Shown: piece after piece, positions 1-64,000 of the stretch
Position numbering within the stretch: the first letter of the stretch is position 1
Layout: each line of letters begins with the position of its first letter
From: Thiohalorhabdus sp. Cl-TMA
GTDB taxonomy: Bacteria; Pseudomonadota; Gammaproteobacteria; Thiohalorhabdales; Thiohalorhabdaceae
DNA: 64,000 nt
Direction: 5' to 3'
Assembly (NCBI RefSeq): GCF_041821045.1
Contig: NZ_JBGUAW010000003.1
Coordinates: 124,001 to 188,000 of the forward strand
Made by a program: the position numbers and the translations under genes
The notes under the pieces: model-generated
Seen by the model: only the letters and a program-made list of their open reading frames with translations
What the model was told of the DNA's origin: nothing
Database searches by the model: none

Positions 1-241
1 GGCCGAGTCCGGCCCACCGCCGCATGTACACGCCCATGAAGGGGCGGACGAGGGCCCGGTTGCGCGCCCTCTGCTGATCGGCTTCATAACCGTCCCAGAC
101 GCTCTCCCACTCGTCCCGTTCCACACGCCTCCCGTAGCCGTCCCGCTTGGGACGGAATTCCTCCCCCTGGCGATCCTTCACAGGCTGCAGGCCCGGGTGG
201 GCCGAAGGCAGAAAGTAGGCGCGAATGGTTTGCCAAAGCAT
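1..241 (-). CDS. Hypothetical protein, partial (runs off the window)
   Basis: This frame is open from an ATG at 241-239 to the window edge; about 80 codons are visible and no stop is reached. A GGGAG Shine-Dalgarno (SD) lies 5 nt before the ATG. The protein begins MLWQTIRAYFLPSAHPG and continues with a strongly charged stretch rich in Arg, Glu and Asp (around residues 20-65). It lies 43 nt downstream of the unknown gene at 285-683 on the same strand, so the two are probably co-transcribed. I do not recognise a family. Confidence 0.55.
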   Translation of the reverse strand, partial: MLWQTIRAYFLPSAHPGLQPVKDRQGEEFRPKRDGYGRRVERDEWESVWDGYEADQQRARNRALVRPFMGVYMRRWAGLG

Positions 242-284
242 TACCGCTCCCGCCGGGGCTGGGCCCCGGATTAGGCGGCCCGGT

Positions 285-683
285 CTAGCCGGAGGAGTCG
301 GGGAGGTCCGCCGACGGACTCTCCACGGTCTTCTCCGAAGCGGGCTGAGCCGGTGACACGGACTCGGGAAGCTCCACCTCGTAATGCAGGCTCAGGGCCT
401 CCTTGGCCCGGTCCCAGGCGCGATCGAACTCCCCGGTGTCGTTGGCGGAGGTGATCTGCCCGGCCAGGGTGCGGGCCTCGAACCGGTTCAGGCGCGGATT
501 GGCCCGCCGGAGGACGGCGCTCAGGGTATGCGGGCTGGGGAAGGCGCCGCCGAAGGGTACTTCTTTCCGGTCAACGTAGCATTGGATGGCGCCGCCGACG
601 CAGTAGCCACGCTCCGTGAGGTGAAGACAGCGTGCCGGCATGGGATGCGGGTACATGGACCGGATGGCGCGTACATCATACAT
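285..683 (-). CDS. Hypothetical protein, 132 aa
   Basis: I do not recognise this protein. It starts MYDVRAIRSMYPHPMPARC and has no signal peptide or membrane segment. The first 90 residues look like a small folded domain with three Cys (about residues 19, 28 and 35). The C-terminal 25 residues are rich in Pro, Ser and Glu and probably unstructured. It is the upstream gene of a likely two-gene minus-strand unit with the partial gene at the window start. The 253 bp to the next gene (start 937, plus strand) would hold divergent promoters. Codon use is like the neighbours; the start is the only ATG that keeps the N-terminus. Confidence 0.6.
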   Translation of the reverse strand: MYDVRAIRSMYPHPMPARCLHLTERGYCVGGAIQCYVDRKEVPFGGAFPSPHTLSAVLRRANPRLNRFEARTLAGQITSANDTGEFDRAWDRAKEALSLHYEVELPESVSPAQPASEKTVESPSADLPDSSG

Positions 684-936
684 GCTGTGCCTCCTCAGGC
701 AGCGGTCTCGATCTTGAGCTCGTCATCTTGGTGCAAGCGTTAGCGCAAGCGCCCGGGTGCCCGGGGCGCGATGCCTCTTTCCCCATTTAGACCATGGAAC
801 CCGCTTTTTCTCATCCCCCTAGGGGTTTGAGGGGCTTTCTGGGGAAAAGGCCGTATTGCCGGGGTGCAGACAGGGCCCCGGCCAAGGGGGGTATACTGGT
901 TTCGAACCTTCTCCCGCGGAGAGGCCGGTTCCGGCT

Positions 937-2370
937 ATGGGGCGCGAAATCAAGGGCGGTCGCTTCGAGCAGCGGGATTTCGACCGCTTCGCCCGGCGTT
1001 TGCGCGGGGACACGGAGCGGCTCCGCGAGCTGTTCCGGGAGGAGGGGTTTTCCCGGCACCACGGCGTCGCGGGCTATGAGCTCGAAGCCTGGCTGGTTGA
1101 TGTGGATCAGGTTCCCGCCCCGATCAACGAGGCATTCCTACGCCGCGTTGGCCTCCCGGAGGTGACCCCCGAGCTGGCCCGGTTCAATTTCGAGCTGGGT
1201 GCCCGGCCCCGGCCGCTCGGCGGGGGCGTGCTCGGGGCCATGGAAGCGGAGCTGGCGGCCAACTGGGCCCGCTGCCGGGAGGCGGCGGAAACGCTGGAAG
1301 CGGCGCCCGTCATGATCGGCATCCTGCCCACGGTTACGGACGCCATGCTGGGGCTGGACAATATGTCGGCCCTGGAGCGGTACCGGGCCCTGAACGAGCA
1401 GGTCATGCGCGTGCGGCGCGGCCGACCCGTAATGCTGGACATCCAGGGGGCCGAATTCCTGCATACCGAGCATCGGGACGTGATGCTGGAGGCGGTGACC
1501 ACCTCCTTCCAGCTCCACCTGCAGCCGCCCGCGGAGCGGGCCGTCCGGTACTACAATGCCGCCCTGGTGCTGGCTGGGCCCCTGGTGGGAGCGAGCGCCA
1601 ACGCGCCTTTCCTGTTCGGCAGGCGGCTATGGCGCGAAACCCGCATCCCGCTGTTCGAGCAGTCGGTGGCGGCGGGTGGATTCGGCGGGGCGGCCTTCGG
1701 CCCGGTGAAGCGGGCCTCCTTCGGCAGCGGCTACGTCCGGCACTCCATGCTGGAGCTCTTCGAGGAGAATCTTGCCCATTACCCGGTGCTGCTGCCGGTG
1801 GAGCTGGAGGATCCGCCGGAGCATATGGCGCACCTGCGCCTGCATAACGGCACCATTTGGCGCTGGGTCCGGCCGCTGCTGGGGTTCGATACCGACGGCA
1901 CCCCCCACCTCCGCCTGGAGCATCGGGTGGTTGCGGCCGGTCCCAGCGTGGCCGATACCCTGGCCAACGCGGCCCTCTTCTACGGGCTGCTCCACACCCT
2001 GGCGGAGCAGCCGGAGCCGCCCGAGGCGGTGCTGGAGTTCGCCACCGCGCGGGAGAACTTCTATACCGCCGCCAAGCACGGCCTGAAGGGCAGCCTCACC
2101 TGGCTGGACGGGCGCCGCCGACCCCTGGCCGAGCTCCTGCGCAGCCGGTTGCTGCCCCAGGCCCGCGAGGGCCTGGAGGACCTGGGCTGCGGGCGGAGCG
2201 ACGTGGAACGCTACCTGGGCATCCTCGACGAGCGGGTCCGGCGCCACCGCACCGGCGCGGCCTGGCAGATCGCCTATACCCAGGCGCACGGCCGGGACTT
2301 CGCCGCACTGGTGGCCGCCTACCGCCGCCACCAGGACAGCGGCGCGCCGGTGCATGAATGGCCGGTCTAG
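937..2370 (+). CDS. GCS2-family carboxylate-amine ligase (glutamate-cysteine ligase-like)
   Basis: The 477-residue protein resembles the GCS2 family, ATP-dependent ligases related to glutamate-cysteine ligase and YbdK that join an amine to a glutamate-like carboxylate. Supporting features are an N-terminal YELEAWLVD segment (acidic metal-binding strand), a FNFELGARP segment, and a central SFQLHLQ / GASANAPFLFGRRLW block typical of the active site. I chose the ATG at 937 because the frame further upstream (from 856) looks non-coding. Its last 13 nt overlap the next gene, an aspartoacylase-like hydrolase, so the two are translated together. In other proteobacteria GCS2-type ligases occur with such hydrolases in predicted peptide- or amide-modifying clusters. 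No RimK-type ATP-grasp partner is visible here. The true substrate is unknown. Confidence 0.85.
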   Translation: MGREIKGGRFEQRDFDRFARRLRGDTERLRELFREEGFSRHHGVAGYELEAWLVDVDQVPAPINEAFLRRVGLPEVTPELARFNFELGARPRPLGGGVLGAMEAELAANWARCREAAETLEAAPVMIGILPTVTDAMLGLDNMSALERYRALNEQVMRVRRGRPVMLDIQGAEFLHTEHRDVMLEAVTTSFQLHLQPPAERAVRYYNAALVLAGPLVGASANAPFLFGRRLWRETRIPLFEQSVAAGGFGGAAFGPVKRASFGSGYVRHSMLELFEENLAHYPVLLPVELEDPPEHMAHLRLHNGTIWRWVRPLLGFDTDGTPHLRLEHRVVAAGPSVADTLANAALFYGLLHTLAEQPEPPEAVLEFATARENFYTAAKHGLKGSLTWLDGRRRPLAELLRSRLLPQAREGLEDLGCGRSDVERYLGILDERVRRHRTGAAWQIAYTQAHGRDFAALVAAYRRHQDSGAPVHEWPV

Positions 2371-3467
2371 AAGGTCTCTCCGGGCTGCGCCGCCGGGCAA
2401 CCGAACGAGTGGAGTCGATCGTGGATAGCGGCGAGCACCGTTCCCATGGCCTGGAACGGCTCGAACTGGGCGAGTACATGGGACTTCCCGAGGGCCTCCT
2501 GGAGCGGGAGGCCCGGGAGCTGGAAGACGTCCTGGGCGCCCCGGCCCTCCTCCACCTACCCGGGCGCCGCGAGCCGGCCCTGTTCGTTTCCGTGCTGCTG
2601 CACGGCAACGAGACCACCGGCTGGGAGGCGGTCCGCCGGGTGCTCCGGCGCTACGGGGGCGGGCCCCTGCCGCGTGCCATGAGTGTATTCGTGGGCAACG
2701 TGGCCGCCGCCCGGAGCGGCCAGCGCCGTCTGGACGGACAGCCGGATTACAATCGCATCTGGCGCGGCTCGGGTACCCCGGAGCACGCTTTGGCCGCCGA
2801 GGTCCACGCGCGCATGGCGGAGCGGGGTGTGCTCGCCAGCGTCGACATCCACAACAACACCGGCCGCAACCCCCACTACGGCTGCGTCAACCGCCTCGAT
2901 CACCGTTTCCTGCACCTGGCCACCCTGTTCAGCCGTACAGTGGTCTACTTCACCCGCCCTGATGCCGTGCAGTCCAATGCCTTCGCCGAGCTGGCCCCGG
3001 CCATAACCGTGGAATGCGGACAGCCTGGGGATGCGTCGGGCGCGGCCCATGCGGCGGAGCTGGTGGACGCCATGCTGCATTTGCGGGAGGTGCCGGTCCA
3101 CCCGGTGCCCCGGCACGACTACGACCTCTACCACACGGTGGCCACGGTCAATGTGCGGGACTCCGTGCGCTTCGGCTTCGAGGGGGGCGAGCTGGTTCTC
3201 CGGGACGACCTGGACCGCCTCAATTTCCGCGAGCTTCCGGCGGGCACCGGCCTGGCCGAGGTGCGGGGGCGCAGTGGCGCGGCAGAGGACTACGTGGTCG
3301 CCCGCGACGAGCAGGGTGCCGAGGTGACGGACCGCTATTTCCATGTGGACCGCGGCGAGCTGCGGACGCGGCTGCGGGTCATGCCCTCCATGCTCAGCCA
3401 CGATCCGACCATCATCCGTCAGGACTGCCTCTGCTACCTCATGGAGCGATTGCCGCCGCTGGCTTGA
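2358..3467 (+). CDS. Succinylglutamate desuccinylase/aspartoacylase-family hydrolase
   Basis: The 369-residue protein belongs to the AstE/ASPA branch of M14-like zinc hydrolases, which cleave N-acyl amino acids or amide-linked side chains. The zinc-binding HGNE motif follows a hydrophobic strand (FVSVLLHGNETTGW), and the downstream metal/catalytic region reads SVDIHNNTGRNPHYG. A later ITVECGQPG segment fits the catalytic Glu region. The start overlaps the 3' end of the GCS2-type ligase gene by 13 nt, indicating translational coupling. A synthetase paired with a hydrolase suggests reversible attachment of an amino acid or acyl group to an unknown acceptor; that is inference. A GTG at 2409 is an alternative start. 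Confidence 0.85.
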   Translation: MAGLEGLSGLRRRATERVESIVDSGEHRSHGLERLELGEYMGLPEGLLEREARELEDVLGAPALLHLPGRREPALFVSVLLHGNETTGWEAVRRVLRRYGGGPLPRAMSVFVGNVAAARSGQRRLDGQPDYNRIWRGSGTPEHALAAEVHARMAERGVLASVDIHNNTGRNPHYGCVNRLDHRFLHLATLFSRTVVYFTRPDAVQSNAFAELAPAITVECGQPGDASGAAHAAELVDAMLHLREVPVHPVPRHDYDLYHTVATVNVRDSVRFGFEGGELVLRDDLDRLNFRELPAGTGLAEVRGRSGAAEDYVVARDEQGAEVTDRYFHVDRGELRTRLRVMPSMLSHDPTIIRQDCLCYLMERLPPLA

Positions 3468-3493
3468 TCCGGCTCCGGAGGCCGTTGCCGATG

Positions 3494-3509
3494 CGGTCGG
3501 GTCCGACCG
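3494..3509. terminator. Short GC-rich stem-loop between convergent genes
   Basis: CGGTCGG and CCGACCG form a 7-bp perfect stem with a 2-nt spacer between the stop of the aspartoacylase-like gene and the end of btaB. No T-run follows, so it may only be a weak bidirectional stop signal. Confidence 0.3.
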
Positions 3510-3511
3510 GC

Positions 3512-4156
3512 TCAGGCCTTCTGGAACCGGAGCAGCAGTCCGTAGCCCCGGTACAGGGCGGTGGCCTCCAGGGTCCCCTGCAGGGCGCGGAGGTGATCGG
3601 CGATGGCCTCCGGACGCCGGGTGACCTCGAACCGTGTGAGCCAGCCGTCCAGCAAGCGCGTGAAGGGGGGCGGCAGTCCGGCGAGGTCGCCGAAGTCCAC
3701 CACGTGCAGGGTCCCGCCCGGCGGGAGGAGCGCCGCCGCGTGGTCCAGGGCCGCCCGCCATTCCGGGATCATGGACAGGGCGTAGGAGAACCAGATGCCG
3801 TCGGGCGGGCGATCGAGCCCGCAGTCCGGGCCGGGATCGAAGGAGACCGCGTCCCCGTGGACGAGCGTGATCCGCTGTTCCAGCCCCGTGCGGCGCAGCG
3901 TCGCCCCCGCGGTGCGCAGCATGGCGGCGGATGGCTCCACGCCGTACCAGCGGGCCGCGGGGTAGCGGCGCGCCGCCCGCACCAGATTGCGCGCGGTGCC
4001 GCAGCCCACCTCCACGTACCGCTCGCCGGGCCCCGCGTCCAGGGTCTGGATGAGCCGGTCCCGGCCAAGCAGGTAGTACTTGCGGGTGAGGTCGTAGACG
4101 TGGCGCTGGAGCCGGTACATCCGATCCATGCGCACTCCCGCGTCCAGCGCGGTCAT
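3512..4156 (-). CDS. btaB: BtaB-like SAM-dependent methyltransferase (betaine lipid headgroup)
   Basis: This 214-residue class I methyltransferase has the SAM-binding motif EVGCGTARNL at about residues 43-52 and an acidic motif II region. It follows btaA directly: the btaA stop and this start overlap as ATGA (4156-4153). BtaB N-trimethylates diacylglyceryl-homoserine, made by BtaA, to diacylglyceryl-N,N,N-trimethylhomoserine (DGTS), a phosphorus-free betaine lipid. The start [16 protein letters not shown] fits this role; sequence open further upstream in the same frame is antisense-like. The assignment rests on the family and on pairing with BtaA. DGTS synthesis is usually induced by phosphate limitation; I did not find a clear Pho box. 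Confidence 0.88.
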   Translation of the reverse strand: MTALDAGVRMDRMYRLQRHVYDLTRKYYLLGRDRLIQTLDAGPGERYVEVGCGTARNLVRAARRYPAARWYGVEPSAAMLRTAGATLRRTGLEQRITLVHGDAVSFDPGPDCGLDRPPDGIWFSYALSMIPEWRAALDHAAALLPPGGTLHVVDFGDLAGLPPPFTRLLDGWLTRFEVTRRPEAIADHLRALQGTLEATALYRGYGLLLRFQKA

Positions 4157-5397
4157 TCCGGCCTCCGATAGAGGTGGAAGCCCCCGTAGATGGAGGAGCG
4201 GTCGCGGACGGTGAGCTCGGCGCTCGCATCCCGGTCGTAGGTCCACGGCTCCAGAAGGGCGGCGGGGAGCGTACTCTCCAGGGGACTGGCCTCGCCCGCC
4301 GTTCGGAAGATCACCCGGGCCCCGGGGCGGGCCGTGCGGTTGATCTCCGTCCACAAGGCGGCGAGCTGCCGGGTGCTCATCCAGTCCTGGGCATCGAGCA
4401 GCACGTAGCGGTCCTGGCTCGCCGCGGGCTGTTCGGCGAGGAAATCGGTCATGCTGGCCTGGCGGGTGGTGACGCCGTCCACCCGTTCGCGCAGGGCGCC
4501 GAAGTGCTCCTCCTTCAGGTAGTCCGGGACCGCCTTGCGCTGTTTGCGGTCGTAGCCGCGGCCGAAGGCCTGCCAGGCGAAGTAGTTGTCCTCCATGGGG
4601 AAATCGCAGGCCAGACGCTCCAGGCGGGCCCGCAGCAGCGCGGGCAGGTCGCCGTCGGCGCTGGCGGTGAGGCTGCGGAACTGGGCCGGCGGGATGCCGA
4701 GTCCGTAAAGGGAAAGCGGCATGCGGCAGAAGGCGCGTACCAGGGGGTTGGCGAACACCGGCCGCGTGACGCGCCGCACGGCCTCGCGGCGCTCTTCGGG
4801 GCCGGCGGCCGCCAGGACCCGGCGCGGATTACGGCCGTGCAGGCGGGCCAGCAGGTGGACCCCGCCGATGAAGCGGCCCAGCAGGCCGTAGCGGTACAGG
4901 TTACGCGCCAGCAGGTCGATGCGGCGACCGCGCAGTCCCTGCCGGGCTTCCCAGTGGGCCCGGGTCTCCGGGTCCAGCCGTTCCCGCAGGTGGCGCTCGT
5001 AGCGCCGCACGTTGTCCCGCTCGTCCGCATGTCCGAACATGCGGAAGAAATCCTCATGGCCGGGCAGATATGTCACCGCGGCGAGCTTGAGGCGCGTGAG
5101 GGCGAGGTGGGCGGGATTCAGATCCAGTGCCGTGATCCGCACGGGCGCGGCGGCCAGATAATTCAGGACGTTGCAGCCGCCGGAGGCGATGGTGACCACG
5201 CGGTGGCCCGGCTCCAGCTCCATGGCGGCCAGGTCCACCGCCGGATCCTCCCAGATCTGGGGATAGACGAACCCCCGGAACAGGAGGGTGAACAGGCGGT
5301 CCTGCAGGGGCCGGCTCGGCCGGTCGGCGTCGTCCCGCACGGCCTCGTCCAGCAGTTGGCGGGTTTCCATCAGGGGCAGCTCCCGGAAATGTGGCAT
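4153..5397 (-). CDS. btaA: BtaA-like S-adenosylmethionine:diacylglycerol 3-amino-3-carboxypropyltransferase
   Basis: The protein (414 aa) is a DUF3419/BtaA family member, which moves the 3-amino-3-carboxypropyl group of SAM onto diacylglycerol, the first step of betaine-lipid (DGTS) synthesis. Diagnostic stretches are [18 protein letters not shown] near the N-terminus, the SAM-binding [14 protein letters not shown], and [16 protein letters not shown]. Two starts are plausible: 5397, or 5370 (METRQLL), the latter with a GGAG 9 nt upstream and so perhaps the real one. It is the first gene of a btaAB operon that overlaps by 4 nt. The operon faces away from msrA across a short gap, so their promoters share 5398-5552. 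Confidence 0.9.
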
Positions 5398-5552
5398 CGA
5401 AATGCCACCCTAGGGGCCCGGAGTTGCAGGCCCGTTACAACGGAGCCGGGCCCGAAGCGCGCCGTCCCGGAAGCGCCGATCCCGAGCGCGTGCCGATGGT
5501 CCAATGGAAGACGGTCCCGGCGCCCGAATGCCGTTCAGCAATGGAGGGAGAG

Positions 5553-6005
5553 ATGGCAATCGCAACCTTTGGAGCCGGCTGTTTCTGGGGGATCGAGGCG
5601 GCCTTCCGCCGCGTGGAAGGGGTCACCGACGTGACGGTGGGCTACAGCGGCGGGGATGTCGAGCATCCCACCTACAAACAGGTGTGCACGGGAAAGACGG
5701 GCCACGCCGAAGCGGTCCGGGTGGAGTTCGACCCGAACCGCCTCGGCTACGAAGAGCTGCTGGAGGTGTTCTGGTCCATCCACGATCCCACGCAGGTGAA
5801 TCGCCAGGGGCCGGATGTGGGGACCCAGTACCGGAGCGTGATCTTCTTCCACGACACGGACCAGGAGGCGGCCGCCCGGGCCTCCCTGGAGCGAGCCCAG
5901 GAGCGGTACCGAAGCCCCATCGCCACGGAGATCGTCCCGGCGCCCGACTTTTATGCGGCGGAGGACTACCACCAGCGCTACCTGGAAAAGCGGGGAATGG
6001 TCTGA
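5553..6005 (+). CDS. msrA: Peptide-methionine (S)-S-oxide reductase MsrA
   Basis: MsrA reduces methionine-S-sulfoxide in proteins, repairing oxidative damage in the cytoplasm. The catalytic motif GCFWG is at residues 9-13, and [40 protein letters not shown] and AEDYHQRYL follow in the usual order. At 150 residues it is a short, single-domain form; no MsrB domain is attached. I chose the ATG at 5553 because GGAGG sits 5 nt upstream and the protein then begins four residues before the conserved TFGAGCFWG. In-frame sequence further upstream is not conserved in character. It appears monocistronic. Confidence 0.95.
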
Positions 6006-6634
6006 GCCCACGTATTCCGGCGGGGCGTAGGCCGTGCTCTTCAAGATCTGGTGGGCAGCTCGTCGCGCCCCCGGCCCTCGGCGTCGGATTGCTGCTGCAC
6101 GCCTTCGCCGCCCTGAATCTTCCCGGGCCGGCTGAACGGGGTGGTCTCCGGCCGCGGCCTCGCCGGATGCGCGGCAGGAGACGGTTCGCCCTGCTCTCCG
6201 GCGGACGGTTCCCGGTCCACGCCGGAGTCGTCCCAGTGGGTGCGTACGGTCCGCCGGAGTGCGACCTCCTGGCTTGGGCCGGTCCGGAAGTCACCCGCTC
6301 CTGCCAGAGGCCGTGCTCCTTGGCGGTTGGGATTCCCTCTTCCAGAATCAGGCGGGCTGCCCGTTCGGTGGAAGGTTGCTGGACAGGCCATTCCCGAGGA
6401 GGAATCTTTCCGCCGGTGCAAGGCCCGGTGAGGGTCCGCGCTTGCAGAAATGGGCTGTCAGTGGGGCTCAGGGGCGAGGTTCCATCTTTTTCGGGGCTTT
6501 AGCCCCCAGGAGGGAGCCACCGGGCGACAAATAGACAAATAAGGGAAGGGAGGGCTGGGAGAGCTTACGATTCGGGCGGGGAACGTCTAAAAGAAAAAAC
6601 GCAATCCCTGAGAAGAAATGAGAAAGGCTGGGCG
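6006..6634. other. Gene-poor gap of 629 bp
   Basis: No convincing gene lies here. A minus-strand frame (about 6421-6041) would encode a very hydrophilic 126-residue peptide rich in Gly, Pro, Arg and Ser. It has no recognisable domain, so I treat it as doubtful. The last 100 bp (6540-6634) are A-rich compared with the surroundings and probably hold the promoter of the DUF423 gene. Confidence 0.5.
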
Positions 6635-7015
6635 ATGCCGGTAGGGCATAAGTTTCTGATATTGGGGGCGGCCAATGCCGCCGTGGCCGTGATCCTCGGG
6701 GCCTTTGCCGCCCACGGGCTGCGCGGCAAGCTCGGAGAGCGCATGCTGGAGGTGTTCCACACGGGCGTAGAGTACCATTTCTATCACGCCCTGGGCCTGA
6801 TCCTGGTGGGCGTGGTGGTCCTGACCCTCGGTCCGCTGCCCTGGCTGCGGGCCGCCGGCTGGGTCATGTTGGCCGGTATCCTGATCTTCGCGGGGACTCT
6901 CTACGGGCTCGCCCTGGGCGGGCCGGGCTGGCTGGGCGCCATCACGCCCCTGGGAGGAACCGCCTTCATCCTTTCCTGGATCCTGTTCGCGCTCGCCGTC
7001 TGGCGCGCCCCCTGA
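6635..7015 (+). CDS. DUF423 (YgdD-type) membrane protein
   Basis: A 126-residue integral membrane protein with about four transmembrane segments. It matches the DUF423 family in the N-terminal ILGAANAAVAVILGAFAAHG segment, the FHTGVEYHFYHALGLI segment and the C-terminal ITPLGGTAFILSW segment. Function of the family is unknown. The ATG at 6635 is preceded by a GAAAGG sequence about 8 nt upstream. The gene is 141 bp upstream of the BCCT gene on the same strand and is probably separately transcribed. Confidence 0.88.
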   Translation: MPVGHKFLILGAANAAVAVILGAFAAHGLRGKLGERMLEVFHTGVEYHFYHALGLILVGVVVLTLGPLPWLRAAGWVMLAGILIFAGTLYGLALGGPGWLGAITPLGGTAFILSWILFALAVWRAP

Positions 7016-7156
7016 CCCGCCGCTTGCTGGTGCCGCGGGGGCCGCCCTGATAGAGTCCCGGAACCCCTATACTTGCAATATCGGGAGTCTGGACCGGGAC
7101 GGTCCGCCCGCCAATGGACCGGGTCCGGAAAGCCCGGAAGCAGGAGGCGTGCGTCC

Positions 7157-8779
7157 ATGCAGAATCTGGTGCTCCGAAATCGGCGGGGCGAGCCGTATAT
7201 CGATCTGAACCCAGTGGTCTTCTTCACCGCCGCGGCGCTGATCGTGCTGTTCGTGGCCATCACCATCGCCAACGTGGACGTGGCCGAGGAGATGTTCAGC
7301 ACGGTCCAGGCGACCATCGCCACCTACACCGGGTGGTTCTTCGTCCTGGCGGTGAACATCCTGCTGGGCTTCATGCTGGTCCTGCTGTTCACCCGTTTCG
7401 GCCGTATCCGGCTGGGTGGTAACGGAGCCCGCCCGGAATTCGGCTACGTGGGCTGGTTCGCCATGCTGTTTTCCGCGGGTATGGGCATCGGACTGGTGTT
7501 CTACGGGGTGGCGGAGCCCATCCTCCACTACATCAATCCGCCGCTGAGTCCCCACAACGCCCAGCCCAGGACGGTGCTGGCCGCTGAAGATGCCATGGGG
7601 ATTGCGTATCTGCATTGGGGATTGCATGCATGGGCCATCTACGCTTTCGTTGCCCTGTGCTTGGCTTTCTTCGGTTTTAACCGTGGACTGCCGCTTTCCA
7701 TCCGCTCCGCCTTTCATCCGTTGCTCGGTGAGCGAATCTACCGGTGGCCGGGGCATATGATCGACATCCTCGCCACCCTCGCTACCCTGTTCGGGGTGGC
7801 GACCTCCCTCGGACTGGGGGTGCAGCAGGTGAACGGCGGTCTGAATTATCTGTTCGGGCTGGAGCAGGGCCTGCCGGTGCAGATCGTGCTCATCGCCATC
7901 ATTACCGCCATCGCTACGGTTTCTGTGGTATCCGGCCTGGACAAGGGCATCCGGCGCATCTCGGAGACCAACATGGTGGTGGCCGGTCTGCTGTTGCTGT
8001 TCGTCATGTTGGTGGGGCCCACGCTGTTCCTGCTCAACGGCTTCGTGGAGAACCTGGGCTTCTACCTGCAGAATTTCCCCACGCTGGCCACCTGGACGGA
8101 GACCTATACGCACACCCAGTGGCAGAACGACTGGACGGTGTTCTATTGGGGCTGGTGGATCGCCTGGTCGCCCTTCGTGGGCATGTTCATCGCCCGGGTC
8201 TCTTATGGCCGCACCATCCGTGAGTTCATAGCCGCGGTGCTGTTCATCCCCACCGTGGTTACCTTCATCTGGCTCACCATCTTCGGCGACAGCGCCCTGC
8301 AGATCGAGATGATGGGTGACGGCGGCATCGCCGCGGTGGCCCAGCAGGACGTGGCCCGCTCCCTGTTCGCCTTCCTCGACCATCTTCCCCTGGCCACCAT
8401 CACCAGCCTGCTGGCGACCCTCGTGGTGATCACCTTTTTCGTCACCTCCTCCGATTCCGGCTCCCTGGTAATCGACATCATTACCGCCGGCGGCAAGGCC
8501 GATCCGCCCACCACACAGCGGGTGTTCTGGGCGGTCTCCGAGGGGATCGTGGCGGCGGTGCTGCTGGTGGGCGGCGGCCTCACCGCCCTGCAGACCGCGT
8601 CCATCACCACCGGGTTCCCCTTCGGCATCCTGCTGCTGATCATGTGCTACACCCTGATCAAGGGCATGCAGCGCTATGTCTACGAACAGCATCTGGATCT
8701 GCGTCCCTGGGAGGAGCGTGGGGTGCCTTTCAGCACGGAGCGCGAATACCGGGCCACGCCGCCGCTGGAGGAGGATTAG
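7157..8779 (+). CDS. BCCT-family betaine/carnitine/choline-type transporter (first of two)
   Basis: The 540-residue protein has about 12 transmembrane segments. It carries the BCCT signature region WGWWIAWSPFVGMFIARVS, together with MLFSAGMGIGLVFYGVAEP and the late TSSDSGSLVIDIITAGG. BCCT transporters import quaternary amines such as glycine betaine, choline or carnitine using Na+ or H+ gradients, often as osmoprotectants. The ATG at 7157 has a perfect AGGAGG 9 nt upstream; the frame before it is not transporter-like. The globin gene starts 8 nt after this stop and a diiron oxidase-like gene follows 20 nt after that. The context suggests uptake coupled to an oxygen-dependent step rather than simple osmoprotection (inference). 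Substrate cannot be told from sequence alone. Confidence 0.93.
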   Translation: MQNLVLRNRRGEPYIDLNPVVFFTAAALIVLFVAITIANVDVAEEMFSTVQATIATYTGWFFVLAVNILLGFMLVLLFTRFGRIRLGGNGARPEFGYVGWFAMLFSAGMGIGLVFYGVAEPILHYINPPLSPHNAQPRTVLAAEDAMGIAYLHWGLHAWAIYAFVALCLAFFGFNRGLPLSIRSAFHPLLGERIYRWPGHMIDILATLATLFGVATSLGLGVQQVNGGLNYLFGLEQGLPVQIVLIAIITAIATVSVVSGLDKGIRRISETNMVVAGLLLLFVMLVGPTLFLLNGFVENLGFYLQNFPTLATWTETYTHTQWQNDWTVFYWGWWIAWSPFVGMFIARVSYGRTIREFIAAVLFIPTVVTFIWLTIFGDSALQIEMMGDGGIAAVAQQDVARSLFAFLDHLPLATITSLLATLVVITFFVTSSDSGSLVIDIITAGGKADPPTTQRVFWAVSEGIVAAVLLVGGGLTALQTASITTGFPFGILLLIMCYTLIKGMQRYVYEQHLDLRPWEERGVPFSTEREYRATPPLEED

Positions 8780-8787
8780 GGCCGCCC

Positions 8788-9171
8788 ATGGTCCGCAAGC
8801 TGGAGCCCTTGTGCGACAAGATCGGCTACCATCGGGTGGAAGCCGTGGTGCGGGATTTCTATGAGCGGCTGCGGGCCGACGAGGCGCTCGCCCCGTTCTT
8901 CCTCCCCATTGCCGATCGGGAGGCGCACGAGCAGAAGGTTATCGGCTACTGGTGGGTCGCCATGGGCGGGCGGATGGCCGAGCCCCCCGTGGTGGATATG
9001 ATCGGTGCCCACAGCTCCCTGGGGATTACGCGTAGCCTTCTGGATAGGTGGCTGTTATTGTTCCAGAAAACCCTGGAAGCGCATCTGGAGCCCGAGCTGG
9101 CGGACCAGTGGCGGCAGATGGCGGAAGCCGTGGGAGACAGGATGCGCGCTCACGTGATCCGGGCCCGCTGA
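8788..9171 (+). CDS. Truncated haemoglobin (group III-like globin)
   Basis: The 127-residue protein fits the compact 2-on-2 globins. A FYERLRADEALAPFF helix (B/CD region) is followed by a GYWWVAMGG segment and a GAHSSLGIT segment, whose His is the likely proximal haem ligand. Such globins bind O2 or NO and serve oxygen delivery or NO and sulfide handling. The start at 8788 is 8 nt after the BCCT stop, and the next gene begins 20 nt after this stop, so the three form one operon. Subgroup assignment (III rather than II) is from motif spacing and is tentative. Confidence 0.82.
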   Translation: MVRKLEPLCDKIGYHRVEAVVRDFYERLRADEALAPFFLPIADREAHEQKVIGYWWVAMGGRMAEPPVVDMIGAHSSLGITRSLLDRWLLLFQKTLEAHLEPELADQWRQMAEAVGDRMRAHVIRAR

Positions 9172-9191
9172 CGGGCCGAAAGGGGGAACCG

Positions 9192-9833
9192 ATGGCCTTT
9201 TACCAGCGCTTCTACGACGCCACCCTGGAGCAACGCACCGAGCTCCGGGAGATGCCCGGCCTTCAGCATCTGGTCACCGAGGGCCTCGCCAAGGAGGAAT
9301 ACCTCGGTTTCCTGACCCAGCTGTACCACATGGTATGGCACTTCTGCCCCACCATGGCCGCCGCGGCCTCGCGCATGGGCGAGGACCGCCGCGAGCTCCG
9401 CTATGCCCTCTATCACGATATCGAGGAGGAGAAAGGCCACGAGGAGTGGGTCCTGAGCGACGTCCGGGACCTGGGCGGCGATCCCGAGGCGGTTCGCAGC
9501 TCCACCCCGAGTCCCGAGCTGCAGGCCCTGATCGGCTACAATTACTACGCGGTGGAGCGGGTGAGTCCCTGCGCGGTGTTCGGCATGATCTACGTTCTCG
9601 AGGAGACCGCCGCCGACCTCGCCTCCCGGGCCGCCGACGCGCTGGCCGCCCGGCTGGGGCTGGAGCCGCCCGAGGGGCTGAGCTTCCTGAGCTCCCACGG
9701 CGACATGGACGTGGAGCATGTGGCGGAGCTGCGCGAGCTGCTGGACGGCATCGAAGCGCCCGTGGACCAGGAGGCCATTATCGAGGCCGCGCGGGTGAAC
9801 TATCGGCTGTTCGGAGGGCTCTTCCGCGCCTGA
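9192..9833 (+). CDS. Haem-oxygenase-like diiron oxidase/oxygenase (HDO superfamily)
   Basis: The 213-residue helical protein belongs to the TenA/CADD/haem-oxygenase-like fold. The expected diiron ligands are visible: an acidic-x6-His pattern in HDIEEEKGHEEW (about residues 76-82), a Glu in the YVLEETAADL helix, and an HxxxDxxH motif at residues 169-176 (HGDMDVEH). Members of this superfamily cleave C-C bonds, N-oxygenate amines or process their own side chains using O2. The start has GGGGGAA 5-10 nt upstream. It is third in an operon with a BCCT transporter and a globin. An oxidation of an imported quaternary or related amine, with O2 supplied or buffered by the globin, is attractive but is inference. 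Confidence 0.8.
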   Translation: MAFYQRFYDATLEQRTELREMPGLQHLVTEGLAKEEYLGFLTQLYHMVWHFCPTMAAAASRMGEDRRELRYALYHDIEEEKGHEEWVLSDVRDLGGDPEAVRSSTPSPELQALIGYNYYAVERVSPCAVFGMIYVLEETAADLASRAADALAARLGLEPPEGLSFLSSHGDMDVEHVAELRELLDGIEAPVDQEAIIEAARVNYRLFGGLFRA

Positions 9834-9876
9834 GGCCGGCCCGTCCCGGCACCCCCGGATCCGGATCGCCCGATCG

Positions 9877-9913
9877 AAAACCCCGGCGGGAGCGGTGGCC
9901 GCTTCCGCCGGGG
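9877..9913 (-). terminator. Rho-independent terminator for the minus-strand hemH/MAPEG unit
   Basis: CCCCGGCGG (9881-9889) pairs perfectly with CCGCCGGGG (9905-9913). The loop contains a further AGCGG/CCGCT stem. Read on the minus strand, the hairpin is followed by TTTT (9880-9877). It lies between convergent genes ending at 9833 and 9954 and may act in both directions. Confidence 0.75.
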
Positions 9914-9953
9914 CCCATTGCGTAGCTTAAAATCCTGAGGGCCGTTCCGGACC

Positions 9954-10361
9954 TTAGGCCCGGATTGCCGGTAAGCCGGCCAGGGCCAGCAGGTTGGCCG
10001 CGGCCAGGGCCGCCATAATCCCCCAGGTGAGCGTCATACCCGCCACCCGGCCGAAGGAGGCCCCGGCCGAGCGGTTTAAGCCCCAGCCATGCAGCACCCG
10101 TCCCGCCACGAACAGGCTTCCGCAGGCGTGGAGCAGCCACGCCGCGCCCCCCACCAGCTCCAGGGTGAGCAGCAGCACCATCCCCATGGGGATGTTCTCC
10201 GCGGCATTGGCGTGCGCCCGGACCGCCCGCTCCAGGCCCGGATGTGCCCCGGTGCCGATATTGATGCCCGCCGCTCGGCGCACCGCGCTCACCCGGATGG
10301 CCAGCCCTATCAGCACCAGGGCGTTCAGGGCGGCGTACAGGCTGGTAATGGATACGGGCAT
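9954..10361 (-). CDS. MAPEG-family membrane protein
   Basis: The 135-residue protein has four predicted transmembrane helices and the MAPEG hallmark segment RAHANAAENIPMG near residue 48, followed by HGWGLNRSAGASFGR. MAPEG proteins include glutathione-dependent transferases and peroxidases of membranes; the bacterial members are mostly uncharacterised. GGGAGG lies 8 nt before the ATG at 10361. It follows hemH by 95 nt on the same strand and ends just before a terminator, so it is the last gene of a hemH-containing unit. Confidence 0.88.
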   Translation of the reverse strand: MPVSITSLYAALNALVLIGLAIRVSAVRRAAGINIGTGAHPGLERAVRAHANAAENIPMGMVLLLTLELVGGAAWLLHACGSLFVAGRVLHGWGLNRSAGASFGRVAGMTLTWGIMAALAAANLLALAGLPAIRA

Positions 10362-10456
10362 GGCTTTCCTCCCGGTCTCGGCTGGGAAGTGGTGGCCGGA
10401 GGGCGCGCCCGGCGCCATCCGGCTCTCGGAACGGCAACGAGTTTCTGCGCTGGACG

Positions 10457-11572
10457 CTACCGCTCCGCGCCCAGGGCGTGGGCGCGCTCCCGGCTGGCTT
10501 CCGCCTCCGCCTCGGCCCGGGCGGGGTCCCATCCGGCGTGCTCCGGCCAGCCTTGGCAGTGGCGCGCGGCCAGCTCCGCCAGCGCGTCCAGGTGGTCCGC
10601 GCGGTCGTTCAGCGCCGGGATGTAGTGGAAAGTCTCGCCGCCGGCGGCCTGGAAGTACTCGCGGTTCTCGTCGTTGATCTCCTGCAGGGTCTCCAGGCAG
10701 TCGGCGGGGAAGCCCGGACAGATCAGGTCCACCCTCTTCACCCCTTCGCCGGGCAGGGCCTGCATGGTGGCGTCCGTGTAGGGCTGGAGCCATTCGGCCC
10801 GGCCGAAGCGCGACTGGAAGGTCACCTGCCAGCGCTCCTCCGGCAGCCCCAGGGCCTCCGCCAGCAGCCGGGCCGTGGCCTGGCACTCGCAGTGGTAGGG
10901 GTCGCCCTGCAGCAGATAGCGCTTGGGCACGCCGTGGAAGGACATCACGAGCCGGTCCGGCTCGCCGTGCGCGGCCCAGTGCTCGCGGACGCTGTCGGCC
11001 AGGGCGGCGATGTAGCCCGGGTCCTTGGGGTAGTGCTGGATGAAGCGCAGCTCCGGTACCCAGCGCCAGCTCCGCAGCTCCCGGGTCACCGCGTCGAAGG
11101 TGGAGGCGGTGGTGGAGCCGGAGTACTGCGGGTAGAGCGGCAGCACCAGGATGCGCCGGGCGCCGGCCCGGTTGAGCTCCGCCAGCCCCTCCGCCAGCGA
11201 GGGCCTGCCGTAGCGCATGCCCAGAGCCACCGTTACCGGACCGTCGAAGCGCGCCTCTAGCCGCGCCTGCAGGCCTTCCCGCTGACGGCGGGAGATGGCC
11301 ATCAGCGGCGATCCCTCGCCCATGGTGTCCCAGACCTGCTCGTAGGACTCCGCGGAGCGGGCCGGTCGGGTGCGCAGGATCACACCGTGCAGGATCAGCC
11401 ACCACAGCGGCCGGGGAACCTCCACAACGCGCGGATCCCACAGGAATTCCCTGAGGTAGCGGCGCAGGGACGGGCGGTCGGGGGCGTCCGGGGTGCCCAG
11501 ATTGGTGAGCAGCACGCCCGTGCGCTCGGGACTGCCGTGGCGGTAGTCCGGTTCCCCTTTGAAGCGCGGCAT
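10457..11572 (-). CDS. hemH: Ferrochelatase
   Basis: HemH inserts Fe2+ into protoporphyrin IX, the last step of protohaem synthesis. The 371-residue protein shows GVLLTNLGTPDAP at the N-terminus, VALGMRYGRPS, LPLYPQYSGSTTAS, the catalytic-His segment VMSFHGVPKRY, YHCECQATA, TFQSRFGRAEWL and CPGFPADCLETLQEI in the family order. Length is that of bacterial ferrochelatases. A GAGGAAG SD precedes the ATG at 11572. It lies between the ybhGFSR-like exporter genes (95 nt upstream) and a MAPEG gene (95 nt downstream), all on the minus strand. The globin and diiron protein nearby are on the opposite strand. Confidence 0.96.
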   Translation of the reverse strand: MPRFKGEPDYRHGSPERTGVLLTNLGTPDAPDRPSLRRYLREFLWDPRVVEVPRPLWWLILHGVILRTRPARSAESYEQVWDTMGEGSPLMAISRRQREGLQARLEARFDGPVTVALGMRYGRPSLAEGLAELNRAGARRILVLPLYPQYSGSTTASTFDAVTRELRSWRWVPELRFIQHYPKDPGYIAALADSVREHWAAHGEPDRLVMSFHGVPKRYLLQGDPYHCECQATARLLAEALGLPEERWQVTFQSRFGRAEWLQPYTDATMQALPGEGVKRVDLICPGFPADCLETLQEINDENREYFQAAGGETFHYIPALNDRADHLDALAELAARHCQGWPEHAGWDPARAEAEAEASRERAHALGAER

Positions 11573-11667
11573 GGTCTTCCTCGCTGGCCTTGGGTTGGGA
11601 GAGGGCCCATTGTACCGATACAGCCGCGCACAAGAAGGGTGGGCCGCTGCTTGTCGTGTCTTCGCCG

Positions 11668-12771
11668 TTAGCCGAGACGGCTTCGGAACAGCGCTCCCGC
11701 CGCCGACAGGGTGACTAGCCCGATGAGCGCCATGGGCCAGAGCTGGGGAAGCAGCAGCTCCAGGGGCAGGTCCTTGAGGAAGACCCCGCGCACTACCACC
11801 AGGCAGTAGCGCAGGGGGTCCAGGAGGGTCAGGTCCTGGACCGTCTCCGGCATGTTGGCGATGGGTGTGGCGAAGCCGGACAGGATGATGGCGGGGACGA
11901 TATAGAGGAAGGCCCCCAGCAAGGCCTGTTGCTGGGTGGCGCACAGCGAGGAGATCAACAGCCCCATGCCCACCGTGGACAGCATGAACAGCAGCAGGCC
12001 CAAGTAGAGCAGCCGAAGGTCCCCGGCGAGGGGCACACCGAACCAAAAAACCGCGAAGGCCACGATGACGGAGGCCTCCGCCAGGCCGATGAAGATGGCC
12101 GGCAGGGCCTTGCCGAGGAGGATCTCCGGGGGCCGGAGCGGGGTGACCAGGAGCTGGTTGAAGGTGCCCGCCTCCCGCTCCCGGGCCACCGACAGGGCGG
12201 TGACTAGCGTGGTCACCACCAGGGTAAGCACGCCCACCAGCCCCGGCACGATGAACCAGCGGCTCACCAGGTTGGGATTGAACCAGGCCCGGATCGCCAG
12301 CTCCGCGTCCCCGCCGTTGCCCAGGGCCTCCCGGTTGAAGGCCGCGACGATGCTGCCGGCGTACTGGGAAATGATGGCGGCGGTGTTGGAGTTGCGGCCG
12401 TCCACCAGCACCTGCGCCCGGGCGGCCCGTCCCCGGTGGAGATGGGCGCCGAAATCGGGGCCGATGTGCAGCACCATGTCCACCTTCTTGTCCCCCAAAA
12501 GGGGCCGGGCCTGGCGGATCTGGTCCAGGTGGCGGGTGACATGGAAGGCGGGTGCCCCGGAGAAACCGGCCACGAGCCGCCGGGAAAGCTCCCCGCCGTC
12601 GCGGTTGAGCACCCCCACCCGGACGTCGTTGACGTCGAAGGTGGCCGCGTAGCCGAACACCAGGAGCTGTACCAGGGGCGGCGCGATGAGTACCACGCGC
12701 GCCCGCGGGTCCTTGAGCAGGGCCAGGAGCTCCTTGACGATCAGTCCCCAGATCCGGTTCAGGCTGGCGAT
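11668..12771 (-). CDS. ABC-2 type permease, YbhR-like, apparent ATC start
   Basis: This is the second permease of a YbhGFSR-type exporter. An N-terminal membrane segment (LIAPPLVQLLVFGYAATF) is followed by a large extracytoplasmic domain and five further membrane segments; AREREAGTFNQLLVTPLRP is the usual cytoplasmic coupling loop. No ATG, GTG or TTG exists at the expected start. The first canonical start in frame is a GTG at 12696, inside the first membrane helix. The family N-terminus instead begins at an ATC at 12771, reading (M)ASLNRIWGLIVKELL. AGGAG lies 7 nt before that ATC and overlaps the stop of the upstream permease gene, so translation is probably coupled. A CTG at 12762 is another possibility. 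Confidence 0.88.
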   Translation of the reverse strand: MASLNRIWGLIVKELLALLKDPRARVVLIAPPLVQLLVFGYAATFDVNDVRVGVLNRDGGELSRRLVAGFSGAPAFHVTRHLDQIRQARPLLGDKKVDMVLHIGPDFGAHLHRGRAARAQVLVDGRNSNTAAIISQYAGSIVAAFNREALGNGGDAELAIRAWFNPNLVSRWFIVPGLVGVLTLVVTTLVTALSVAREREAGTFNQLLVTPLRPPEILLGKALPAIFIGLAEASVIVAFAVFWFGVPLAGDLRLLYLGLLLFMLSTVGMGLLISSLCATQQQALLGAFLYIVPAIILSGFATPIANMPETVQDLTLLDPLRYCLVVVRGVFLKDLPLELLLPQLWPMALIGLVTLSAAGALFRSRLG

Positions 12772-12781
12772 CGCGCTTCTC

Positions 12782-13900
12782 CTATTCCAGCCGCTTGCGG
12801 GTTCGCGCCCGGGTCAGGCCCAGGAACAGCACGGCCATACCCAGCAGGGCGGCGGCGTTGGGCAGGATCACCGCCCACACGTCGCCGGCGAGGAAGACCG
12901 TCTGCAGGATGCTGACGAAATACCGGGCCGCCAGCAGGTAGGTGAGGGCCTGCACGGGCCAGGGCATGGACTGGATATCGAAGATGAAGCCCGACAGGAT
13001 GAAGGCTGGCAGGAAGGTAGCCAGGATGGCGACCTGCGCGGCGATGAACTGGGAGCGGGCGACTGTGGAGATGAACAGTCCCATGCCGAGGGCGGCCAGC
13101 AGGAACAGGGCGCCGGCGCCGAACAGTACCGGCAGGGAGCCGCGCAGGGGCACCTGGAACAGGAACAGCGCGATGGCCGTGGTGAAGGCCATGCCGGCCA
13201 TGCCCAGCAGGAAGTAGGGGAGGACCTTGCCCAGCAGGAACTGATTGACGCTGATAGGGCTCACCAGCAGAGCCTCCATGGTGCCGCGCTCCCACTCCCG
13301 GGCCACCACCAGCGCGGTGAGCATGGCGCCGATGAGGGTCATGATGATGGCGATGAGTCCCGGAACCAGGTAATGGCGGCTGCGCAGCTCCGGATTGAAC
13401 CAGATGCGGTAGGCCAAGTTCACGGTGGCGCCCCGCTCCGCGCCAACGATCCGCTCCTGTACCCACTGGGTCCAGGCCCGCTCCAGGTAGCCGCGCACCA
13501 GCCTGCCGTGGTTGGCGTCCACGCCGTCCACCACCGCCTGGACGGCGGGATCCGTGCCCGGCCCGCGCAGGCGCCGCTCCAGATCGGGTGGCAGCACCAC
13601 CACCGCATCCAGGTGCCCGGTCAGGAGCGCTCGGGTGGCCGGGGTCCGGTTCCGGAAAAGGGTGGTGCGAAAGGCGCTGGAGGCCTCCAGCGCCGCGGCG
13701 AAGCTGCGCGCCTCCTCGGCGTCGCTCTCCAGCACCACGCCCACCGGCACCACCTCGGCGTCCAGGGAGATGCCGTAGCCGTGGATGAGCAGCAGGATCA
13801 GGGGCAGCACGAAGGCGATGGCGATGCTGCTCGGATCGCGGACGATCTGCAGCGTCTCCTTGCGCACCAGTCCCCAGAGGCGGCGGCCTTCGGTCAGCAT
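12782..13900 (-). CDS. ABC-2 type permease, YbhS-like
   Basis: The 372-residue protein has one N-terminal transmembrane helix (IAIAFVLPLILLLIHGYGI), an extracytoplasmic domain of about 140 residues, then five membrane segments. AREWERGTMEALLVSPISV is the coupling loop typical of ABC-2 permeases of the YbhS/YbhR kind. It pairs with the downstream YbhR-like permease (gap of 10 nt) and is preceded by the double-ATPase gene by 31 nt. The complex would export drugs, dyes or cations together with the HlyD-type adaptor encoded at the head of the operon. Substrate is not predictable. Confidence 0.92.
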   Translation of the reverse strand: MLTEGRRLWGLVRKETLQIVRDPSSIAIAFVLPLILLLIHGYGISLDAEVVPVGVVLESDAEEARSFAAALEASSAFRTTLFRNRTPATRALLTGHLDAVVVLPPDLERRLRGPGTDPAVQAVVDGVDANHGRLVRGYLERAWTQWVQERIVGAERGATVNLAYRIWFNPELRSRHYLVPGLIAIIMTLIGAMLTALVVAREWERGTMEALLVSPISVNQFLLGKVLPYFLLGMAGMAFTTAIALFLFQVPLRGSLPVLFGAGALFLLAALGMGLFISTVARSQFIAAQVAILATFLPAFILSGFIFDIQSMPWPVQALTYLLAARYFVSILQTVFLAGDVWAVILPNAAALLGMAVLFLGLTRARTRKRLE

Positions 13901-13931
13901 GCCGGTACACCCGGGAACGGCGGAAGGCGGT

Positions 13932-15704
13932 TCAATGGCCGTCCTCCTCCCTGCGCCGCTCCTCGATGAGCGCCACGAAGGCGTCCTCCAGCGTGGGATC
14001 CGGATTGTTCGCGCCGCGGTAGCGCTCGCGCAGGCCGTCCGGGGTGTCCAGGGCGGCGAGCTCGCCGGCGTAGATGATCCCCAGCCGGTCGCAGTACTCC
14101 GCCTCCTCCAGGAAATGGGTGGTGACCAGCACGGTGACCCCGGATTGCGCCAGTCGCGTGATCCAGGCCCAGAAGCCGCGCCGGGCGAGGGGGTCCACGC
14201 CCGAGGTGGGCTCGTCGAGCAGGACGATGTCCGGGCGGTGGAGGAGGGCGGTGCCCAGGGCGAGGCGCTGCTTGTAGCCCAGGGGCAGGTTGCCGCTGGC
14301 CGCGCCGGCCACGCTCTCCAGCTTGAGCTCCGCCAGCGTCCGGGCCACGCGCTCCTCCATGGCGCGGCCCCGCAGCCCGTAGGCGCGGCAGAAGAAGCGC
14401 AGGTTCTGGGTGGGTGACAGGTCGCCGTAGAGGGAGAACTGCTGGGACATGTAGCCGAGCCGGGCGCGCACCGCCGCCGGCGCCTTGCGGGCGTCCACCC
14501 CGGCTACCCGCACCTCGCCAGCGCTGGGCGGCAGCAGTCCGCACAGGATCTTGATGAGCGTGGACTTGCCGGCGCCGTTGGGTCCCAGCAGGCCGAAGAT
14601 CTCCCCGGGATATACCTGGAAGCCCACCTTCCGCACCGCGTGGAAATCGCCGAAGCGCCGGCTCACTCCGGACAGGTACAGGGCGTGGGCGTCGCCGTGC
14701 CCGGGCCCCGCCGGCACCGCCTCGCCGTCGAAGGCGCTCTCCCGCTCGGCCCCCGCATCCAGCAGACGGGCGATGAAGGCGTCCTCGAAGCGCGGCGTCG
14801 CCGGCTCGAATCGGGCTTCGTCCAGGCCCGGGGGCGATGCCGGGATCCGGCCGTCCGTGAGCACGCGGAGGCGCCGGCCCTGGGCCACCACGTCGCGGAT
14901 ACCCGGCTGGTCGGGAAGCTCCATGAGCAGCCGGTGGCGGGCTTCCGGGTCCAGGCCGGAAAGGGCGAAGGTACGTCCGGCCGCCTCCCCGGCCAGGGGG
15001 CCGGGCGCGCTCTGCTCCAGGAGCCGGCCCTGATGGAGGAGCAGGACCTCGGCGCAGCGCTCCGCCTCGTCGAGGTAGGCGGTGCTCACCACCACGCTCA
15101 TACCCCCCTCGACGAGCCGGTAGATGATGGTCCACAGCTCCCGACGGGAAAGGGGATCCACCCCCACCGTGGGCTCGTCGAGCAGCAGCACCTCGGGGGG
15201 CTGGACCAGGGTGCAGGCAAGCCCCAGCTTCTGTTTCATGCCGCCGGAAAGCCGGCCGGCGCGGCGGTGGACGAAGGGGGCCAGTCCGGCGAAGGCCAAC
15301 AGCTCCTCGAAGCGCTCCGCCCGCCGCGCGCCCGGGAGTCCGTGGAGGTCGGCGTAGAGGCGCAGGTTCTCCGCCACCGTGAGCTCCTGGTAGAGGCCGA
15401 AGCTCTGGGGCATGTAGCCGAGGCGGTCGCGCAGCGCCGGATCGCCGGCGGCCGGGTCTCCGCCCAGCACCCGCACCCGGCCCTCGTCCGGGAGCAGCAG
15501 GCCGGCGAGCAGGCGCAGCAGGGTGGTCTTTCCCGCCCCGTCGGCGCCCACTACGCCGGTTACCCGGCCGCCGGTGATCCGCACGGAAAGGCCGTCCAGC
15601 GCCCGCACCCGGCCCGCCGAGGCAGGGTCGGGGAAGGTCCTGACCAGCCCGTCGAGCCGGATGGCCGGCTCCGGGGGCGCGGCGTCCGCTGCTTCGGCCG
15701 TCAT
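13932..15704 (-). CDS. Dual ABC ATP-binding protein, YbhF-like
   Basis: The protein carries two complete ATPase modules. The first has the Walker A variant GADGAGKTTLLRL, signature LSGGMKQKL and Walker B LLLDEPTVGVDP. The second has GPNGAGKSTLIKI, a degenerate signature region (NLPLGYKQRL) and VLLDEPTSGVDP. The Asp-for-Asn change in the first P-loop is common in YbhF/RbbA-type proteins. It energises the two ABC-2 permeases encoded next. The ATG at 15704 follows the adaptor gene stop by 4 nt; a GTG at 15728 inside that gene is an alternative start that would add 8 residues. Confidence 0.93.
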   Translation of the reverse strand: MTAEAADAAPPEPAIRLDGLVRTFPDPASAGRVRALDGLSVRITGGRVTGVVGADGAGKTTLLRLLAGLLLPDEGRVRVLGGDPAAGDPALRDRLGYMPQSFGLYQELTVAENLRLYADLHGLPGARRAERFEELLAFAGLAPFVHRRAGRLSGGMKQKLGLACTLVQPPEVLLLDEPTVGVDPLSRRELWTIIYRLVEGGMSVVVSTAYLDEAERCAEVLLLHQGRLLEQSAPGPLAGEAAGRTFALSGLDPEARHRLLMELPDQPGIRDVVAQGRRLRVLTDGRIPASPPGLDEARFEPATPRFEDAFIARLLDAGAERESAFDGEAVPAGPGHGDAHALYLSGVSRRFGDFHAVRKVGFQVYPGEIFGLLGPNGAGKSTLIKILCGLLPPSAGEVRVAGVDARKAPAAVRARLGYMSQQFSLYGDLSPTQNLRFFCRAYGLRGRAMEERVARTLAELKLESVAGAASGNLPLGYKQRLALGTALLHRPDIVLLDEPTSGVDPLARRGFWAWITRLAQSGVTVLVTTHFLEEAEYCDRLGIIYAGELAALDTPDGLRERYRGANNPDPTLEDAFVALIEERRREEDGH

Positions 15705-15708
15705 GAGC

Positions 15709-16737
15709 TCATGGGCAGGGCTCTGCACGCTTGCCGGCCACCTCGGGCCGGATCACCACGGTGACCGGCATGCCCAGGCGCAGCTCGGGGTAGGGCTTGC
15801 AGGCGTTGATCCGCGTGCGGTAGACCAGCTCCGGGCGGATCTCGGTGGTCTCCACGGTCTTGGGCGTGAACTCGGCGGTGGGGCTAATGTGACCGACGCG
15901 GGCCGGAAAGCTGCGGTCCGGGTAGGTGTCGGTATGGATCTCGGCGGCCATGCCGGGCCGGACCCGACCCAGCTGCGGCTCGGGAAGGAAGGCCCGAACC
16001 CAGATGCGGTCGCGGCGGGCCAGGGTAAGTACCGGAGTCTGGGGGGTGGCCACCTCGCCGGGCTCCATGAGGCGATTCCGGATGATGCCCGCCGCCGGGG
16101 CCTGCAAACGGGCGTCGGCTAGCTCCTTCCGGCGCCTGCGGTACTCGGCCTCCGTCGCCCGGGAGCGGGCCCGCGCGGCGCGGATGTCCTCTTTCCGGGG
16201 GCCTTCCTCGAGAAGCGCCAGGGACTGCCGGGCCGCCCGCAGGCGCGCCCGGCTGGCCGCCAGCTCGGCCTCGGCGTCATCCAGGCGCTGCTGGGGCACG
16301 AACCGCTCGTCCGCCAGATTGCGCAGGCGCTCCAGCGCCTGCCGGGCGAGATTGGCGGTCGCCTCGGCGGCCTCCGTCTCCGCCCGGGCCCGCCGGATCT
16401 CCGCGGGCCGGGAGCCTGCCTCCAGGGCCTCCAGCTCGGCCTTGGCGGCCTCCATCCGCCCTCGGGCCTCGGCGGCTGCTTGGCGCAAACGCTCGCGGTC
16501 CAGCACCGCCAGGAGGTCCCCGGCCTTCACGCGGTCGCCCTCTTCCACGGGGACCCGGGCGATGCGGGCCGACAGGGGAAACGCCAGCTCCGCCTCGCGG
16601 ATGTCCACATCGCCGTAGAGGGTGATGGGGCCGTTCTGTCCGGACTCCGGGGTCTGCAGGTACCAATAGAGACCACCGCCCGCCGCTCCCAGGAGGAGCA
16701 GGGGAAGCAGATAACGGAGAGCGCGGGGCATGGACAT
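15709..16737 (-). CDS. HlyD/YbhG-like membrane-fusion adaptor
   Basis: The 342-residue periplasmic adaptor has an N-terminal signal anchor (YLLPLLLLGAAGGGLYWYL), a lipoyl/biotinyl-like half-motif, and a long alpha-helical coiled-coil hairpin (about residues 70-205, very rich in Ala, Arg and Glu). A second lipoyl half (RLQAPAAGIIRNRLMEPGEV) and a beta-barrel domain follow. It bridges the ABC exporter in the inner membrane to an outer-membrane duct. As first gene of the ybhGFSR-like operon it probably carries the promoter in the 257-bp gap shared with the divergent moxR operon. No TetR-family regulator (as in E. coli ybiH) is linked here. Confidence 0.92.
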   Translation of the reverse strand: MSMPRALRYLLPLLLLGAAGGGLYWYLQTPESGQNGPITLYGDVDIREAELAFPLSARIARVPVEEGDRVKAGDLLAVLDRERLRQAAAEARGRMEAAKAELEALEAGSRPAEIRRARAETEAAEATANLARQALERLRNLADERFVPQQRLDDAEAELAASRARLRAARQSLALLEEGPRKEDIRAARARSRATEAEYRRRRKELADARLQAPAAGIIRNRLMEPGEVATPQTPVLTLARRDRIWVRAFLPEPQLGRVRPGMAAEIHTDTYPDRSFPARVGHISPTAEFTPKTVETTEIRPELVYRTRINACKPYPELRLGMPVTVVIRPEVAGKRAEPCP

Positions 16738-16994
16738 CTTCCGGGCGGGGGGTGACTGTTATTGGCAGTGTAACCAGCGCGTAGCGCCGCGCGGAAGGGT
16801 TGTGGCCCGTGTCCTCCGGCCCCGCTGCGCGGGTCCTGATGGCGGAATGCTGTCCCCTCCTGTCCCGGAAGTTGATAGACACCGCTTGACCGCGGTGCGG
16901 CCGGGGGCAAGGTTGGGCGGAGGGCCGGCCTCCTTGCCGTCGCGGCCGGTACCGGTATGGTGGGGCTGCCAGAACCACGAGGAGAACGATCACC

Positions 16995-17912
16995 ATGGAT
17001 GCGCCGGTTCGCGCGCTCTTGCAGTCCGTCAACCAGGTTCTGCTGGGCAAGGAGGAGGCGGTGCGGCTCGCGGTGGCCGGACTGCTGGCCCGGGGACACC
17101 TCCTGATCGAGGACCTGCCCGGGGTGGGCAAGACCACCCTGGCCCATGCCCTGTCCCGGCTGCTGGGCCTGGACCTGCAGCGGATCCAGTTCACCAGCGA
17201 CATGCTTCCGGCGGATATCGTCGGTGCTTCCGTCTACGAGCGGGAAACGGGCGGCTTCGTCTTCCATCAGGGGCCGCTTTTCGCCCAGCTGGTGCTGGCC
17301 GACGAGGTGAACCGCGCCACGCCCAAGACGCAGAGCGCCCTGCTGGAGGCCATGGGCGAGCGCCAGGTGACGGTGGAGGGAGCGACCCGGGATCTGCCGG
17401 AGCCGTTCTTCGTCATTGCCACCCAGAATCCGCTGTCGCAGATCGGAACCTTCCCCCTGCCGGAGTCGCAGCTCGACCGCTTCCTCATGCGGCTATCCCT
17501 GGGCTATCCGGACACGCGGGCGGAGCGGGAGCTGCTGGAAGGGGAGGACCGCGCCACCCTGGTGCAGCGCCTCACAACCGCCATGGACACCGATACCCTG
17601 GACGCCCTGCAGCGGGCGGTCCCCGAGGTGCATGCTTCCGCCGCCCTGCTGGACTACGTTCAGGCCCTGCTCACGCACACCCGGGAGGTGGGCCGTTTCC
17701 GCACGGGCCTCTCGCCCCGGGCGGGTCTGGCCCTGCTGCGGGCCGCACAGGCCTGGGCGCTGGTGGACGGCCGGCAGGCCGTCCTGCCGGAGGACGTGCA
17801 GGCGGTCTTCCCGGCCGTGGCCGCCCACCGCCTGCACCCGCTGCCGAGCGAGGAGGGACGTTCGTCCCTGGAGCACACCGCCGCGGTGATGGACGAGGTG
17901 GCCATCCCCTGA
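16995..17912 (+). CDS. MoxR-family AAA+ ATPase
   Basis: The 305-residue AAA+ protein has Walker A in EDLPGVGKTTLAHAL (about residues 38-52), Walker B in VLADEVNRATPKTQ, sensor 1 near FVIATQNPLSQIGTFPLPESQLDRF and sensor 2 in the RTGLSPRAGLALL segment. MoxR ATPases act as chaperones for the maturation of protein complexes, usually with von Willebrand-A or DUF58 partners. GAGGAGAA precedes the ATG by 9 nt. The next gene, a DUF58 protein, overlaps by 1 nt (TGATG), followed by a transglutaminase-domain protein: the common moxR-DUF58-TGase operon. Confidence 0.94.
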   Translation: MDAPVRALLQSVNQVLLGKEEAVRLAVAGLLARGHLLIEDLPGVGKTTLAHALSRLLGLDLQRIQFTSDMLPADIVGASVYERETGGFVFHQGPLFAQLVLADEVNRATPKTQSALLEAMGERQVTVEGATRDLPEPFFVIATQNPLSQIGTFPLPESQLDRFLMRLSLGYPDTRAERELLEGEDRATLVQRLTTAMDTDTLDALQRAVPEVHASAALLDYVQALLTHTREVGRFRTGLSPRAGLALLRAAQAWALVDGRQAVLPEDVQAVFPAVAAHRLHPLPSEEGRSSLEHTAAVMDEVAIP

Positions 17913-18868
17913 TGCGGGCGCCGCGCTTCCTGCAGGGCGTGGTGGACCGCCTCGTGGCCCGGCGCATGGGCCTGCAGGGCGGCCGGGTAGCCCTGACCTA
18001 TCGGCGGATCTTCATCCTGCCCACCCGCGCCGGTCTGGGCTTCGCCGCCCTGCTGGGGGCTATCTGGCTGGGGGCGGTGAACTACGGCAACAGCATGGCC
18101 TACCTGCTGGTCTTCCTCCTGGCGGGCGTGGCCAACGCCGCCATGCTCCACAATTTCCGCAACCTGTTGGGCGTGACGGTACAGGGTCGGGGCGCGGACC
18201 CGGTATTCGCCGGGGGCGTGGCCCGGTTCCATGTGCGGCTCGCCGAATCCTCCGGCCGCAGCCGCATGGGCCTGTCCCTGCTACGGGAAGCGCACCGGAG
18301 CCCGTCGGCGGACGTCCCCGCCGACGGCAGCGGCGACCTGGTGGTGGAGGTGCCGGCGGAGGAGCGTGGCCCCCTGCCCGTGGGGCGATTCGTGGTGGGG
18401 AGCCGCTTTCCGGCGGGCCTCTTTCAGGCTTGGTCCTGGGTACGGCCCGACTGGAGCTGCGTGGTGTACCCCCGCCCGGAGAGCGGCACTGTGCCCGAAC
18501 CGCCCGCTGCCACCGGCGGCGAATCGGGTGGTGAGGGAGGTGAGGATACCGGCGACTTCCGGGGCCTGCGGCGCTACCAGTCCGGGGATCCGCCCCGCCA
18601 CGTGGCCTGGCGTCTGGTGGCGCGCGGCCAGGATCCCCAGACCAAGGTGTTCGCGGGGGCCGCCGCCACGCCGGCCTGGCTGGACTGGGCGGCTCTGGAG
18701 GGTCTGGAGCCGGAGGCGCGCCTGTCGCGGCTCTGCCGCTGGGTGCTGGACGCCGAGCACCAGGCCCGTCCCTACGGCCTCCGGCTGCCGGGGCGGGAGA
18801 TCCCTCCGGGGCGCGGTGCGGAGCATCGCCACCGCTGCCTCGCGGCCCTCGCGTGCTGGGGCTCGTGA
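17912..18868 (+). CDS. DUF58 domain protein
   Basis: The 318-residue protein has two transmembrane helices near the N-terminus (about residues 35-80). A C-terminal soluble part contains the DUF58 hallmark DFRGLRRYQSGDPPRHVAWRL. DUF58 proteins are related to von Willebrand-A domains and are encoded next to MoxR ATPases, which are thought to remodel them. The start shares one base with the moxR stop (TGATG). The stop lies inside the start region of the transglutaminase gene (GTGA). The three gene products probably act together at the membrane; their target is unknown. Confidence 0.9.
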   Translation: MRAPRFLQGVVDRLVARRMGLQGGRVALTYRRIFILPTRAGLGFAALLGAIWLGAVNYGNSMAYLLVFLLAGVANAAMLHNFRNLLGVTVQGRGADPVFAGGVARFHVRLAESSGRSRMGLSLLREAHRSPSADVPADGSGDLVVEVPAEERGPLPVGRFVVGSRFPAGLFQAWSWVRPDWSCVVYPRPESGTVPEPPAATGGESGGEGGEDTGDFRGLRRYQSGDPPRHVAWRLVARGQDPQTKVFAGAAATPAWLDWAALEGLEPEARLSRLCRWVLDAEHQARPYGLRLPGREIPPGRGAEHRHRCLAALACWGS

Positions 18869-20829
18869 GCACCAGCCCCCGGCTCTCCGCGCCCCTGGTT
18901 ACGGCCCTGGTGGCCGTGCTGGGCGGGGTGCTCGCGCCCCATCTGGTGCGTCTGCCGCTCTGGCTCGGCGCCGGGGTGCTGGGGGTGGGGATGTGGCGGG
19001 TCTGGGCGGCCCGGCGGGGGAGCGCCCTACCGGGCCGGCCGGCCCGCGTGGGGCTGACCGTGGTGGTTGCGGGGGGCGTGGGCGCGGCCTTCGGTACCCT
19101 CACCGGACTGCAGGCCGGGGTGGCGCTGCTTACGGCCATGGCCGCCCTGAAGCTGCTGGAGCTGCGCCGCCGCCGGGATGCCCTGGTGCTCCTCTATCTG
19201 GGCTATTTCCTGGTGGCCGCGCAGTTTCTCGCCTCACAGGCGCCCTGGACGGTGGCGTACCTGCTGGCGGCGGTGTGGGGCCTGACCAGCCTGTTGGTGG
19301 CGGTCTCCCGGGAGGCCTGGGGCGAGCACCCCTGGGCGCATGCCGGGCTGGCCGCCCGCCTCGCCCTCCAGGGGCTGCCGGTGATGCTGGTGCTGTTTCT
19401 GTTCTTTCCCCGCCTGGGCAGCCCGCTCTGGGGCCTGCCCGACCAGGGACGGGCAGTCACCGGGCTGGACGATCGCCTGGCGCCCGGCGCCATCAGCCGT
19501 CTGAGCCGGTCGGACGCGGTGGCCTTCCGCGCCACCTTCGACGGCGCTCCGCCCCCGGCCGGGGAGCGCTACTGGCGGGGGCCGGTGCTGGCGGCCTACG
19601 ACGGCGGCACCTGGCGGCCAGGCCCGGGGCGGGAGGTGTCGCCCCCGCGCATCGAAAGTCGGGGGCGGCCCGCCGAGTACCGGGTCCTGCTGGAGCCGCA
19701 CCATCGCGAATGGCTGTTCGCCCTGGACCTGCCGGGGGGCGCCCCGGGCGGCGCGCGGGTCTCGGGGCGCTTCGAGCTGTTGACCGGGGAGCCCGTGCAC
19801 CGGGTACGGCGCTACCGGGTGCGCTCTTTCACCGAGCACCGCATCGGGCGGGGGCTTTCCGAGCAGCGTCGCGCCCGATTCCTGGAGCTCCCGCCGGATG
19901 CCCATCCGCAGGCCCGGGCCCTGGCCCGAGAGTGGCGGCGCGCCACCGCCGACAGCGCCGCGGTGGTGGCGCGGGGGCTGCGCTACTTCCGCGAGGGCGG
20001 TTTCGCCTACACCCTCACGCCGCCCGAGCTGGACGGCAACTGGGTGGATGCATTCCTGTTCGGCAGCCGCAGGGGCTTCTGCGGCCACTATGCGGGGGCA
20101 TTCACCTTCCTGATGCGGGCCGCGGGGGTGCCGGCCCGGGTGGTCACCGGCTATTTGGGCGGAACGCGCAATCCCAGCGGGGACTATCTGATCGTCCGCC
20201 AGGCGGATGCCCACGCCTGGACCGAGGTGTGGCTCCCCGACCGGGGGTGGGTGCGGGTGGACCCCACCACGGCTGTTTCTCCGGCGCGGGCCGAGGAAGG
20301 CCTGGACGGGTCGGTGCCGGAGGACGATCCGGTTCCCCTGATGGCGCGCGCCGACGGCGGCTGGCTGCGGGGGGTCCGGCTCCGGCTGGATGCCCTGGAA
20401 ACCGCCTGGGACCGGTGGGTGCTCGGCTACGATGCGGAGGCGCAAAGGGCGGTTCTGGGCCGGGTCGGCCTTGGTCAGTGGCCGCGGATGGTGGGGGCGC
20501 TGGCCGCCGGACTGGTCCTGTCCGGTGGGCTGGTGGCGCTGCTGGTGCTGTGGCGGGGCCGCGTGCGCTCCGGTCCCGTGGAGGCGGCCTTCGGGCGCCT
20601 GGAGCGGAAGCTGGCACGGGCCGGCTTGCCGAGGCACCGGGCCGAGGGGCCGCGGGCCTACGCAGAGCGCGTGGCGGGGTCGCGGCCGGATCTGGCCAGG
20701 GAGGTCCGGGATCTCGCCCGCCTGTATATCAGGCTGCGCTACGAGGAGCGGGGCGGTCCGAACGACGTCCGGAGCCTGCGCCGCCGGGTGGCCGGCTTCT
20801 CTCCGCGGCGCGTCCGGGCGCAAGCATGA
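18865..20829 (+). CDS. Membrane-anchored transglutaminase-like protein (DUF3488/TGase/DUF4129 type)
   Basis: The protein (about 654 aa) has several N-terminal transmembrane segments (DUF3488-like, residues 1-165), a transglutaminase-like core, another membrane helix near residue 545 (GALAAGLVLSGGLVALLVLW) and a cytoplasmic tail of DUF4129 type. The catalytic triad is present: Cys in RRGFCGHYAGAF, His in ADAHAWTEVWL and Asp in GWVRVDPTTA. Members are likely periplasmic cysteine hydrolases or transferases. I favour the GTG at 18865, overlapping the DUF58 stop as GTGA; a GTG at 18853 is also possible. It completes the moxR-DUF58-TGase operon. Confidence 0.92.
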   Translation: MSTSPRLSAPLVTALVAVLGGVLAPHLVRLPLWLGAGVLGVGMWRVWAARRGSALPGRPARVGLTVVVAGGVGAAFGTLTGLQAGVALLTAMAALKLLELRRRRDALVLLYLGYFLVAAQFLASQAPWTVAYLLAAVWGLTSLLVAVSREAWGEHPWAHAGLAARLALQGLPVMLVLFLFFPRLGSPLWGLPDQGRAVTGLDDRLAPGAISRLSRSDAVAFRATFDGAPPPAGERYWRGPVLAAYDGGTWRPGPGREVSPPRIESRGRPAEYRVLLEPHHREWLFALDLPGGAPGGARVSGRFELLTGEPVHRVRRYRVRSFTEHRIGRGLSEQRRARFLELPPDAHPQARALAREWRRATADSAAVVARGLRYFREGGFAYTLTPPELDGNWVDAFLFGSRRGFCGHYAGAFTFLMRAAGVPARVVTGYLGGTRNPSGDYLIVRQADAHAWTEVWLPDRGWVRVDPTTAVSPARAEEGLDGSVPEDDPVPLMARADGGWLRGVRLRLDALETAWDRWVLGYDAEAQRAVLGRVGLGQWPRMVGALAAGLVLSGGLVALLVLWRGRVRSGPVEAAFGRLERKLARAGLPRHRAEGPRAYAERVAGSRPDLAREVRDLARLYIRLRYEERGGPNDVRSLRRRVAGFSPRRVRAQA

Positions 20830-20908
20830 TCCGAGGGGGCTGTCCACGCGGCGCGTGCCGCCTGCCCGGAGAAGCCGGCGGCCGTCCGGACAGGGTGCAC
20901 GCGGGGGA

Positions 20909-22552
20909 TTACACCCGGGCCCCCGTTTCCAGCTCCCGCGCCACCAGGTCCGCGGCGTGCTCGGCGGCACTGGCGTAGGGCAGCAGCAGCCGCTGGATGC
21001 CCGCCTCGCCATAGCGCTCGGCGTCCCGCTCGCTGAAGGTGGCCACCAGCACCTCCGCCTCGTTTCCGCTCTGGCGGAGGCCCCGCCACAGCGCCAGGTT
21101 GGGCTCAGCCTTGGGCACCGTGCTGATGAGGTACGTATCCGGGCTGTCGGGCAGGGTCCCGACCACTTCGGGATCGGAGGCGTCCCCCGGGTAAACGGTG
21201 ATGTCCTCCTCCTCGGCGCGGCGAACCGCCTCGGGATCGAAGTCCACCCCCACCACGCGCGCTCCGTCGGCCTGAAGGCGGGTTGCGATCCGCCGACCCA
21301 GGCGACCCATGCCCAGCACTACCACCCGCGCCTCGCGCAGGGCCCGGCCCCGCTCCTCCACGGCCATCTCCCGATGGGGGTGGCGCCGCTCGAAGATCCC
21401 CAGCCAGGGCTCCACCCAGGCGTACAGGCGGTTGGAGTAGAGGATCATGTAGGTGGACAGGGTGATGGTCACCAGGCCCACCAGGGTTACCAGGCCCAGG
21501 GCCTGCTCCCTGATGTGGCCCATGGAGATCCCCATGGCGGTGAAGATGATGGAGAACTCGCTGATCTGGGCCACGGTGAGTCCGGCGAGGAAGCCCGTAC
21601 GCTTGCGGTAGCCCATGAAGCCCATGATGCCGAGCACCACCAGGGGGTTGCCCACCAGCACGAACAGCGACAGCACCACCGCCGGCCCCAGCTCTCCACC
21701 CAGGGTGGAGAGGTCAAGCCGGCTGCCGAGCTCGATAAAGAAGAACAGCAGCAGGAAATCGCGCAGGCTGGTGAGTCGGTCGCCGATCAGGTCCCGATTG
21801 CCCGTGGAGGCCAGGGAGAAGCCCGCCAGGAATGCCCCCACCTCCTTGCCGAAGCCGGCCACCTCGCCCAGGCTCGCCAGGCCGGTGCCCCAGGCCACGG
21901 CGAAGATCAGCAGCAAGTCGTGGGACTGGCCGAGCGTCTGCACCAGACGCGGGAAGACGTAGCGCATGAGCAGCAGCAGCGCGCCCAGTACCGCTACCAG
22001 TGTGCCGGCCGCGGTGAGCGCGGTTACCAGTCCGCCCTCTTGACTCCCCGAAGCGCCGAGCAGGGCCATTGCCGCCACCACGGCGATGTCCTGCACGATC
22101 AAAAAGCCCATGGCGATGCGGCCGTGCAGCGCGTCGATCTCGCGCTTGTCGGACAGGAGCTTGACGATGATGATGGTGCTGGAGAAGGTGAGGGCCACCG
22201 CCACGTACAGCGCTGTCATGGTGTCCAGGCCGAGGGCCAGGCTGAGCAGGAAGCCGAACAGAATCGTGAAGGTGAGCTGGCCGAGCCCGGTGGCCAGGGC
22301 CACCGGTCCCAGCCGGCGCACCAGGTGAAGGTCCAGCTTCAGCCCCACCAGGAACAGCAGGATGGTGATGCCGATCTGCGCCAAAAGATCGATCTGGTCG
22401 TGGGCACTCACCAGCCCCAGCCCGGCGGGACCGACCGTCAGCCCCACCACGATGAAGGCCACGATCAGCGGCTGACGCAGCCGTATGCCCAGCAGGCCCA
22501 CGGCCGCGGAGATGAGCAGCAGCAGGGCGATCTCGTGGTAGGTGGAGTGCAT
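20909..22552 (-). CDS. Kef-type (CPA2) K+/H+ antiporter with TrkA-N domain
   Basis: The 547-residue protein has about 12 transmembrane segments of the Na_H_Exchanger fold (residues 1-395), with GITILLFLVGLKLD, FLIVQDIAVVAAMALLG and AGFGKEVGAFLAGFSLA segments. A C-terminal NAD-binding TrkA-N Rossmann domain follows, with VVVLGMGRLGRRIATRL at about 413-429. Such proteins expel K+ in exchange for H+ under nucleotide or thiol control. It is transcribed divergently from a BCCT transporter gene (97-bp gap), suggesting joint roles in ionic and osmotic balance. It is less similar to glutathione-gated KefB/KefC than to generic CPA2 proteins, so I give no symbol. Confidence 0.92.
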   Translation of the reverse strand: MHSTYHEIALLLLISAAVGLLGIRLRQPLIVAFIVVGLTVGPAGLGLVSAHDQIDLLAQIGITILLFLVGLKLDLHLVRRLGPVALATGLGQLTFTILFGFLLSLALGLDTMTALYVAVALTFSSTIIIVKLLSDKREIDALHGRIAMGFLIVQDIAVVAAMALLGASGSQEGGLVTALTAAGTLVAVLGALLLLMRYVFPRLVQTLGQSHDLLLIFAVAWGTGLASLGEVAGFGKEVGAFLAGFSLASTGNRDLIGDRLTSLRDFLLLFFFIELGSRLDLSTLGGELGPAVVLSLFVLVGNPLVVLGIMGFMGYRKRTGFLAGLTVAQISEFSIIFTAMGISMGHIREQALGLVTLVGLVTITLSTYMILYSNRLYAWVEPWLGIFERRHPHREMAVEERGRALREARVVVLGMGRLGRRIATRLQADGARVVGVDFDPEAVRRAEEEDITVYPGDASDPEVVGTLPDSPDTYLISTVPKAEPNLALWRGLRQSGNEAEVLVATFSERDAERYGEAGIQRLLLPYASAAEHAADLVARELETGARV

Positions 22553-22648
22553 GCGTATTCCCGGTGGGCGTCAAGGGTTTCCTCATTCTAGGGCCTGCGC
22601 GCGGCGGCAGGAACCGATGCGGATCGCATCGGGAGGTCCATCCGGGGT

Positions 22649-24304
22649 ATGTCCACGAATGCAAGCACGGGAGATGGCATGGAGGGAGGGAAACGGGCCG
22701 CGCGCGGCCCTCTCAAGGGCATGAGCCCGGTGGTCTACCTGGGGGCCGCCACCCTCATGGTGGCCATGCTCCTGCTCGGCACCCTGGTCAGCGGCGAGAC
22801 CGCCCGGCTCCTGGCCGACCTGCGTGAACAGATAAACCCCTTCCTGGCCTGGTACTACGTGGGGCTCGTGGCCTTCATCCTCGCCTTCGTCCTCTGGCTT
22901 GGCGTGGGCCGCTACAAGAACGTCCGCCTGGGTGGCGACCTGGAGCAGCCGGAGTTCACCCTGATCCCCTGGCTGGCCATGCTGTTCGCCGCCGGCACCG
23001 GCGTTGGCCTGCTGTTCTGGAGCGTCGCCGAGCCCATACTGCACCTCGGCGACAACCCGCTGGTGGAGGCGGCCGGCACGCCGGAAGCGGCGACGGCGGC
23101 GCTGCGGCTCACTTTCTTCCACTGGGGACTGTCCGCATGGAGCGTGTTCGCCGTGGTGGCCCTATCCCTGGCTTACTTCGCCTACCGCCAGGGCCTGCCG
23201 CTGACCCTGCGCTCCGCCCTCCATCCACTGCTCGGCCACCGAATCCACGGAACTGCCGGACACCTGGTGGACATCTTCGCCGTGCTGGCCACGGTGTTCG
23301 GCGTGGCCACCACCCTGGGCTTTGGCGCCCAGCAGATGGAAACGGGCCTCTCCGAACTGCTCGGCATCGAGCGCAGCCAGGCCCTGCAGCTCGCCATCAT
23401 CGCCGCAGTTACCCTGGCCGCCACCGCCTCCGTGGCCTCGGGGGTGCGCCGCGGCGTGCGGCGCCTGTCTGAGCTCAACCTATGGCTGGCCGTTCTGCTG
23501 CTTGTGCTTTTTCTGGTATTGGGTCCCACCTGGCAGCTGTTCGGCTATCTCCTGCAGGCCGGCGGCGACTACTTCCAGAATCTCATCAGCCGCTCTTTCT
23601 GGACCGGCATGGACGGCCACCGCGACTGGCATACCGAGTGGACCGTATTCTACTGGGGCTGGTGGATCGCCTGGTCGCCCTTCGTGGGCATGTTCATCGC
23701 CCGGATCTCCCGCGGGCGCACCCTGCGTGAGTTCGTGTTCGGCGTTCTGTTGCTGCCCGCGGTGTTCAACTTCCTCTGGATCGCCGCCCTCGGCGGCACC
23801 GCCATCGACCTGGAGATGAACGACACGGTGGCCATCGCCGGCGCCGTGCAGCAGGACGTCACCGTGGCCCTGTACCGCACCATCGAGGCGCTCACCAGCG
23901 TCGAGGCCCTGGCCACGGGTACCGCCGTCCTGGCCACCCTGCTCATCGCCATTTTCTTCATCACTTCCGCCGACTCCGGAACCCTGGTGATCAACACCAT
24001 CATGGCCTACGGTGACCCCAGCCCGCCCCTGCGCCATCGCATCGCCTGGGGCCTGGGCATCGGCGTGCTCACCGCCGTGCTGGTGGTGGGCGGCGGCACC
24101 CAGACCCTGCAGGACGCCGTCATCGCCGCGGCGCTGCCTTTCTCCTTCATCATGCTCCTGATGATGGCCGGAGTACTGAAAGGCTTGCGCGAGGAGCGCT
24201 TCGCCCCGCGCGAGGGCATTAAGCACCACCTCCCCGAGGAGCCCTGGACGGGGGTGGATACGGAAACGGCGACCTGGAGAGCGCATGAGGAGGAGCGGCT
24301 GTAG
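22649..24304 (+). CDS. BCCT-family betaine/carnitine/choline-type transporter (second of two)
   Basis: The 551-residue protein has about 12 transmembrane segments and the BCCT core WGWWIAWSPFVGMFIARIS. MLFAAGTGVGLLFWSVAEP and TSADSGTLVINTIMAYG match the same positions in the 7157-8779 paralogue, but overall the two differ clearly, so they are not a recent duplication. This copy stands alone, divergent from a Kef-type antiporter and facing a P-type ATPase. This context fits osmoprotectant uptake better than the first copy's globin/oxidase context. The ATG at 22649 gives a 25-residue hydrophilic N-terminus; an ATG at 22679 is an alternative. Confidence 0.93.
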   Translation: MSTNASTGDGMEGGKRAARGPLKGMSPVVYLGAATLMVAMLLLGTLVSGETARLLADLREQINPFLAWYYVGLVAFILAFVLWLGVGRYKNVRLGGDLEQPEFTLIPWLAMLFAAGTGVGLLFWSVAEPILHLGDNPLVEAAGTPEAATAALRLTFFHWGLSAWSVFAVVALSLAYFAYRQGLPLTLRSALHPLLGHRIHGTAGHLVDIFAVLATVFGVATTLGFGAQQMETGLSELLGIERSQALQLAIIAAVTLAATASVASGVRRGVRRLSELNLWLAVLLLVLFLVLGPTWQLFGYLLQAGGDYFQNLISRSFWTGMDGHRDWHTEWTVFYWGWWIAWSPFVGMFIARISRGRTLREFVFGVLLLPAVFNFLWIAALGGTAIDLEMNDTVAIAGAVQQDVTVALYRTIEALTSVEALATGTAVLATLLIAIFFITSADSGTLVINTIMAYGDPSPPLRHRIAWGLGIGVLTAVLVVGGGTQTLQDAVIAAALPFSFIMLLMMAGVLKGLREERFAPREGIKHHLPEEPWTGVDTETATWRAHEEERL

Positions 24305-24331
24305 CCGGCCTCGGCGGGCTTTGCCAAACGT

Positions 24332-27160
24332 TTACCGGATTCCCCAGCCCGTGCGCCGCCGCACCCGCTTTTCCACCTCCAGCAGGCCGAAGAACAGGAC
24401 TCCTATACCCAGGATTTCGGCGCCGTGCAGGAAGTCGATGGGCCGCGTTTCGAAAAAGGCCTCCATGAAGGGGGCGTAGGTGAAGATCAGCTGCAGAAGG
24501 ACCACCACCAGCACCGAGATGCCGGCAGCGCGGGTTATACGAATGCCGCTCCGGCTCAGGGCCGGCGCGTGGAGGTAGCGGATACTGAATAGATAGAGCA
24601 CCTCCAGCAGAACCAGCGTGTTGACTGAATAGGTGCGCGCCTCCTCCAGTGTGGAGCCATGCTCCACGGACCAGGCGAAGATGCCGAGTATGGCAGTGAA
24701 GAACAGGGTTGAGACGAACACCACCCGCCAGAGGAGAAAGCCGGAAAGCAGGGGCTCCTTCGCGGGTCGGGGCGGACGCTTCATCACCCCCGGCTCCGCC
24801 GGCTCGAAGGCCAGCGCCATGGCCAGCGCCACCGAGCTGACCATGTTGACCCAGAGGATCTGCAGAGGCGTGATGGGCAGGGTCAGGCCGATCAACAGGG
24901 CGCCGACGATACTCAGCGACTCGCCGCCGTTGACCGGTAGGAGGAAAGCGATGGCCTTTTTCAGGTTGTCGTAGACCGTGCGCCCCGCCCGCACCGCCCG
25001 GGAGATGGAGGCGAAGTTGTCGTCGGCCAGCACCATCTCCGCCGCCTCCTTGGCCGCCTCGGTTCCTTTCCGGCCCATGGCGATGCCGATGTCGGCCCTC
25101 TTGAGGGCCGGGGCATCGTTGACGCCGTCACCGGTCATGGCAACGGTCAGGCCGTGGCGCTGGAGGGTTTCCACCAACCGCAGCTTGTTCTCCGGCGTGG
25201 TACGGGCGTAGACGTCCGTGTCCGCCACCCGCTCGAACAGCTCCGCGTCGGATAACCGCTCGAGATCGGCACCGGTGAGCACATCGCCGCTGTTGTGCAC
25301 GGCGAGCTGTCCGGCGATGGCCCGCGCGGTACTCGCATGGTCGCCGGTGATCATCTTGACCCGGATCCCGGCGGCCTGGCACTCGGCCACCGCCTCCACG
25401 GCCTCCTCGCGCGGCGGGTCCTGAAGACCCACCAGGCCCAGCAGGGTCAGCCCCTCCTCGGCGGCCCCGAAGGTTAATTCCTGGGCATGTTTCGGCAGGG
25501 GCTTGGCGGCAATGGCGAGGACCCGCATGCCCCCTCGGGCGAGCTCTTCGATGCCCTGCCGCCAATACTCACGATCGAGGGGGGCGCCTTCTTCCCGCGA
25601 GCCCTGCCACTGGCACATCTCCAGGACCTGCTCTGGAGCCCCTTTGAGGAAGGCCGTGGCGTTCCCTTCGTGGTCGTGGTGGAGGGTGGCCATGAAGCGG
25701 TGCTCCGACTCGAAGGGGATCTCGTCGGTGCGCGGCAGGCGGCCTTTCAGGTCGTCCTGGTCGATCCCCGCCTTGCGCCCCAGCACCAGGAGGGCGCCCT
25801 CCATGGGGTCGCCCCCGACCTGCCAGTTTCCGCCGTCGTCTTGCCGGACGCCGGCGTCGTTACAGAGCACCCCGGCCCGCAGCACTTCCATCAAAAACGG
25901 CTGGGCGCCCGGCTCAACGGCCTCGCCCTCCCGCTCGAAGTCGCCGTGGGGGTCATAGCCGGTGCCGGCCACGGCGAAGGTTTCTGCGGGCGTCATCACG
26001 GCACGCGCGGTCATCTCGTTGCGGGTGAGGGTGCCGGTCTTGTCGCTGCAGATCACCGAAACCGAGCCGAGCGTCTCCACCGCGGGGAGGCGGCGGATGA
26101 TGGCATTGCGCCGCGCCATGCCCTGGACGCCGATGGCGAGGGTCACGGTAAGGATGGCGGGCAGCCCCTCCGGAATGGCCGCCACGGCGATGCCCACCAC
26201 TGTCATGAAGGCCTCGGCGGCATCGAAATCCCGCACCAGCATCCCGAAACCGAACAGCAGCGCCGCCACGGCCAGAACCACACCGGTCAGCCAGCGGGCG
26301 AAGACCTCCATCTGCCGCAGAAGCGGCGTGGTCAGGCTATCCACCTCGGCGAGCATGCCGCTGATCCGGCCGATCTCCGTCTCCGCCCCGGTGGCTGCTA
26401 CCACTCCGAACCCCTGTCCGGAGGTTACCAACGTGCCCGAATAGGCGAGGGCACTCCGGTCGCCGAGTGGGGCGTCGGCAGTCACCGCTAAGCTGCCCTT
26501 GGCCACGGGAACCGACTCCCCCGTGAGCACCGACTCCTGGATGGACAGGCCCTTGGCACGAAAGAGACGGAGGTCAGCGGGAACTTTGTCCCCGGCCTGG
26601 AGCTGGACGACGTCCCCGGGCACCAGCTCTTCGGCCGGCAGCGTGGTTACATGGCCATCGCGAAATGCCGCCGCCTGGGGGGAGAGCATATTACGGATAG
26701 CCTGGAGGGCATTTTCTGCCTTGCCCTCCTGGACGAAGCCGATAACGGCGTTCAACAGCACCACGCCGCCGATCACCAGAGTATCGGCCCAATGGCCCAG
26801 CAGGCCCGTGATCACCGCCGCCGCGAGCAGCACCTGGATAAGCAGGTTGGAGAACTGCGCCAGGAAGCGCGCCAACGGCCCCCGGCGTCGCGGCTGCGGC
26901 AGCCGGTTCAGGCCATGCCTCTCCAGCCGGATCCTGGCCTCCCCGGAGCTCAGGCCCTCCGGCCCGGTATCCAGGAGCTCGAAAACCTGTCCGATGGGAG
27001 CTGCGTGCCAGCGGCACTGGCCTTCTGCTGTCCGCAACAGGGCCTCCTGGGAGCCGGAAATCACTTTCAAGCCCAGCGTGTCCCAGAAAAGCCGCTTGTA
27101 ACAGGGCTGGCCTCCCGGCTTGCAATGGTCCACCGGCCGGACTGCCTGAGGGCGTGCCAC
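24332..27160 (-). CDS. P2A-like cation-transporting P-type ATPase
   Basis: The roughly 940-residue pump has an N-terminal cation-ATPase domain, actuator domain with TGES (SVLTGESVPVAKG), PEGLP in M4, phosphorylation motif CSDKTGTLTRNE, the nucleotide-binding domain, TGDGVNDAPALKRADIG and a C-terminal six-helix block. PEGLP places it near Ca2+/Mn2+ pumps. However the M6 segment reads NMVSSVALAMALAFEP, lacking the Asp expected of SERCA-type Ca2+ sites, so the transported ion is uncertain. The frame opens with a GTG at 27160, but the first 32 residues look non-conserved. A GTG at 27064 (VISGSQEALL) may be the real start. It follows the CvrA-type antiporter gene on the same strand. Confidence 0.92.
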   Translation of the reverse strand: MARPQAVRPVDHCKPGGQPCYKRLFWDTLGLKVISGSQEALLRTAEGQCRWHAAPIGQVFELLDTGPEGLSSGEARIRLERHGLNRLPQPRRRGPLARFLAQFSNLLIQVLLAAAVITGLLGHWADTLVIGGVVLLNAVIGFVQEGKAENALQAIRNMLSPQAAAFRDGHVTTLPAEELVPGDVVQLQAGDKVPADLRLFRAKGLSIQESVLTGESVPVAKGSLAVTADAPLGDRSALAYSGTLVTSGQGFGVVAATGAETEIGRISGMLAEVDSLTTPLLRQMEVFARWLTGVVLAVAALLFGFGMLVRDFDAAEAFMTVVGIAVAAIPEGLPAILTVTLAIGVQGMARRNAIIRRLPAVETLGSVSVICSDKTGTLTRNEMTARAVMTPAETFAVAGTGYDPHGDFEREGEAVEPGAQPFLMEVLRAGVLCNDAGVRQDDGGNWQVGGDPMEGALLVLGRKAGIDQDDLKGRLPRTDEIPFESEHRFMATLHHDHEGNATAFLKGAPEQVLEMCQWQGSREEGAPLDREYWRQGIEELARGGMRVLAIAAKPLPKHAQELTFGAAEEGLTLLGLVGLQDPPREEAVEAVAECQAAGIRVKMITGDHASTARAIAGQLAVHNSGDVLTGADLERLSDAELFERVADTDVYARTTPENKLRLVETLQRHGLTVAMTGDGVNDAPALKRADIGIAMGRKGTEAAKEAAEMVLADDNFASISRAVRAGRTVYDNLKKAIAFLLPVNGGESLSIVGALLIGLTLPITPLQILWVNMVSSVALAMALAFEPAEPGVMKRPPRPAKEPLLSGFLLWRVVFVSTLFFTAILGIFAWSVEHGSTLEEARTYSVNTLVLLEVLYLFSIRYLHAPALSRSGIRITRAAGISVLVVVLLQLIFTYAPFMEAFFETRPIDFLHGAEILGIGVLFFGLLEVEKRVRRRTGWGIR

Positions 27161-27268
27161 TGTCCAACCTTGCTACCGTTTTCTCCGCCCGCCCTCTGTG
27201 CGGACATCAATCACCACTTTCCCGGGAAGCCATGGGCGGGCCTGGATGGTCCGCTCTATTCCGGCCGG

Positions 27269-28993
27269 TCAATGGAGCTTCAGGCCGATCCTGCTGACCG
27301 TTGTTCCCTGTACCTCCCGCGCCACCAGCTGGATTCGGCCCACTTGCACGCGGTCGCCGACCACCGGAACCCGGCCGATGCGGACGGCAAACACGTTTCC
27401 GAGGGCCATTCCCCGCTCCTCCTGCGTGAGCGGGATTCCATACATAAGCGCCAGATCTTCGCCCGGCGCGTCTCCCCGCACGGCGAACTCCCCGAAAAAT
27501 TCCGTCTCCGCCAGCTCCCCGGCGGGCTCCCTGGTGGCGAAGAGCGGGAACAAATGGGCCAGCTTGTCCGGATCGCCGATGACCCAGATCCGGTCTCCGG
27601 AACGCACCGCACGGATTTTCCCCGGAAGCCAGGGCCAGCCATCACGCACCACCATTACGGCGGCGGCACACGGGTCCATGGCCGCCGCAAGCATCTGCCC
27701 GGGATTGCGGCCCACCGCCGCTGCGTTCTCGCCCACTTGCAATTGCATCAGCTCGATGGTGCGGCGCTCGCCCCTCCAAAGCTCACGGCGCGTCGCTGGC
27801 TCACCCCGGCTAGGAACCGCCACCTTCAGCATTCGGGCCGCCCAGGGGAGAGTCGGCCCCTGCACCAATAGGGAGACCAGGACCACGGCGAAAACAATAT
27901 CGAAAAGCAGCCTGGAATCGTCCAGGCCCGCCGTGACCGGGAAAATGGCAAGGATAATGGGAACCGCGCCGCGAAGACCGTTCCAGGAGATGAACGCCAT
28001 TTCCCGCCAGGGAAAGCGCAGCGGCGAAAGCCCCGTGAAGATTGCCGCAGGGCGGGCCACCAGGATCAGGAAAAACGCCACGGCCAGGGCGGTGCCCAGA
28101 TGTTTCAGAAGCTCGGAGGGGGTTACCAGGAGTCCCAAAAGCAGGAACATTCCGCCCTGGGAGAGCCAGGCCAGCCCATCCATGGCCTGGAGCGTCGGGT
28201 CGAGGGGGCGATGGCGCCAGTTCCCCGTGACCAGTCCGAGTATGTAGATGGCCAGGAATCCGCTGCCGCCGATTTGGTTGACCCCGGCAAATACCACCAA
28301 GCCGCCGGAGGCGATGAGCAGGGCGAAGAGCCCTTCGGTGAGCCGGGCCCGCTCGCCGAGCATGCCCACCAGCCAGCCCCCGAGCAGTCCGCCGAGGCCC
28401 CCCAGCACGAATTGCTGGGCCAGGGAAAGGATGAGCCCGGGCACGGTGGTTTCCCGGGGCTCCAGGATGAGCCCCACGAGGCCGACCACCAGGAACACCG
28501 CCAGCGGATCGTTCAGTCCGGATTCGATCTCCAGGGTGGATCGAACCCGTTCATTGAGCTGTACCGTGCTGTGCCGCAGGAGGGAGAAAACGGCGGCTGC
28601 GTCCGTGGAAGCCACCATGCCGCCCAGAAGCAGTCCGTAACGCCAATCCACCCCGAATGCAAGGGTGGCGAAGCCCCCCACCAGGGCCGTGGTGAGGAAT
28701 ACCCCCCAAGTGGCCAGGATGGTCGCCGGCCTGAGCGCCACCCGAAAGGTGGCAAAGCGGGTACGCAGGCCGCCGTCCAAAAGGATGATGGCCAGGGCCA
28801 GATTCCCCACCAGGAAGGCGGTGCTGAAATCATCGAAATCGATGCCCCCGGGACCGTCCTCCCCTGCCAGCATTCCCACCACCAGGAAGATGAGGAGGAG
28901 GGGCAGCCCCATACGCGCTGACAGGCTGCTCAGAAGGATGCTGGAGAGTACCAGAATCCCGGCGGCCAGGATGAAGGAATTGATGTCACCCAT
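27269..28993 (-). CDS. CPA1-type K+/H+ antiporter, NhaP2/CvrA-like
   Basis: The 574-residue protein has about 13 transmembrane segments (residues 1-395), with AIILLDGGLRTRF, ASTDAAAVFSLLR, ESGLNDPLAVFLVVG and SWNGLRGAVPIILA, all typical of NhaP2/CvrA antiporters. A cytoplasmic TrkA-C-like domain (ELMQLQVGENAAAVGR onward) and a second small regulatory domain follow. This family exchanges K+ (or Na+) for H+ and helps cells survive low osmolarity or high K+. It precedes the P-type ATPase gene on the same strand; the gap depends on that gene's start. A second K+/H+ antiporter lies at 20909-22552. Confidence 0.92.
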   Translation of the reverse strand: MGDINSFILAAGILVLSSILLSSLSARMGLPLLLIFLVVGMLAGEDGPGGIDFDDFSTAFLVGNLALAIILLDGGLRTRFATFRVALRPATILATWGVFLTTALVGGFATLAFGVDWRYGLLLGGMVASTDAAAVFSLLRHSTVQLNERVRSTLEIESGLNDPLAVFLVVGLVGLILEPRETTVPGLILSLAQQFVLGGLGGLLGGWLVGMLGERARLTEGLFALLIASGGLVVFAGVNQIGGSGFLAIYILGLVTGNWRHRPLDPTLQAMDGLAWLSQGGMFLLLGLLVTPSELLKHLGTALAVAFFLILVARPAAIFTGLSPLRFPWREMAFISWNGLRGAVPIILAIFPVTAGLDDSRLLFDIVFAVVLVSLLVQGPTLPWAARMLKVAVPSRGEPATRRELWRGERRTIELMQLQVGENAAAVGRNPGQMLAAAMDPCAAAVMVVRDGWPWLPGKIRAVRSGDRIWVIGDPDKLAHLFPLFATREPAGELAETEFFGEFAVRGDAPGEDLALMYGIPLTQEERGMALGNVFAVRIGRVPVVGDRVQVGRIQLVAREVQGTTVSRIGLKLH

Positions 28994-29072
28994 GGTTTAT
29001 TAGAGAAGCCCAGCGGGGCAGGTTCCGCTCCGCCGAGTGTGTTAATTCGCTCGCCAATGGCAGCCCATAAAG

Positions 29073-29094
29073 ATTGCGGTCAGCCGCAATTTTT
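29073..29094 (+). terminator. Short stem-loop followed by T-run
   Basis: ATTGCGG (29073-29079) and CCGCAAT (29084-29090) form a 7-bp stem with a TCAG loop and a T-run immediately after. It looks like a terminator on the plus strand, although no plus-strand gene ends nearby. On the minus strand it lies in the leader of the CvrA-type gene. Confidence 0.35.
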
Positions 29095-29148
29095 GGACAA
29101 ATCCGAGCATGGCCCGGAAGCGTGAAAAAAATGGAAAATTGCACCGAG

Positions 29149-29313
29149 TTTTCTGTCGCAGAAATTCTTTCTCTATTCCTTGGGTCGGACCCGGGAGGCG
29201 GGATAAGCCCGGAAAGCGACTGCAGGGATGCCCGCAGGGCAGGGCCCCCTGGAGCCTGAGGGCTTGCCCCGCCTCCCGGGGACCCCATTTTGGTTACGAA
29301 TTTCTGCGACAGA
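29149..29313. repeat. Large imperfect palindrome, MITE-like
   Basis: Outer arms TCTGTCGCAGAAATTC (29152-29167) and GAATTTCTGCGACAGA (29298-29313) are exact inverted copies about 130 bp apart. Inside them a second pair, CCCGGGAGGCGGG and CCCGCCTCCCGGG, extends on both sides as GGTC..AAGCCC and GGGCTT..GACC. The element is flanked by GCACCGAG on the left and GCACGAG on the right, resembling an imperfect target duplication. No coding sequence is inside. It may be a non-autonomous mobile element or a large structured leader. Confidence 0.6.
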
Positions 29314-29446
29314 GCACGAGCTCCCGTATTGAAAATCTGCGCGCCCGGATGCCCAAAAATCCGCTGCAAGCGGGCCGTGTGGTAATCCGTCTTCTTTACT
29401 TGATCGAGGATGGAACGGATCCGGGACGGCGAGTGAGCCGCGGGAG

Positions 29447-30172
29447 TTATTCGGGCAGCAGGCCGTCCTCGCCGCCGTCCAGGATGGTCTTGGCCCGCGC
29501 CAGCAGCTCCGGGTGGGGATCCCGGCGCATTGCCGCCTCCCACTTCGGGAAAAGGTTCTGCTCTTCCCGGCCTTCGTGCTTGGCCAGGCTTCCGGAAAGG
29601 ATGCCCATGAGGGCGGCGATCATGGAGGCATCAGCGGCCTCCTCCAGGCGGGCCATGTCGCGGATCTCCGCCATCTCCTGCAGGATGGTCCGATGCTCTT
29701 GGATCATGGTGCTGGTGGGGTCGTCCTGGGCCGTTGCCTCCGGTATGCCGAAATGGGGGGCGAGGACGTCGTTCTCGCAGTAGATGTGGCGGCGCAGTCC
29801 CTGATGGCAGGCCTCCACGAGCGGAAGGGCGGCGGCGATCTCGCCCTTGTTGGCATGCTGCAAGGCGATGCCGAACAGGCGGTCCAGGCGCTCGTGATCG
29901 CGGGACAGGAGGTCGGTGAGGGAGTCGGGCTCCACGGAATCCCGGTCCACCACCCGCACCCGCCAGGCTTCCTCCTCGCCGTCCACTAGGTCCCAGTGGA
30001 TCCGGTTGCGCACCATGAGGGATACCGCCTGCATGAGCAGGGTAGGCTCTTCCGCGAACAGGATCTCCAGAGGGACGCCGCCCTCCCGCTGCTGAACGGC
30101 GGCCAGGGCGGCCATGCGAGGGCGCGGCTCGTCGCGGAGGTCCAGATTCCGAGGCTGGGCGGGTTCCGTCAT
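29447..30172 (-). CDS. Hemerythrin-domain protein with N-terminal DUF2249-like domain
   Basis: The 241-residue protein has two parts. Residues 1-75 resemble a DUF2249/TusA-like module (NLDLRDEPRPRM, ILFAEEPTLLMQAV). Residues 80-220 form a hemerythrin-like four-helix bundle with diiron ligands in LSRDHERLDRLF, HQGLRRHIYCENDVL, MIQEHRTILQEM and KHEGREEQNLFPKW. Such proteins bind O2 or NO and are linked to iron-sulfur repair or NO response. It is transcribed away from a small plus-strand gene, with a strong hairpin in the shared gap. The ATG at 30172 has GGGAGC about 9 nt upstream. Confidence 0.85.
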   Translation of the reverse strand: MTEPAQPRNLDLRDEPRPRMAALAAVQQREGGVPLEILFAEEPTLLMQAVSLMVRNRIHWDLVDGEEEAWRVRVVDRDSVEPDSLTDLLSRDHERLDRLFGIALQHANKGEIAAALPLVEACHQGLRRHIYCENDVLAPHFGIPEATAQDDPTSTMIQEHRTILQEMAEIRDMARLEEAADASMIAALMGILSGSLAKHEGREEQNLFPKWEAAMRRDPHPELLARAKTILDGGEDGLLPE

Positions 30173-30269
30173 GGTCTCGAGCTCCCTTAGGGTCTACGCT
30201 GGCGGGCTGTTCCAGGGGGCGCCGAAACGGCCCGCCGGTCCTGTGGTCCCATTGCCTAATTGTAGTATC

Positions 30270-30299
30270 CCGGGTCCGGTCGGCGGCGACCGGACCCGG
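30270..30299. promoter_or_regulatory. Perfect 13-bp inverted repeat in a divergent gap
   Basis: CCGGGTCCGGTCG (30270-30282) pairs perfectly with CGACCGGACCCGG (30287-30299) around a 4-nt GCGG loop. It lies 41 nt upstream of the small gene at 30341 and about 97 nt upstream of the hemerythrin gene. No T-run follows, so an operator or an mRNA leader hairpin is more likely than a terminator. Confidence 0.5.
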
Positions 30300-30340
30300 T
30301 GATGGCCAGCCTACCCCCACCTGCGCGGAGAGCAAACGAC

Positions 30341-30592
30341 ATGAGCGATGATTACAGGCCCGCCCTCGCCGACTACTTCGATGCGCTGGAAGCGAAATAC
30401 GCCGACGCCAGCGGGGACTTCTCCTTCGATGCGCTCAGCGACGAGGAGCTCCTGGAAGTGGAGCGCCTGGGCCGGCATGCCATCTACGAGGACGCGCAGG
30501 TGACCGCGCAGGAGAAGATCAATCTCCAGCCGCTGCTGCTGCTGGTGGAGAAGCAGCGGGAGAAGCGCGGGCTGCCGTCGCCGGAGGCATAG
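30341..30592 (+). CDS. Small acidic hypothetical protein, 83 aa
   Basis: The protein is short, soluble and acidic, with mostly helical character: an Asp/Ala/Tyr-rich first half and LLVEKQREKRG near the C-terminus. I do not recognise a family. The ATG at 30341 is preceded by GGAG at 11-12 nt spacing. It is followed 84 nt later by yjbQ on the same strand. Codon use is like the neighbours, and a proline-free helical reading frame in this GC-rich DNA supports a real gene. Confidence 0.65.
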   Translation: MSDDYRPALADYFDALEAKYADASGDFSFDALSDEELLEVERLGRHAIYEDAQVTAQEKINLQPLLLLVEKQREKRGLPSPEA

Positions 30593-30676
30593 CTCCGCGG
30601 GGATGCCTCCTTTTGCTCCCCCGCCGGGTTCGGGGTACCTTGTCGTGTTTATCGACGCGCACGGGAGGGTAGCACC

Positions 30677-31093
30677 ATGGTGGTCCAGGAGACCTTCAGC
30701 ATCGCCACCGACGGCCGGGGCACCTATGAGATCACCGAGCGCATCCAGGACCTCGTGCGGCAGTCGGGATGCAACCGCGGCACCTGTCACGTTTTCCAAC
30801 ATCATACAAGCGCCTCTCTGATCGTCACGGAGAACGCCGACCCCACCGTGCGGCGGGACCTGGAGACCATCGCCGAGCGTCTAGCGCCCGACGGCGATCC
30901 GGCCTACCGCCACGACCTGGAAGGGCCCGACGACATGGCCGCGCACATCCGCAGCGTCCTCACCAGCACGGAGGTGACCCTCCCCGTCTCCGAGGGCCGC
31001 TGCATGCTGGGCACCTGGCAGGGGGTCTACCTGTGGGAGCACCGCTACGACGGCTTCCGGCGCCGGATCACCGTGACTGTTCAGGGCGAATAA
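30677..31093 (+). CDS. YjbQ-family protein (UPF0047)
   Basis: The 138-residue protein matches the YjbQ/UPF0047 family in HVFQHHTSASLIVTENADP (His-rich active-site strand), HDLEGPDDMAAHIRSVL and LGTWQGVYLWEHR. YjbQ proteins form trimers and have weak thiamine-phosphate synthase activity; their main role is unknown. GGGAGG lies 9-14 nt before the ATG at 30677. The pepN start is 40 nt downstream, so the two are probably co-transcribed. Confidence 0.92.
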   Translation: MVVQETFSIATDGRGTYEITERIQDLVRQSGCNRGTCHVFQHHTSASLIVTENADPTVRRDLETIAERLAPDGDPAYRHDLEGPDDMAAHIRSVLTSTEVTLPVSEGRCMLGTWQGVYLWEHRYDGFRRRITVTVQGE

Positions 31094-31133
31094 CCTACGC
31101 GCAATCCCCGTTCATAAACCGGGAAGGACCGTC

Positions 31134-33806
31134 ATGGCAGACGTTCGCAATACCCAACAGCCGCAGCCCGTGCGGCTGGCGGAGTACACCCCGCCAGCCT
31201 ACGTGGTGGATACCGTCGATCTGCACTTCGAGCTGGGAGAGGAGTGGACCAGCGTGCACGCCCGCCTGGCCGTCCGGGCCAACCCGGACCGGGCCGAGCC
31301 CGGGGCGCTGTTCTTGAACGGCCGGGAGATGGAGCTGCTGGAAGTGGCCGTCGACGGCCGCCCCTGGCCGGAAACGGACTATGAGCTGAACGAGGAATCG
31401 CTGACCCTCCACGGGGTCCCGGAGCACTTCACCCTGGAGATCACCACCAGCATACGGCCGCAGGAGAACACCGCCCTGGAGGGGCTCTACAAGTCCAGCG
31501 GCACCTTCTGTACCCAGTGCGAGCCCGAAGGCTTCCGGCGCATCACCTACTTCCCGGACCGCAGCGACGTCATGGCCCGTTACACCACCACCATCGTGGC
31601 GGACGCGGAGCGCTACCCCGTGCTGCTCTCCAACGGAAACCGCATCGGCGCCGGCACGCTCCCCGGGGGGCGCCATTGGGTGCAGTGGGAGGATCCCCAT
31701 CCCAAGCCCTCCTACCTGTTCGCCCTGGTGGCCGGCGACCTGGCACGCGTGAGCGATGCCTTCACCACTCTGTCCGGACGCGAGGTGGCCCTGCACATCT
31801 ACGTGGAGCACGGCAACGAGGACAAGGTGGACCATGCCATGCGCTCCCTGAAGGCAGCCATGGCCTGGGACGAGACCGCCTACGGCCGCGAATGCGACCT
31901 GGACGTCTACCAGGTGGTTGCGGTGGAGGACTTCAACATGGGGGCCATGGAGAACAAGGGCCTCAACATCTTCAACACCAGTGCCATCCTCGCCAAGCCG
32001 GAAACGGCCACCGACGCGGATTTCCAGCGCATCGAGGCCATCATCGGCCACGAGTACTTCCACAACTGGTCCGGCAACCGGGTCACGCTGCGCGACTGGT
32101 TCCAGCTCTCCCTGAAGGAGGGCTTCACCGTCTTCCGCGAGCAGCAGTTCGCCGGCGACCGCTACTCCGCGCCGGTGCAGCGCATCGAGGACGTTCGCCG
32201 GCTGCGCACCGCCCAGTTCCCCGAAGACGACGGGCCCACCGCCCATCCGGTCCGTCCGGACTCCTACATCGAGATCAGCAACTTCTATACGCCCACCGTG
32301 TACGAGAAGGGCGCGGAAGTGATCCGCATGATGTACAACCTCCTGGGCGCCGAGGACTTCCGCCGGGGCACGGACCTGTACTTTCAGCGCCACGACGGCC
32401 AGGCGGTAACCACCGAGGAGTTTGCACGGGCGCTGGAGGACGCCAGCGAGCGGGATCTCTCCCAGTTCCGGCTGTGGTACACCCAGGCCGGGACCCCGCG
32501 CATCCACGTGGACGGCGACTACGATCCGGAGGCAGGCACCTACACCCTGCACATGCGCCAGGAGATACCGGAAACGCCCGGACAGCGGCAAAAGGAGCCC
32601 ATGCACATCCCCATCGCCGTGGGGCTGCTGGACGGCGACGGCAACGGCCTGGCGCCGCGGCTCACCGGCGAGGGCGAGCGGGCGGAGACCACCCGCATGC
32701 TGGAGCTGCGGGAGGCGGAGCAGTCCTTCACCTTCTCCGGGATCCCCGAGGAGCCGGTACCTTCGCTGCTGCGCAGCTTTTCCGCCCCGGTGCGTCTGGA
32801 GTTCGGTTATCGGGATGAGGATCTCGCCTTCCTGCTGGCCAACGATGAGGACCTCTTCAACCGCTGGGAAGCCGGCCAGGAGCTGGCCCGCCGGGCGCTA
32901 TTCCGGGCCATGACCGCTTACCGGTCCGGTGCGGAGATCGAGCTGGAGGGTACCCTGGTGGATGCCTTCGGTGCCCTGCTCCGCGGCGGAACCGGGGACA
33001 AGGCCCTGGTGGCGGAGGCCCTCACCCAGCCGGACGAGAGCTATCTGGCCGATCTCATGGACTGGCCCGTGGACCCGGAGGCCATCCACCATGCGCGGCG
33101 CTCCATCCGGGTGCGCCTGGCGCAGGCCCTGCGGGACGACTTCCTCTACAATTACCGGGCCCATCAGGCCGATGGTGAATATTCCGCGGATCCGGAGGCC
33201 ATCGCCCGGCGGCGGCTCAAGAACCTGTCCCTGGCCTATCTGGTGGCGGGCGGCGACGAGGCCGGGATCGAGGCGGCCCGGGAGCAGTTCCGCCAGGCCA
33301 CCAACATGACCGACCGGCTGGGCGCCCTGCGGCCCATGGTGGCCGAGGACGTGGCCGGGACCGGGGGGGCGCTGGAATCCTTCTACGAGCAATGGAAGGA
33401 CGAAGCCGAGGTGGTGGACAAATGGTTCGCCATCCAGGCCTCCTCGCCGGTCTACGGTACCCTGGACCGGATCAAGGCGCTGCTGGACCATCCCGCCTTC
33501 AACCACAAGAATCCCAACAAGGTTCGGGCGGTGCTGGGCGCCTTCGCCCGCGGCAACCCCTACCGCTTCCATGCCGCGGACGGGACGGCCTATGCCTTCT
33601 TCGCGGACCAGGTGCTGCACATGGACGGCATCAATCCGCAGATGGCGGCCGCGCTGGCGCGGGGCTTCAGCCGCTTCCGCCGCTACGACGAGGAGCGGCA
33701 GCGGCTCATGCGCGAGCAGCTCGAGCGCATCCGCCGGGAGCCCCAGCTCTCCCGCGACACCTTCGAGATCGTCACTAAGAGCTTGGGCGACGGCGAGGGG
33801 GGATAA
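31134..33806 (+). CDS. pepN: Aminopeptidase N (M1 family)
   Basis: PepN is a broad-specificity cytoplasmic zinc aminopeptidase that trims peptides from protein turnover. The substrate-anchoring GAMEN motif (MGAMENKGLNIFN, about residues 264-276) precedes the zinc site HEYFH (about 305-309), with the third ligand Glu in LKEGFTVFREQQF. Residue count (890) and the four-domain layout match the proteobacterial PepN branch. The ATG at 31134 lies 40 nt after yjbQ. The protein reaches the expected C-terminal helical domain, ending at 33806. Confidence 0.97.
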   Translation: MADVRNTQQPQPVRLAEYTPPAYVVDTVDLHFELGEEWTSVHARLAVRANPDRAEPGALFLNGREMELLEVAVDGRPWPETDYELNEESLTLHGVPEHFTLEITTSIRPQENTALEGLYKSSGTFCTQCEPEGFRRITYFPDRSDVMARYTTTIVADAERYPVLLSNGNRIGAGTLPGGRHWVQWEDPHPKPSYLFALVAGDLARVSDAFTTLSGREVALHIYVEHGNEDKVDHAMRSLKAAMAWDETAYGRECDLDVYQVVAVEDFNMGAMENKGLNIFNTSAILAKPETATDADFQRIEAIIGHEYFHNWSGNRVTLRDWFQLSLKEGFTVFREQQFAGDRYSAPVQRIEDVRRLRTAQFPEDDGPTAHPVRPDSYIEISNFYTPTVYEKGAEVIRMMYNLLGAEDFRRGTDLYFQRHDGQAVTTEEFARALEDASERDLSQFRLWYTQAGTPRIHVDGDYDPEAGTYTLHMRQEIPETPGQRQKEPMHIPIAVGLLDGDGNGLAPRLTGEGERAETTRMLELREAEQSFTFSGIPEEPVPSLLRSFSAPVRLEFGYRDEDLAFLLANDEDLFNRWEAGQELARRALFRAMTAYRSGAEIELEGTLVDAFGALLRGGTGDKALVAEALTQPDESYLADLMDWPVDPEAIHHARRSIRVRLAQALRDDFLYNYRAHQADGEYSADPEAIARRRLKNLSLAYLVAGGDEAGIEAAREQFRQATNMTDRLGALRPMVAEDVAGTGGALESFYEQWKDEAEVVDKWFAIQASSPVYGTLDRIKALLDHPAFNHKNPNKVRAVLGAFARGNPYRFHAADGTAYAFFADQVLHMDGINPQMAAALARGFSRFRRYDEERQRLMREQLERIRREPQLSRDTFEIVTKSLGDGEGG

Positions 33807-33834
33807 CTCCCCTCGTCGGACCGGCAGCGCGACC

Positions 33835-33875
33835 CGGGACCGGCGGATGTCAACAAATTTGACGATCCGGTCCCG
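33835..33875 (+). terminator. Stem-loop after pepN
   Basis: CGGGACCGG (33835-33843) pairs with CCGGTCCCG (33867-33875). An inner GTCAA/TTTGAC pairing lies in the loop. It begins 29 nt after the pepN stop. No T-run follows, so termination would be weak or Rho-assisted. Confidence 0.4.
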
Positions 33876-34417
33876 GATCCGCGCCCCTTCTCCCCGTGGA
33901 CGACGCCGTCCGCCCCCGGCCTGCCCGATAGTCCTTCAAGATGCGGTCACAACCTCGAAAGCCCCTTCCTCCCTCGTTGCGGAGCCCGGCTTCGGGGCCC
34001 TCCGGTTTTCCCCCGATCGGGCCGGAAGGCGCTTCGGGCGGCCGCCAACGTCCTGTCGGGGAAGCCCGATTCCGGCCCCATGGTCCCGCTGTCGAAATTC
34101 TTTACAAGAATCGCTCCCGCCGCTTTCCCCGGGGATCGGATAGCCGCTTATCTACCTGTTGTTGAATGGGGTCAGTGACCCGGTACGGCCTTGGCGGGGG
34201 AGGGGTAGAGTAGGATCGGAGTACCCCCTATGCCTCTCCATGCATATGCTTATCGGCATGGGCCCTGCGAGTAAGGATTCCCCCTATTCGAGGCGGTAAC
34301 GGACGCTGCCCGAACGGGCGTTCCGCCGTCAGCTTTTTGAACACCTCCCGGGCCGCCCGCGGCAAGGCGTGCTGGCGGCGCCGGTCCAGTCCGCTGTTAT
34401 TAAACGATACCGACGGT

Positions 34418-34434
34418 TTGGCACGACCTTGGCA
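34418..34434 (+). promoter_or_regulatory. Candidate sigma-54 (-24/-12) promoter
   Basis: The sequence TTGGCACGACCTTGGCA has the invariant GG (34420-34421) and GC (34432-34433) exactly 10 nt apart. The -24 half (TGGCACG) is a perfect match to the RpoN consensus; the -12 half reads TGGCA instead of TTGCA. It is about 70 bp upstream of the first EF-hand gene. Confidence 0.5.
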
Positions 34435-34505
34435 ACTCCCGGGTAGAGGGCCCGCATGGGCGCCTCGTGCGACATTGCAACCGTCAACCAATGGGGAAAT
34501 TGCTC

Positions 34506-34838
34506 ATGCAATGGAATCGCAGCCTTGCCCTGTTCGCCGCCCTCCTGATCGGATCCGCCGGCGCCGTCCAGGCGGAGATGCATGAAGGGGAGCATGGGGG
34601 AGGAACCAGCAAGTTCCAGGAATACGACAAGGACGGCGACGGCAAGATCAGCATGGAAGAGGCCCAGAGCGCCGAATCCCAGAAGCTGTCCGAGAATTTC
34701 GAGCAGTACGACGAAAACGGCAACCAGGAATTGGATCAGGGGGAGTTCGCCCGCTTCGAGGCCGAGGAGACCCAGGAAGGGGGTGGCATGCAGGAAGAAG
34801 ACGGGGGTATGGAAGAAGGAGGTGGCGGCGGCATGTAG
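34506..34838 (+). CDS. Exported EF-hand protein, 110 aa (short copy)
   Basis: A signal peptide (MQWNRSLALFAALLIGSAG, cleavage near VQA-EM) leads to an acidic mature protein. Two canonical EF-hand loops are visible: DKDGDGKISMEE and DENGNQELDQGE. A Gly/Glu/Met-rich tail (GGGMQEEDGGMEEGGGGGM) follows. It probably binds Ca2+ in the periplasm. The next gene begins with nearly the same signal peptide and has six loops, so the pair arose by tandem duplication. A candidate sigma-54 promoter lies upstream and a terminator separates the two genes. Function is unknown; acidic EF-hand proteins could serve as Ca2+ buffers or sensors. Confidence 0.85.
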   Translation: MQWNRSLALFAALLIGSAGAVQAEMHEGEHGGGTSKFQEYDKDGDGKISMEEAQSAESQKLSENFEQYDENGNQELDQGEFARFEAEETQEGGGMQEEDGGMEEGGGGGM

Positions 34839-34864
34839 GCCCGCTACTCCCGCCCGCAGCCTAT

Positions 34865-34888
34865 AAGGGGCCTGCACGGGCCCCTTTT
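34865..34888 (+). terminator. Rho-independent terminator between EF-hand genes
   Basis: AAGGGGCC (34865-34872) and GGCCCCTT (34879-34886) form an 8-bp stem with a TGCACG loop, followed by TT. It sits 26 nt after the first EF-hand stop, so the second copy may have its own promoter or rely on read-through. Confidence 0.75.
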
Positions 34889-34927
34889 GTGTAATGTCAC
34901 TGCATCCCTCAGCAAAGGAATTGCGGC

Positions 34928-35566
34928 ATGCAATGGAATCGCAGTCTCGCCTTGCTCGCCGTCCTGCTGATCGGACCGGTGGGGGCCGCCCACGCCGGCG
35001 ACGCGGGAAAGTTCAATGAAATCGATGCCGACGGGGACGGAACCATAAGCCTGGAGGAGGCCCGGGAAGCCGAATCGGATATGCTCGCCGAGGAATTCGA
35101 GCAGTACGATGCGGACGACAATGACCGCCTGGATCAGGGGGAGTTCGCCCGCTTCGAGGGCACGCAGCTGCTCAACTTCGACGAGTACGACGTCAACAAC
35201 GACGGGGAGATCAGTGCCGCCGAAGCGGAGGAGTACGGCCCCGAGTCGCTCTCCGGCAATCTCGAGGATTACGACCGGGACGAGGACGAAAGCCTCGACG
35301 AGGGCGAGTTCGCCCAGTTCGAGGAGGATCAGACCGGTATGACGGAGGAAAGCCCGAAGTTCGAGGAATACGATACCAACGGTGACGGTGTGGTGAGCCT
35401 GGAAGAGGCCGAGGAAGCCGGCCCCCACATGCTCTCCGAGAATTTCGGGCAATACGACACCGACGAGGACGAGAACCTCGACGAGGGCGAGTTCGCCCAG
35501 TTCGAGGCGGACCTTCGGGCCCAGGAGGAGGGCGGCATGCAGAAGCGCCAGGGCGGCGGCATGTGA
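34928..35566 (+). CDS. Exported EF-hand protein, 212 aa (long copy)
   Basis: The signal peptide (MQWNRSLALLAVLLIGPVG, cleavage near AHA-GD) closely copies the upstream gene. The mature part holds three repeats, each a pair of EF-hand loops: DADGDGTISLEE / DADDNDRLDQGE, DVNNDGEISAAE / DRDEDESLDEGE and DTNGDGVVSLEE / DTDEDENLDEGE. Each repeat ends in a GEFAxFE helix. The protein is extremely acidic and ends in GGMQKRQGGGM, echoing the tail of the short copy. It is presumably a periplasmic Ca2+ binder made by internal triplication of the two-loop unit in the neighbour. AAAGGAA lies 6-12 nt upstream of the start. Confidence 0.87.
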   Translation: MQWNRSLALLAVLLIGPVGAAHAGDAGKFNEIDADGDGTISLEEAREAESDMLAEEFEQYDADDNDRLDQGEFARFEGTQLLNFDEYDVNNDGEISAAEAEEYGPESLSGNLEDYDRDEDESLDEGEFAQFEEDQTGMTEESPKFEEYDTNGDGVVSLEEAEEAGPHMLSENFGQYDTDEDENLDEGEFAQFEADLRAQEEGGMQKRQGGGM

Positions 35567-35603
35567 GATCCGCCCTTCCCGCGTCCGTGCGCTTGCGAGC
35601 AAG

Positions 35604-35634
35604 AAAAGCCGGGAGGCCCGTCCTCCCGGCTTTT
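35604..35634. terminator. Bidirectional Rho-independent terminator
   Basis: AAAAGCCGGGAGG (35604-35616) pairs perfectly with CCTCCCGGCTTTT (35622-35634) around a CCCGT loop. It lies between the long EF-hand gene (plus) and the retropepsin-like gene (minus) and has T-runs in both directions. Confidence 0.9.
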
Positions 35635-35647
35635 CAGTAGGGTAGGG

Positions 35648-36166
35648 CTACTCGCGGGATTCGGCCTGGGCCACGGCGCCCGATCCGCCGGTGGCGGCGG
35701 TGCGGCCGCCGCACCGGCTCAGCTGCAGAGTGGGCGGATTCATGGAGAACCGTACCGGAGCCGCCTGGCGAAGGGCGCTCAGTCCCAGGATGGGGCGGGC
35801 ACTGTCCGGAAATACGGCCGCTTCCACACCTTCTATGAGGCAGTTCTTGCCGATCCGGACCTGGTCGATGCGGTAAACGGGCACTACCTTGCGGCTGCCA
35901 TCGGCCATGCGGCCCGCCAGATTCTTGACGAAGCGCGCATGCCCCTGCTCCTGCAGATCCCGCAGGGTGGATTCGCGGATGGCCATGTGGCTGGATCCGG
36001 TATCCACGAGGAACTCCCCGGAAAAGGAGCTCCCCAGTTGAACCGGCACGTAGAAGGTGGCGGTCTTCTTCTGGCGCATGGGGATCTGGGTGTCCTCCGC
36101 CAATGCGGCCAGGGGGGCGGCGAGCACGAGCAGCATGACAAGACGGGCAACGCGCGAAGTGGTCAT
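35648..36166 (-). CDS. Exported retropepsin-like aspartic protease
   Basis: After a signal peptide (VARLVMLLVLAAPLAALA, cleavage near residue 24) the 148-residue mature protein shows the single-domain retropepsin pattern. The catalytic motif is FLVDTGSSHMAI and the flap-side hydrophobic-hydrophobic-Gly motif is PILGLSAL. Two late Cys may form a disulfide. Such proteins act as dimers, each giving one Asp. Family members sometimes occur in clusters with GCS2-type ligases and AstE-like hydrolases, which are present here but 32 kb away. I chose the ATG at 36166 because it places the signal peptide at the N-terminus. The gene appears monocistronic. Confidence 0.82.
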   Translation of the reverse strand: MTTSRVARLVMLLVLAAPLAALAEDTQIPMRQKKTATFYVPVQLGSSFSGEFLVDTGSSHMAIRESTLRDLQEQGHARFVKNLAGRMADGSRKVVPVYRIDQVRIGKNCLIEGVEAAVFPDSARPILGLSALRQAAPVRFSMNPPTLQLSRCGGRTAATGGSGAVAQAESRE

Positions 36167-36392
36167 CAGTCCCAAGTACCCGGAGCTTTCTTGAAAGTGA
36201 GCGCATACTCTCACGCTCCGGTTCGGCCCGTCTAGGGTCTTCCCTTATTTTCCTGAGGAATGGACCGGAGTACCCGGGAAAAGAAAGGGTTGGCGCCAGT
36301 GCCCGGTCTTCCGGCGGGCAGGGGATGCGGCGCGGATGGGTCCCGCACCGGAATCAAAGCGGATTCCGGGAAAAGGCGGCCTGTCAGTCCGG

Positions 36393-36740
36393 TCAGGCGC
36401 CCATAGGGTCGGTCTCGAAGTGCGCCTCGGCGGTATCCTTGTCGATGGCGATGCGCAGGAACCCATCCGCGGGCACGGTATGGGCATGGTCGGCGCAATA
36501 GGAGGGTATGCGCCCGGTGAAGGAAACGAAGGCCTTCACCCGGAGGGTCCGGTCCACTTCCTCCAGGCGGTGTACCGAGAGGCTCAGGTCCACATCGAAG
36601 CCGGGCCAGGCCTCCATGGGGCAGAAATCCTCCAACGGCACGCCCCAGTTGTTGCGCAGGATCTCCTCCCGCAGGGTCTGCTCGAATTCGGGGGTCCCCG
36701 CCGCCCGGAGGCTTTCGCGAAGATGCACCGTATCGGTCAT
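36393..36740 (-). CDS. Hypothetical protein, 115 aa
   Basis: I do not recognise the protein. It is soluble, starts MTDTVHLRESLRAAGTPEFE and has a central beta-rich region (VDLSLSVHRLEEVDRTLRVKA) then SYCADHAHTVPADGFLRIAI. A Cys and two His lie close together (CADHAH) and could bind a metal, though this is only a possibility. GGAG lies 7 nt before the ATG at 36740. It is followed by the retropepsin gene on the same strand after 226 bp, probably as a separate unit. Confidence 0.65.
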   Translation of the reverse strand: MTDTVHLRESLRAAGTPEFEQTLREEILRNNWGVPLEDFCPMEAWPGFDVDLSLSVHRLEEVDRTLRVKAFVSFTGRIPSYCADHAHTVPADGFLRIAIDKDTAEAHFETDPMGA

Positions 36741-37310
36741 TGGTCGCTCCGCCCATTAACCAAGGAAAGCGGTAAGGTATTGTCAAGATTAATGTAGACG
36801 GGATGCCACTTTTCGTCCAGATGGCACGCCCGCCTATTGTTGCTTTGTTAGAGGGCTGAATTGGCCTCGATTTGCCCTTGTGGGAGCGACCTCCAGGTCG
36901 CGACCTCCCGAAACCGGGTCCACGGTCGCGGCCAGGAGACCGCTCCTACAGGTGCCTTCGGGGTCGGACAGGCTAAGTAACAAAGCAGTACCATCCGCTA
37001 CCCGAAAAGAATTGCTTATGGAGGCAATTCCGGGGTTTATAGCCAAAATAAAACCCTTTAGCACCGCGAAGGCGGGCTACTGGTACGCAGGTGATTGAAT
37101 TGAAATGATTAATTTTTTCTCCGTATCGGTGCTGCGTATTTCGGGCATCCCCCAAAGATGGGCACGGAGGGACAAGAACACGCCCAATGCGTTTCCGGAG
37201 TACCCCGTAGGGGTCCGTAAGGGCGATCCATGCGTTAAAATCGGTTCTTTGTGCCGCTATGAACCGCATTCGCTGTACCAACCGAACCGGCAAGATGAGG
37301 TAAATCCGCC
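36741..37310. other. Intergenic region of 570 bp with a REP pair, no gene
   Basis: No convincing gene is present. The stretch contains an inverted REP pair (36879-36953) and an A/T-rich part at 36990-37140 with a GGGTTT/AAACCC inverted repeat (37033-37056). The promoter region of the DsrE gene follows near 37220-37290. Confidence 0.6.
36879..36953. repeat. Inverted REP pair (BIME-like)
   Basis: The left copy begins TTGTGGGAGCGACCTCCAGG and the right copy ends with its inverted counterpart (GGTCGCGGCCAGGAG... to CTCCTACAGG), about 18 bp apart. Each half also has its own internal palindrome (GCGACCTCCAGGTCGC in the left one). The GTGGGAGCG.. / ..CGCTCCTACA form is the REP type common in Pseudomonas- and Xanthomonas-related gammaproteobacteria, spread by RAYT transposases. 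No RAYT gene is in this window. Confidence 0.8.
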
Positions 37311-37667
37311 ATGAAAGTGGTCGTATCCGTGACGCACGGTACTGATGACCCTACCCAGGCCACCCTCGGCGTGCTGGCCGCCAAGGCCGCCGCGGATCAG
37401 GGCCACGAAGTGACCGTGTGGCTGCAGGGGGAAGGCGCCGTTCTGGCCAACAAGAATGTGTATCCCCATGTGCAGGGGGTGAACATGCCCGCCATGAAGG
37501 ACGCCATGGAGGCCCTGGTGGATAAGGGCGTGCCCGTCTGGGTCTGCAAGGCCTGCGGGGTGGCCCGGGACGTCGGAGAGTCGAACTGGGTGGCCACCGC
37601 CTCCTACAAGACCATGGGCGACTTCGTGGGCGCCGCGCTGGAAGCCGACAAGAACATCGACTTCTGA
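37311..37667 (+). CDS. DsrE-family protein
   Basis: The 118-residue protein has the DsrE/TusD fold pattern: N-terminal strand MKVVVSVTHGTDDP, a hydrophobic helix with QATLGVLAAKAAADQGHEV, and VWLQGEGAVLANK. A KACGVARDVG segment carries two nearby Cys (VCKACG). DsrE-type proteins bind or relay sulfane sulfur, or serve as small regulators. A GAGGT sequence lies about 10 nt before the ATG and a strong terminator follows, so it is monocistronic. The hydrogenase beta subunit gene lies directly downstream. Confidence 0.88.
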   Translation: MKVVVSVTHGTDDPTQATLGVLAAKAAADQGHEVTVWLQGEGAVLANKNVYPHVQGVNMPAMKDAMEALVDKGVPVWVCKACGVARDVGESNWVATASYKTMGDFVGAALEADKNIDF

Positions 37668-37691
37668 TCCGGGCTCGGCACGCGAGATCCG

Positions 37692-37718
37692 GCCCGCCGC
37701 CCAGCGGCGGGCTTTTTT
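37692..37718 (+). terminator. Rho-independent terminator after the DsrE gene
   Basis: GCCCGCCGC (37692-37700) pairs with GCGGCGGGC (37704-37712) around CCA and is followed by six T. It isolates the DsrE gene from the hydrogenase genes downstream. Confidence 0.93.
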
Positions 37719-37783
37719 GTCATTGGCAGAGGGGGCGGCGCGGGGGTAAAAAGGTCGGGGAGTCCAGCGCCTGGGGTTCCCGG

Positions 37784-38881
37784 ATGGCCGACCGATTTCT
37801 GCCCCGCGAACGTTTCTCTGCCCTGCTCGGCGTCCTGCAGGATGGCGGTTACCGTTGTCTGGGCCCGCGGGTCCGGGAAGGGGCCATCGTCATGGAAGAG
37901 GTCGTCGGGGTGGATGACCTCTGCTTCGGTCTGCGGGATCGGCAGGCCCCGGGCAGCTATCGGCTGGAGGAGGGGACGGGCCGCTACTTCGCCTGGGCCA
38001 ATGGGCCCACGGCGCTCAAGCCGCTCACCTTCGCCCCCCGGGAGACCCTCTGGCGGGCGCGGCGGGAGGAAGACGGTCTGCATTTCGAGGCCGAGGAGGT
38101 GGACGTGGAGCCCCTGGCGGTCATCGGCGTGCGCGCCTGCGACCTGGCAGGACTCGCCATTCAGGACCGGCATTTCCTGGAGGGCGAGCCCGATCCCCAC
38201 TACCAGGCCCGCCGCGAGCGGCTTTTCCTGGTGGCGGTGAACTGCACCCATCCCGCGGACACCTGCTTCTGCGCCTCCACCGGGGACGGCCCGCGCGCGG
38301 AGTACGGCTTCGATCTGGCGCTCTCGGAGCTGGACGAGGGCTTCCTGGTGGAGGGGGGCAGCGAGGCCGGGCGGACGGTGCTCGAGGCCCTTCCCACCGA
38401 GTCCGCGGAGGCTGCGCAGAACCGGTGCGCCAATGCCGAGATCGAGGCCGCCGCGCGGGCGCAGGTTCGCGGTCTGCCTTCACGCAACCTCCGCGACTTC
38501 CTTTTCGAGCGCCAGACCCACCCGCGCTGGGAGGAGGTGGCGGAGCGCTGCCTGTCCTGCGGCAACTGCACCAACGTCTGTCCAACCTGCTTCTGCCACA
38601 GCCTGGAAACGGTGCCGGACCTGGAAGGTCGGGTGAGCGACCGGGTCCGCCAGTGGGACTCCTGCTTCACCAGCGGCCACAGCTATATCCACGGCATCGT
38701 GGTTCGAGCCACCACTACCAACCGCTACCGCCAGTGGCTGACCCACAAGCTCGGCGGCTGGCACGACCAGTTCGGCCGCAGCGGCTGCGTGGGGTGCGGT
38801 CGATGCATCACCTGGTGCCCTACCGGCATCGATATCACCGAGGAAATAGCCGCTCTGGGGCGGGAATCGGACCATGCGTAA
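37784..38881 (+). CDS. hydB: Group 3b [NiFe] hydrogenase (sulfhydrogenase-type) beta subunit, 4Fe-4S protein
   Basis: The 365-residue protein matches the iron-sulfur beta subunit of cytoplasmic NAD(P)-linked hydrogenases. An N-terminal domain of unknown fold includes [14 protein letters not shown] and an [13 protein letters not shown] cysteine cluster. Two ferredoxin-type clusters follow: [16 protein letters not shown] and [16 protein letters not shown]. It passes electrons between the delta subunit and the FAD-containing gamma subunit encoded next (8-nt overlap). In archaea and most bacteria the alpha and delta genes follow directly; here they are about 15 kb away (54441-56548). Some group 3b enzymes also reduce sulfur or polysulfide. 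Confidence 0.88.
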
Positions 38882-39713
38882 GGGCGGGGCGTGGCTTCCG
38901 GAGGAGGCGGAGGTTGTGGAGCGAGTAGCCGAGGGGGCGGACATCACCACCCTGCGGCTGCGCCTCACCGATCCCGGGGCGCGCCGCGCCTACCGCTTTC
39001 AGCCGGGGCAGTTCAACATGCTCGGCGTGTTCGGCGTGGGGGAGGTGGCCATCTCCGTCAGCTCCGATCCCGACGAGCCCGAGCTGATCGGACACACCAT
39101 ACGACGCGTGGGCCGGGTGACCACACCGCTGGTCCGCCTGGCCGAGGGTGATCGGCTCGGCCTGCGGGGACCCTTCGGGCGCGGCTGGCCCATGGAGCGG
39201 GCGGAGGGGCGGGACGTGCTCGTAGTAACCGGCGGCCTGGGCTGCGCGCCGGTGGTCTCCGTCATCGAGTACATCATGGCCCGCCGGGCACGCTTCGGTC
39301 ATCTGACCGTCCTGCAGGGGGTCAAGCACGGCGCCGACCTCCTCTGGCGGCCCCGCTACGAGCATTGGGAGCGGCAGCCGGACACGGAGGTGGGCCTGGC
39401 CGCCGATGTGGCCGGGGCCAACTGGCCGGGCCACGTGGGGCTGGTAACCGAGCTCTTCGACCGCGTCACTCTCCGGCCGCAAGGGACCACCGTCATGATG
39501 TGCGGTCCCGAGCCCATGATGCGGGCGGCGGCGCACGATCTGGAGCGGCGAGGGTTCGACGCGGACGATCTCTGGCTGAGCCTGGAGCGCAACCACCACT
39601 GCGGCAACGGTCGTTGCGGGCATTGCCAGATCGGGCCGTACTTCGTCTGCCACGATGGTCCGGTTTTTTCCTACGGGGAGATCCGGGATCTGCTGGAAAT
39701 ACGGGGTCTGTAG
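38874..39713 (+). CDS. hydG: Group 3b [NiFe] hydrogenase gamma subunit, FAD/NAD(P)-binding
   Basis: The 279-residue protein is a ferredoxin-NADP reductase-like flavoprotein. It has an FAD-binding barrel with [10 protein letters not shown], a nucleotide-binding part with [18 protein letters not shown] and [10 protein letters not shown], and a C-terminal [2Fe-2S] site [20 protein letters not shown]. It would exchange electrons with NAD(P)(H). The start overlaps the beta subunit gene by 8 nt, so the pair is co-translated. It is closely related in layout to dihydroorotate dehydrogenase PyrK, but pairing with HydB supports the hydrogenase role. Confidence 0.87.
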
Positions 39714-39835
39714 CCCGGAGTGGTTGGTCTCCCTCCGGTTGGTGGGTTATCGTAGGGTAGCGAGTATCTGAATCAGGCGGATAGGCTTGGAGAAACGCCT
39801 CCGACTGAGCCATTTTTCAGCAGAAGGAATTCATC

Positions 39836-40318
39836 ATGCAGGCTGCTAAAGACCGGGTCGTCTCTATCGACTACACCCTGAAGGATGCCGACGACCAGGT
39901 GATCGACACCTCCGAGGGCCGTGAGCCGCTGGCCTACATCCATGGAAACGGACAGATCATCCCCGGCCTGGAGCGGGCCCTGGAAGGCAAGGGTCCCGGC
40001 GAGGACGTTGCGGTGACCATAACCCCCGAGGAGGGGTATGGCGAGCGGGACGATTCCATGGTCATGCAGATCCCCCGCGAGCAGTTCGAGGGTGCGGACC
40101 AGATCGAGCCCGGCATGCAGTTCCAGGCGGAGACCGACGAGGGCGTGCGGATCCTCACCGTGCTGGAGACCGGCGACCAGGAGGTGACGGTGGACGGTAA
40201 CCATCCGTTGGCCGGCGTTACCCTGAACTTCAACGTGAACGTGGTGGACGTGCGCGATGCCTCCCAGGAAGAGCTCGATCACGGCCACGTGCACGGTCCG
40301 GGCGGTCACGACCACTAA
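39836..40318 (+). CDS. SlyD-like FKBP-type peptidyl-prolyl isomerase with His tail
   Basis: The 160-residue protein has the SlyD pattern: VVSIDYTLKDADDQVIDTS, PLAYIHGNGQIIPGLE (FKBP domain), an inserted-in-flap domain (AVTITPEEGYGERDDSMV to VLETGDQEVTVDGNHPLAG) and LNFNVNVVDVRDAS. It ends in a His-rich tail (HGHVHGPGGHDH), shorter than that of E. coli SlyD. SlyD assists protein folding and delivers nickel for hydrogenase maturation. Position right after the hydrogenase beta/gamma genes fits this (122-bp gap, inference). An AGAAGGAA sequence precedes the start. Confidence 0.9.
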   Translation: MQAAKDRVVSIDYTLKDADDQVIDTSEGREPLAYIHGNGQIIPGLERALEGKGPGEDVAVTITPEEGYGERDDSMVMQIPREQFEGADQIEPGMQFQAETDEGVRILTVLETGDQEVTVDGNHPLAGVTLNFNVNVVDVRDASQEELDHGHVHGPGGHDH

Positions 40319-40328
40319 GCCCGCATCG

Positions 40329-40363
40329 ATTGCCGGCCGGACGGGACCGTCCGGCCGGGCAAT
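40329..40363 (+). terminator. Long stem-loop after the SlyD-like gene
   Basis: ATTGCCGGCCGGACGG pairs with CCGTCCGGCCGGGCAAT around GA, with one bulged base. It begins 11 nt after the stop. A clean T-run is missing (CTTCCCC follows), so it may act with Rho or protect the 3' end. Confidence 0.55.
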
Positions 40364-40459
40364 CTTCCCCCCCTGACGCAGCCTCTCCCCCGAGCTTTGT
40401 ACCGGATCCGGCGGGCTTTCGCCCGTGGCACGGGCGCGTTTTGCCCGGGAAATTCCGTT

Positions 40460-40471
40460 TTGTAATAACAA
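40460..40471. promoter_or_regulatory. Weak Zur-like palindrome upstream of the first outer-membrane gene
   Basis: TTGTAATAACAA is a near-palindrome sharing TGTxATxACA with the clear Zur box at 42476-42490. It lies about 220 bp upstream of the outer-membrane protein gene at 40692. The match is partial. Confidence 0.25.
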
Positions 40472-40691
40472 TTCATGCTCTTCCTTCCGCCCTCGTAGGG
40501 GGGCGCTCCCTTCCCCCGGAAAAGTGAGTAGTTATTCGCTACCATTTGATTTCAATGTGAAAAGGAAATTTTAGGCCAGTACGGCCGAAATAGGGCCTTT
40601 TACAGCCGCCCGAGGGGTGCCATAATCGCGCCGGTTACAGGAGAACCCTAATCCCTTTAGGGAATATATATAGGGATTCACCCCGGCAGCG

Positions 40692-41939
40692 ATGGACACC
40701 AGTTTCCGTTCTCCCTTACTCGGGCGTAGGGGGCGACCCAGTAAGCGCCGTTGGCTGCTGGCCGGCCTCGTTATCCTCTTGTCCCAGAATACGCTCGCCG
40801 CTTCTCTCCAGCCCGCTCCGCCGGGGCGGGGTATCCACGCCATCGGTGGGGAGGAGGGCGGTCCGGGCCTGAGCGCCGTCGGCGATCCCGGCTTCAATCT
40901 GCGTCCGGACGACCTCCACTTCTCCACCTCCGTGGAGCCTTATTTCAACGCCCTGGTCCAGGGCGCCATGGGCGGCAACGGCGAGGTGCAGCTCCAGGAG
41001 GCCTACCTGGAGAGCCGGACCAGTCCAGGGGGCTGGCAACTGAAGGTGGGACGCTTCCGCTCCGACCTCGGCTATCCGCACCGGAAGCATCCGGGTCAGT
41101 GGGGGTACAGCCAGGGCCACGTGCCGTACTGGTTCTTGAAGAAGCCCTTTTACTTGCGGGATACGGGAATCCAGCTCACCTGGAAGCCCGGTACCGATTA
41201 TCACGCCCGAATCGGCGTGGAGGCCTTTCAGGGGGACGAGGAGCTTCTGACCCGGTTCGACGGTGCCTCGGTCCTGAAAGGGGCCGGATTGGGCGAGGAG
41301 CTGGTGGACCGGCACGGAGAGCCCAAGGACGGGCCGCGCCTGTTCACGGCCTTCGCGGAGGTCGCTCCGGACATCGGTGCCAAGCAGGAGCTCCAGGGCA
41401 GCGTGTACGGCGTTTTCTCCACCGACCACCAGGAGCTCAACTACGATCCCTCCACCGAGCTCCTGAAGGGCGATTACTGGATGGCCGGAACCAACTGGGC
41501 CTATGGCCTCAGCAATCCCACCCCCTTCGGCAAGGGCAAGCTTAAGCTGACCGCCGAGTACCTGTATTCGGTGAAGGATCTCGATGTGGCCTATCACGGC
41601 GAGGATCCGGCCCAGGTGGGCACGGAGGAAGAGGGTAGCCAGGAAGGCTACTACCTGCAGGCCCGATACGGGTTCGAGCCCAACCTGAAGGCCGACGTAC
41701 GCCTGGAAGTGGTCGGGCTGGTGAGCGGCAAGGGGCAGGAGAGCATGGCCGGAAGCGAGACCTGGAGCAGCTCCAGCCACATCGCGGCCCAGGGCACTTG
41801 GTCGCCCACGGAGCATTCCAGCCTGCGGGTCCGCTGGTCGCTTTCCGACATCGAGCAGGGAAGCTACGAGAACAGCAGCAACCGGGTCTTCCTGCAGTAC
41901 AACATGGACCTCGGCCACCACCAGGGTGGCTTCCTGTAG
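40692..41939 (+). CDS. Outer-membrane beta-barrel protein, Zur-island paralogue 1
   Basis: The 415-residue protein has a long positively charged N-terminus and a signal peptide (RRWLLAGLVILLSQNTLAA). The remainder is a chain of amphipathic beta strands typical of a porin. It is clearly paralogous to the protein at 42961-44301: both share VxPYFxAxVQ, a KxGxFxSxxGY..KH..QW motif, DTGxQLTWxP, FGVEAxQGDxE, LSTEHQEL-like and LxAEYLYxVKDLxVAYH segments. It lacks the His-rich loop of the paralogue. It converges on zur. Location beside zur and znuACB suggests metal (probably zinc) passage across the outer membrane, as an inference. Confidence 0.8.
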   Translation: MDTSFRSPLLGRRGRPSKRRWLLAGLVILLSQNTLAASLQPAPPGRGIHAIGGEEGGPGLSAVGDPGFNLRPDDLHFSTSVEPYFNALVQGAMGGNGEVQLQEAYLESRTSPGGWQLKVGRFRSDLGYPHRKHPGQWGYSQGHVPYWFLKKPFYLRDTGIQLTWKPGTDYHARIGVEAFQGDEELLTRFDGASVLKGAGLGEELVDRHGEPKDGPRLFTAFAEVAPDIGAKQELQGSVYGVFSTDHQELNYDPSTELLKGDYWMAGTNWAYGLSNPTPFGKGKLKLTAEYLYSVKDLDVAYHGEDPAQVGTEEEGSQEGYYLQARYGFEPNLKADVRLEVVGLVSGKGQESMAGSETWSSSSHIAAQGTWSPTEHSSLRVRWSLSDIEQGSYENSSNRVFLQYNMDLGHHQGGFL

Positions 41940-41951
41940 CGGCGGTCCGCC

Positions 41952-42449
41952 TCAGGCCCGGTCCGGAGCCGCCGAGCGGCAGGCCGGGCAGAGCCCCCGC
42001 ACCTCAAGCACCAGATCCTCCACCAGGAAGCCGTGTGCCTCCGACTCGCGGCCGATCTCTCCGACGAGACCGGGAACGGCCAGCTCCGCCGCCGTATCGC
42101 ACCGGCGGCATAGCAGGAATTGGGGCGTATGGCCGTGACCCGGCTCGGTGCAGCCGGTAAAGGCACTGCGGCTCTCCAGCCGATGCACCAGCCCCGCCTC
42201 CTCCAGAAAGGCCAGGGCACGGTAGACAGTGGGCGGCGCCACCTTGCCGTGCTCTCCCCGGAGCCGTTCCAGCAGCTCGTAGGCCTTGACCGGTCTCCGG
42301 GCCGCCAGGATGAGCCGCAATACCTGCTCGCGCATGGCGGTGAGCCGGAGGCCCCGGCCGGCGCAGAGCGCGCGGGCCCGTTCCAGGCGCTCCGCAAGCT
42401 CTGGCGGTTCTTCGTCCGGGAAGGGGGTAGCGGGAAGCTGTTCGGACAA
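41952..42449 (-). CDS. zur: Fur-family zinc uptake regulator, Zur-like
   Basis: The 165-residue protein has a winged-helix DNA-binding part (TAMREQVLRLILAARRPVKAYELL, PPTVYRALAFLEEAGLVHRLES). A dimerisation domain carries two CxxC zinc sites (LCRRCDTA and LCPACRSA) and a GHGHTPQ metal-site strand. Divergence from a zinc-uptake-type operon and the AT-rich palindrome in the gap identify it as Zur rather than Fur. I chose the TTG at 42449 with AAGGA 8 nt upstream. The frame is open as far as 42491, but an ATG start there would put the Zur box inside the coding sequence. It should repress its own gene and the znu operon when zinc is plentiful. Confidence 0.88.
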   Translation of the reverse strand: MSEQLPATPFPDEEPPELAERLERARALCAGRGLRLTAMREQVLRLILAARRPVKAYELLERLRGEHGKVAPPTVYRALAFLEEAGLVHRLESRSAFTGCTEPGHGHTPQFLLCRRCDTAAELAVPGLVGEIGRESEAHGFLVEDLVLEVRGLCPACRSAAPDRA

Positions 42450-42473
42450 GGGATCGATCCTTGTGAGTGGAGA

Positions 42474-42492
42474 GTTGTTATAGTATAACATT
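42474..42492. promoter_or_regulatory. Zur box between zur and the znu operon
   Basis: TGTTATAGTATAACA (42476-42490) is palindromic around its central base and matches the gammaproteobacterial Zur consensus (GTTATA-x-TATAAC). It lies 26 nt upstream of the zur start and 42 nt upstream of the next plus-strand gene, well placed to control both. Confidence 0.88.
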
Positions 42493-42531
42493 CCGAATCA
42501 GTACTTCGCACCGACAAGGCGCCGCAGCCCA

Positions 42532-42852
42532 GTGAACCGCCGTAATCGCCGAAATCCCGACCTGCTCCCGGATGCCCCGGGCCGCTACTGGCGGCTCGTG
42601 CTCCTGCTGCTCGGCCTGTTCATGGGCCAGGCGGCCATGCAGGTGCACGCCATGGACCACGCCCTGGCGGACGGCGACCCGGTCTGCGAAGTCTGTGTAA
42701 TCTCCCACGCCACGGCACTGGCCGGCAGCGGCGGCGGAATACTCCCCGAAAAGCAGCCCGTCATTGCCGTCCTTCCCCCCCAGCCGATCCGGCCCCAGGC
42801 GGTCCGCACGGCGGCAGCCGCCCGTGATCCCCCTTCCCCGGCCCTTTCGTAG
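42532..42852 (+). CDS. Small exported Cys/His protein at the head of the znu operon
   Basis: The 106-residue protein has an N-terminal charged stretch and one hydrophobic segment (LVLLLLGLFMGQAAMQVHA), either a signal peptide or an anchor. A compact HAMDHALADGDPVCEVCVISH cluster follows, with His and two Cys (CxxC) suited to bind a metal ion. The rest is a Pro/Ala-rich tail. It begins with GTG at 42532, 42 nt downstream of the Zur box, so it is the first gene under Zur control. I do not recognise a named family; similar small periplasmic proteins occur beside metal uptake genes. It may act as a periplasmic zinc carrier (inference). Confidence 0.65.
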   Translation: MNRRNRRNPDLLPDAPGRYWRLVLLLLGLFMGQAAMQVHAMDHALADGDPVCEVCVISHATALAGSGGGILPEKQPVIAVLPPQPIRPQAVRTAAAARDPPSPALS

Positions 42853-42960
42853 AAACGATACCGACAAGCTTGCCGCGTACAGACCAAGCACCGTTTCCGC
42901 ATCGCGAAGCGGGCGGGGCGTCTGTCCGCGCCAATGGATCGCTATGGAAAGGGTAATTCC

Positions 42961-44301
42961 ATGCAGCGTACTGCCTGGCTGTTGGGCCTCACTCTCGCCC
43001 TGGGCGGGGGGGAGGCCGCATGGGGGCAATCCGCCCCTTATATGGGTGCCGGAGCCAGCGGCGCCAGCTCCGCCGAGGTGACCTCCGGCAACCGTTTCAA
43101 TCCCGATATCTCGGTGATCCTCGAGGGCAACGCCTATTGGGACGATCGCGACGGTGAGGCCGACGAGCTCACCGGCATGGCCGAGGGCATCAATCATGCC
43201 CACGGGGGGCACGGGCACGGTGATGGCCATGGCCACGGGGGCGAGGCCCAGGGCTTCAACCTCAAGCCCACGGAGCTGTTCTTCTCCGCCAGCGTCGATC
43301 CCTACTTCGACGCTTTCGTGCAGGCGGTGATCCTGGACGACGGCGGGGTGAACCTGGAGGAAGCCTACTTCACCACCCGCGCCTTGCCAGCCGGTCTGCA
43401 GGCAAAGGGCGGCAAGTTCCTCTCCGGGTTCGGCTACCACAACGAGAAGCATCGCCACCAGTGGGAATTCATGGAGCAGAACCTGCCCTACAAGTACCTG
43501 CTGGGGGCCCACGGCATCATGGATACCGGGGCTCAGCTCACCTGGACCCCCGCCACGCCTTTCTATACCCGCTTCGGCGTGGAAGCGCTGCAGGGCGACC
43601 AGGAGGTGGTGGGCCGCTTCGACGGCGAAGAGGCCATCGAGGATGCGAGGCTTAACGCGGATTTGGCGGAACGCCTCGGGACCCCGGAGGACGGTCCCCG
43701 TCTGTTTACGGTGTTCGCGGAGCTCGCCCCCAATCTGGGCTACAGCCACGAGCTGCTGCTCGGGGTCTCTGGCCTATTCGCCACCGACCACCAGGAGCTC
43801 CATTCCGAGCCGGTCAGCCACATCCTGAGCGGCGAGTCCTGGGTGGCCGGCGCCGAGGCCGTCTATGCCTACGACGCCCCGGACCAGTACGGCAAGGGCG
43901 ACCTCAAGCTCAGCGCCGAGTACCTGTACGCCGTGAAGGACCTGGAGGTGGCCTACCACGCGGCGAATCCGGCCGCCGAGGGCGCCAAACGGGAATTCAC
44001 CGAGGACGGCTTCTACGTCCAGGGCCGCTATGGGTTTGCCGCCAACTGGCGGGCCGGTGCCCGGTACGAGATGGTCGGTCTGACCAATGAGAAAAAGGTC
44101 GGCAAGCCCGGGCAACCAGCGGAATACGACAGCTCCAGCCGGGTCTCCGCCAACCTTACCTGGACGCCCAGCCACTTCACGCGCATCCAGGCCCAGTGGT
44201 CGCGGCCGAGGATCGCCACCGGCGACGGCTACGAAACGGCCAATCAGTACTACCTCCGCTACATCCTGAGCATGGGCCAGCACGGTGCGCATGATTTCTA
44301 G
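42961..44301 (+). CDS. Outer-membrane beta-barrel protein with His-rich loop, Zur-island paralogue 2
   Basis: The 446-residue protein has a signal peptide (AWLLGLTLALGGGEAAWG) and a porin-like chain of amphipathic strands. A histidine-rich segment HAHGGHGHGDGHGHGG lies near residue 80, which could bind zinc at the cell surface or in the periplasm. Other conserved blocks are GGKFLSGFGYHNEKHRHQWEF, DTGAQLTWTPATPFY and LSAEYLYAVKDLEVAYH, shared with the protein at 40692-41939. It is second in the zur-controlled operon, ahead of znuA (gap of 81 nt). A zinc porin or binding protein that feeds ZnuA is the likeliest role. The ATG at 42961 has AAAGGGT about 8 nt upstream. Confidence 0.84.
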   Translation: MQRTAWLLGLTLALGGGEAAWGQSAPYMGAGASGASSAEVTSGNRFNPDISVILEGNAYWDDRDGEADELTGMAEGINHAHGGHGHGDGHGHGGEAQGFNLKPTELFFSASVDPYFDAFVQAVILDDGGVNLEEAYFTTRALPAGLQAKGGKFLSGFGYHNEKHRHQWEFMEQNLPYKYLLGAHGIMDTGAQLTWTPATPFYTRFGVEALQGDQEVVGRFDGEEAIEDARLNADLAERLGTPEDGPRLFTVFAELAPNLGYSHELLLGVSGLFATDHQELHSEPVSHILSGESWVAGAEAVYAYDAPDQYGKGDLKLSAEYLYAVKDLEVAYHAANPAAEGAKREFTEDGFYVQGRYGFAANWRAGARYEMVGLTNEKKVGKPGQPAEYDSSSRVSANLTWTPSHFTRIQAQWSRPRIATGDGYETANQYYLRYILSMGQHGAHDF

Positions 44302-44382
44302 GCGCGGGGTGCTCGGCGTGAGGAGCGGACGGCGCCCTTTTCGGGCGTGTCCGCCGGCTGCAACCGAAAAAAGGGAAGAACC

Positions 44383-45273
44383 ATGAAACGTTTGCTGTTT
44401 TCGCTCGCCCTGCTGCTGGCCATGGCCGCTCCGGCCGTCGCGGAGGTGCGGGTGGCCGCCACCACCACTTCCATGGCCATGCTCGCCCGCACCGTGGGCG
44501 GCGAGCAGGTCTCCGTCACCACCCTGGCGCCCCCGGACCGGGATGCGCACTACCTGCAGGCCAAGCCCTCCATGATCCGGGTCCTGCGCCGGGCGGACCT
44601 GGTGCTGGCGGTGGGCGGCGAGCTGGAGGTGGGCTGGCTGCCCGCCGCCGTGGACAATGCCGCCAATCCCGCCATCCAGCCGGGCCGGGAGGGCTACTTC
44701 GAAGCCGCTGCCCAGGTAGAGCTTACCGGCAAATACCAGCGGGCGGACCGTGCCATGGGGGACGTCCATCCTTCCGGAGATCCCCATGTGAATCTGGACC
44801 CCGTGCGCATGGCCAGCGTTGCCGAGGCCCTGGCGGCCCGCCTCGGCGAGCTGGACCGCGCCCATCGGGAGGCCTTCCGCCAGCGCGCGGAGGAGCTCGG
44901 CTCGGCCGTGCAGCGGCGGCTTCCCGGATGGAAGGAGCAAGTGGCCGATGCGCCCGGGGTGGTGGCCTTCCACAAGGACATCAACTACCTGATGCAGCGG
45001 CTGGAGGTGCCCATCCACGGCTACCTGGAGCCCAAGCCCGGCATTCCGCCGTCGGCCTCCCACCTGAGCAGTCTGATCCGCAAGCTGAAGGACGGGGAGC
45101 CGGGCGTGATTATCCGGCACCCCTATCACCCGAGGGGTCCGGTGCGGAAGGTGGCTGAGGCAACCGGCTGGGACACGGCCTCGCTGCCGCTGGACCCGGC
45201 GCTCGGGGCCACGGCCGAGGACTACTTCGGTCTGATCGACGACTACGTGAGCGCCATCGCCGGCGCCCGGTAA
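44383..45273 (+). CDS. znuA: Zinc ABC transporter periplasmic binding protein, ZnuA-like
   Basis: The 296-residue protein has a signal peptide (LLFSLALLLAMAAPAVA) and the cluster A-I metal-binding fold. Likely ligands are His in DRDAHYLQAKPS, His in SGDPHVNLDP, His in VVAFHKDINYL and an acidic residue near the C-terminus (PLDPALGA). The His-rich charged loop of E. coli ZnuA is absent, while a His-rich loop is present in the upstream outer-membrane protein. AAGGGAAG precedes the ATG. The ATPase and permease genes follow. Confidence 0.88.
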   Translation: MKRLLFSLALLLAMAAPAVAEVRVAATTTSMAMLARTVGGEQVSVTTLAPPDRDAHYLQAKPSMIRVLRRADLVLAVGGELEVGWLPAAVDNAANPAIQPGREGYFEAAAQVELTGKYQRADRAMGDVHPSGDPHVNLDPVRMASVAEALAARLGELDRAHREAFRQRAEELGSAVQRRLPGWKEQVADAPGVVAFHKDINYLMQRLEVPIHGYLEPKPGIPPSASHLSSLIRKLKDGEPGVIIRHPYHPRGPVRKVAEATGWDTASLPLDPALGATAEDYFGLIDDYVSAIAGAR

Positions 45274-45363
45274 GCGGGGGACGCCGCTGCCAGCGGCGTC
45301 CCGGCGCTCCGTTACGGGGGGGTACCGGGAGGCCGCTGGCCGCAAGAACGAAGGGAGATGCGC

Positions 45364-45996
45364 ATGTTCCGGACAACGGTTCAGGCCACCCATGCGGGGG
45401 GCCGGGCAGACGAAGAGGGCGGGGAGGAGCCCGGCCCGCCGCTGGTGGTCGCCGAAGAGCTGGTGGTGGGCTATGAGCAGCCGGTGCTCGGACCGGTGTC
45501 CTTCCGGGTCCACCCGGGGGAAGTGGTGGGCCTATGGGGTCCCAACGGCGCGGGGAAGTCCACGCTGCTCAAGGCCGTTTCGGGAACCGCCCGGGTTTTC
45601 CGGGGCCGCCTGGAGGTGGCCGAAAACCTGCGCATTGCCTACCAGACCCAGCAACCGTTGCGGCTCGGGGAGATGCCGCTCAAGGGGCGCGAGCTCCTGA
45701 GGTGCATGGGGGCAGACAAGACCGAGCCGCCGGGGCGGTTGGGGCCATTGCTGGAGAAGCGCATCGACCGGCTCTCCGGGGGGCAGTTCCAGATCTTGAA
45801 CATCTGGGCCTGCCTGGGCGGGGAAGCGGACCTGGTCCTGTTGGACGAGCCCTCCAACAACCTGGATCAGGAAAGCCTCGACCTGCTGGTCGAACTACTG
45901 GAGGCGCGGCGGAGCGAGGAGGCGTTGCTGCTGGTCAGTCATGAGACATCCTTCCTGGACCGGGCGGCCACCCGGCGCCTTGAGGTGGGCACATGA
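45364..45996 (+). CDS. znuC: Zinc ABC transporter ATPase, ZnuC-like
   Basis: The protein (about 210 aa) has Walker A GPNGAGKSTLLKAV, signature LSGGQFQILNIW, Walker B LVLLDEPSNNLDQ and a switch His in LLLVSHE. It is short for the family; the signature is LSGGQ but the region between Walker A and signature is compressed. It also has an unusual, acidic N-terminal extension (about 30 residues). I chose the ATG at 45364 with AAGGGAG 6 nt upstream; an ATG at 45358 directly abuts that SD. The permease gene overlaps by 4 nt (ATGA). Confidence 0.85.
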   Translation: MFRTTVQATHAGGRADEEGGEEPGPPLVVAEELVVGYEQPVLGPVSFRVHPGEVVGLWGPNGAGKSTLLKAVSGTARVFRGRLEVAENLRIAYQTQQPLRLGEMPLKGRELLRCMGADKTEPPGRLGPLLEKRIDRLSGGQFQILNIWACLGGEADLVLLDEPSNNLDQESLDLLVELLEARRSEEALLLVSHETSFLDRAATRRLEVGT

Positions 45997-46808
45997 GTCC
46001 GCTAGCCGCCTTCACGGACCCGCTTTTCCGTCTTCCCCTGGCCGCGGGCCTGCTGGCCGCGCTCACGCTCCCGCTGCTTGGCAACCTGCTGCGCTTGCGG
46101 GAGGAGTGGCTGGCGGCCCTGGGCCTGGCGCACATTTCCGCCGCCGGAGCCCTGGGTGGCATGGGTCTGGGGATTCCGGCGATTGCCGGGGGACCGGCAG
46201 CGGCGGGGGTAGCCGCCCTGTTCAAGGGATTCGCGGCGGCGCGCGGTAATACCGCCTACGCCCAGATGATCCTGCTGGGATGGAGCACCACCCTGGTTCT
46301 GGCCGCCAATACCGCCCTGGGGGAATCCCTGGCCCACGCCATGGTGGACGGCCAGCTCTATTTCTCCGGCTGGCCCGAGCTGCTGGGCCTGGGGATGTTC
46401 GCCCTGCTCACCCTGGCCGCGCTTCCCTGGATCACGCCCCGGCTGATTCGGGCACGCTTCTTCCCCGAGCACGAGCGCGCCAATCGTCTGCCGGCCTGGC
46501 GCTGGCACCTGGCCTTCGACCTCCTGGCGGCGGCCGGCATGGCTCTGGGCACGGCCACGGTGGGCCTCATGGGCGCCTTCGCCCTGGCTTTCCTGCCCGC
46601 CTGGGCGGCCTTCGGCCTGGCTTCCGGGTGGCGGGCCGCCCTGCTGGTGAGCACCAGCCTGGGCGTCGGCGCCTACCTGGCGGCCTTCGTGGCGGCCATG
46701 GCCTGGGACCAGCCCTTCGGGCCGGTACTCGTGGCCGTGCTCCTGGCAACTGCCGGGCTGGTCCGGCTGTCCGGAAGCCTCCTTCGTGCCGGAAAGCGGG
46801 TCCCATAA
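45993..46808 (+). CDS. znuB: Zinc ABC transporter permease, ZnuB-like
   Basis: The 271-residue membrane protein has about 7-8 transmembrane segments. LGLAHISAAGALGGMGLG is the typical ABC-3 family segment, and a late helix with ALGTATVGLMGAFALAFLPAWAAF is where the family usually has the coupling region. It starts inside the znuC stop (ATGA) and is the last gene of the zinc operon. The gap of 153 bp to the next gene holds no clear terminator. Confidence 0.85.
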   Translation: MSPLAAFTDPLFRLPLAAGLLAALTLPLLGNLLRLREEWLAALGLAHISAAGALGGMGLGIPAIAGGPAAAGVAALFKGFAAARGNTAYAQMILLGWSTTLVLAANTALGESLAHAMVDGQLYFSGWPELLGLGMFALLTLAALPWITPRLIRARFFPEHERANRLPAWRWHLAFDLLAAAGMALGTATVGLMGAFALAFLPAWAAFGLASGWRAALLVSTSLGVGAYLAAFVAAMAWDQPFGPVLVAVLLATAGLVRLSGSLLRAGKRVP

Positions 46809-46961
46809 GCGGCTTCCGTCCTGCCGCCCCGGGGGCGGGCGTGCCTGCCTACCACCTTTTAGGGGATTACTAGAACGGTAATTCTGTTATTCTCGCACAT
46901 GGCGGTTCCCGAAGAGCGGACATCCGAGCCGGGGGAGGTGCCCGCGGAAATCCCCCAATGA

Positions 46962-49900
46962 GTGGATCGGCCTTTGCATCCAGATGGTTTCATTGAAGAT
47001 CGCCTGCCTCTCACCCGCCGCCGTCCTCTGAGTCTTTTCCTGACCATCCTCGTGAGTCTCTTCGTCTGTCCGGAGCCCGCGGTGCCGGAACCGGGGGAGG
47101 CTGTCCACCGGATCGGCGTGCTGAAAAAGTGGGTGGGGCAGCGGGCGGCGGACAGGTGGGCGCCCACCGCCGGCTATCTGTCGCGCACCATTCCCGGCCA
47201 TCGTTTCGAGGTGGTAACGCTCGGCTTCGACGCCGTTGCCGGAGCGGTGGCGAATCAGCGCGTGGATTTCCTGCTCGCCAATCCGGCTATCTACGTGGAC
47301 ATGGCGGAGCGCTTCGGCGCCTCGCGTCTGGTTACCCTGCGCAACCGGGCGGGCGATAAGGAGCTGACCCGCTTCGGCGGGGTGGTCTTTACCCGCGCCG
47401 ACAACGATTCGGTGCGGGACTTGGCGGACCTGCGGGAGCGGACCTTCATGGCCGTGGAGCCCGGCTCCCTAGGGGGATACCGCATGGCGCAGCGCCTCTT
47501 GGAGGCGCAAGGGGTCTCCACCGAGCGGTTGAAGCTGAGCTTCGGCGGTGCCCAGGACGCCGTGGTGGAAGCGGTGGCCGCCGGCTGGGTGGCGGCCGGG
47601 ACGGTTCGCACCGGCACCCTGGAGCGGATGGCCGCCGAGGGCCGCATCGACCTCGACCGGCTCCGGGTCCTCCACCCCCGCAGCGTGCCCGGCTTCCCGC
47701 TCCGCGTGAGCACTCGCCTCTATCCCGAATGGCCCTTCGCCCGGCTCGCCCATACGGAGTCGTCGCTCGCCCGCCAAGTGGCCGTGGCCCTGCTGGAGAT
47801 GCCCGTCGGCAGCCCTGCCGCGGCGTCCGCCCGGAGCCAGGGCTGGACCGTCCCGGCCGGCTACGGGCCCGTGCACGACCTCATGGCGGAGCTGCGGATC
47901 GGCCCGTACGAGCGGCCAGGACCCTTTGGCGTGACGGACGTCCTGCGCAAGTACTGGTACTGGGTGGCGGCCGGCGCCGCGGTGGTCGGGGTGCTGGTGC
48001 TGGTGACCATGGGCATGCTCCGGCTTAATCGCCGTATCCAGGCCTCCCGGAGGGAGCTGGAGGAAGCGCGGGACCGGCTGGAGGAGCGGGTGGCGGAGCG
48101 CAGCGAGCGTCTGGCGGCCAGCGAGCGCAAGTACCGCGAGATCATCAACGGTACGCGGGAGGGGTTCTGGCTGCTGGATGCCGAGCTTTCCATCCGCGAG
48201 GTGAACCGCGCGCTCTGCCGCATGCTCGGCTATGCCCCCGAGGAGCTGGTGGGGTGCACGCCCTTCGATTTCGTTGCACCGGAGACCCGCCGGATCCTGG
48301 AGGTGGAGTCGGAACGGATCCAGGAGGTGTCCGGGCAGTCCTACGAGCTGACCCTGCTGACGCGCCGGGGCCGCAGGGTGGCCGTCCTGGTGCAGGCTAC
48401 CCCCTTCCGCGAGGAACAGGACGGCGATCCGTATATCGGCGCCTTCCTCACCGACCTGACCGCCTTCAAGCAGGTGGAGGCCTCCCTCCAGCAGGCCAAC
48501 CGCATCCTGCAGGCGTTGAGCCGGTCCAACCGGACCCTCCTGTATGCCGAGAACGAGCAGGACCTGTTCGAGGAGATCTGCCGGACGGCCGTGGATGCGG
48601 CGGGATATCCCCTGGCCTGGATCGGCCTGGCGGAGGGGGGTGGCCGGGAAGCCCTGCGGGGTATGGCGCGGGCCGGCGAGTCCCCGGGAATCCTGGACCG
48701 GCTGGGCAAGGCCGTGGGCGACCCCGGCGAATGCCCGGCCCTGACCGCCCTCCAGCGCGGGGAAGCGGTCCTGTTCCAGGACCTGCCCAATCACCCGCAT
48801 GCGCCCGCCTGGGCGGCGGAGGCGGGCGCCGACGGCCTCGGCGCCCTGGTGGCCCTGCCGTTCTCCGGCGAGGGCTTCGAGGGGGCGCTGGTGATCTTCG
48901 CCCACGAGCCTTTCTCCTTCGACCGGGAGGAGATCCGGCTACTGAGCGAGCTTGCCTCCGACCTGGCCATGGGGGTGGGTCAACGCCGCATCCGCACCGA
49001 GCGGGAGCGCCATCTGCAGCGGCTACGCCAATCGGCCGTGGTGTTCGACAGCAGCGGCGAGGGGGTGATCATCGCCGATCCCAACGAGCGGATCGTGGCG
49101 GTGAACCGGGCCTTCACCGTCATCACCGGCTACACCGAGGAGGAGGTGCTGGGTCACACGCCGCGGCTGCTCTCCTCGGGTACCCAGGGTCCGGAGTTCT
49201 ATCAGAACTTGTGGCGGAAACTGCGTGACGAAGACGCCTGGCAGGGGGAGATCTGGAATCGCCGCAAGACCGGCGAGGTATACCCGGAGCACCTGACCAT
49301 CACCGCCGTGCGGGACGAGGCGGGGACGCTCACCAACTACGTGGCCGTGTTCGCGGATATCACCGAGATGAAGCGGTCCCGGGAGGAGCTGGACTTCCTC
49401 GCCAACCACGATCCGCTCACCGAGCTGCCCAACCGCCGCCTGTTCCACGAGCGCCTGGGCCATGCCCTGGACCAACGAGACCCGGACGGCGAATGCCTTG
49501 CCGTGCTGATGCTCGACCTGGACGACTTCAAGAGCGTGAACGACAGCCTGGGGCACCCGGTTGGGGACGAGCTTCTGGTGGAGGCGGCGAAACGGCTGGG
49601 CGGGGTGCTGCACCGCGAGGACACCCTGGCCCGCATCGGCGGGGATGAATTCCTGGTCCTCCTGGAGTACATCTCCGGGCCCCTGCGCGCGGAAAGGGTG
49701 GCCCAGGATCTGCTCGACGCCTTCGAGGAGCCCATGCACCTGGAGGGCCGGGAGGTTTCCCTGAGCGCTAGCATCGGCATCAGCCTGTATCCGCAGGATG
49801 GCGCGGATGGTGCGACCCTGATCAAGAACGCCGACGCCGCGCTGTTCCGGGCCAAGGAGCTGGGGCGCAACCAGTGCCGGTTCTACACCCGGGAGCTCAC

Positions 49901-50714
49901 CGCCACAGCCACGGAGCGGCTGAGCCTGGCGCGGGAGCTGGAGACGGCCATCGAGAACGACGAGCTGGAGCTGCACTATCAGCCCAAGGTGGAGCTCCAC
50001 AGCGGCCGAATCTGCGGGGCCGAGGCGCTGCTGCGCTGGCGCCACCCCGAGCGCGGCCTGGTCTCGCCCGGGAGGTTCATCCCGCTGGCGGAGGAAACCG
50101 GGCTCGTCCTGCCCATGGGGGACTGGGTCCTGGAGCAGGCCTGCGCGCAGCAGCGCAGGTGGCGGGATGCCGGGATCCACCTGGAGCGGCTGGCGGTCAA
50201 TCTCTCCACGGTTCAGCTGCAGCGGCGGGATATCCCCGGGCTGCTGCAGCGAATCAGCGCCGATTTCGGCTGTCCCTTCGACTGCCTGGAGCTGGAGGTG
50301 ACCGAGGCCTCGCTCATGGAGGATACCGACGAGGCTGCCCGCATCCTGGCCGAGCTCGGGGATATGGGCATCCAGCTGGCCCTGGACGATTTCGGCACGG
50401 GCTATTCCTCCCTGGGCTACCTCAAGAATCTGCCCCTGGACACCCTGAAGATCGACAAATCCTTCGTCTGCGACATTCCGGGGGACCTAAGCGACATGGC
50501 CCTGGTGCGGACCATCCTGGCCATGGGCAAGAGCCTGGGCATGCGGGTGGTGGCCGAGGGGGTGGAAAGCGAAGAGCAGGCCGAGCTCCTGCGGCGGGAG
50601 GGCTGCGAGGTGGGGCAGGGCTTCCTCTACGCGCCCGCCCTGCCGGGCGAGGAGCTCGCCGAGCTGCTGCGGGCGCCGGAGGGCGCCTTCAGCCGGCCAG
50701 TGCCGCACTCTTGA
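46962..50714 (+). CDS. PhnD-type sensor with PAS-GAF-PAS and GGDEF-EAL domains
   Basis: This 1250-residue membrane protein begins with a signal anchor (SLFLTILVSLFVCPEPAV) and a periplasmic binding domain of the phosphonate/phosphate-binding (PhnD) type (residues 45-310). A transmembrane helix (329-352) and a short coiled coil follow. The cytoplasmic part has a PAS domain (about 385-505), GAF (523-680), second PAS (686-803), GGDEF (806-979) and EAL (986-1243). The cyclase motif GGDEF is intact near residue 893. The phosphodiesterase motifs EALLRW, LEVTEASL and DDFGTGYSSL are intact too. It probably converts a periplasmic ligand signal into cyclic-di-GMP changes. GTG is the start at 46962. Its 3' end overlaps modC (opposite strand) by 26 bp. 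Confidence 0.9.
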   Translation: MDRPLHPDGFIEDRLPLTRRRPLSLFLTILVSLFVCPEPAVPEPGEAVHRIGVLKKWVGQRAADRWAPTAGYLSRTIPGHRFEVVTLGFDAVAGAVANQRVDFLLANPAIYVDMAERFGASRLVTLRNRAGDKELTRFGGVVFTRADNDSVRDLADLRERTFMAVEPGSLGGYRMAQRLLEAQGVSTERLKLSFGGAQDAVVEAVAAGWVAAGTVRTGTLERMAAEGRIDLDRLRVLHPRSVPGFPLRVSTRLYPEWPFARLAHTESSLARQVAVALLEMPVGSPAAASARSQGWTVPAGYGPVHDLMAELRIGPYERPGPFGVTDVLRKYWYWVAAGAAVVGVLVLVTMGMLRLNRRIQASRRELEEARDRLEERVAERSERLAASERKYREIINGTREGFWLLDAELSIREVNRALCRMLGYAPEELVGCTPFDFVAPETRRILEVESERIQEVSGQSYELTLLTRRGRRVAVLVQATPFREEQDGDPYIGAFLTDLTAFKQVEASLQQANRILQALSRSNRTLLYAENEQDLFEEICRTAVDAAGYPLAWIGLAEGGGREALRGMARAGESPGILDRLGKAVGDPGECPALTALQRGEAVLFQDLPNHPHAPAWAAEAGADGLGALVALPFSGEGFEGALVIFAHEPFSFDREEIRLLSELASDLAMGVGQRRIRTERERHLQRLRQSAVVFDSSGEGVIIADPNERIVAVNRAFTVITGYTEEEVLGHTPRLLSSGTQGPEFYQNLWRKLRDEDAWQGEIWNRRKTGEVYPEHLTITAVRDEAGTLTNYVAVFADITEMKRSREELDFLANHDPLTELPNRRLFHERLGHALDQRDPDGECLAVLMLDLDDFKSVNDSLGHPVGDELLVEAAKRLGGVLHREDTLARIGGDEFLVLLEYISGPLRAERVAQDLLDAFEEPMHLEGREVSLSASIGISLYPQDGADGATLIKNADAALFRAKELGRNQCRFYTRELTATATERLSLARELETAIENDELELHYQPKVELHSGRICGAEALLRWRHPERGLVSPGRFIPLAEETGLVLPMGDWVLEQACAQQRRWRDAGIHLERLAVNLSTVQLQRRDIPGLLQRISADFGCPFDCLELEVTEASLMEDTDEAARILAELGDMGIQLALDDFGTGYSSLGYLKNLPLDTLKIDKSFVCDIPGDLSDMALVRTILAMGKSLGMRVVAEGVESEEQAELLRREGCEVGQGFLYAPALPGEELAELLRAPEGAFSRPVPHS

Positions 50715-51804
50715 TCTGCGCGTGCACCGCCAGGCCCGGCCGCAGGTCCAGGGTGTCGCAGGATTTGCGGGTGACGCGGGCGAGCAGCGGCAGCCCGCCG
50801 GCCTCCAGCCGGACCATCATGGCCTCTGGACCGTCTGGCTGCAGCTCCACCACACGGGCCGGTAGCACATTGAGGATGGAGCTGGCCCGCGGCTCCTCTG
50901 TGGTGAGACTCACGTCGCGGGCGGGGATCCGCACCCGGACCGGCGCCCCGTAGGGCCGGTCGAGCAGGGGGATGTGGACCACGCCGCCCGGGAATTCCAG
51001 GGCGGTGAGGGCATAACGCCGGTCGTGTCCCGCCACCCGAGTGCCGACCACGGCTTCCGCCTCCCGGTCATGGGCCAGGGGCAAATCCAGGCGGGTGGTC
51101 ATCTCCTCCAGGGGACCCGCGCCGAGGACCCGGCCCTCCTCCAGCAGCACCAGCCTGTCCGATAGCCGGGTGACCTCCTCCAGGTTGTGGCTGACGTAGA
51201 TGGCGGGCAGGTGCAGCTGGTCCCGCAGCCGCTCCAGGTACGGCAGGATTTCCTCGCGGCTGGCCCGGTCCAGGGCCGATAGGGGCTCATCCAGCAGGAG
51301 CAGGCGCGGCGCGGCCAGCAATGCCCGTCCCAGGGCCACCCGCTGCCGCTGCCCGCCGGAGAGCTGGTGGGGGCGCCGGTCCAGCAGGGCCTCCAGCCCC
51401 AGCAGCGCCACCACCTCGTCCCGGCTCGGGGGCGTCCGGCGCGTCCGGTCCCGCCCGTAGCGCAGGTTCCCGGCCACGGTGCGGTGGGGGAAGAGGTTGG
51501 CCTCCTGGAACACATAGCCCACGGCGCGGCGGTGGGGGGCCAGGAAGCGCTTGTCCGCCTGCCAGGCTTCCCCGTCGACGATAAGATACCCCGCCGCCCG
51601 CTCCAGCCCGGCGAGGCAGCGCAGCAGGGTGGTCTTGCCCGAGCCCGACGGACCGAATAGCGCGGTGAATCCGCCGCCGGGGGCATCGAAAGTGGCGTCG
51701 AGCAGAAAGCCCGGGCGCTCAAGGCGGAAGCGGGCCTGGAGGAAAGGGCTGGAGGGCGGCGGATCCCCGCTTGTAATCGGAGGTTCCGTCTGGTGCGGCT
51801 TCAT
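50689..51804 (-). CDS. modC: Molybdate ABC transporter ATPase
   Basis: The 371-residue ATPase has Walker [15 protein letters not shown], signature [16 protein letters not shown], Walker [13 protein letters not shown] and switch His in [11 protein letters not shown]-terminal MOP-like domain (from about residue 300: [28 protein letters not shown]) identifies ModC. It starts within the modB stop (ATGA, 51804-51801) and ends inside the 3' end of the convergent GGDEF-EAL gene. It powers molybdate import with ModA and ModB. Confidence 0.94.
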
Positions 51805-52490
51805 ACCCCCACCACCCTCAAGCGGTTGTTCAGAGCATAGACCGCCAGCAGCAGAAGGAAGGAAAACGCCAGCAGGAGGCCGGAAAGCAGGTGGGCCTGG
51901 CCGTACTCCAGGACCTCCACGTGGTCATAGATGGCGATGGAGAGCACCTGCGTCTCGCCCGGTATATTGCCGCCGATCATGAGGACCACGCCGAACTCGC
52001 CCAGGGTATGGGCGAAGCCGAGGGTGGCGGCGGTGAGAAAGCCGCGCCGGGCCAGCGGCACGGCAACGGTGAAGAAGCGGTCCAGCGGGCCGGCGCCTAG
52101 GGTGGCCGCGGCCTCCATGGCGCCGCGGCCGATGACGCTGCTGAAGGCATCCTGCAGGGGCTGGACCACGAAAGGCAGGCTGTAGCCCACCGAGCCCACC
52201 ACCAGGCCCGTGAAGGTGAAGGCCAGGGCATTGCCGCCCAGTGCTTCCAGCGTGCCGCCGATGGGTCCGTGGGGCCCCAGGGCCACCAGGAAATAGAAGC
52301 CGAGCACGGTCGGCGGCAGCACCAGCGGCAGGGCCACCACCGCCTCCACCACCACCTTCCACCGGGCGCCGGTGCGCGCCAGCCACCAGGCCAGAGGCGT
52401 GCCCAGCACCAGCAGCACCAGCGTGGTTACGCCGGCCAGGGCCAGGGTGATGCGGAAGGCCTCGATATCGGCCGCGGAAAGGACGCCCAT
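51801..52490 (-). CDS. modB: Molybdate ABC transporter permease
   Basis: The 229-residue protein has five to six transmembrane segments with [19 protein letters not shown] near the N-terminal third. The EAA-type coupling loop reads [24 protein letters not shown] and is followed by [22 protein letters not shown], diagnostic for ModB. It lies between modA (60-nt gap) and modC (4-nt overlap). Confidence 0.95.
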
Positions 52491-52550
52491 TCTTCTCCTT
52501 CCTGGAGCGCACCGCGCAGGAGGCGGCGCGGCATCCCGCGAGCGAGCGGC

Positions 52551-53384
52551 TCAGTCCCCCTTCGGGATGGCGTAGCCGAAAGCCTCGATCACCTCCGCCG
52601 CCTCGGGCCCCCTGAGATAGTCCACCAGGGCGCGGGCGGCGGGCTCGTCCGCCGCGTCCGCCAGCAGCACCGCCTGCTGGCGGATGGGATCATAGTAGGA
52701 CTGGGGGACCAGCCAGCGGGACCCCTCCCCGGGCCGGTTGGGTCCGCTGATCTGGGAGAGGGCGACGAAGCCGAGCTCGGCGTTGTGGCTGGCCACGAAC
52801 TGATGCGCCTGCCCGATGTTCTCGCCGCGCACGATGGCTCCCTTCAGATCCTCCCAATGCCCAAGGGCCTGCAGGGTCTGCTGGGCCGCGAGGCCGTAGG
52901 GCGCCGTCTCGGGGTTGGCGATGCTCAGGTGGCGGAAATCGCCTTTGGCCAGGGTTCCGGGACCGTCCACCTGGCGCGGGTCGGGACTCCAAAGCGCGAT
53001 GCGTCCCCGCGCGTAAGTGAAGCGGCCACCCGGCGCGGCTTCCCCGGCCTCCTCGAGCTTGCGGGGCCGGCGGGTGTCGGCGGCAAGAAAGACTCCGAAC
53101 GGCGCGCCGTTGCGGATCTGCGCGTAGAGCTTGCCGGTGGAGCCGGTGCTGATGCGCATATGGTGGCCGGTGGCGGCCTCGAAATCGGGCTGGATGGCGT
53201 GTATGGCGGCGCTGAAGTTGGAGGACACCGCCACTTTCACCTCGCCGGCGTGGGCGGGGAGCACGCCACCGACCAGCGAACCGCCCAGGATGCCAAGGGC
53301 GCCGAGGAAACGGCGCAGGCAGGAGGGGAGGCTCGGGTGGGCCCCGTGATGGGGCGGCCCGTTGAAGGCGGCAAACGCTGCCAT
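52551..53384 (-). CDS. modA: Molybdate ABC transporter periplasmic binding protein
   Basis: The 277-residue protein has a long N-terminus with a hydrophobic signal segment (FLGALGILGGSLVGGVLPAHA) and then the ModA fold starting VKVAVSSNFSAAIHAI. Ligand-loop motifs are STGSTGKLYAQIRNGAPFGVFLAADTRRPRKLEE, split over two strands, and later NPETAPYGLAAQQTL. It captures molybdate or tungstate in the periplasm. GAGAAAGGA precedes the ATG at 53384. The modE gene ends 59 nt upstream on the same strand. Confidence 0.93.
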   Translation of the reverse strand: MAAFAAFNGPPHHGAHPSLPSCLRRFLGALGILGGSLVGGVLPAHAGEVKVAVSSNFSAAIHAIQPDFEAATGHHMRISTGSTGKLYAQIRNGAPFGVFLAADTRRPRKLEEAGEAAPGGRFTYARGRIALWSPDPRQVDGPGTLAKGDFRHLSIANPETAPYGLAAQQTLQALGHWEDLKGAIVRGENIGQAHQFVASHNAELGFVALSQISGPNRPGEGSRWLVPQSYYDPIRQQAVLLADAADEPAARALVDYLRGPEAAEVIEAFGYAIPKGD

Positions 53385-53443
53385 GGGCGTCCTTTCTCTC
53401 TTGTCTTGCCTGGCGTTTTGGCGCCCTCGGTGGTTCAGCTCGC

Positions 53444-54253
53444 TCAGCCGTTCACCGCCAGGATCACGTGCGAGGCCTTGATCAGGGCGCAGGCCGCCGC
53501 GCCCTCGCGGAGCCCCAGGTCGTCGGCGCTTTCGTTGGTCACCACCGCGCTCACGGTGCCACCCCCGGGCAGACGCAGGGTGACGCCGGCCTCCACCTCG
53601 CCGTGCTCTACCCGCTCCACGGTGCCGCACAGGCGATTGCGCGCGCTGGTGTGCTGGCCGTCCTCCCCGCCGGCCAGGATGATGTGCGTGGCCTTCACCA
53701 GGGCCATGACGTCCTTGCCCTCGCTCAGCCCAAGTTCATCGGCGCTGTGGTTGGTGATCACCCCCACCAGCGTCTCGCCCCCGCTCAGCTGAAGTGCCAC
53801 CTCGGTGTTCACCGGTCCGCTCTGGAGCCGCATCACGCGGCCCCACCACTGGTTCCTCGCGCTCGTCTTCATGGCCATCCTCCCTATAAGCGCCCGCAGG
53901 CGTTCGGGGTCGCCGGATTCGGCGGCCAGCAGGTCCAGGAATCGCACGTAGGCGGCCTCAGCGGCTCGGAATTCGGCGATCATGTGCCGCCCGTGGTCGG
54001 TGAGCCGGGTTCCGCCGCCACCGCGTCCGCCGGAAACGCGCTCCACCAGGGGGGCGTCGGCCAGATTGTTCATGGCCTCGATCATGTCCCAGGCACGCTT
54101 GTAGCCCATGCCCATGGCCCGAGCGGCCTTGGCCATGGAGCCGAGCGTGTCGATGTGCTCCAGCAGCTCCGCCCGACCCTGGCCGAGGAAGCCGCGGGCC
54201 TCCTTTTCCAGCCACAGGCGCCCGGCGGGTCGGGTGGAGGACAATTGGGACAC
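53444..54253 (-). CDS. modE: Molybdate-responsive regulator ModE
   Basis: The 269-residue protein has an N-terminal LysR-like winged helix (GSMAKAARAMGMGYKRAWDMIEAMNNLADAPLVER, split by the turn) and two MOP domains (about 127-195 and 199-268) that bind molybdate. ModE with molybdate represses the mod genes and activates molybdoenzyme genes. An excellent ModE box lies just upstream of its start (54278-54302). It is the first gene of modE-modA-modB-modC and is divergent from the hydrogenase catalytic genes. Confidence 0.95.
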   Translation of the reverse strand: MSQLSSTRPAGRLWLEKEARGFLGQGRAELLEHIDTLGSMAKAARAMGMGYKRAWDMIEAMNNLADAPLVERVSGGRGGGGTRLTDHGRHMIAEFRAAEAAYVRFLDLLAAESGDPERLRALIGRMAMKTSARNQWWGRVMRLQSGPVNTEVALQLSGGETLVGVITNHSADELGLSEGKDVMALVKATHIILAGGEDGQHTSARNRLCGTVERVEHGEVEAGVTLRLPGGGTVSAVVTNESADDLGLREGAAACALIKASHVILAVNG

Positions 54254-54277
54254 GGTGCGCTGCTCCGGGTGGAATTT

Positions 54278-54302
54278 CGCTATATTCGATCAGATATAAC
54301 GG
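54278..54302. promoter_or_regulatory. ModE box between modE and hydD
   Basis: The half sites CGCTATATT and AGATATAACGG, separated by 5 nt, match the E. coli ModE consensus (CGxTATATA..TATATAACG) closely. It lies 25 nt upstream of the modE start and 139 nt before the hydrogenase delta gene, so it can autoregulate mod and might affect the hydrogenase. Confidence 0.82.
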
Positions 54303-54440
54303 TGGCCGGCAAGGGCGGTGCCGGTCTCTACCGCGGATAGCACGGCCGCGCCGCGTCCGGACCCGGGGATTCCCTGACCGGCCGGGTTTGCGTAATGTGA
54401 CCGGGTGAGGGGGCGAATCTCGCCACCACGGAGGACGGCA

Positions 54441-55250
54441 ATGGGAGCGGCGAAACCGGGGGCGCGGCCGCGCGTGGCCGTCCACAAGCTCAGCTCCTGC
54501 GACGGCTGCCAGCTCGCCTTTCTCGATCTGGGCGAGGATCTGGTGCGGCTCGCCGAGCTGGTCGACTTCGTCCATTTCGCCGAGGCGGGTCCGGTGGACC
54601 CGGACGCCGAAGTGGACATCGCCTTCGTCGAGGGCAGCATCGCAACCCCCGACGAGGTGGCGCGGATCAAGCGCATCCGGGCCAACAGCCGCTACCTGGT
54701 GCCCATCGGCGCCTGCGCCACCTCCGGCGGCATCCAGGCCCTGCGCAATCTGCACGACGGGGAGAAGTGGCTGGCGGAGGTCTACCCTTCCCCGGAGTAC
54801 GTGGAGAGCCTGGCCACCTCCACGGGCATCGCCGACAACGTGGACGTGGACTACGAGCTGTGGGGCTGCCCGGTAAACGGCCGCCAGGTGCTCGCGGCGG
54901 TCCGCGCGCTGCTCTGGGGGGTGGATCCGGTGCCCGAGCAGGACAAGGTGTGCATGGAGTGCAAGCGCGCCGGCAACGTCTGCGTTCTGGTGAGCCGCGG
55001 GACGCCCTGCCTGGGGCCGGTTACCGTCACCGGCTGTGGCGCCCTGTGTCCCGCCTTCGGCCGCGACTGCTACGGCTGCTACGGGCCGGCGGAGAACCCC
55101 AATACGGAGGCGCTGGGACGTCGCTTCCGGGGGCTGGGTCTGCTGCCCGAGGAGGTGGCGCGCCGCTTCCACTTCATCCACAGCCACCGGGAGCCCCTGC
55201 GCTCCGCCGGCCGTCGGTGGCGCGAGGACCGGGGGGCGGACGATCCGTGA
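54441..55250 (+). CDS. hydD: Group 3b [NiFe] hydrogenase delta (small) subunit
   Basis: The 269-residue protein is the small, iron-sulfur subunit that carries electrons from the NiFe site. Cysteines are placed as for three [4Fe-4S] clusters: LSSCDGCQLAFLDL, PIGACATSGGIQ, CMECKRAGNVCVLV, PCLGPVTVTGCGALCP and DCYGCYGPAENPN. It lacks a Tat signal and membrane anchor, so the enzyme is cytoplasmic. GGAGG precedes the ATG at 54441 by 6 nt. The large subunit starts inside its stop (GTGA). Its electron-transfer partners HydB and HydG are encoded at 37784-39713. Confidence 0.9.
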   Translation: MGAAKPGARPRVAVHKLSSCDGCQLAFLDLGEDLVRLAELVDFVHFAEAGPVDPDAEVDIAFVEGSIATPDEVARIKRIRANSRYLVPIGACATSGGIQALRNLHDGEKWLAEVYPSPEYVESLATSTGIADNVDVDYELWGCPVNGRQVLAAVRALLWGVDPVPEQDKVCMECKRAGNVCVLVSRGTPCLGPVTVTGCGALCPAFGRDCYGCYGPAENPNTEALGRRFRGLGLLPEEVARRFHFIHSHREPLRSAGRRWREDRGADDP

Positions 55251-56548
55251 GCGATGCCGGGCGCCGCATCGATATCCGGGTCCCGGTGCTTGCCCGGGTG
55301 GAGGGGGAGGGCGCGTTGGAGGTGCACGCCGAGGCCGGCCGTATCACCGACCTCCGCCTGCGTATCTACGAGCCGCCGCGGCTGTTCGAGCGGTTCCTGG
55401 TGGGCCGGGACCACTCGGAGGTGGCCGACGCCGTGGCCCGCATATGCGGCATATGCCCGGTGGCCTACCAGATGAGCGCCGTGCAGGCCCTGGAGTCCAT
55501 CTTCGGCGTGGAGCCGGACGAGTGGGTGCGCGCCATGCGTCGCGTGTTCTACTGCGGCGAGTGGATCCAGAGCCACGCCCTGCACATCCACCTGCTCGCG
55601 GCCCCGGACTTCTTCGGCTACGAAAGCGCCCTGGCCATGACCGCTGACCACCCGGGGGAGGTACGTCGCGGCATGCGCCTGCAGGCTCTGGGCAACGAGG
55701 TCATGGCCCTGTTCGGCGCCCGGGCGGTGCACCCGGTGGGAGCGCGGGTGGGCGGCTTTCACCACGCCCCCGCCGCGGCGGCCGTACGCGACCTGCGCGC
55801 CCGGCTGGAGGCCGCCCTCCCGGAGGCGGAGGCGCTGGTGCGCTGGGCCGCCGGCTTCCCCCTTCCCGATAATGGCCAGGATTTCCCCTATCTGGCCCTG
55901 CGCAACGGCGCGGACTATCCCATGAACCGGGGACGGCTCAGCGCCTCCACGGGACTGGACGCCCCCGTCTCCGAGCTCGCCGACCACGTGGCCGAGGAGC
56001 AGGTGCCCCACTCCACGGCCTTCCACGCCCGCCTGCACGGCGAGCCCTACCTGGTGGGTCCGCTGGCCCGTCTGAACCTCAACGCCGACCTGCTGCCGAC
56101 GGAGACCCGGGCCCTGCTGGGGGAAACGGGGCCGGCGCTGCCCAGCACCAATCCCTTCCATTCCCTGCCCGCCCGGGCCCTGGAGATCCACGCCGCCCTG
56201 GTGGAGGCGGTGCGGCTCCTCGCGGATTATCGGGCTCCGGAACGGCCCCACGCCGAGGTGACGCCGCGGGCGGGGGTCGGCTACGGCGCCACCGAGGCGC
56301 CGCGTGGGCTGTTGTGGCACCGCTACGAGACCGACGGGTCCGGACGCGTCACCGCCGCCCGGATTATGCCGCCCACCAGCCAGAATCAGGCGCGCATGGA
56401 GGAGGATTTACGGGCCACCCTGGAGGCGCGCGGACTGGACGCCCCGGACGCGGAGCTACGGTTCCTGGGAGAGCGGGTGATCCGCAATTACGATCCCTGC
56501 ATCTCCTGCGCCACCCACTTTCTGGACCTGACCGTCCGGCGCCGATGA
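55247..56548 (+). CDS. hydA: Group 3b [NiFe] hydrogenase alpha (large, catalytic) subunit
   Basis: The 433-residue catalytic subunit binds the NiFe centre. The N-terminal motif is RICGICPVAYQMSAVQ and the C-terminal motif DPCISCATH, together giving the four Ni ligands. The His that commonly follows the first CxxC by three residues is Tyr here. Nine residues (FLDLTVRRR) follow the last motif and would be removed by the maturation protease encoded next. The GTG start overlaps the delta stop (GTGA). The enzyme would exchange H2/H+ with NAD(P)H and perhaps reduce polysulfide. Confidence 0.93.
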   Translation: MSDAGRRIDIRVPVLARVEGEGALEVHAEAGRITDLRLRIYEPPRLFERFLVGRDHSEVADAVARICGICPVAYQMSAVQALESIFGVEPDEWVRAMRRVFYCGEWIQSHALHIHLLAAPDFFGYESALAMTADHPGEVRRGMRLQALGNEVMALFGARAVHPVGARVGGFHHAPAAAAVRDLRARLEAALPEAEALVRWAAGFPLPDNGQDFPYLALRNGADYPMNRGRLSASTGLDAPVSELADHVAEEQVPHSTAFHARLHGEPYLVGPLARLNLNADLLPTETRALLGETGPALPSTNPFHSLPARALEIHAALVEAVRLLADYRAPERPHAEVTPRAGVGYGATEAPRGLLWHRYETDGSGRVTAARIMPPTSQNQARMEEDLRATLEARGLDAPDAELRFLGERVIRNYDPCISCATHFLDLTVRRR

Positions 56549-56991
56549 CCAGCGTGGCGGTGCTCGGCATCGGCTCGCCCTTCGGCGGCGACCGGCTGGG
56601 CTGGGCGGTGGTGGAGGCGCTGCGGGCGGGAGCCCGGGACGGCTGGCCGGAGGTCCGCTTCCGGGCGCTGGACCGGCCGGGTGCCGGACTCGTGGCCCAT
56701 CTGGAGGGGATGGACCACGCCGTGCTCGTGGACGCGGTACGCACCGGGGCGGCCCCGGGCACGCTCCACCGCATCACCGACCGCGCGCGGCTGCCCGTTA
56801 CGGATGCCCTGTCCTCCCACGGCTTCGGGCTGGCCGAGGGGCTGGCCCTCGCCGAACGGCTGGGACAGCTCCCCGAGTGGGTGGTCATCGGAGTCGAGGC
56901 GGACCCGGGCTCCGAGCCCCGGCAGGAGACGGTGGGCCGGGCCGTCGCTCTGGTGCGCGCCGAGGTTGCCGCCCGGCTGGCGGGGTTCTAA
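56545..56991 (+). CDS. Hydrogenase maturation protease, HyaD/HycI-like
   Basis: The 148-residue endopeptidase starts VAVLGIGSPFGGDRLGW, the N-terminal motif in which an Asp binds nickel (family GxGNxxxxDD; here the Asn is Ser and one acid is Gly-Asp). It continues VLVDAVRTGAAPGT and SSHGFGLAEGLALAE, whose His and Asp are also expected nickel ligands. It trims the short C-terminal tail of the large subunit. The start overlaps the hydA stop (ATGA). No hyp accessory genes are in the window. Confidence 0.88.
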   Translation: MTSVAVLGIGSPFGGDRLGWAVVEALRAGARDGWPEVRFRALDRPGAGLVAHLEGMDHAVLVDAVRTGAAPGTLHRITDRARLPVTDALSSHGFGLAEGLALAERLGQLPEWVVIGVEADPGSEPRQETVGRAVALVRAEVAARLAGF

Positions 56992-57012
56992 TGTCCTGTC
57001 TGGGACAGGGCC

Positions 57013-57564
57013 CTAGGCCGCCGTCTCCAGGCGGTCCAGGATCGCCGCCTCGGCCGGACTGGTGAGGGAGAGCACACGGATCAGCTCGCGCTCCTCCATG
57101 CCGTTGCGCAGCCGGGCGCGGCAGTGGCGCTGGATGCGCGCCGTGTCCAGGTCCGGGTCGGTCAGCTCCAGACAGCGACGGTCCAGCAATCGCTCCACGC
57201 GATTCCGGGCCAGCGGGTCCGCGCCCGCCTCCCCGCGGTAGATCCAGAGTACCGGGCCCCTGCTCGCCTGATAGGGAAGGAAGAAGCGGGCGGCTTCCGT
57301 CTGGCCGTTCCGAAGCAGGGCGGACCACAGGTGGTCGGTGAGCTCTCCGGGCTGTGCGGTCCCGGACGGTAGCTCGGCGCGCACCCGGTCCAGAAGGCAT
57401 CGGACCCGGGTCCGGATGCGCTGGTCGGCAGCCGGTCCGGAGCCTTCGTGAATTCGCAGGACGCGGCCCAGATGCTGGGCGGCCCAGTGCAGGGTGGCGG
57501 AATCGGAAGCTCGGGAGCAGAGAGGGCCGAAGCCGGAGGCCGGCCGGGAAGGGGGAGTGCTCAT
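57013..57564 (-). CDS. Unknown protein, 183 aa, under a cobalamin riboswitch
   Basis: I do not recognise this protein. It is soluble, without signal peptide, Arg-rich and probably mostly helical. Notable segments are LHWAAQHLGRVLRIHEG (about residues 22-38), RTRVRCLLDRVRAEL and LWSALLRNGQTEAARFFLPYQ. The final stretch is ARLRNGMEERELIRVLSLTSPAEAAILDRLE. It stands alone between the convergent hydrogenase protease gene (gap of 21 bp) and the riboswitch upstream. GGAG 6 nt before the ATG is part of a hairpin. The cobalamin riboswitch means expression should fall when B12 is plentiful, so a role in cobalt/cobalamin uptake, synthesis, or a B12-independent substitute enzyme is likely. No such enzyme motif is visible. 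Confidence 0.75.
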   Translation of the reverse strand: MSTPPSRPASGFGPLCSRASDSATLHWAAQHLGRVLRIHEGSGPAADQRIRTRVRCLLDRVRAELPSGTAQPGELTDHLWSALLRNGQTEAARFFLPYQASRGPVLWIYRGEAGADPLARNRVERLLDRRCLELTDPDLDTARIQRHCRARLRNGMEERELIRVLSLTSPAEAAILDRLETAA

Positions 57565-57570
57565 GGGGAT

Positions 57571-57608
57571 CTCCAATCGCCGCGGTAGCGCGTTTCGGTC
57601 GATTGGAG
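57571..57608 (-). promoter_or_regulatory. SD-sequestering hairpin (riboswitch expression platform)
   Basis: Read on the minus strand, CGATTGGAG (57579-57571) contains the GGAG of the unknown gene. It pairs perfectly with CTCCAATCG (57608-57600) across a 20-nt loop. This 9-bp stem would hide the ribosome binding site, as expected for a translational riboswitch. Confidence 0.75.
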
Positions 57609-57727
57609 CCAACGCGGAGGAGCCGGGATAACGGGGGATGCGGCGGCCCGCCGATCCCGGAGCCCTGGTCCGGAAAACCGGACTGCGACGCGAAGGCTCG
57701 CGGGTTCTCCTCCATCACGTGGACGGA

Positions 57728-57895
57728 GGCCCTCCGGCAGGTCTTCGGACTCAGGGGCCATCTACGGCCGCGGCTTCCCACCCCCAAGGGCAGTGCCCGG
57801 GCCGCCCGGTTCGGCGGCCCATGCGGCTTTCGCTCCCCAATACCGCTGCGCGTCAGTCCCGGAATCGCACCGGGTTCCCTCTTGCGTCACCCCAA
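57728..57895 (-). ncRNA. Cobalamin (B12) riboswitch aptamer
   Basis: On the minus strand the conserved elements appear in order: GAGGGAACCCGGTGCGATTC then CGGGACTGACGCGCAGCGGTA, GGGGAGCGAAAGCCGCATGG, CACTGCCC with TGGGAAGCCGCGGCC, and finally the B12 box GAGTCCGAAGACCTGCC (57752-57736). This is the class I cobalamin (adenosylcobalamin-type) aptamer. It lies 164 nt upstream of the 183-aa unknown gene and points at it. A second hairpin (TCACCCC/GGGGTGA, 57887-57909) lies at its 5' end. Confidence 0.93.
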
Positions 57896-58113
57896 GATTT
57901 GGGGGGTGAGCCGGAGCATAGGCCCAAGATACGGGGTTATGCGGCGCGGGACAAGAGGTCGTTGCGGCAAAGGAGGAAATGGCCTACTGTCCTGAATCAC
58001 AAAATCCTCTGTCCGCCGGTCCGGCAGGTCGGTCCGGTGAGGGGGGGACGAGAGCGGCGCAGTCCGTCCGGACTGCGCGCCGACTGGCAGGAATTCCCAT
58101 GCAAGGAGCGGCT

Positions 58114-58695
58114 ATGGGTGTCTCCCGGGCCCTGCGCATTACGCTGACAACGGTGTCCCTGGCGATCCCGGTCGCGGCCGTGGCGGAGCCCGCGCTCGGG
58201 CCTAGCGTCTATGGTGGCCTCTCCTTTCACCATACCGAGCCTTCCGGCAACCGGTCCGGGGATTCCTACGGCAGCACGGGCCTCAGCTTCGGCCTCGACT
58301 ATCAGATTCCGCAGAGCGCGGTCTTCTCCATCGTGCCTTTCACGGCCCTTTCCCTGGAGAACTCGGACAACGCGGCGAGCTCCCGGGCCTCGGTGAACAA
58401 CGGCGTCGCGGCCCTGGAGGGTCGGGTCTGGTACCGGAGCTTCTTCATGGGCCTGCACGGCGGCTACTATGTCCAGGAGGTGAGCTACAGCGACGCGACC
58501 CGCAAGGGCGGCGGGTTCGGCTGGGGGCTCAGTCTGGGCACCAAGCCCAGCGCCTCCCTGGGGGCCGGTCTCGCGGAAGGTACCTATGTCATGGTGCAGA
58601 TCGATCACGGCAAGAATCTGGACGTGGGGCCGCAGCCCGACGCGGATCGGGATATCAAGGCCTTCCGGCTCTTCATGGGCTACCGCTTCCCCTAG
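58114..58695 (+). CDS. Outer-membrane beta-barrel protein (OmpW/OprF-like size), unknown
   Basis: The 193-residue protein has a signal peptide (RITLTTVSLAIPVAAVA, cleavage near AVA-EP). About eight amphipathic beta strands follow, ending in an aromatic C-terminus (LFMGYRFP, close to the usual terminal Phe). The pattern GPSVYGGLSFHHTE, FGLDYQIPQSAVFSIVPF and GLHGGYYVQEVSY fits a small 8-strand barrel. I do not assign a family. AAGGAG lies 6 nt before the ATG at 58114; an ATG at 58099 is an alternative. The gene faces away from the riboswitch-controlled gene. Confidence 0.72.
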   Translation: MGVSRALRITLTTVSLAIPVAAVAEPALGPSVYGGLSFHHTEPSGNRSGDSYGSTGLSFGLDYQIPQSAVFSIVPFTALSLENSDNAASSRASVNNGVAALEGRVWYRSFFMGLHGGYYVQEVSYSDATRKGGGFGWGLSLGTKPSASLGAGLAEGTYVMVQIDHGKNLDVGPQPDADRDIKAFRLFMGYRFP

Positions 58696-58761
58696 CCCGG
58701 TGCGGATCGGGACGGTTGAAAGGGGCTCCGCGGGGCGGGAACAAAGGGCCCGATCAGCTAT

Positions 58762-58793
58762 CTAATATTCGTACACGCTGATTCACTAATATT
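58762..58793 (+). promoter_or_regulatory. Direct repeats CTAATATT in the persulfide dioxygenase promoter
   Basis: CTAATATT occurs at 58762-58769 and again at 58786-58793, 24 bp apart. The second lies within TTCACTAATATTGAA, a partial inverted repeat. They lie 65-96 bp upstream of the gene at 58858 and could be the binding sites of a sulfide-responsive regulator, but no such regulator is encoded nearby. Confidence 0.35.
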
Positions 58794-58857
58794 GAAGCCG
58801 GTTCAGCGCTGGAACAGACTGGAAAGCAACGAGCCGGAAAGCCACGAGGGGGCAGCC

Positions 58858-59553
58858 ATGATCTTCCGTCAGCTCTTCGAGTCCGAGACTTCCACCTATA
58901 CCTATCTGCTGGGCGACGAGGAGACCCGCGAGGCGGTCCTCATCGACCCGGTGGCGGCCATGGTTGATCGGGACCTGGAGGTCCTGGAGGAGCACGGCCT
59001 CACCCTGAAATATGTGCTGGAGACCCACGTCCACGCCGACCACGTGGCCGGCGACAATACGCTCCGGGAGCGGACCGGCTGCCGGGTCGGCGTCCCCGAG
59101 CAGAGCGGCGTGGACTGCTCGGATTTCAAGGTCCGCGAGGGCGAGCCCGTCGAGGTGGGCGGAATCCGTATCGAGCCGCTGTACACGCCCGGCCATACCG
59201 ATGACAGCCACTGCTACGTGGTGGGAGACCGGGTGCTCACCGGTGATACGCTGCTCATCGATGGATGCGGCCGCACCGACTTCCAGAACGGCAGTGCCGG
59301 GGACCTGTTCGAATCGGTGCGGAACAAGCTGTTCACGCTCCCGGAGCAGACCCTGGTCTATCCGGGCCACGACTACAACTTCCGCCATGTCTCCACCATC
59401 GGCCAGGAGAAGGAGCGCAACCCGCGCCTCGGCCTGAGCAACGACCGGGCGGATTTCCTGGAAATCATGGCCAACCTCGATCTGCCCTATCCCAAGCGGA
59501 TCGACGAGGCCGTTCCCGCCAACAAGCAGTGTGGTCGCGGCAACGCCGCCTGA
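58858..59553 (+). CDS. ETHE1-type persulfide dioxygenase (metallo-beta-lactamase fold)
   Basis: The 231-residue enzyme oxidises glutathione persulfide to sulfite and glutathione using non-haem iron and O2. The fold motif THVHADHVAGDN gives the metal/His cluster, with the second-shell His in PLYTPGHTDDSH, the Asp in LTGDTLLIDGCGRTDFQNG and His in VYPGHDYN. The RTDFQ sequence following the Asp is characteristic of the ETHE1 group rather than of glyoxalase II. The ATG at 58858 has a GAGGGGG sequence about 6 nt upstream. It would handle sulfane sulfur produced in the cell. A terminator follows, so it is monocistronic. Confidence 0.92.
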   Translation: MIFRQLFESETSTYTYLLGDEETREAVLIDPVAAMVDRDLEVLEEHGLTLKYVLETHVHADHVAGDNTLRERTGCRVGVPEQSGVDCSDFKVREGEPVEVGGIRIEPLYTPGHTDDSHCYVVGDRVLTGDTLLIDGCGRTDFQNGSAGDLFESVRNKLFTLPEQTLVYPGHDYNFRHVSTIGQEKERNPRLGLSNDRADFLEIMANLDLPYPKRIDEAVPANKQCGRGNAA

Positions 59554-59585
59554 TCCCTTTCAGGCCGCATTCCCCCCACGGCCGG

Positions 59586-59613
59586 ACGCCGGGGCGTGAG
59601 CCCCGGCGTTTTT
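59586..59613 (+). terminator. Rho-independent terminator after the persulfide dioxygenase gene
   Basis: ACGCCGGGG (59586-59594) pairs with CCCCGGCGT (59601-59609) around CGTGAG and is followed by TTTT. It lies between convergent genes. Confidence 0.92.
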
Positions 59614-59624
59614 ATGTGCGGCGC

Positions 59625-59939
59625 TCATCCCTCGCCGAGTACATCCTCCACCCAGCTCAGGGCGGCGGAGGTGAGGGGGAAGCCGATGGTGCTGGTCAGC
59701 AGGACAATGGTGTGCCGGACCTCCTGCGGGGTGGCTCCGGCCTCCAGGGCGCGCCGGGTGTGGCTGTGCACCGCTCCCTGCGAGCACAGGGTCGCGGCGG
59801 CGGCCAGCTGTACCAGGTTGGTCGTGCGCTCCTCCAGGGGGCCCACGCCCCGCGTGGTTTTGCCCAGGTCCTCCAGGGCCTCCAGGTAGCCGGGAAACTC
59901 TTTCTTGATGTGTCGGTAATGCGGAGGGAATTCGCTCAT
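59625..59939 (-). CDS. AhpD-like carboxymuconolactone decarboxylase-family protein
   Basis: The 104-residue protein has the AhpD-like helical fold: FPGYLEALEDLGK, TTNLVQLAAAATL, then CSQGAVHSHTRRALEAGATPQEV. A Cys and a nearby His (Cys-x6-His, with Ser-His following) stand at the family's active-site position, but the second Cys of the CxxC type is missing. Such proteins act as peroxidase adaptors or decarboxylases; function is uncertain. GGGAG precedes the ATG at 59939. The gene ends close to the terminator downstream of the persulfide dioxygenase gene. Confidence 0.85.
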   Translation of the reverse strand: MSEFPPHYRHIKKEFPGYLEALEDLGKTTRGVGPLEERTTNLVQLAAAATLCSQGAVHSHTRRALEAGATPQEVRHTIVLLTSTIGFPLTSAALSWVEDVLGEG

Positions 59940-60141
59940 GGACCGCTCCCTGTCCTCCGTTGGCTGCATGGGCACCTTTCTTCCAGATTCCGCCCGGGCC
60001 CCCGGCCTTGCAACCCGGACGGCCCCCCGGTAGCGTGATTTCCCCCGACCGAGGCGTCCGGCGAAGGCGATCCGTCGCGGCGGCCGTGCTTCGCCTTGCC
60101 GGAACGGCCCGAGTCTCTCCACGCCCGCACAGGAGCGATCC

Positions 60142-60828
60142 GTGCCCGAAGCCGCAGAAGATTCCCGTGCCGTCCGCATCCAGGGGGTGGAATTTGCCTA
60201 TCCCGGGGCGGACCGGCCCCTGCTGGCGGGGCTGGACCTTGCCCTGGAGCGGGGAGAGCTGGCCGCGGTGCTGGGCCCCAGCGGGGTGGGCAAGTCCACC
60301 CTGCTCAATCTCGTGGCGGGCCTGGCGGTTCCGCGTGCCGGGCGGGTGGAGGTGCTCGGCACCGAGGTCACCGGACTGAACGAGTCGAAGGCCGCCCGCT
60401 GGCGGCGCGGCAGCCTCGGCTTCGTATTCCAGCAGTTCCATCTGCTTCCCTACCTGACGGTGTCGGAGAACGTGGCCCTGCCCCTGGCCCTGAACGGGCA
60501 GCGCTGGGAGGAGGAGGCCGTGCGGTCCTTTCTGGAGCGCCTCGGCTTGGGAGAGCAGGCCGCCTCCTATCCGCGCCACCTCTCCGGCGGTCAGGCCCAG
60601 CGCGCCGCCATCGCCCGTGCGCTCATCCACCGGCCGCCCGTGCTGCTGGCCGATGAGCTCACCGGCAATCTGGACGAGGAGACGGCGGTGGCGGTCATGG
60701 ATCTGCTGGTGGAGGCGGTGGAGGAGCTGGGCACCACGACCCTGGTGGTGACCCACGCCCCGGAGGTGGCTTCCCGCTCCCATACCCGCTACCGCCTCTC
60801 CCACCACCGCCTGCACCGCGAGCCGTGA
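60142..60828 (+). CDS. ABC transporter ATPase, YbbA/LolD-like
   Basis: The 228-residue ATPase has Walker A GPSGVGKSTLLNLV, Q-loop FVFQQFHLLPYLTV, signature LSGGQAQRAAIARALI, Walker B VLLADELTGNLDEE and switch His in LVVTHAPEV. Its length and the FtsX-like partner encoded next match the YbbA-YbbP pair, related to LolCDE/MacB transporters that act on lipids or envelope proteins. A GTG at 60142 is the start. The partner gene overlaps by 4 nt (GTGA). Confidence 0.92.
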   Translation: MPEAAEDSRAVRIQGVEFAYPGADRPLLAGLDLALERGELAAVLGPSGVGKSTLLNLVAGLAVPRAGRVEVLGTEVTGLNESKAARWRRGSLGFVFQQFHLLPYLTVSENVALPLALNGQRWEEEAVRSFLERLGLGEQAASYPRHLSGGQAQRAAIARALIHRPPVLLADELTGNLDEETAVAVMDLLVEAVEELGTTTLVVTHAPEVASRSHTRYRLSHHRLHREP

Positions 60829-63365
60829 GCCCCGTCCGCCTGCTGTTCCGGGCGCTGGTCTGGGGCCCGCTTTCCGGGCGCCCCATGCAGGCCGTCGGCA
60901 TGGTCCTGGCCATCGCCCTGGGCGTGGCCATGGTGGCGGCCATCCACTGGGTCAACGCCTCGGCCCTGTACAGCTTCCAACAGGGCATCTCCGCGCTTTC
61001 CGGCCGGGCCGGAACCACGGTCCAGCCCACCAGCCGCGCCCTGGACCAGGGCCTGCTGCCGCGCATCCGCGCCATGCCGGAGGTGGCCGCCGCCTTCCCG
61101 GCACTGCGCATGGAGGTACCCACGGGTCCCGAGCGGGCGCTGCCCGTGCTGGGGGTGGATCTGCTGCGCGATGCCGCCGTTCGCGGCAGCTATCTCCCCG
61201 ACCTGGGCGGCACGGGGATCGAATTCGACGACCTGCTGGGCAAGGGGGCCGTGCTCCTGGGCCGGGAGGCGGCCCGGCGGCTGGACAAGGGGCCCGGAGA
61301 CAGCCTCCGGGTGCAGATCGGCACGGAGCCGGTGGTGCTGCGCGTGGCGGGCCTGCTTCCCGACGAGGCGTTCTGGTCCGACGGCGCGGTCATGGACATC
61401 GCCACCGCCCAGTGGACCTTCAATCGCCTCGGCGAGCTGGACCGCATCGACGTGGTCCTCCGCAGTCCTGACCTGCGGGCGGCCTTCGCCGAGCGCCTGG
61501 AACGGGTGGCGGGGGAGGGCGTGCGCCTTTCCCGGCCCGGCCTGGAGGCGCACCGGCTCGACGCCATGACCCGCGCCTACCGCACCAACCTCAACGTCCT
61601 GGCCCTGGTGGGGCTGCTAACCGCCGCGTTCCTAGTGTACAGCCTGCTAACGCTGTCCATGCGCCGCCGCCGCACCCAGTTCGCGGTGCTGCGGGTGCTA
61701 GGCATGGAGCGCGGCCGACTGGCCGGGTGGCTGCTGGGCGAGGGGCTGGTGCTGGGGCTGCTGGGCGGCCTGCTGGGCCTGGTGCTGGGCCTGACCCTGG
61801 CCTGGATCGGGGTGGAGGCCCTGGGCGGCGATCTGGGGGCGGGCTATTTCAGCGACATCCGGGCCCGGCTCCATACCCAGTGGTGGGACATGCTCGGGCT
61901 CGGGGCCCTGGGCGTGCTGGCCGCGGTGCTGGGGACGCTGGCCCCGGTGGTGGACAATGTCCGGGGTGCCGGGGAGGCGGCCATGCGCCGGGGCGGCGCG
62001 GAGGAGCGGCGTGGCCCGGGACCGGTGATACGCCTCGGGCTGGCGGCCCTGGCCCTGACTACCGCGGGCGCGCTCTCCCGGTTCCCGGCCTGGAACGGCC
62101 TGCCGGTGGCCGGCTACGTGGCCATCCTGCTGGTGCTGGGGGCCGGACTGCTGTTGGCGCCCCCGGCCTTGCGCCTGTTCGCGCGGGGGCTGCCGGTGAG
62201 TCGGCGCGCCGTGGCCGCCTTGGTGGCACGCTCACAGCTTCTCGGCGCGCCACGCCGGGCCGCACTGGCGGTGAGCGCCGCGCTGGTGAGCTTCGCCCTG
62301 CTGGTGGCCATGTCCACCATGATCCACTCCTTCCGGGGCAGCGTGGTGGCGTGGCTGGACCAGATCCTGGCCGCCGACCTCTACGTGCGCAGCGGGCCGG
62401 GCGGGCAGACCACCTACATCTCAAAGGCGACCTGGAAGGCCATCGCGGGCTGGCGGGACGTCCGCCACCTAGACCCCTTCCGGCGGGCCGAGCTGGATTG
62501 GGCGCCGGGCGGAGCCTCGGGACCCGATGCACCGGTGGAGATCACCGCCCGGCGTCTGGATCTGGCGGAGACCCGGAACGCCATCGAGGTGATGCGCGGA
62601 CGCTGGCCGCAGCCCGGCGAGGACCGGGCGGTACTGGTATCCGAGGTCTTCGCCCGCAAGTACGGAACGGAGGTGGGGGATGTCCTGCGCGTGCCCCTGG
62701 GCGGGGAGCTACGGCGCCTGGAGGTGGCCGGGGTATGGCGGGACTACTCCTACCAGTGGGGGCATCTGCTCATGGAGCGCGCCACCTATGCGGCGCTCGC
62801 CGGGGACCGGCGGGTGGACCAGATCGCCCTGTACCTCGCCCCCCGGGCGGACAAGGAAGCGGTGCGTAAGCGGCTGGAGGAGACCTTCGCGGACGCCCCG
62901 GCCCTGGAGATCGCCGACGCCGGGGAGATTCGCGGCACCAGCCTGGAGATCTTCGACCGTAGCTTCGCGGTGACCTATGTGCTGGTGGTGGTGGCGGTGG
63001 GTGTGGGGCTGGTGGGTACCCTGCAGTCCTTGGCGGTGCAGGCCATCGAGCGCCGCGGCGAGCTGGCCATGCTGCGCTTCCTCGGCTTCCGGGTGGCGGA
63101 CGTGGCCCGTGCCCAGGCCTACGAGGCCGGCCTGACCGGGGCTTTCGGCGGCATCCTCGGAATGGCGGTGGGCGCGGCGGTGGCGTGGCTCCTGGTGAAG
63201 GTGGTCAACGACCAGTCCTTCCTCTGGAGTCTGCCCGTGACCTTCCCCTGGGGGCTGCTGGCGGTAGCCTGGCTCGGTCTCGCAACGGCCACGGCCGCGG
63301 GCGGCTGGCTTCTCGGCAGGGCCCAGGGTCGGCGAGACCCGACCCAGGCGGTGGGCGAGGAATAG
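60825..63365 (+). CDS. FtsX-like ABC permease, YbbP-like
   Basis: The 846-residue membrane protein has FtsX/MacB-type membrane blocks repeated in two halves: an N-terminal anchor (VLAIALGVAMVAAIHWVNA), a periplasmic domain, and three helices near residues 255-375. A further group lies near 400-520 and a final three-helix block around 720-835 (YVLVVVAVGVGLVGTLQSLAVQ). The large extracytoplasmic regions resemble MacB-type domains. GTG at 60825 overlaps the stop of the ATPase gene. The pair probably drives removal of lipids or small hydrophobic molecules from the inner membrane, but the substrate is unknown. Confidence 0.9.
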   Translation: MSPVRLLFRALVWGPLSGRPMQAVGMVLAIALGVAMVAAIHWVNASALYSFQQGISALSGRAGTTVQPTSRALDQGLLPRIRAMPEVAAAFPALRMEVPTGPERALPVLGVDLLRDAAVRGSYLPDLGGTGIEFDDLLGKGAVLLGREAARRLDKGPGDSLRVQIGTEPVVLRVAGLLPDEAFWSDGAVMDIATAQWTFNRLGELDRIDVVLRSPDLRAAFAERLERVAGEGVRLSRPGLEAHRLDAMTRAYRTNLNVLALVGLLTAAFLVYSLLTLSMRRRRTQFAVLRVLGMERGRLAGWLLGEGLVLGLLGGLLGLVLGLTLAWIGVEALGGDLGAGYFSDIRARLHTQWWDMLGLGALGVLAAVLGTLAPVVDNVRGAGEAAMRRGGAEERRGPGPVIRLGLAALALTTAGALSRFPAWNGLPVAGYVAILLVLGAGLLLAPPALRLFARGLPVSRRAVAALVARSQLLGAPRRAALAVSAALVSFALLVAMSTMIHSFRGSVVAWLDQILAADLYVRSGPGGQTTYISKATWKAIAGWRDVRHLDPFRRAELDWAPGGASGPDAPVEITARRLDLAETRNAIEVMRGRWPQPGEDRAVLVSEVFARKYGTEVGDVLRVPLGGELRRLEVAGVWRDYSYQWGHLLMERATYAALAGDRRVDQIALYLAPRADKEAVRKRLEETFADAPALEIADAGEIRGTSLEIFDRSFAVTYVLVVVAVGVGLVGTLQSLAVQAIERRGELAMLRFLGFRVADVARAQAYEAGLTGAFGGILGMAVGAAVAWLLVKVVNDQSFLWSLPVTFPWGLLAVAWLGLATATAAGGWLLGRAQGRRDPTQAVGEE

Positions 63366-63416
63366 CCGCGCCGGCAATCGCAACAACGGTGCATGGTCCC
63401 AGCGCTGCATCCCCCC

Positions 63417-63445
63417 AAGCCCCGGCCCCTACGGCCGGGGCTTTT
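63417..63445 (+). terminator. Rho-independent terminator after the YbbP-like gene
   Basis: AAGCCCCGGCC (63417-63427) pairs with GGCCGGGGCTT (63433-63443) around CCTAC, followed by TT. It separates the convergent genes ending at 63365 and 63487. Confidence 0.88.
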
Positions 63446-63486
63446 CAGTTTCCGGGCTGCCGGTGCCGGGGGTGTGTCCGCCGGAC

Positions 63487-63801
63487 TTACCGATAATAGG
63501 GATTGGCGAAGGCCTCGTCGGCAAGGTGCGGCTCGCGTGCACGCTCCGGATCGTAGCCGTATCCCTCGAACCCCGGAAGGTTCTCCAGGAAGCCCCAGTG
63601 GCCGGGCCGGCCGTGCGGCTCGGAGGCCGCATGGCCCAGCCCCATGACGCCCGTGGACGCGGTGTCGGGGTCGCGGGCCAATGCCCAGCAGGACACGGGC
63701 GTCAGGAAGAGCCGGCCGTTGCCGTCGCGATGTTTGGCCAGCCAACCCTCCGCAGTGATGATCTGAAGAATCTCCAGCCTGGCCGGATCAAAATCCTGCA
63801 T
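63487..63801 (-). CDS. Hypothetical protein, 104 aa
   Basis: I do not recognise this protein. It is soluble, starts MQDFDPARLEILQIITAEG (a helix) and then has a LAKHRDGNGRLFLTPVSCWAL segment. A Gly/His/Pro-rich second half contains GVMGLGHAASEPHGRPGHWG and ends with FANPYYR. GGAG lies 6 nt before the ATG at 63801, better than the alternative ATG at 63834. It begins 166 bp upstream of a low-GC region at the window end (63840-63900) that probably carries its promoter. Confidence 0.6.
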   Translation of the reverse strand: MQDFDPARLEILQIITAEGWLAKHRDGNGRLFLTPVSCWALARDPDTASTGVMGLGHAASEPHGRPGHWGFLENLPGFEGYGYDPERAREPHLADEAFANPYYR

Positions 63802-64000
63802 GTTTTTCTCCGAAGTTTCCCGGAATGAAATCACGAAAGAGCGTGAAAGCGGAAATTAAACATATGTAATAGAAGGAAATGCATATTTACACCCCGCGGG
63901 GGGTTGCCTAGATTTGACGGGCTGGTTCCGGTGGGGGCGGTGGCCGGAGCGGATCGGCTCCAGGGAAACGTGGTATTCCCCGCTTTTGGAAGCGGTCCGG

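Follow-up and report, generated by a model that had tools for sequence, protein, structure and literature searches.

The 183-aa gene behind a cobalamin riboswitch in Thiohalorhabdus sp. Cl-TMA encodes a diverged, stand-alone N-terminal double ATP-cone of the class I ribonucleotide reductase (RNR) NrdA, without the catalytic part. Most likely, a riboswitch-nrdA locus lost its enzyme and kept the double cone as a protein synthesized under B12 shortage. This is the overall best explanation, and we put its probability at roughly 0.6 with history and regulatory role taken together; its anatomical and evolutionary side is highly probable. The features, numbered within the window (the whole stretch of 64,000 nucleotides that was analysed), are as follows:

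57719-57930, minus strand: complete cobalamin riboswitch aptamer, RF00174 (Rfam cmscan)
57571-57608, minus strand: candidate expression platform hairpin CTCCAATCG...CGATTGGAG, pairing the GGAG ribosome-binding site (conserved stem and folding)
57013-57564, minus strand: 183-aa stand-alone relative of the NrdA N-terminus, coding sequence with stop (5im3 profile match, hhalign, omega)
57268-57525, minus strand: diverged ATP-cone 1, aa 14-99, with the helices kept and the nucleotide-binding motif (VIRRNG...KI) lost (VIA-align, column comparison)
57016-57258, minus strand: diverged ATP-cone 2, aa 103-183, with the beta-hairpin kept and the C-terminal helix shortened (alignment, predicted strands)

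Three genomes of the genus were sampled, namely the source genome (G000) and G001, both near-complete, and G002, a MAG that is 82% complete; each contributed one orthologue (n = 3). When a profile of the three orthologues was searched against the PDB, Pseudomonas aeruginosa NrdA (5im3) was the sole match (E of 1.3e-8), with both cones included and the alignment spanning chain residues 60-209. The protein is thus homologous to the NrdA N-terminus, and the earlier note was wrong to place it in an unknown family. Comparison with 18 NrdA N-termini in hhalign gave 98.3% and an E value of 2.3e-14. A single-sequence search of 94 related genomes matched, beyond the genus, the NrdA N-termini of G015 and G092, and pairwise BLASTP against NrdA gave E values of 2e-9 and 8e-10. 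Pfam recognized no family in the 183 residues at E ≤ 5, with the ATP-cone family PF03477 below its gathering score, and the Pfam, NCBIfam and PHROGs scans returned weak unrelated matches only. A MobA match (E of 0.096) and a phage tail match of the G001 orthologue (E of 0.013) were under the cut-offs and were taken as noise. The earlier note had also seen none of the domains usual for B12-riboswitch targets. However, the protein derives from NrdA, a B12-independent isoenzyme class known for such control.

Profile searches covered 369 genomes of the class and 398 of the phylum. Outside the genus, the matches lay in frames of NrdA size, mostly 900-1360 aa, the few exceptions being contig-cut frames and a weak 96-aa match in G095 that contains two stops. 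These class and phylum genomes yielded no convincing stand-alone copy outside the genus, and a scan of genome contigs returned the G002 copy only. Our literature searches found no report of a stand-alone ATP-cone, or of one under a cobalamin riboswitch.

The open reading frame starts with ATG and runs from 57564 to 57013 as the sole gene behind its riboswitch. The next gene downstream is convergent and ends at 56991 on the plus strand, so the monocistronic arrangement described earlier stands. The single gene itself proved real, as intact orthologues of similar length in the other two genomes and purifying selection attest. The three orthologues are 43-55% identical (55% for G001 and 48% for G002 against the G000 protein), with no frameshift or stop in any. 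Codon models gave omega values of 0.16-0.32 without position-specific frequencies and 0.02-0.12 with them, values that are approximate in size but clear in direction given only three orthologues and synonymous sites near saturation; the likelihood ratios against omega = 1 were 18-32 or more. For the G000-G001 pair, omega was at least 1 in four of the five alternative frames; the remaining one is antisense with the same third positions, so that a mirrored signal is to be expected there. Purifying selection thus acts on the protein, which indicates that it is functional.

The riboswitch matched RF00174 over model positions 1-189 of 189, and its 86.4 bits exceed the gathering score of 31.5 (E of 6.6e-20); it was the only RNA family match across the whole window. 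This covariance-model result confirmed the aptamer placed earlier at 57728-57895 on the minus strand, which is the core of the full match from 57930 to 57719. A cobalamin riboswitch precedes the gene in all three genomes of the genus (86.4, 98.3 and 73.2 bits), and the question raised earlier, whether homologues lie behind B12 riboswitches, is answered positively for all three orthologues. The source genome holds four cobalamin riboswitches in total. The other three precede a BtuB-type TonB receptor, a CobN-like chelatase and another BtuB-related TonB receptor (approximate names, the scores being under the curated cut-offs), all as expected for cobalamin control.

Between the aptamer and the ATG sits the hairpin, which has the GGAG ribosome-binding site (57574-57571) in its 3' arm. 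The three species have an identical stem (GGCTCCAATCG/CGATTGGAG) with a loop of varying length, and this stem folds better than shuffled sequences (z of -1.9, -3.3 and -3.5 in the three species). An intrinsic terminator was sought in the leader as expression platform, and none was found. The conserved SD-pairing stem together with the lack of an intrinsic terminator fits translational control; the leader is consistent with an expression platform able to control the downstream gene, with the switching itself predicted. Cobalamin riboswitches are usually OFF with ligand, and by this analogy the direction would be the same here. With B12 (AdoCbl) plentiful, the bound aptamer would leave the SD in the hairpin and no protein would be made, and with B12 scarce the 183-aa protein would be translated.

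An AlphaFold model of the protein reached a pLDDT of 80 from an input alignment that included NrdA rows, which may favour the cone result. In this predicted model, cone 1 aligned with residues 37-126 of 5im3_B with a Z of 10.4 and an rmsd of 2.1 over 81 residues (VIA-align), and cone 2 has predicted strands at 105-109 and 115-119. A model from the three orthologues alone had a pLDDT of 60, and 5im3 was again the top Foldseek match (E of 0.01, probability 1.00). Both models point to the four-helix bundle fold of an ATP-cone, more weakly when the NrdA rows are omitted. Of 65 nearly invariant NrdA columns, the orthologues keep 21-25. Columns 46-49 and 58-59 (the K/R-R-x-G and Lys-Ile of cone 1) are replaced in all three orthologues, except for one R in G002. 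Furthermore, the three have the replacements K28R, F30L, E79W, M83L, Y94F and L96P in common (NrdA alignment numbering), and they therefore descend from one already altered ancestor. In Escherichia coli, the KRDG motif, equivalent to VIRRNG, and K21 contact the nucleotide phosphates (PMC11447812). Because the nucleotide motif of cone 1 is lost, canonical ATP/dATP sensing is doubtful, and judging from these residues the protein probably does not sense ATP/dATP in that way.

G000 and G001 each hold two RNR barrel genes (PF02867). Both G000 genes pass the NCBIfam cut-off of TIGR02504, the AdoCbl-dependent class II NrdJ, and by sequence the two G001 genes are orthologous to them. Neither NrdB nor the class III NrdD was found in G000 and G001; as far as found, the RNRs of each of these genomes are two B12-dependent class II NrdJ, with class I and class III absent. 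G000 has one ATP-cone gene, NrdR-like in size. In both G000 and G001, one NrdJ gene is preceded by a near-perfect NrdR box (ACACAAGATATTGTGT; L013 position 1083 and L014 position 1088), and at the locus of the 183-aa gene no NrdR box within 4 mismatches was found in the window. The G002 NrdA, on contig C6, is the only NrdA of the genus and may stem from horizontal transfer or from contamination in binning; its contig has 63.6% GC versus about 70% for the riboswitch-gene contig, and no riboswitch was found on it. Among relatives, G092 and G128 hold class II RNRs, and their nrdA starts shortly after a cobalamin riboswitch. In G015, NrdA is the only RNR barrel gene, with no riboswitch in the stretch searched. 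Intein-like insertions were apparent in two RNR genes: a G001 NrdJ (C7, near 130551-133313) has a frame of 1128 aa (753 in G000) and a splice-like ...HNC junction, and the riboswitch-controlled NrdA of G092 (C11) has a 1350-aa frame.

In the ancestor, then, the riboswitch would have controlled a class I nrdA with a double ATP-cone, a B12-independent backup for the class II NrdJ. Loss of the catalytic barrel and of nrdB would have followed, and the leader and first ~180 codons, comprising both cones, would have stayed and gone on evolving under purifying selection as a protein of their own. We infer an origin in situ by truncation; no truncation intermediate or nrdA debris was seen at the site. 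Origin by duplication is possible, and the NrdA that G002 still has, on its riboswitch-free contig of lower GC, would be in keeping with it. A quite improbable alternative is that the locus is in decay and has no function: a lost nrdA would have left behind its leader and N-terminus, which happen to stay open in GC-rich DNA. The loss of the nucleotide-binding motif, the cut C-terminal helix of cone 2, the synteny kept only in part and the rarity of stops in DNA of 70% GC would all suit decay. However, decay is hard to reconcile with three species free of frameshifts and stops at 43-55% identity, with omega at 0.16-0.32 and likelihood ratios of 18-32 where the other frames are mostly at 1 or above, with the replacements common to all orthologues, and with the conservation of the riboswitch and SD hairpin as well.

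As to its role, the retained double cone may, tentatively, be a regulatory module that works through protein-protein contacts and tunes what is left of the dNTP system (NrdJ or NrdR) in B12 shortage. The more specific idea, in which a stand-alone double ATP-cone induced by B12 starvation acts in trans on the class II RNR or NrdR under the riboswitch of the enzyme itself, is doubtful. The earlier suggestion of a new component of B12-related metabolism is tenable only for an RNR-derived protein of putative function, and not for a domain-less newcomer, as the protein derives from NrdA. It is unlikely that only the origin lies in NrdA and that the double cone was co-opted outside nucleotide metabolism, e.g., for B12 handling or hydrogenase assembly. 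The lost nucleotide site agrees with co-option, as do the neighbours in G000 and G001, where [NiFe]-hydrogenase genes adjoin the 183-aa gene (in the window, apparent small and large subunit and maturation protease genes at 54405-56991 on the plus strand, named from their translations only). The G002 neighbourhood is different, however, and the hydrogenase role was set aside for this reason; moreover, the B12 control is the same as that on the RNR backup in relatives. On the other side of the locus, a divergent gene for a secreted outer-membrane-like protein (58114-58695, plus strand) adjoins the riboswitch and is conserved in G001 (41% identity). Very unlikely is a classical ATP-cone switch acting in trans on the class II RNR with a cone 2 that still binds ATP/dATP. 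Cone 2 does keep its beta-hairpin and the invariant basic residues R110 and R122, but its last helix is shortened, P. aeruginosa NrdA binds nucleotides in the N-terminal cone only (PMC5794259), and inner cones are variable at the ligand residues (PMC9669993).

The accepted role of B12 riboswitches on class I RNR is to control a backup. At this locus the backup has disappeared, yet the switch and a regulatory domain persist under selection in genomes whose DNA synthesis is, as far as found, wholly B12-dependent. Should the protein act on NrdJ or NrdR, a module derived from an ATP-cone would be working in trans, with a bearing on the regulation of class II RNRs that lack cones. If it is instead a remnant, the locus would show cleanly how a riboswitch can outlast the enzyme it controlled.

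NrdR is a stand-alone ATP-cone repressor of RNR genes, with an N-terminal zinc ribbon followed by one ATP-cone. The 183-aa protein resembles it in being a small ATP-cone-based protein encoded apart from RNR. However, it has two cones rather than one and no zinc-ribbon DNA-binding domain (no zinc ribbon or CxxC pairs were found in the 183 residues), and the genome has a separate NrdR-like protein. As in the class Ia NrdA of P. aeruginosa (5IM3), the two cones stand in the same order and cone 1 has the same fold in the predicted model (Z of 10.4), whereas the barrel is missing, the cone-1 nucleotide motif is lost, cone 2 is shortened and the protein stands alone. It ends after cone 2 and so lacks the PF02867 barrel of a class I NrdA; the only PF02867 genes of G000 are the two class II enzymes, and no NrdB partner was found. 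In Leeuwenhoekiella blandensis NrdBi (5OLK), a cone likewise occurs outside its usual place, and the predicted cone-1 fold aligns with it (Z of 9.8), but the NrdBi cone is fused to an RNR subunit and binds two dATP. The closest parallel in gene arrangement is found in Streptomyces nrdABS, which is B12-riboswitch-controlled (Borovok et al. 2006, as related in PMC5962746), and in G092 and G128. In all of these, as far as that account of Streptomyces goes, a cobalamin riboswitch lies directly upstream of an nrdA-derived frame in a genome with a class II RNR, whereas in the present locus the enzyme is gone, and no class I RNR was found in G000 and G001.
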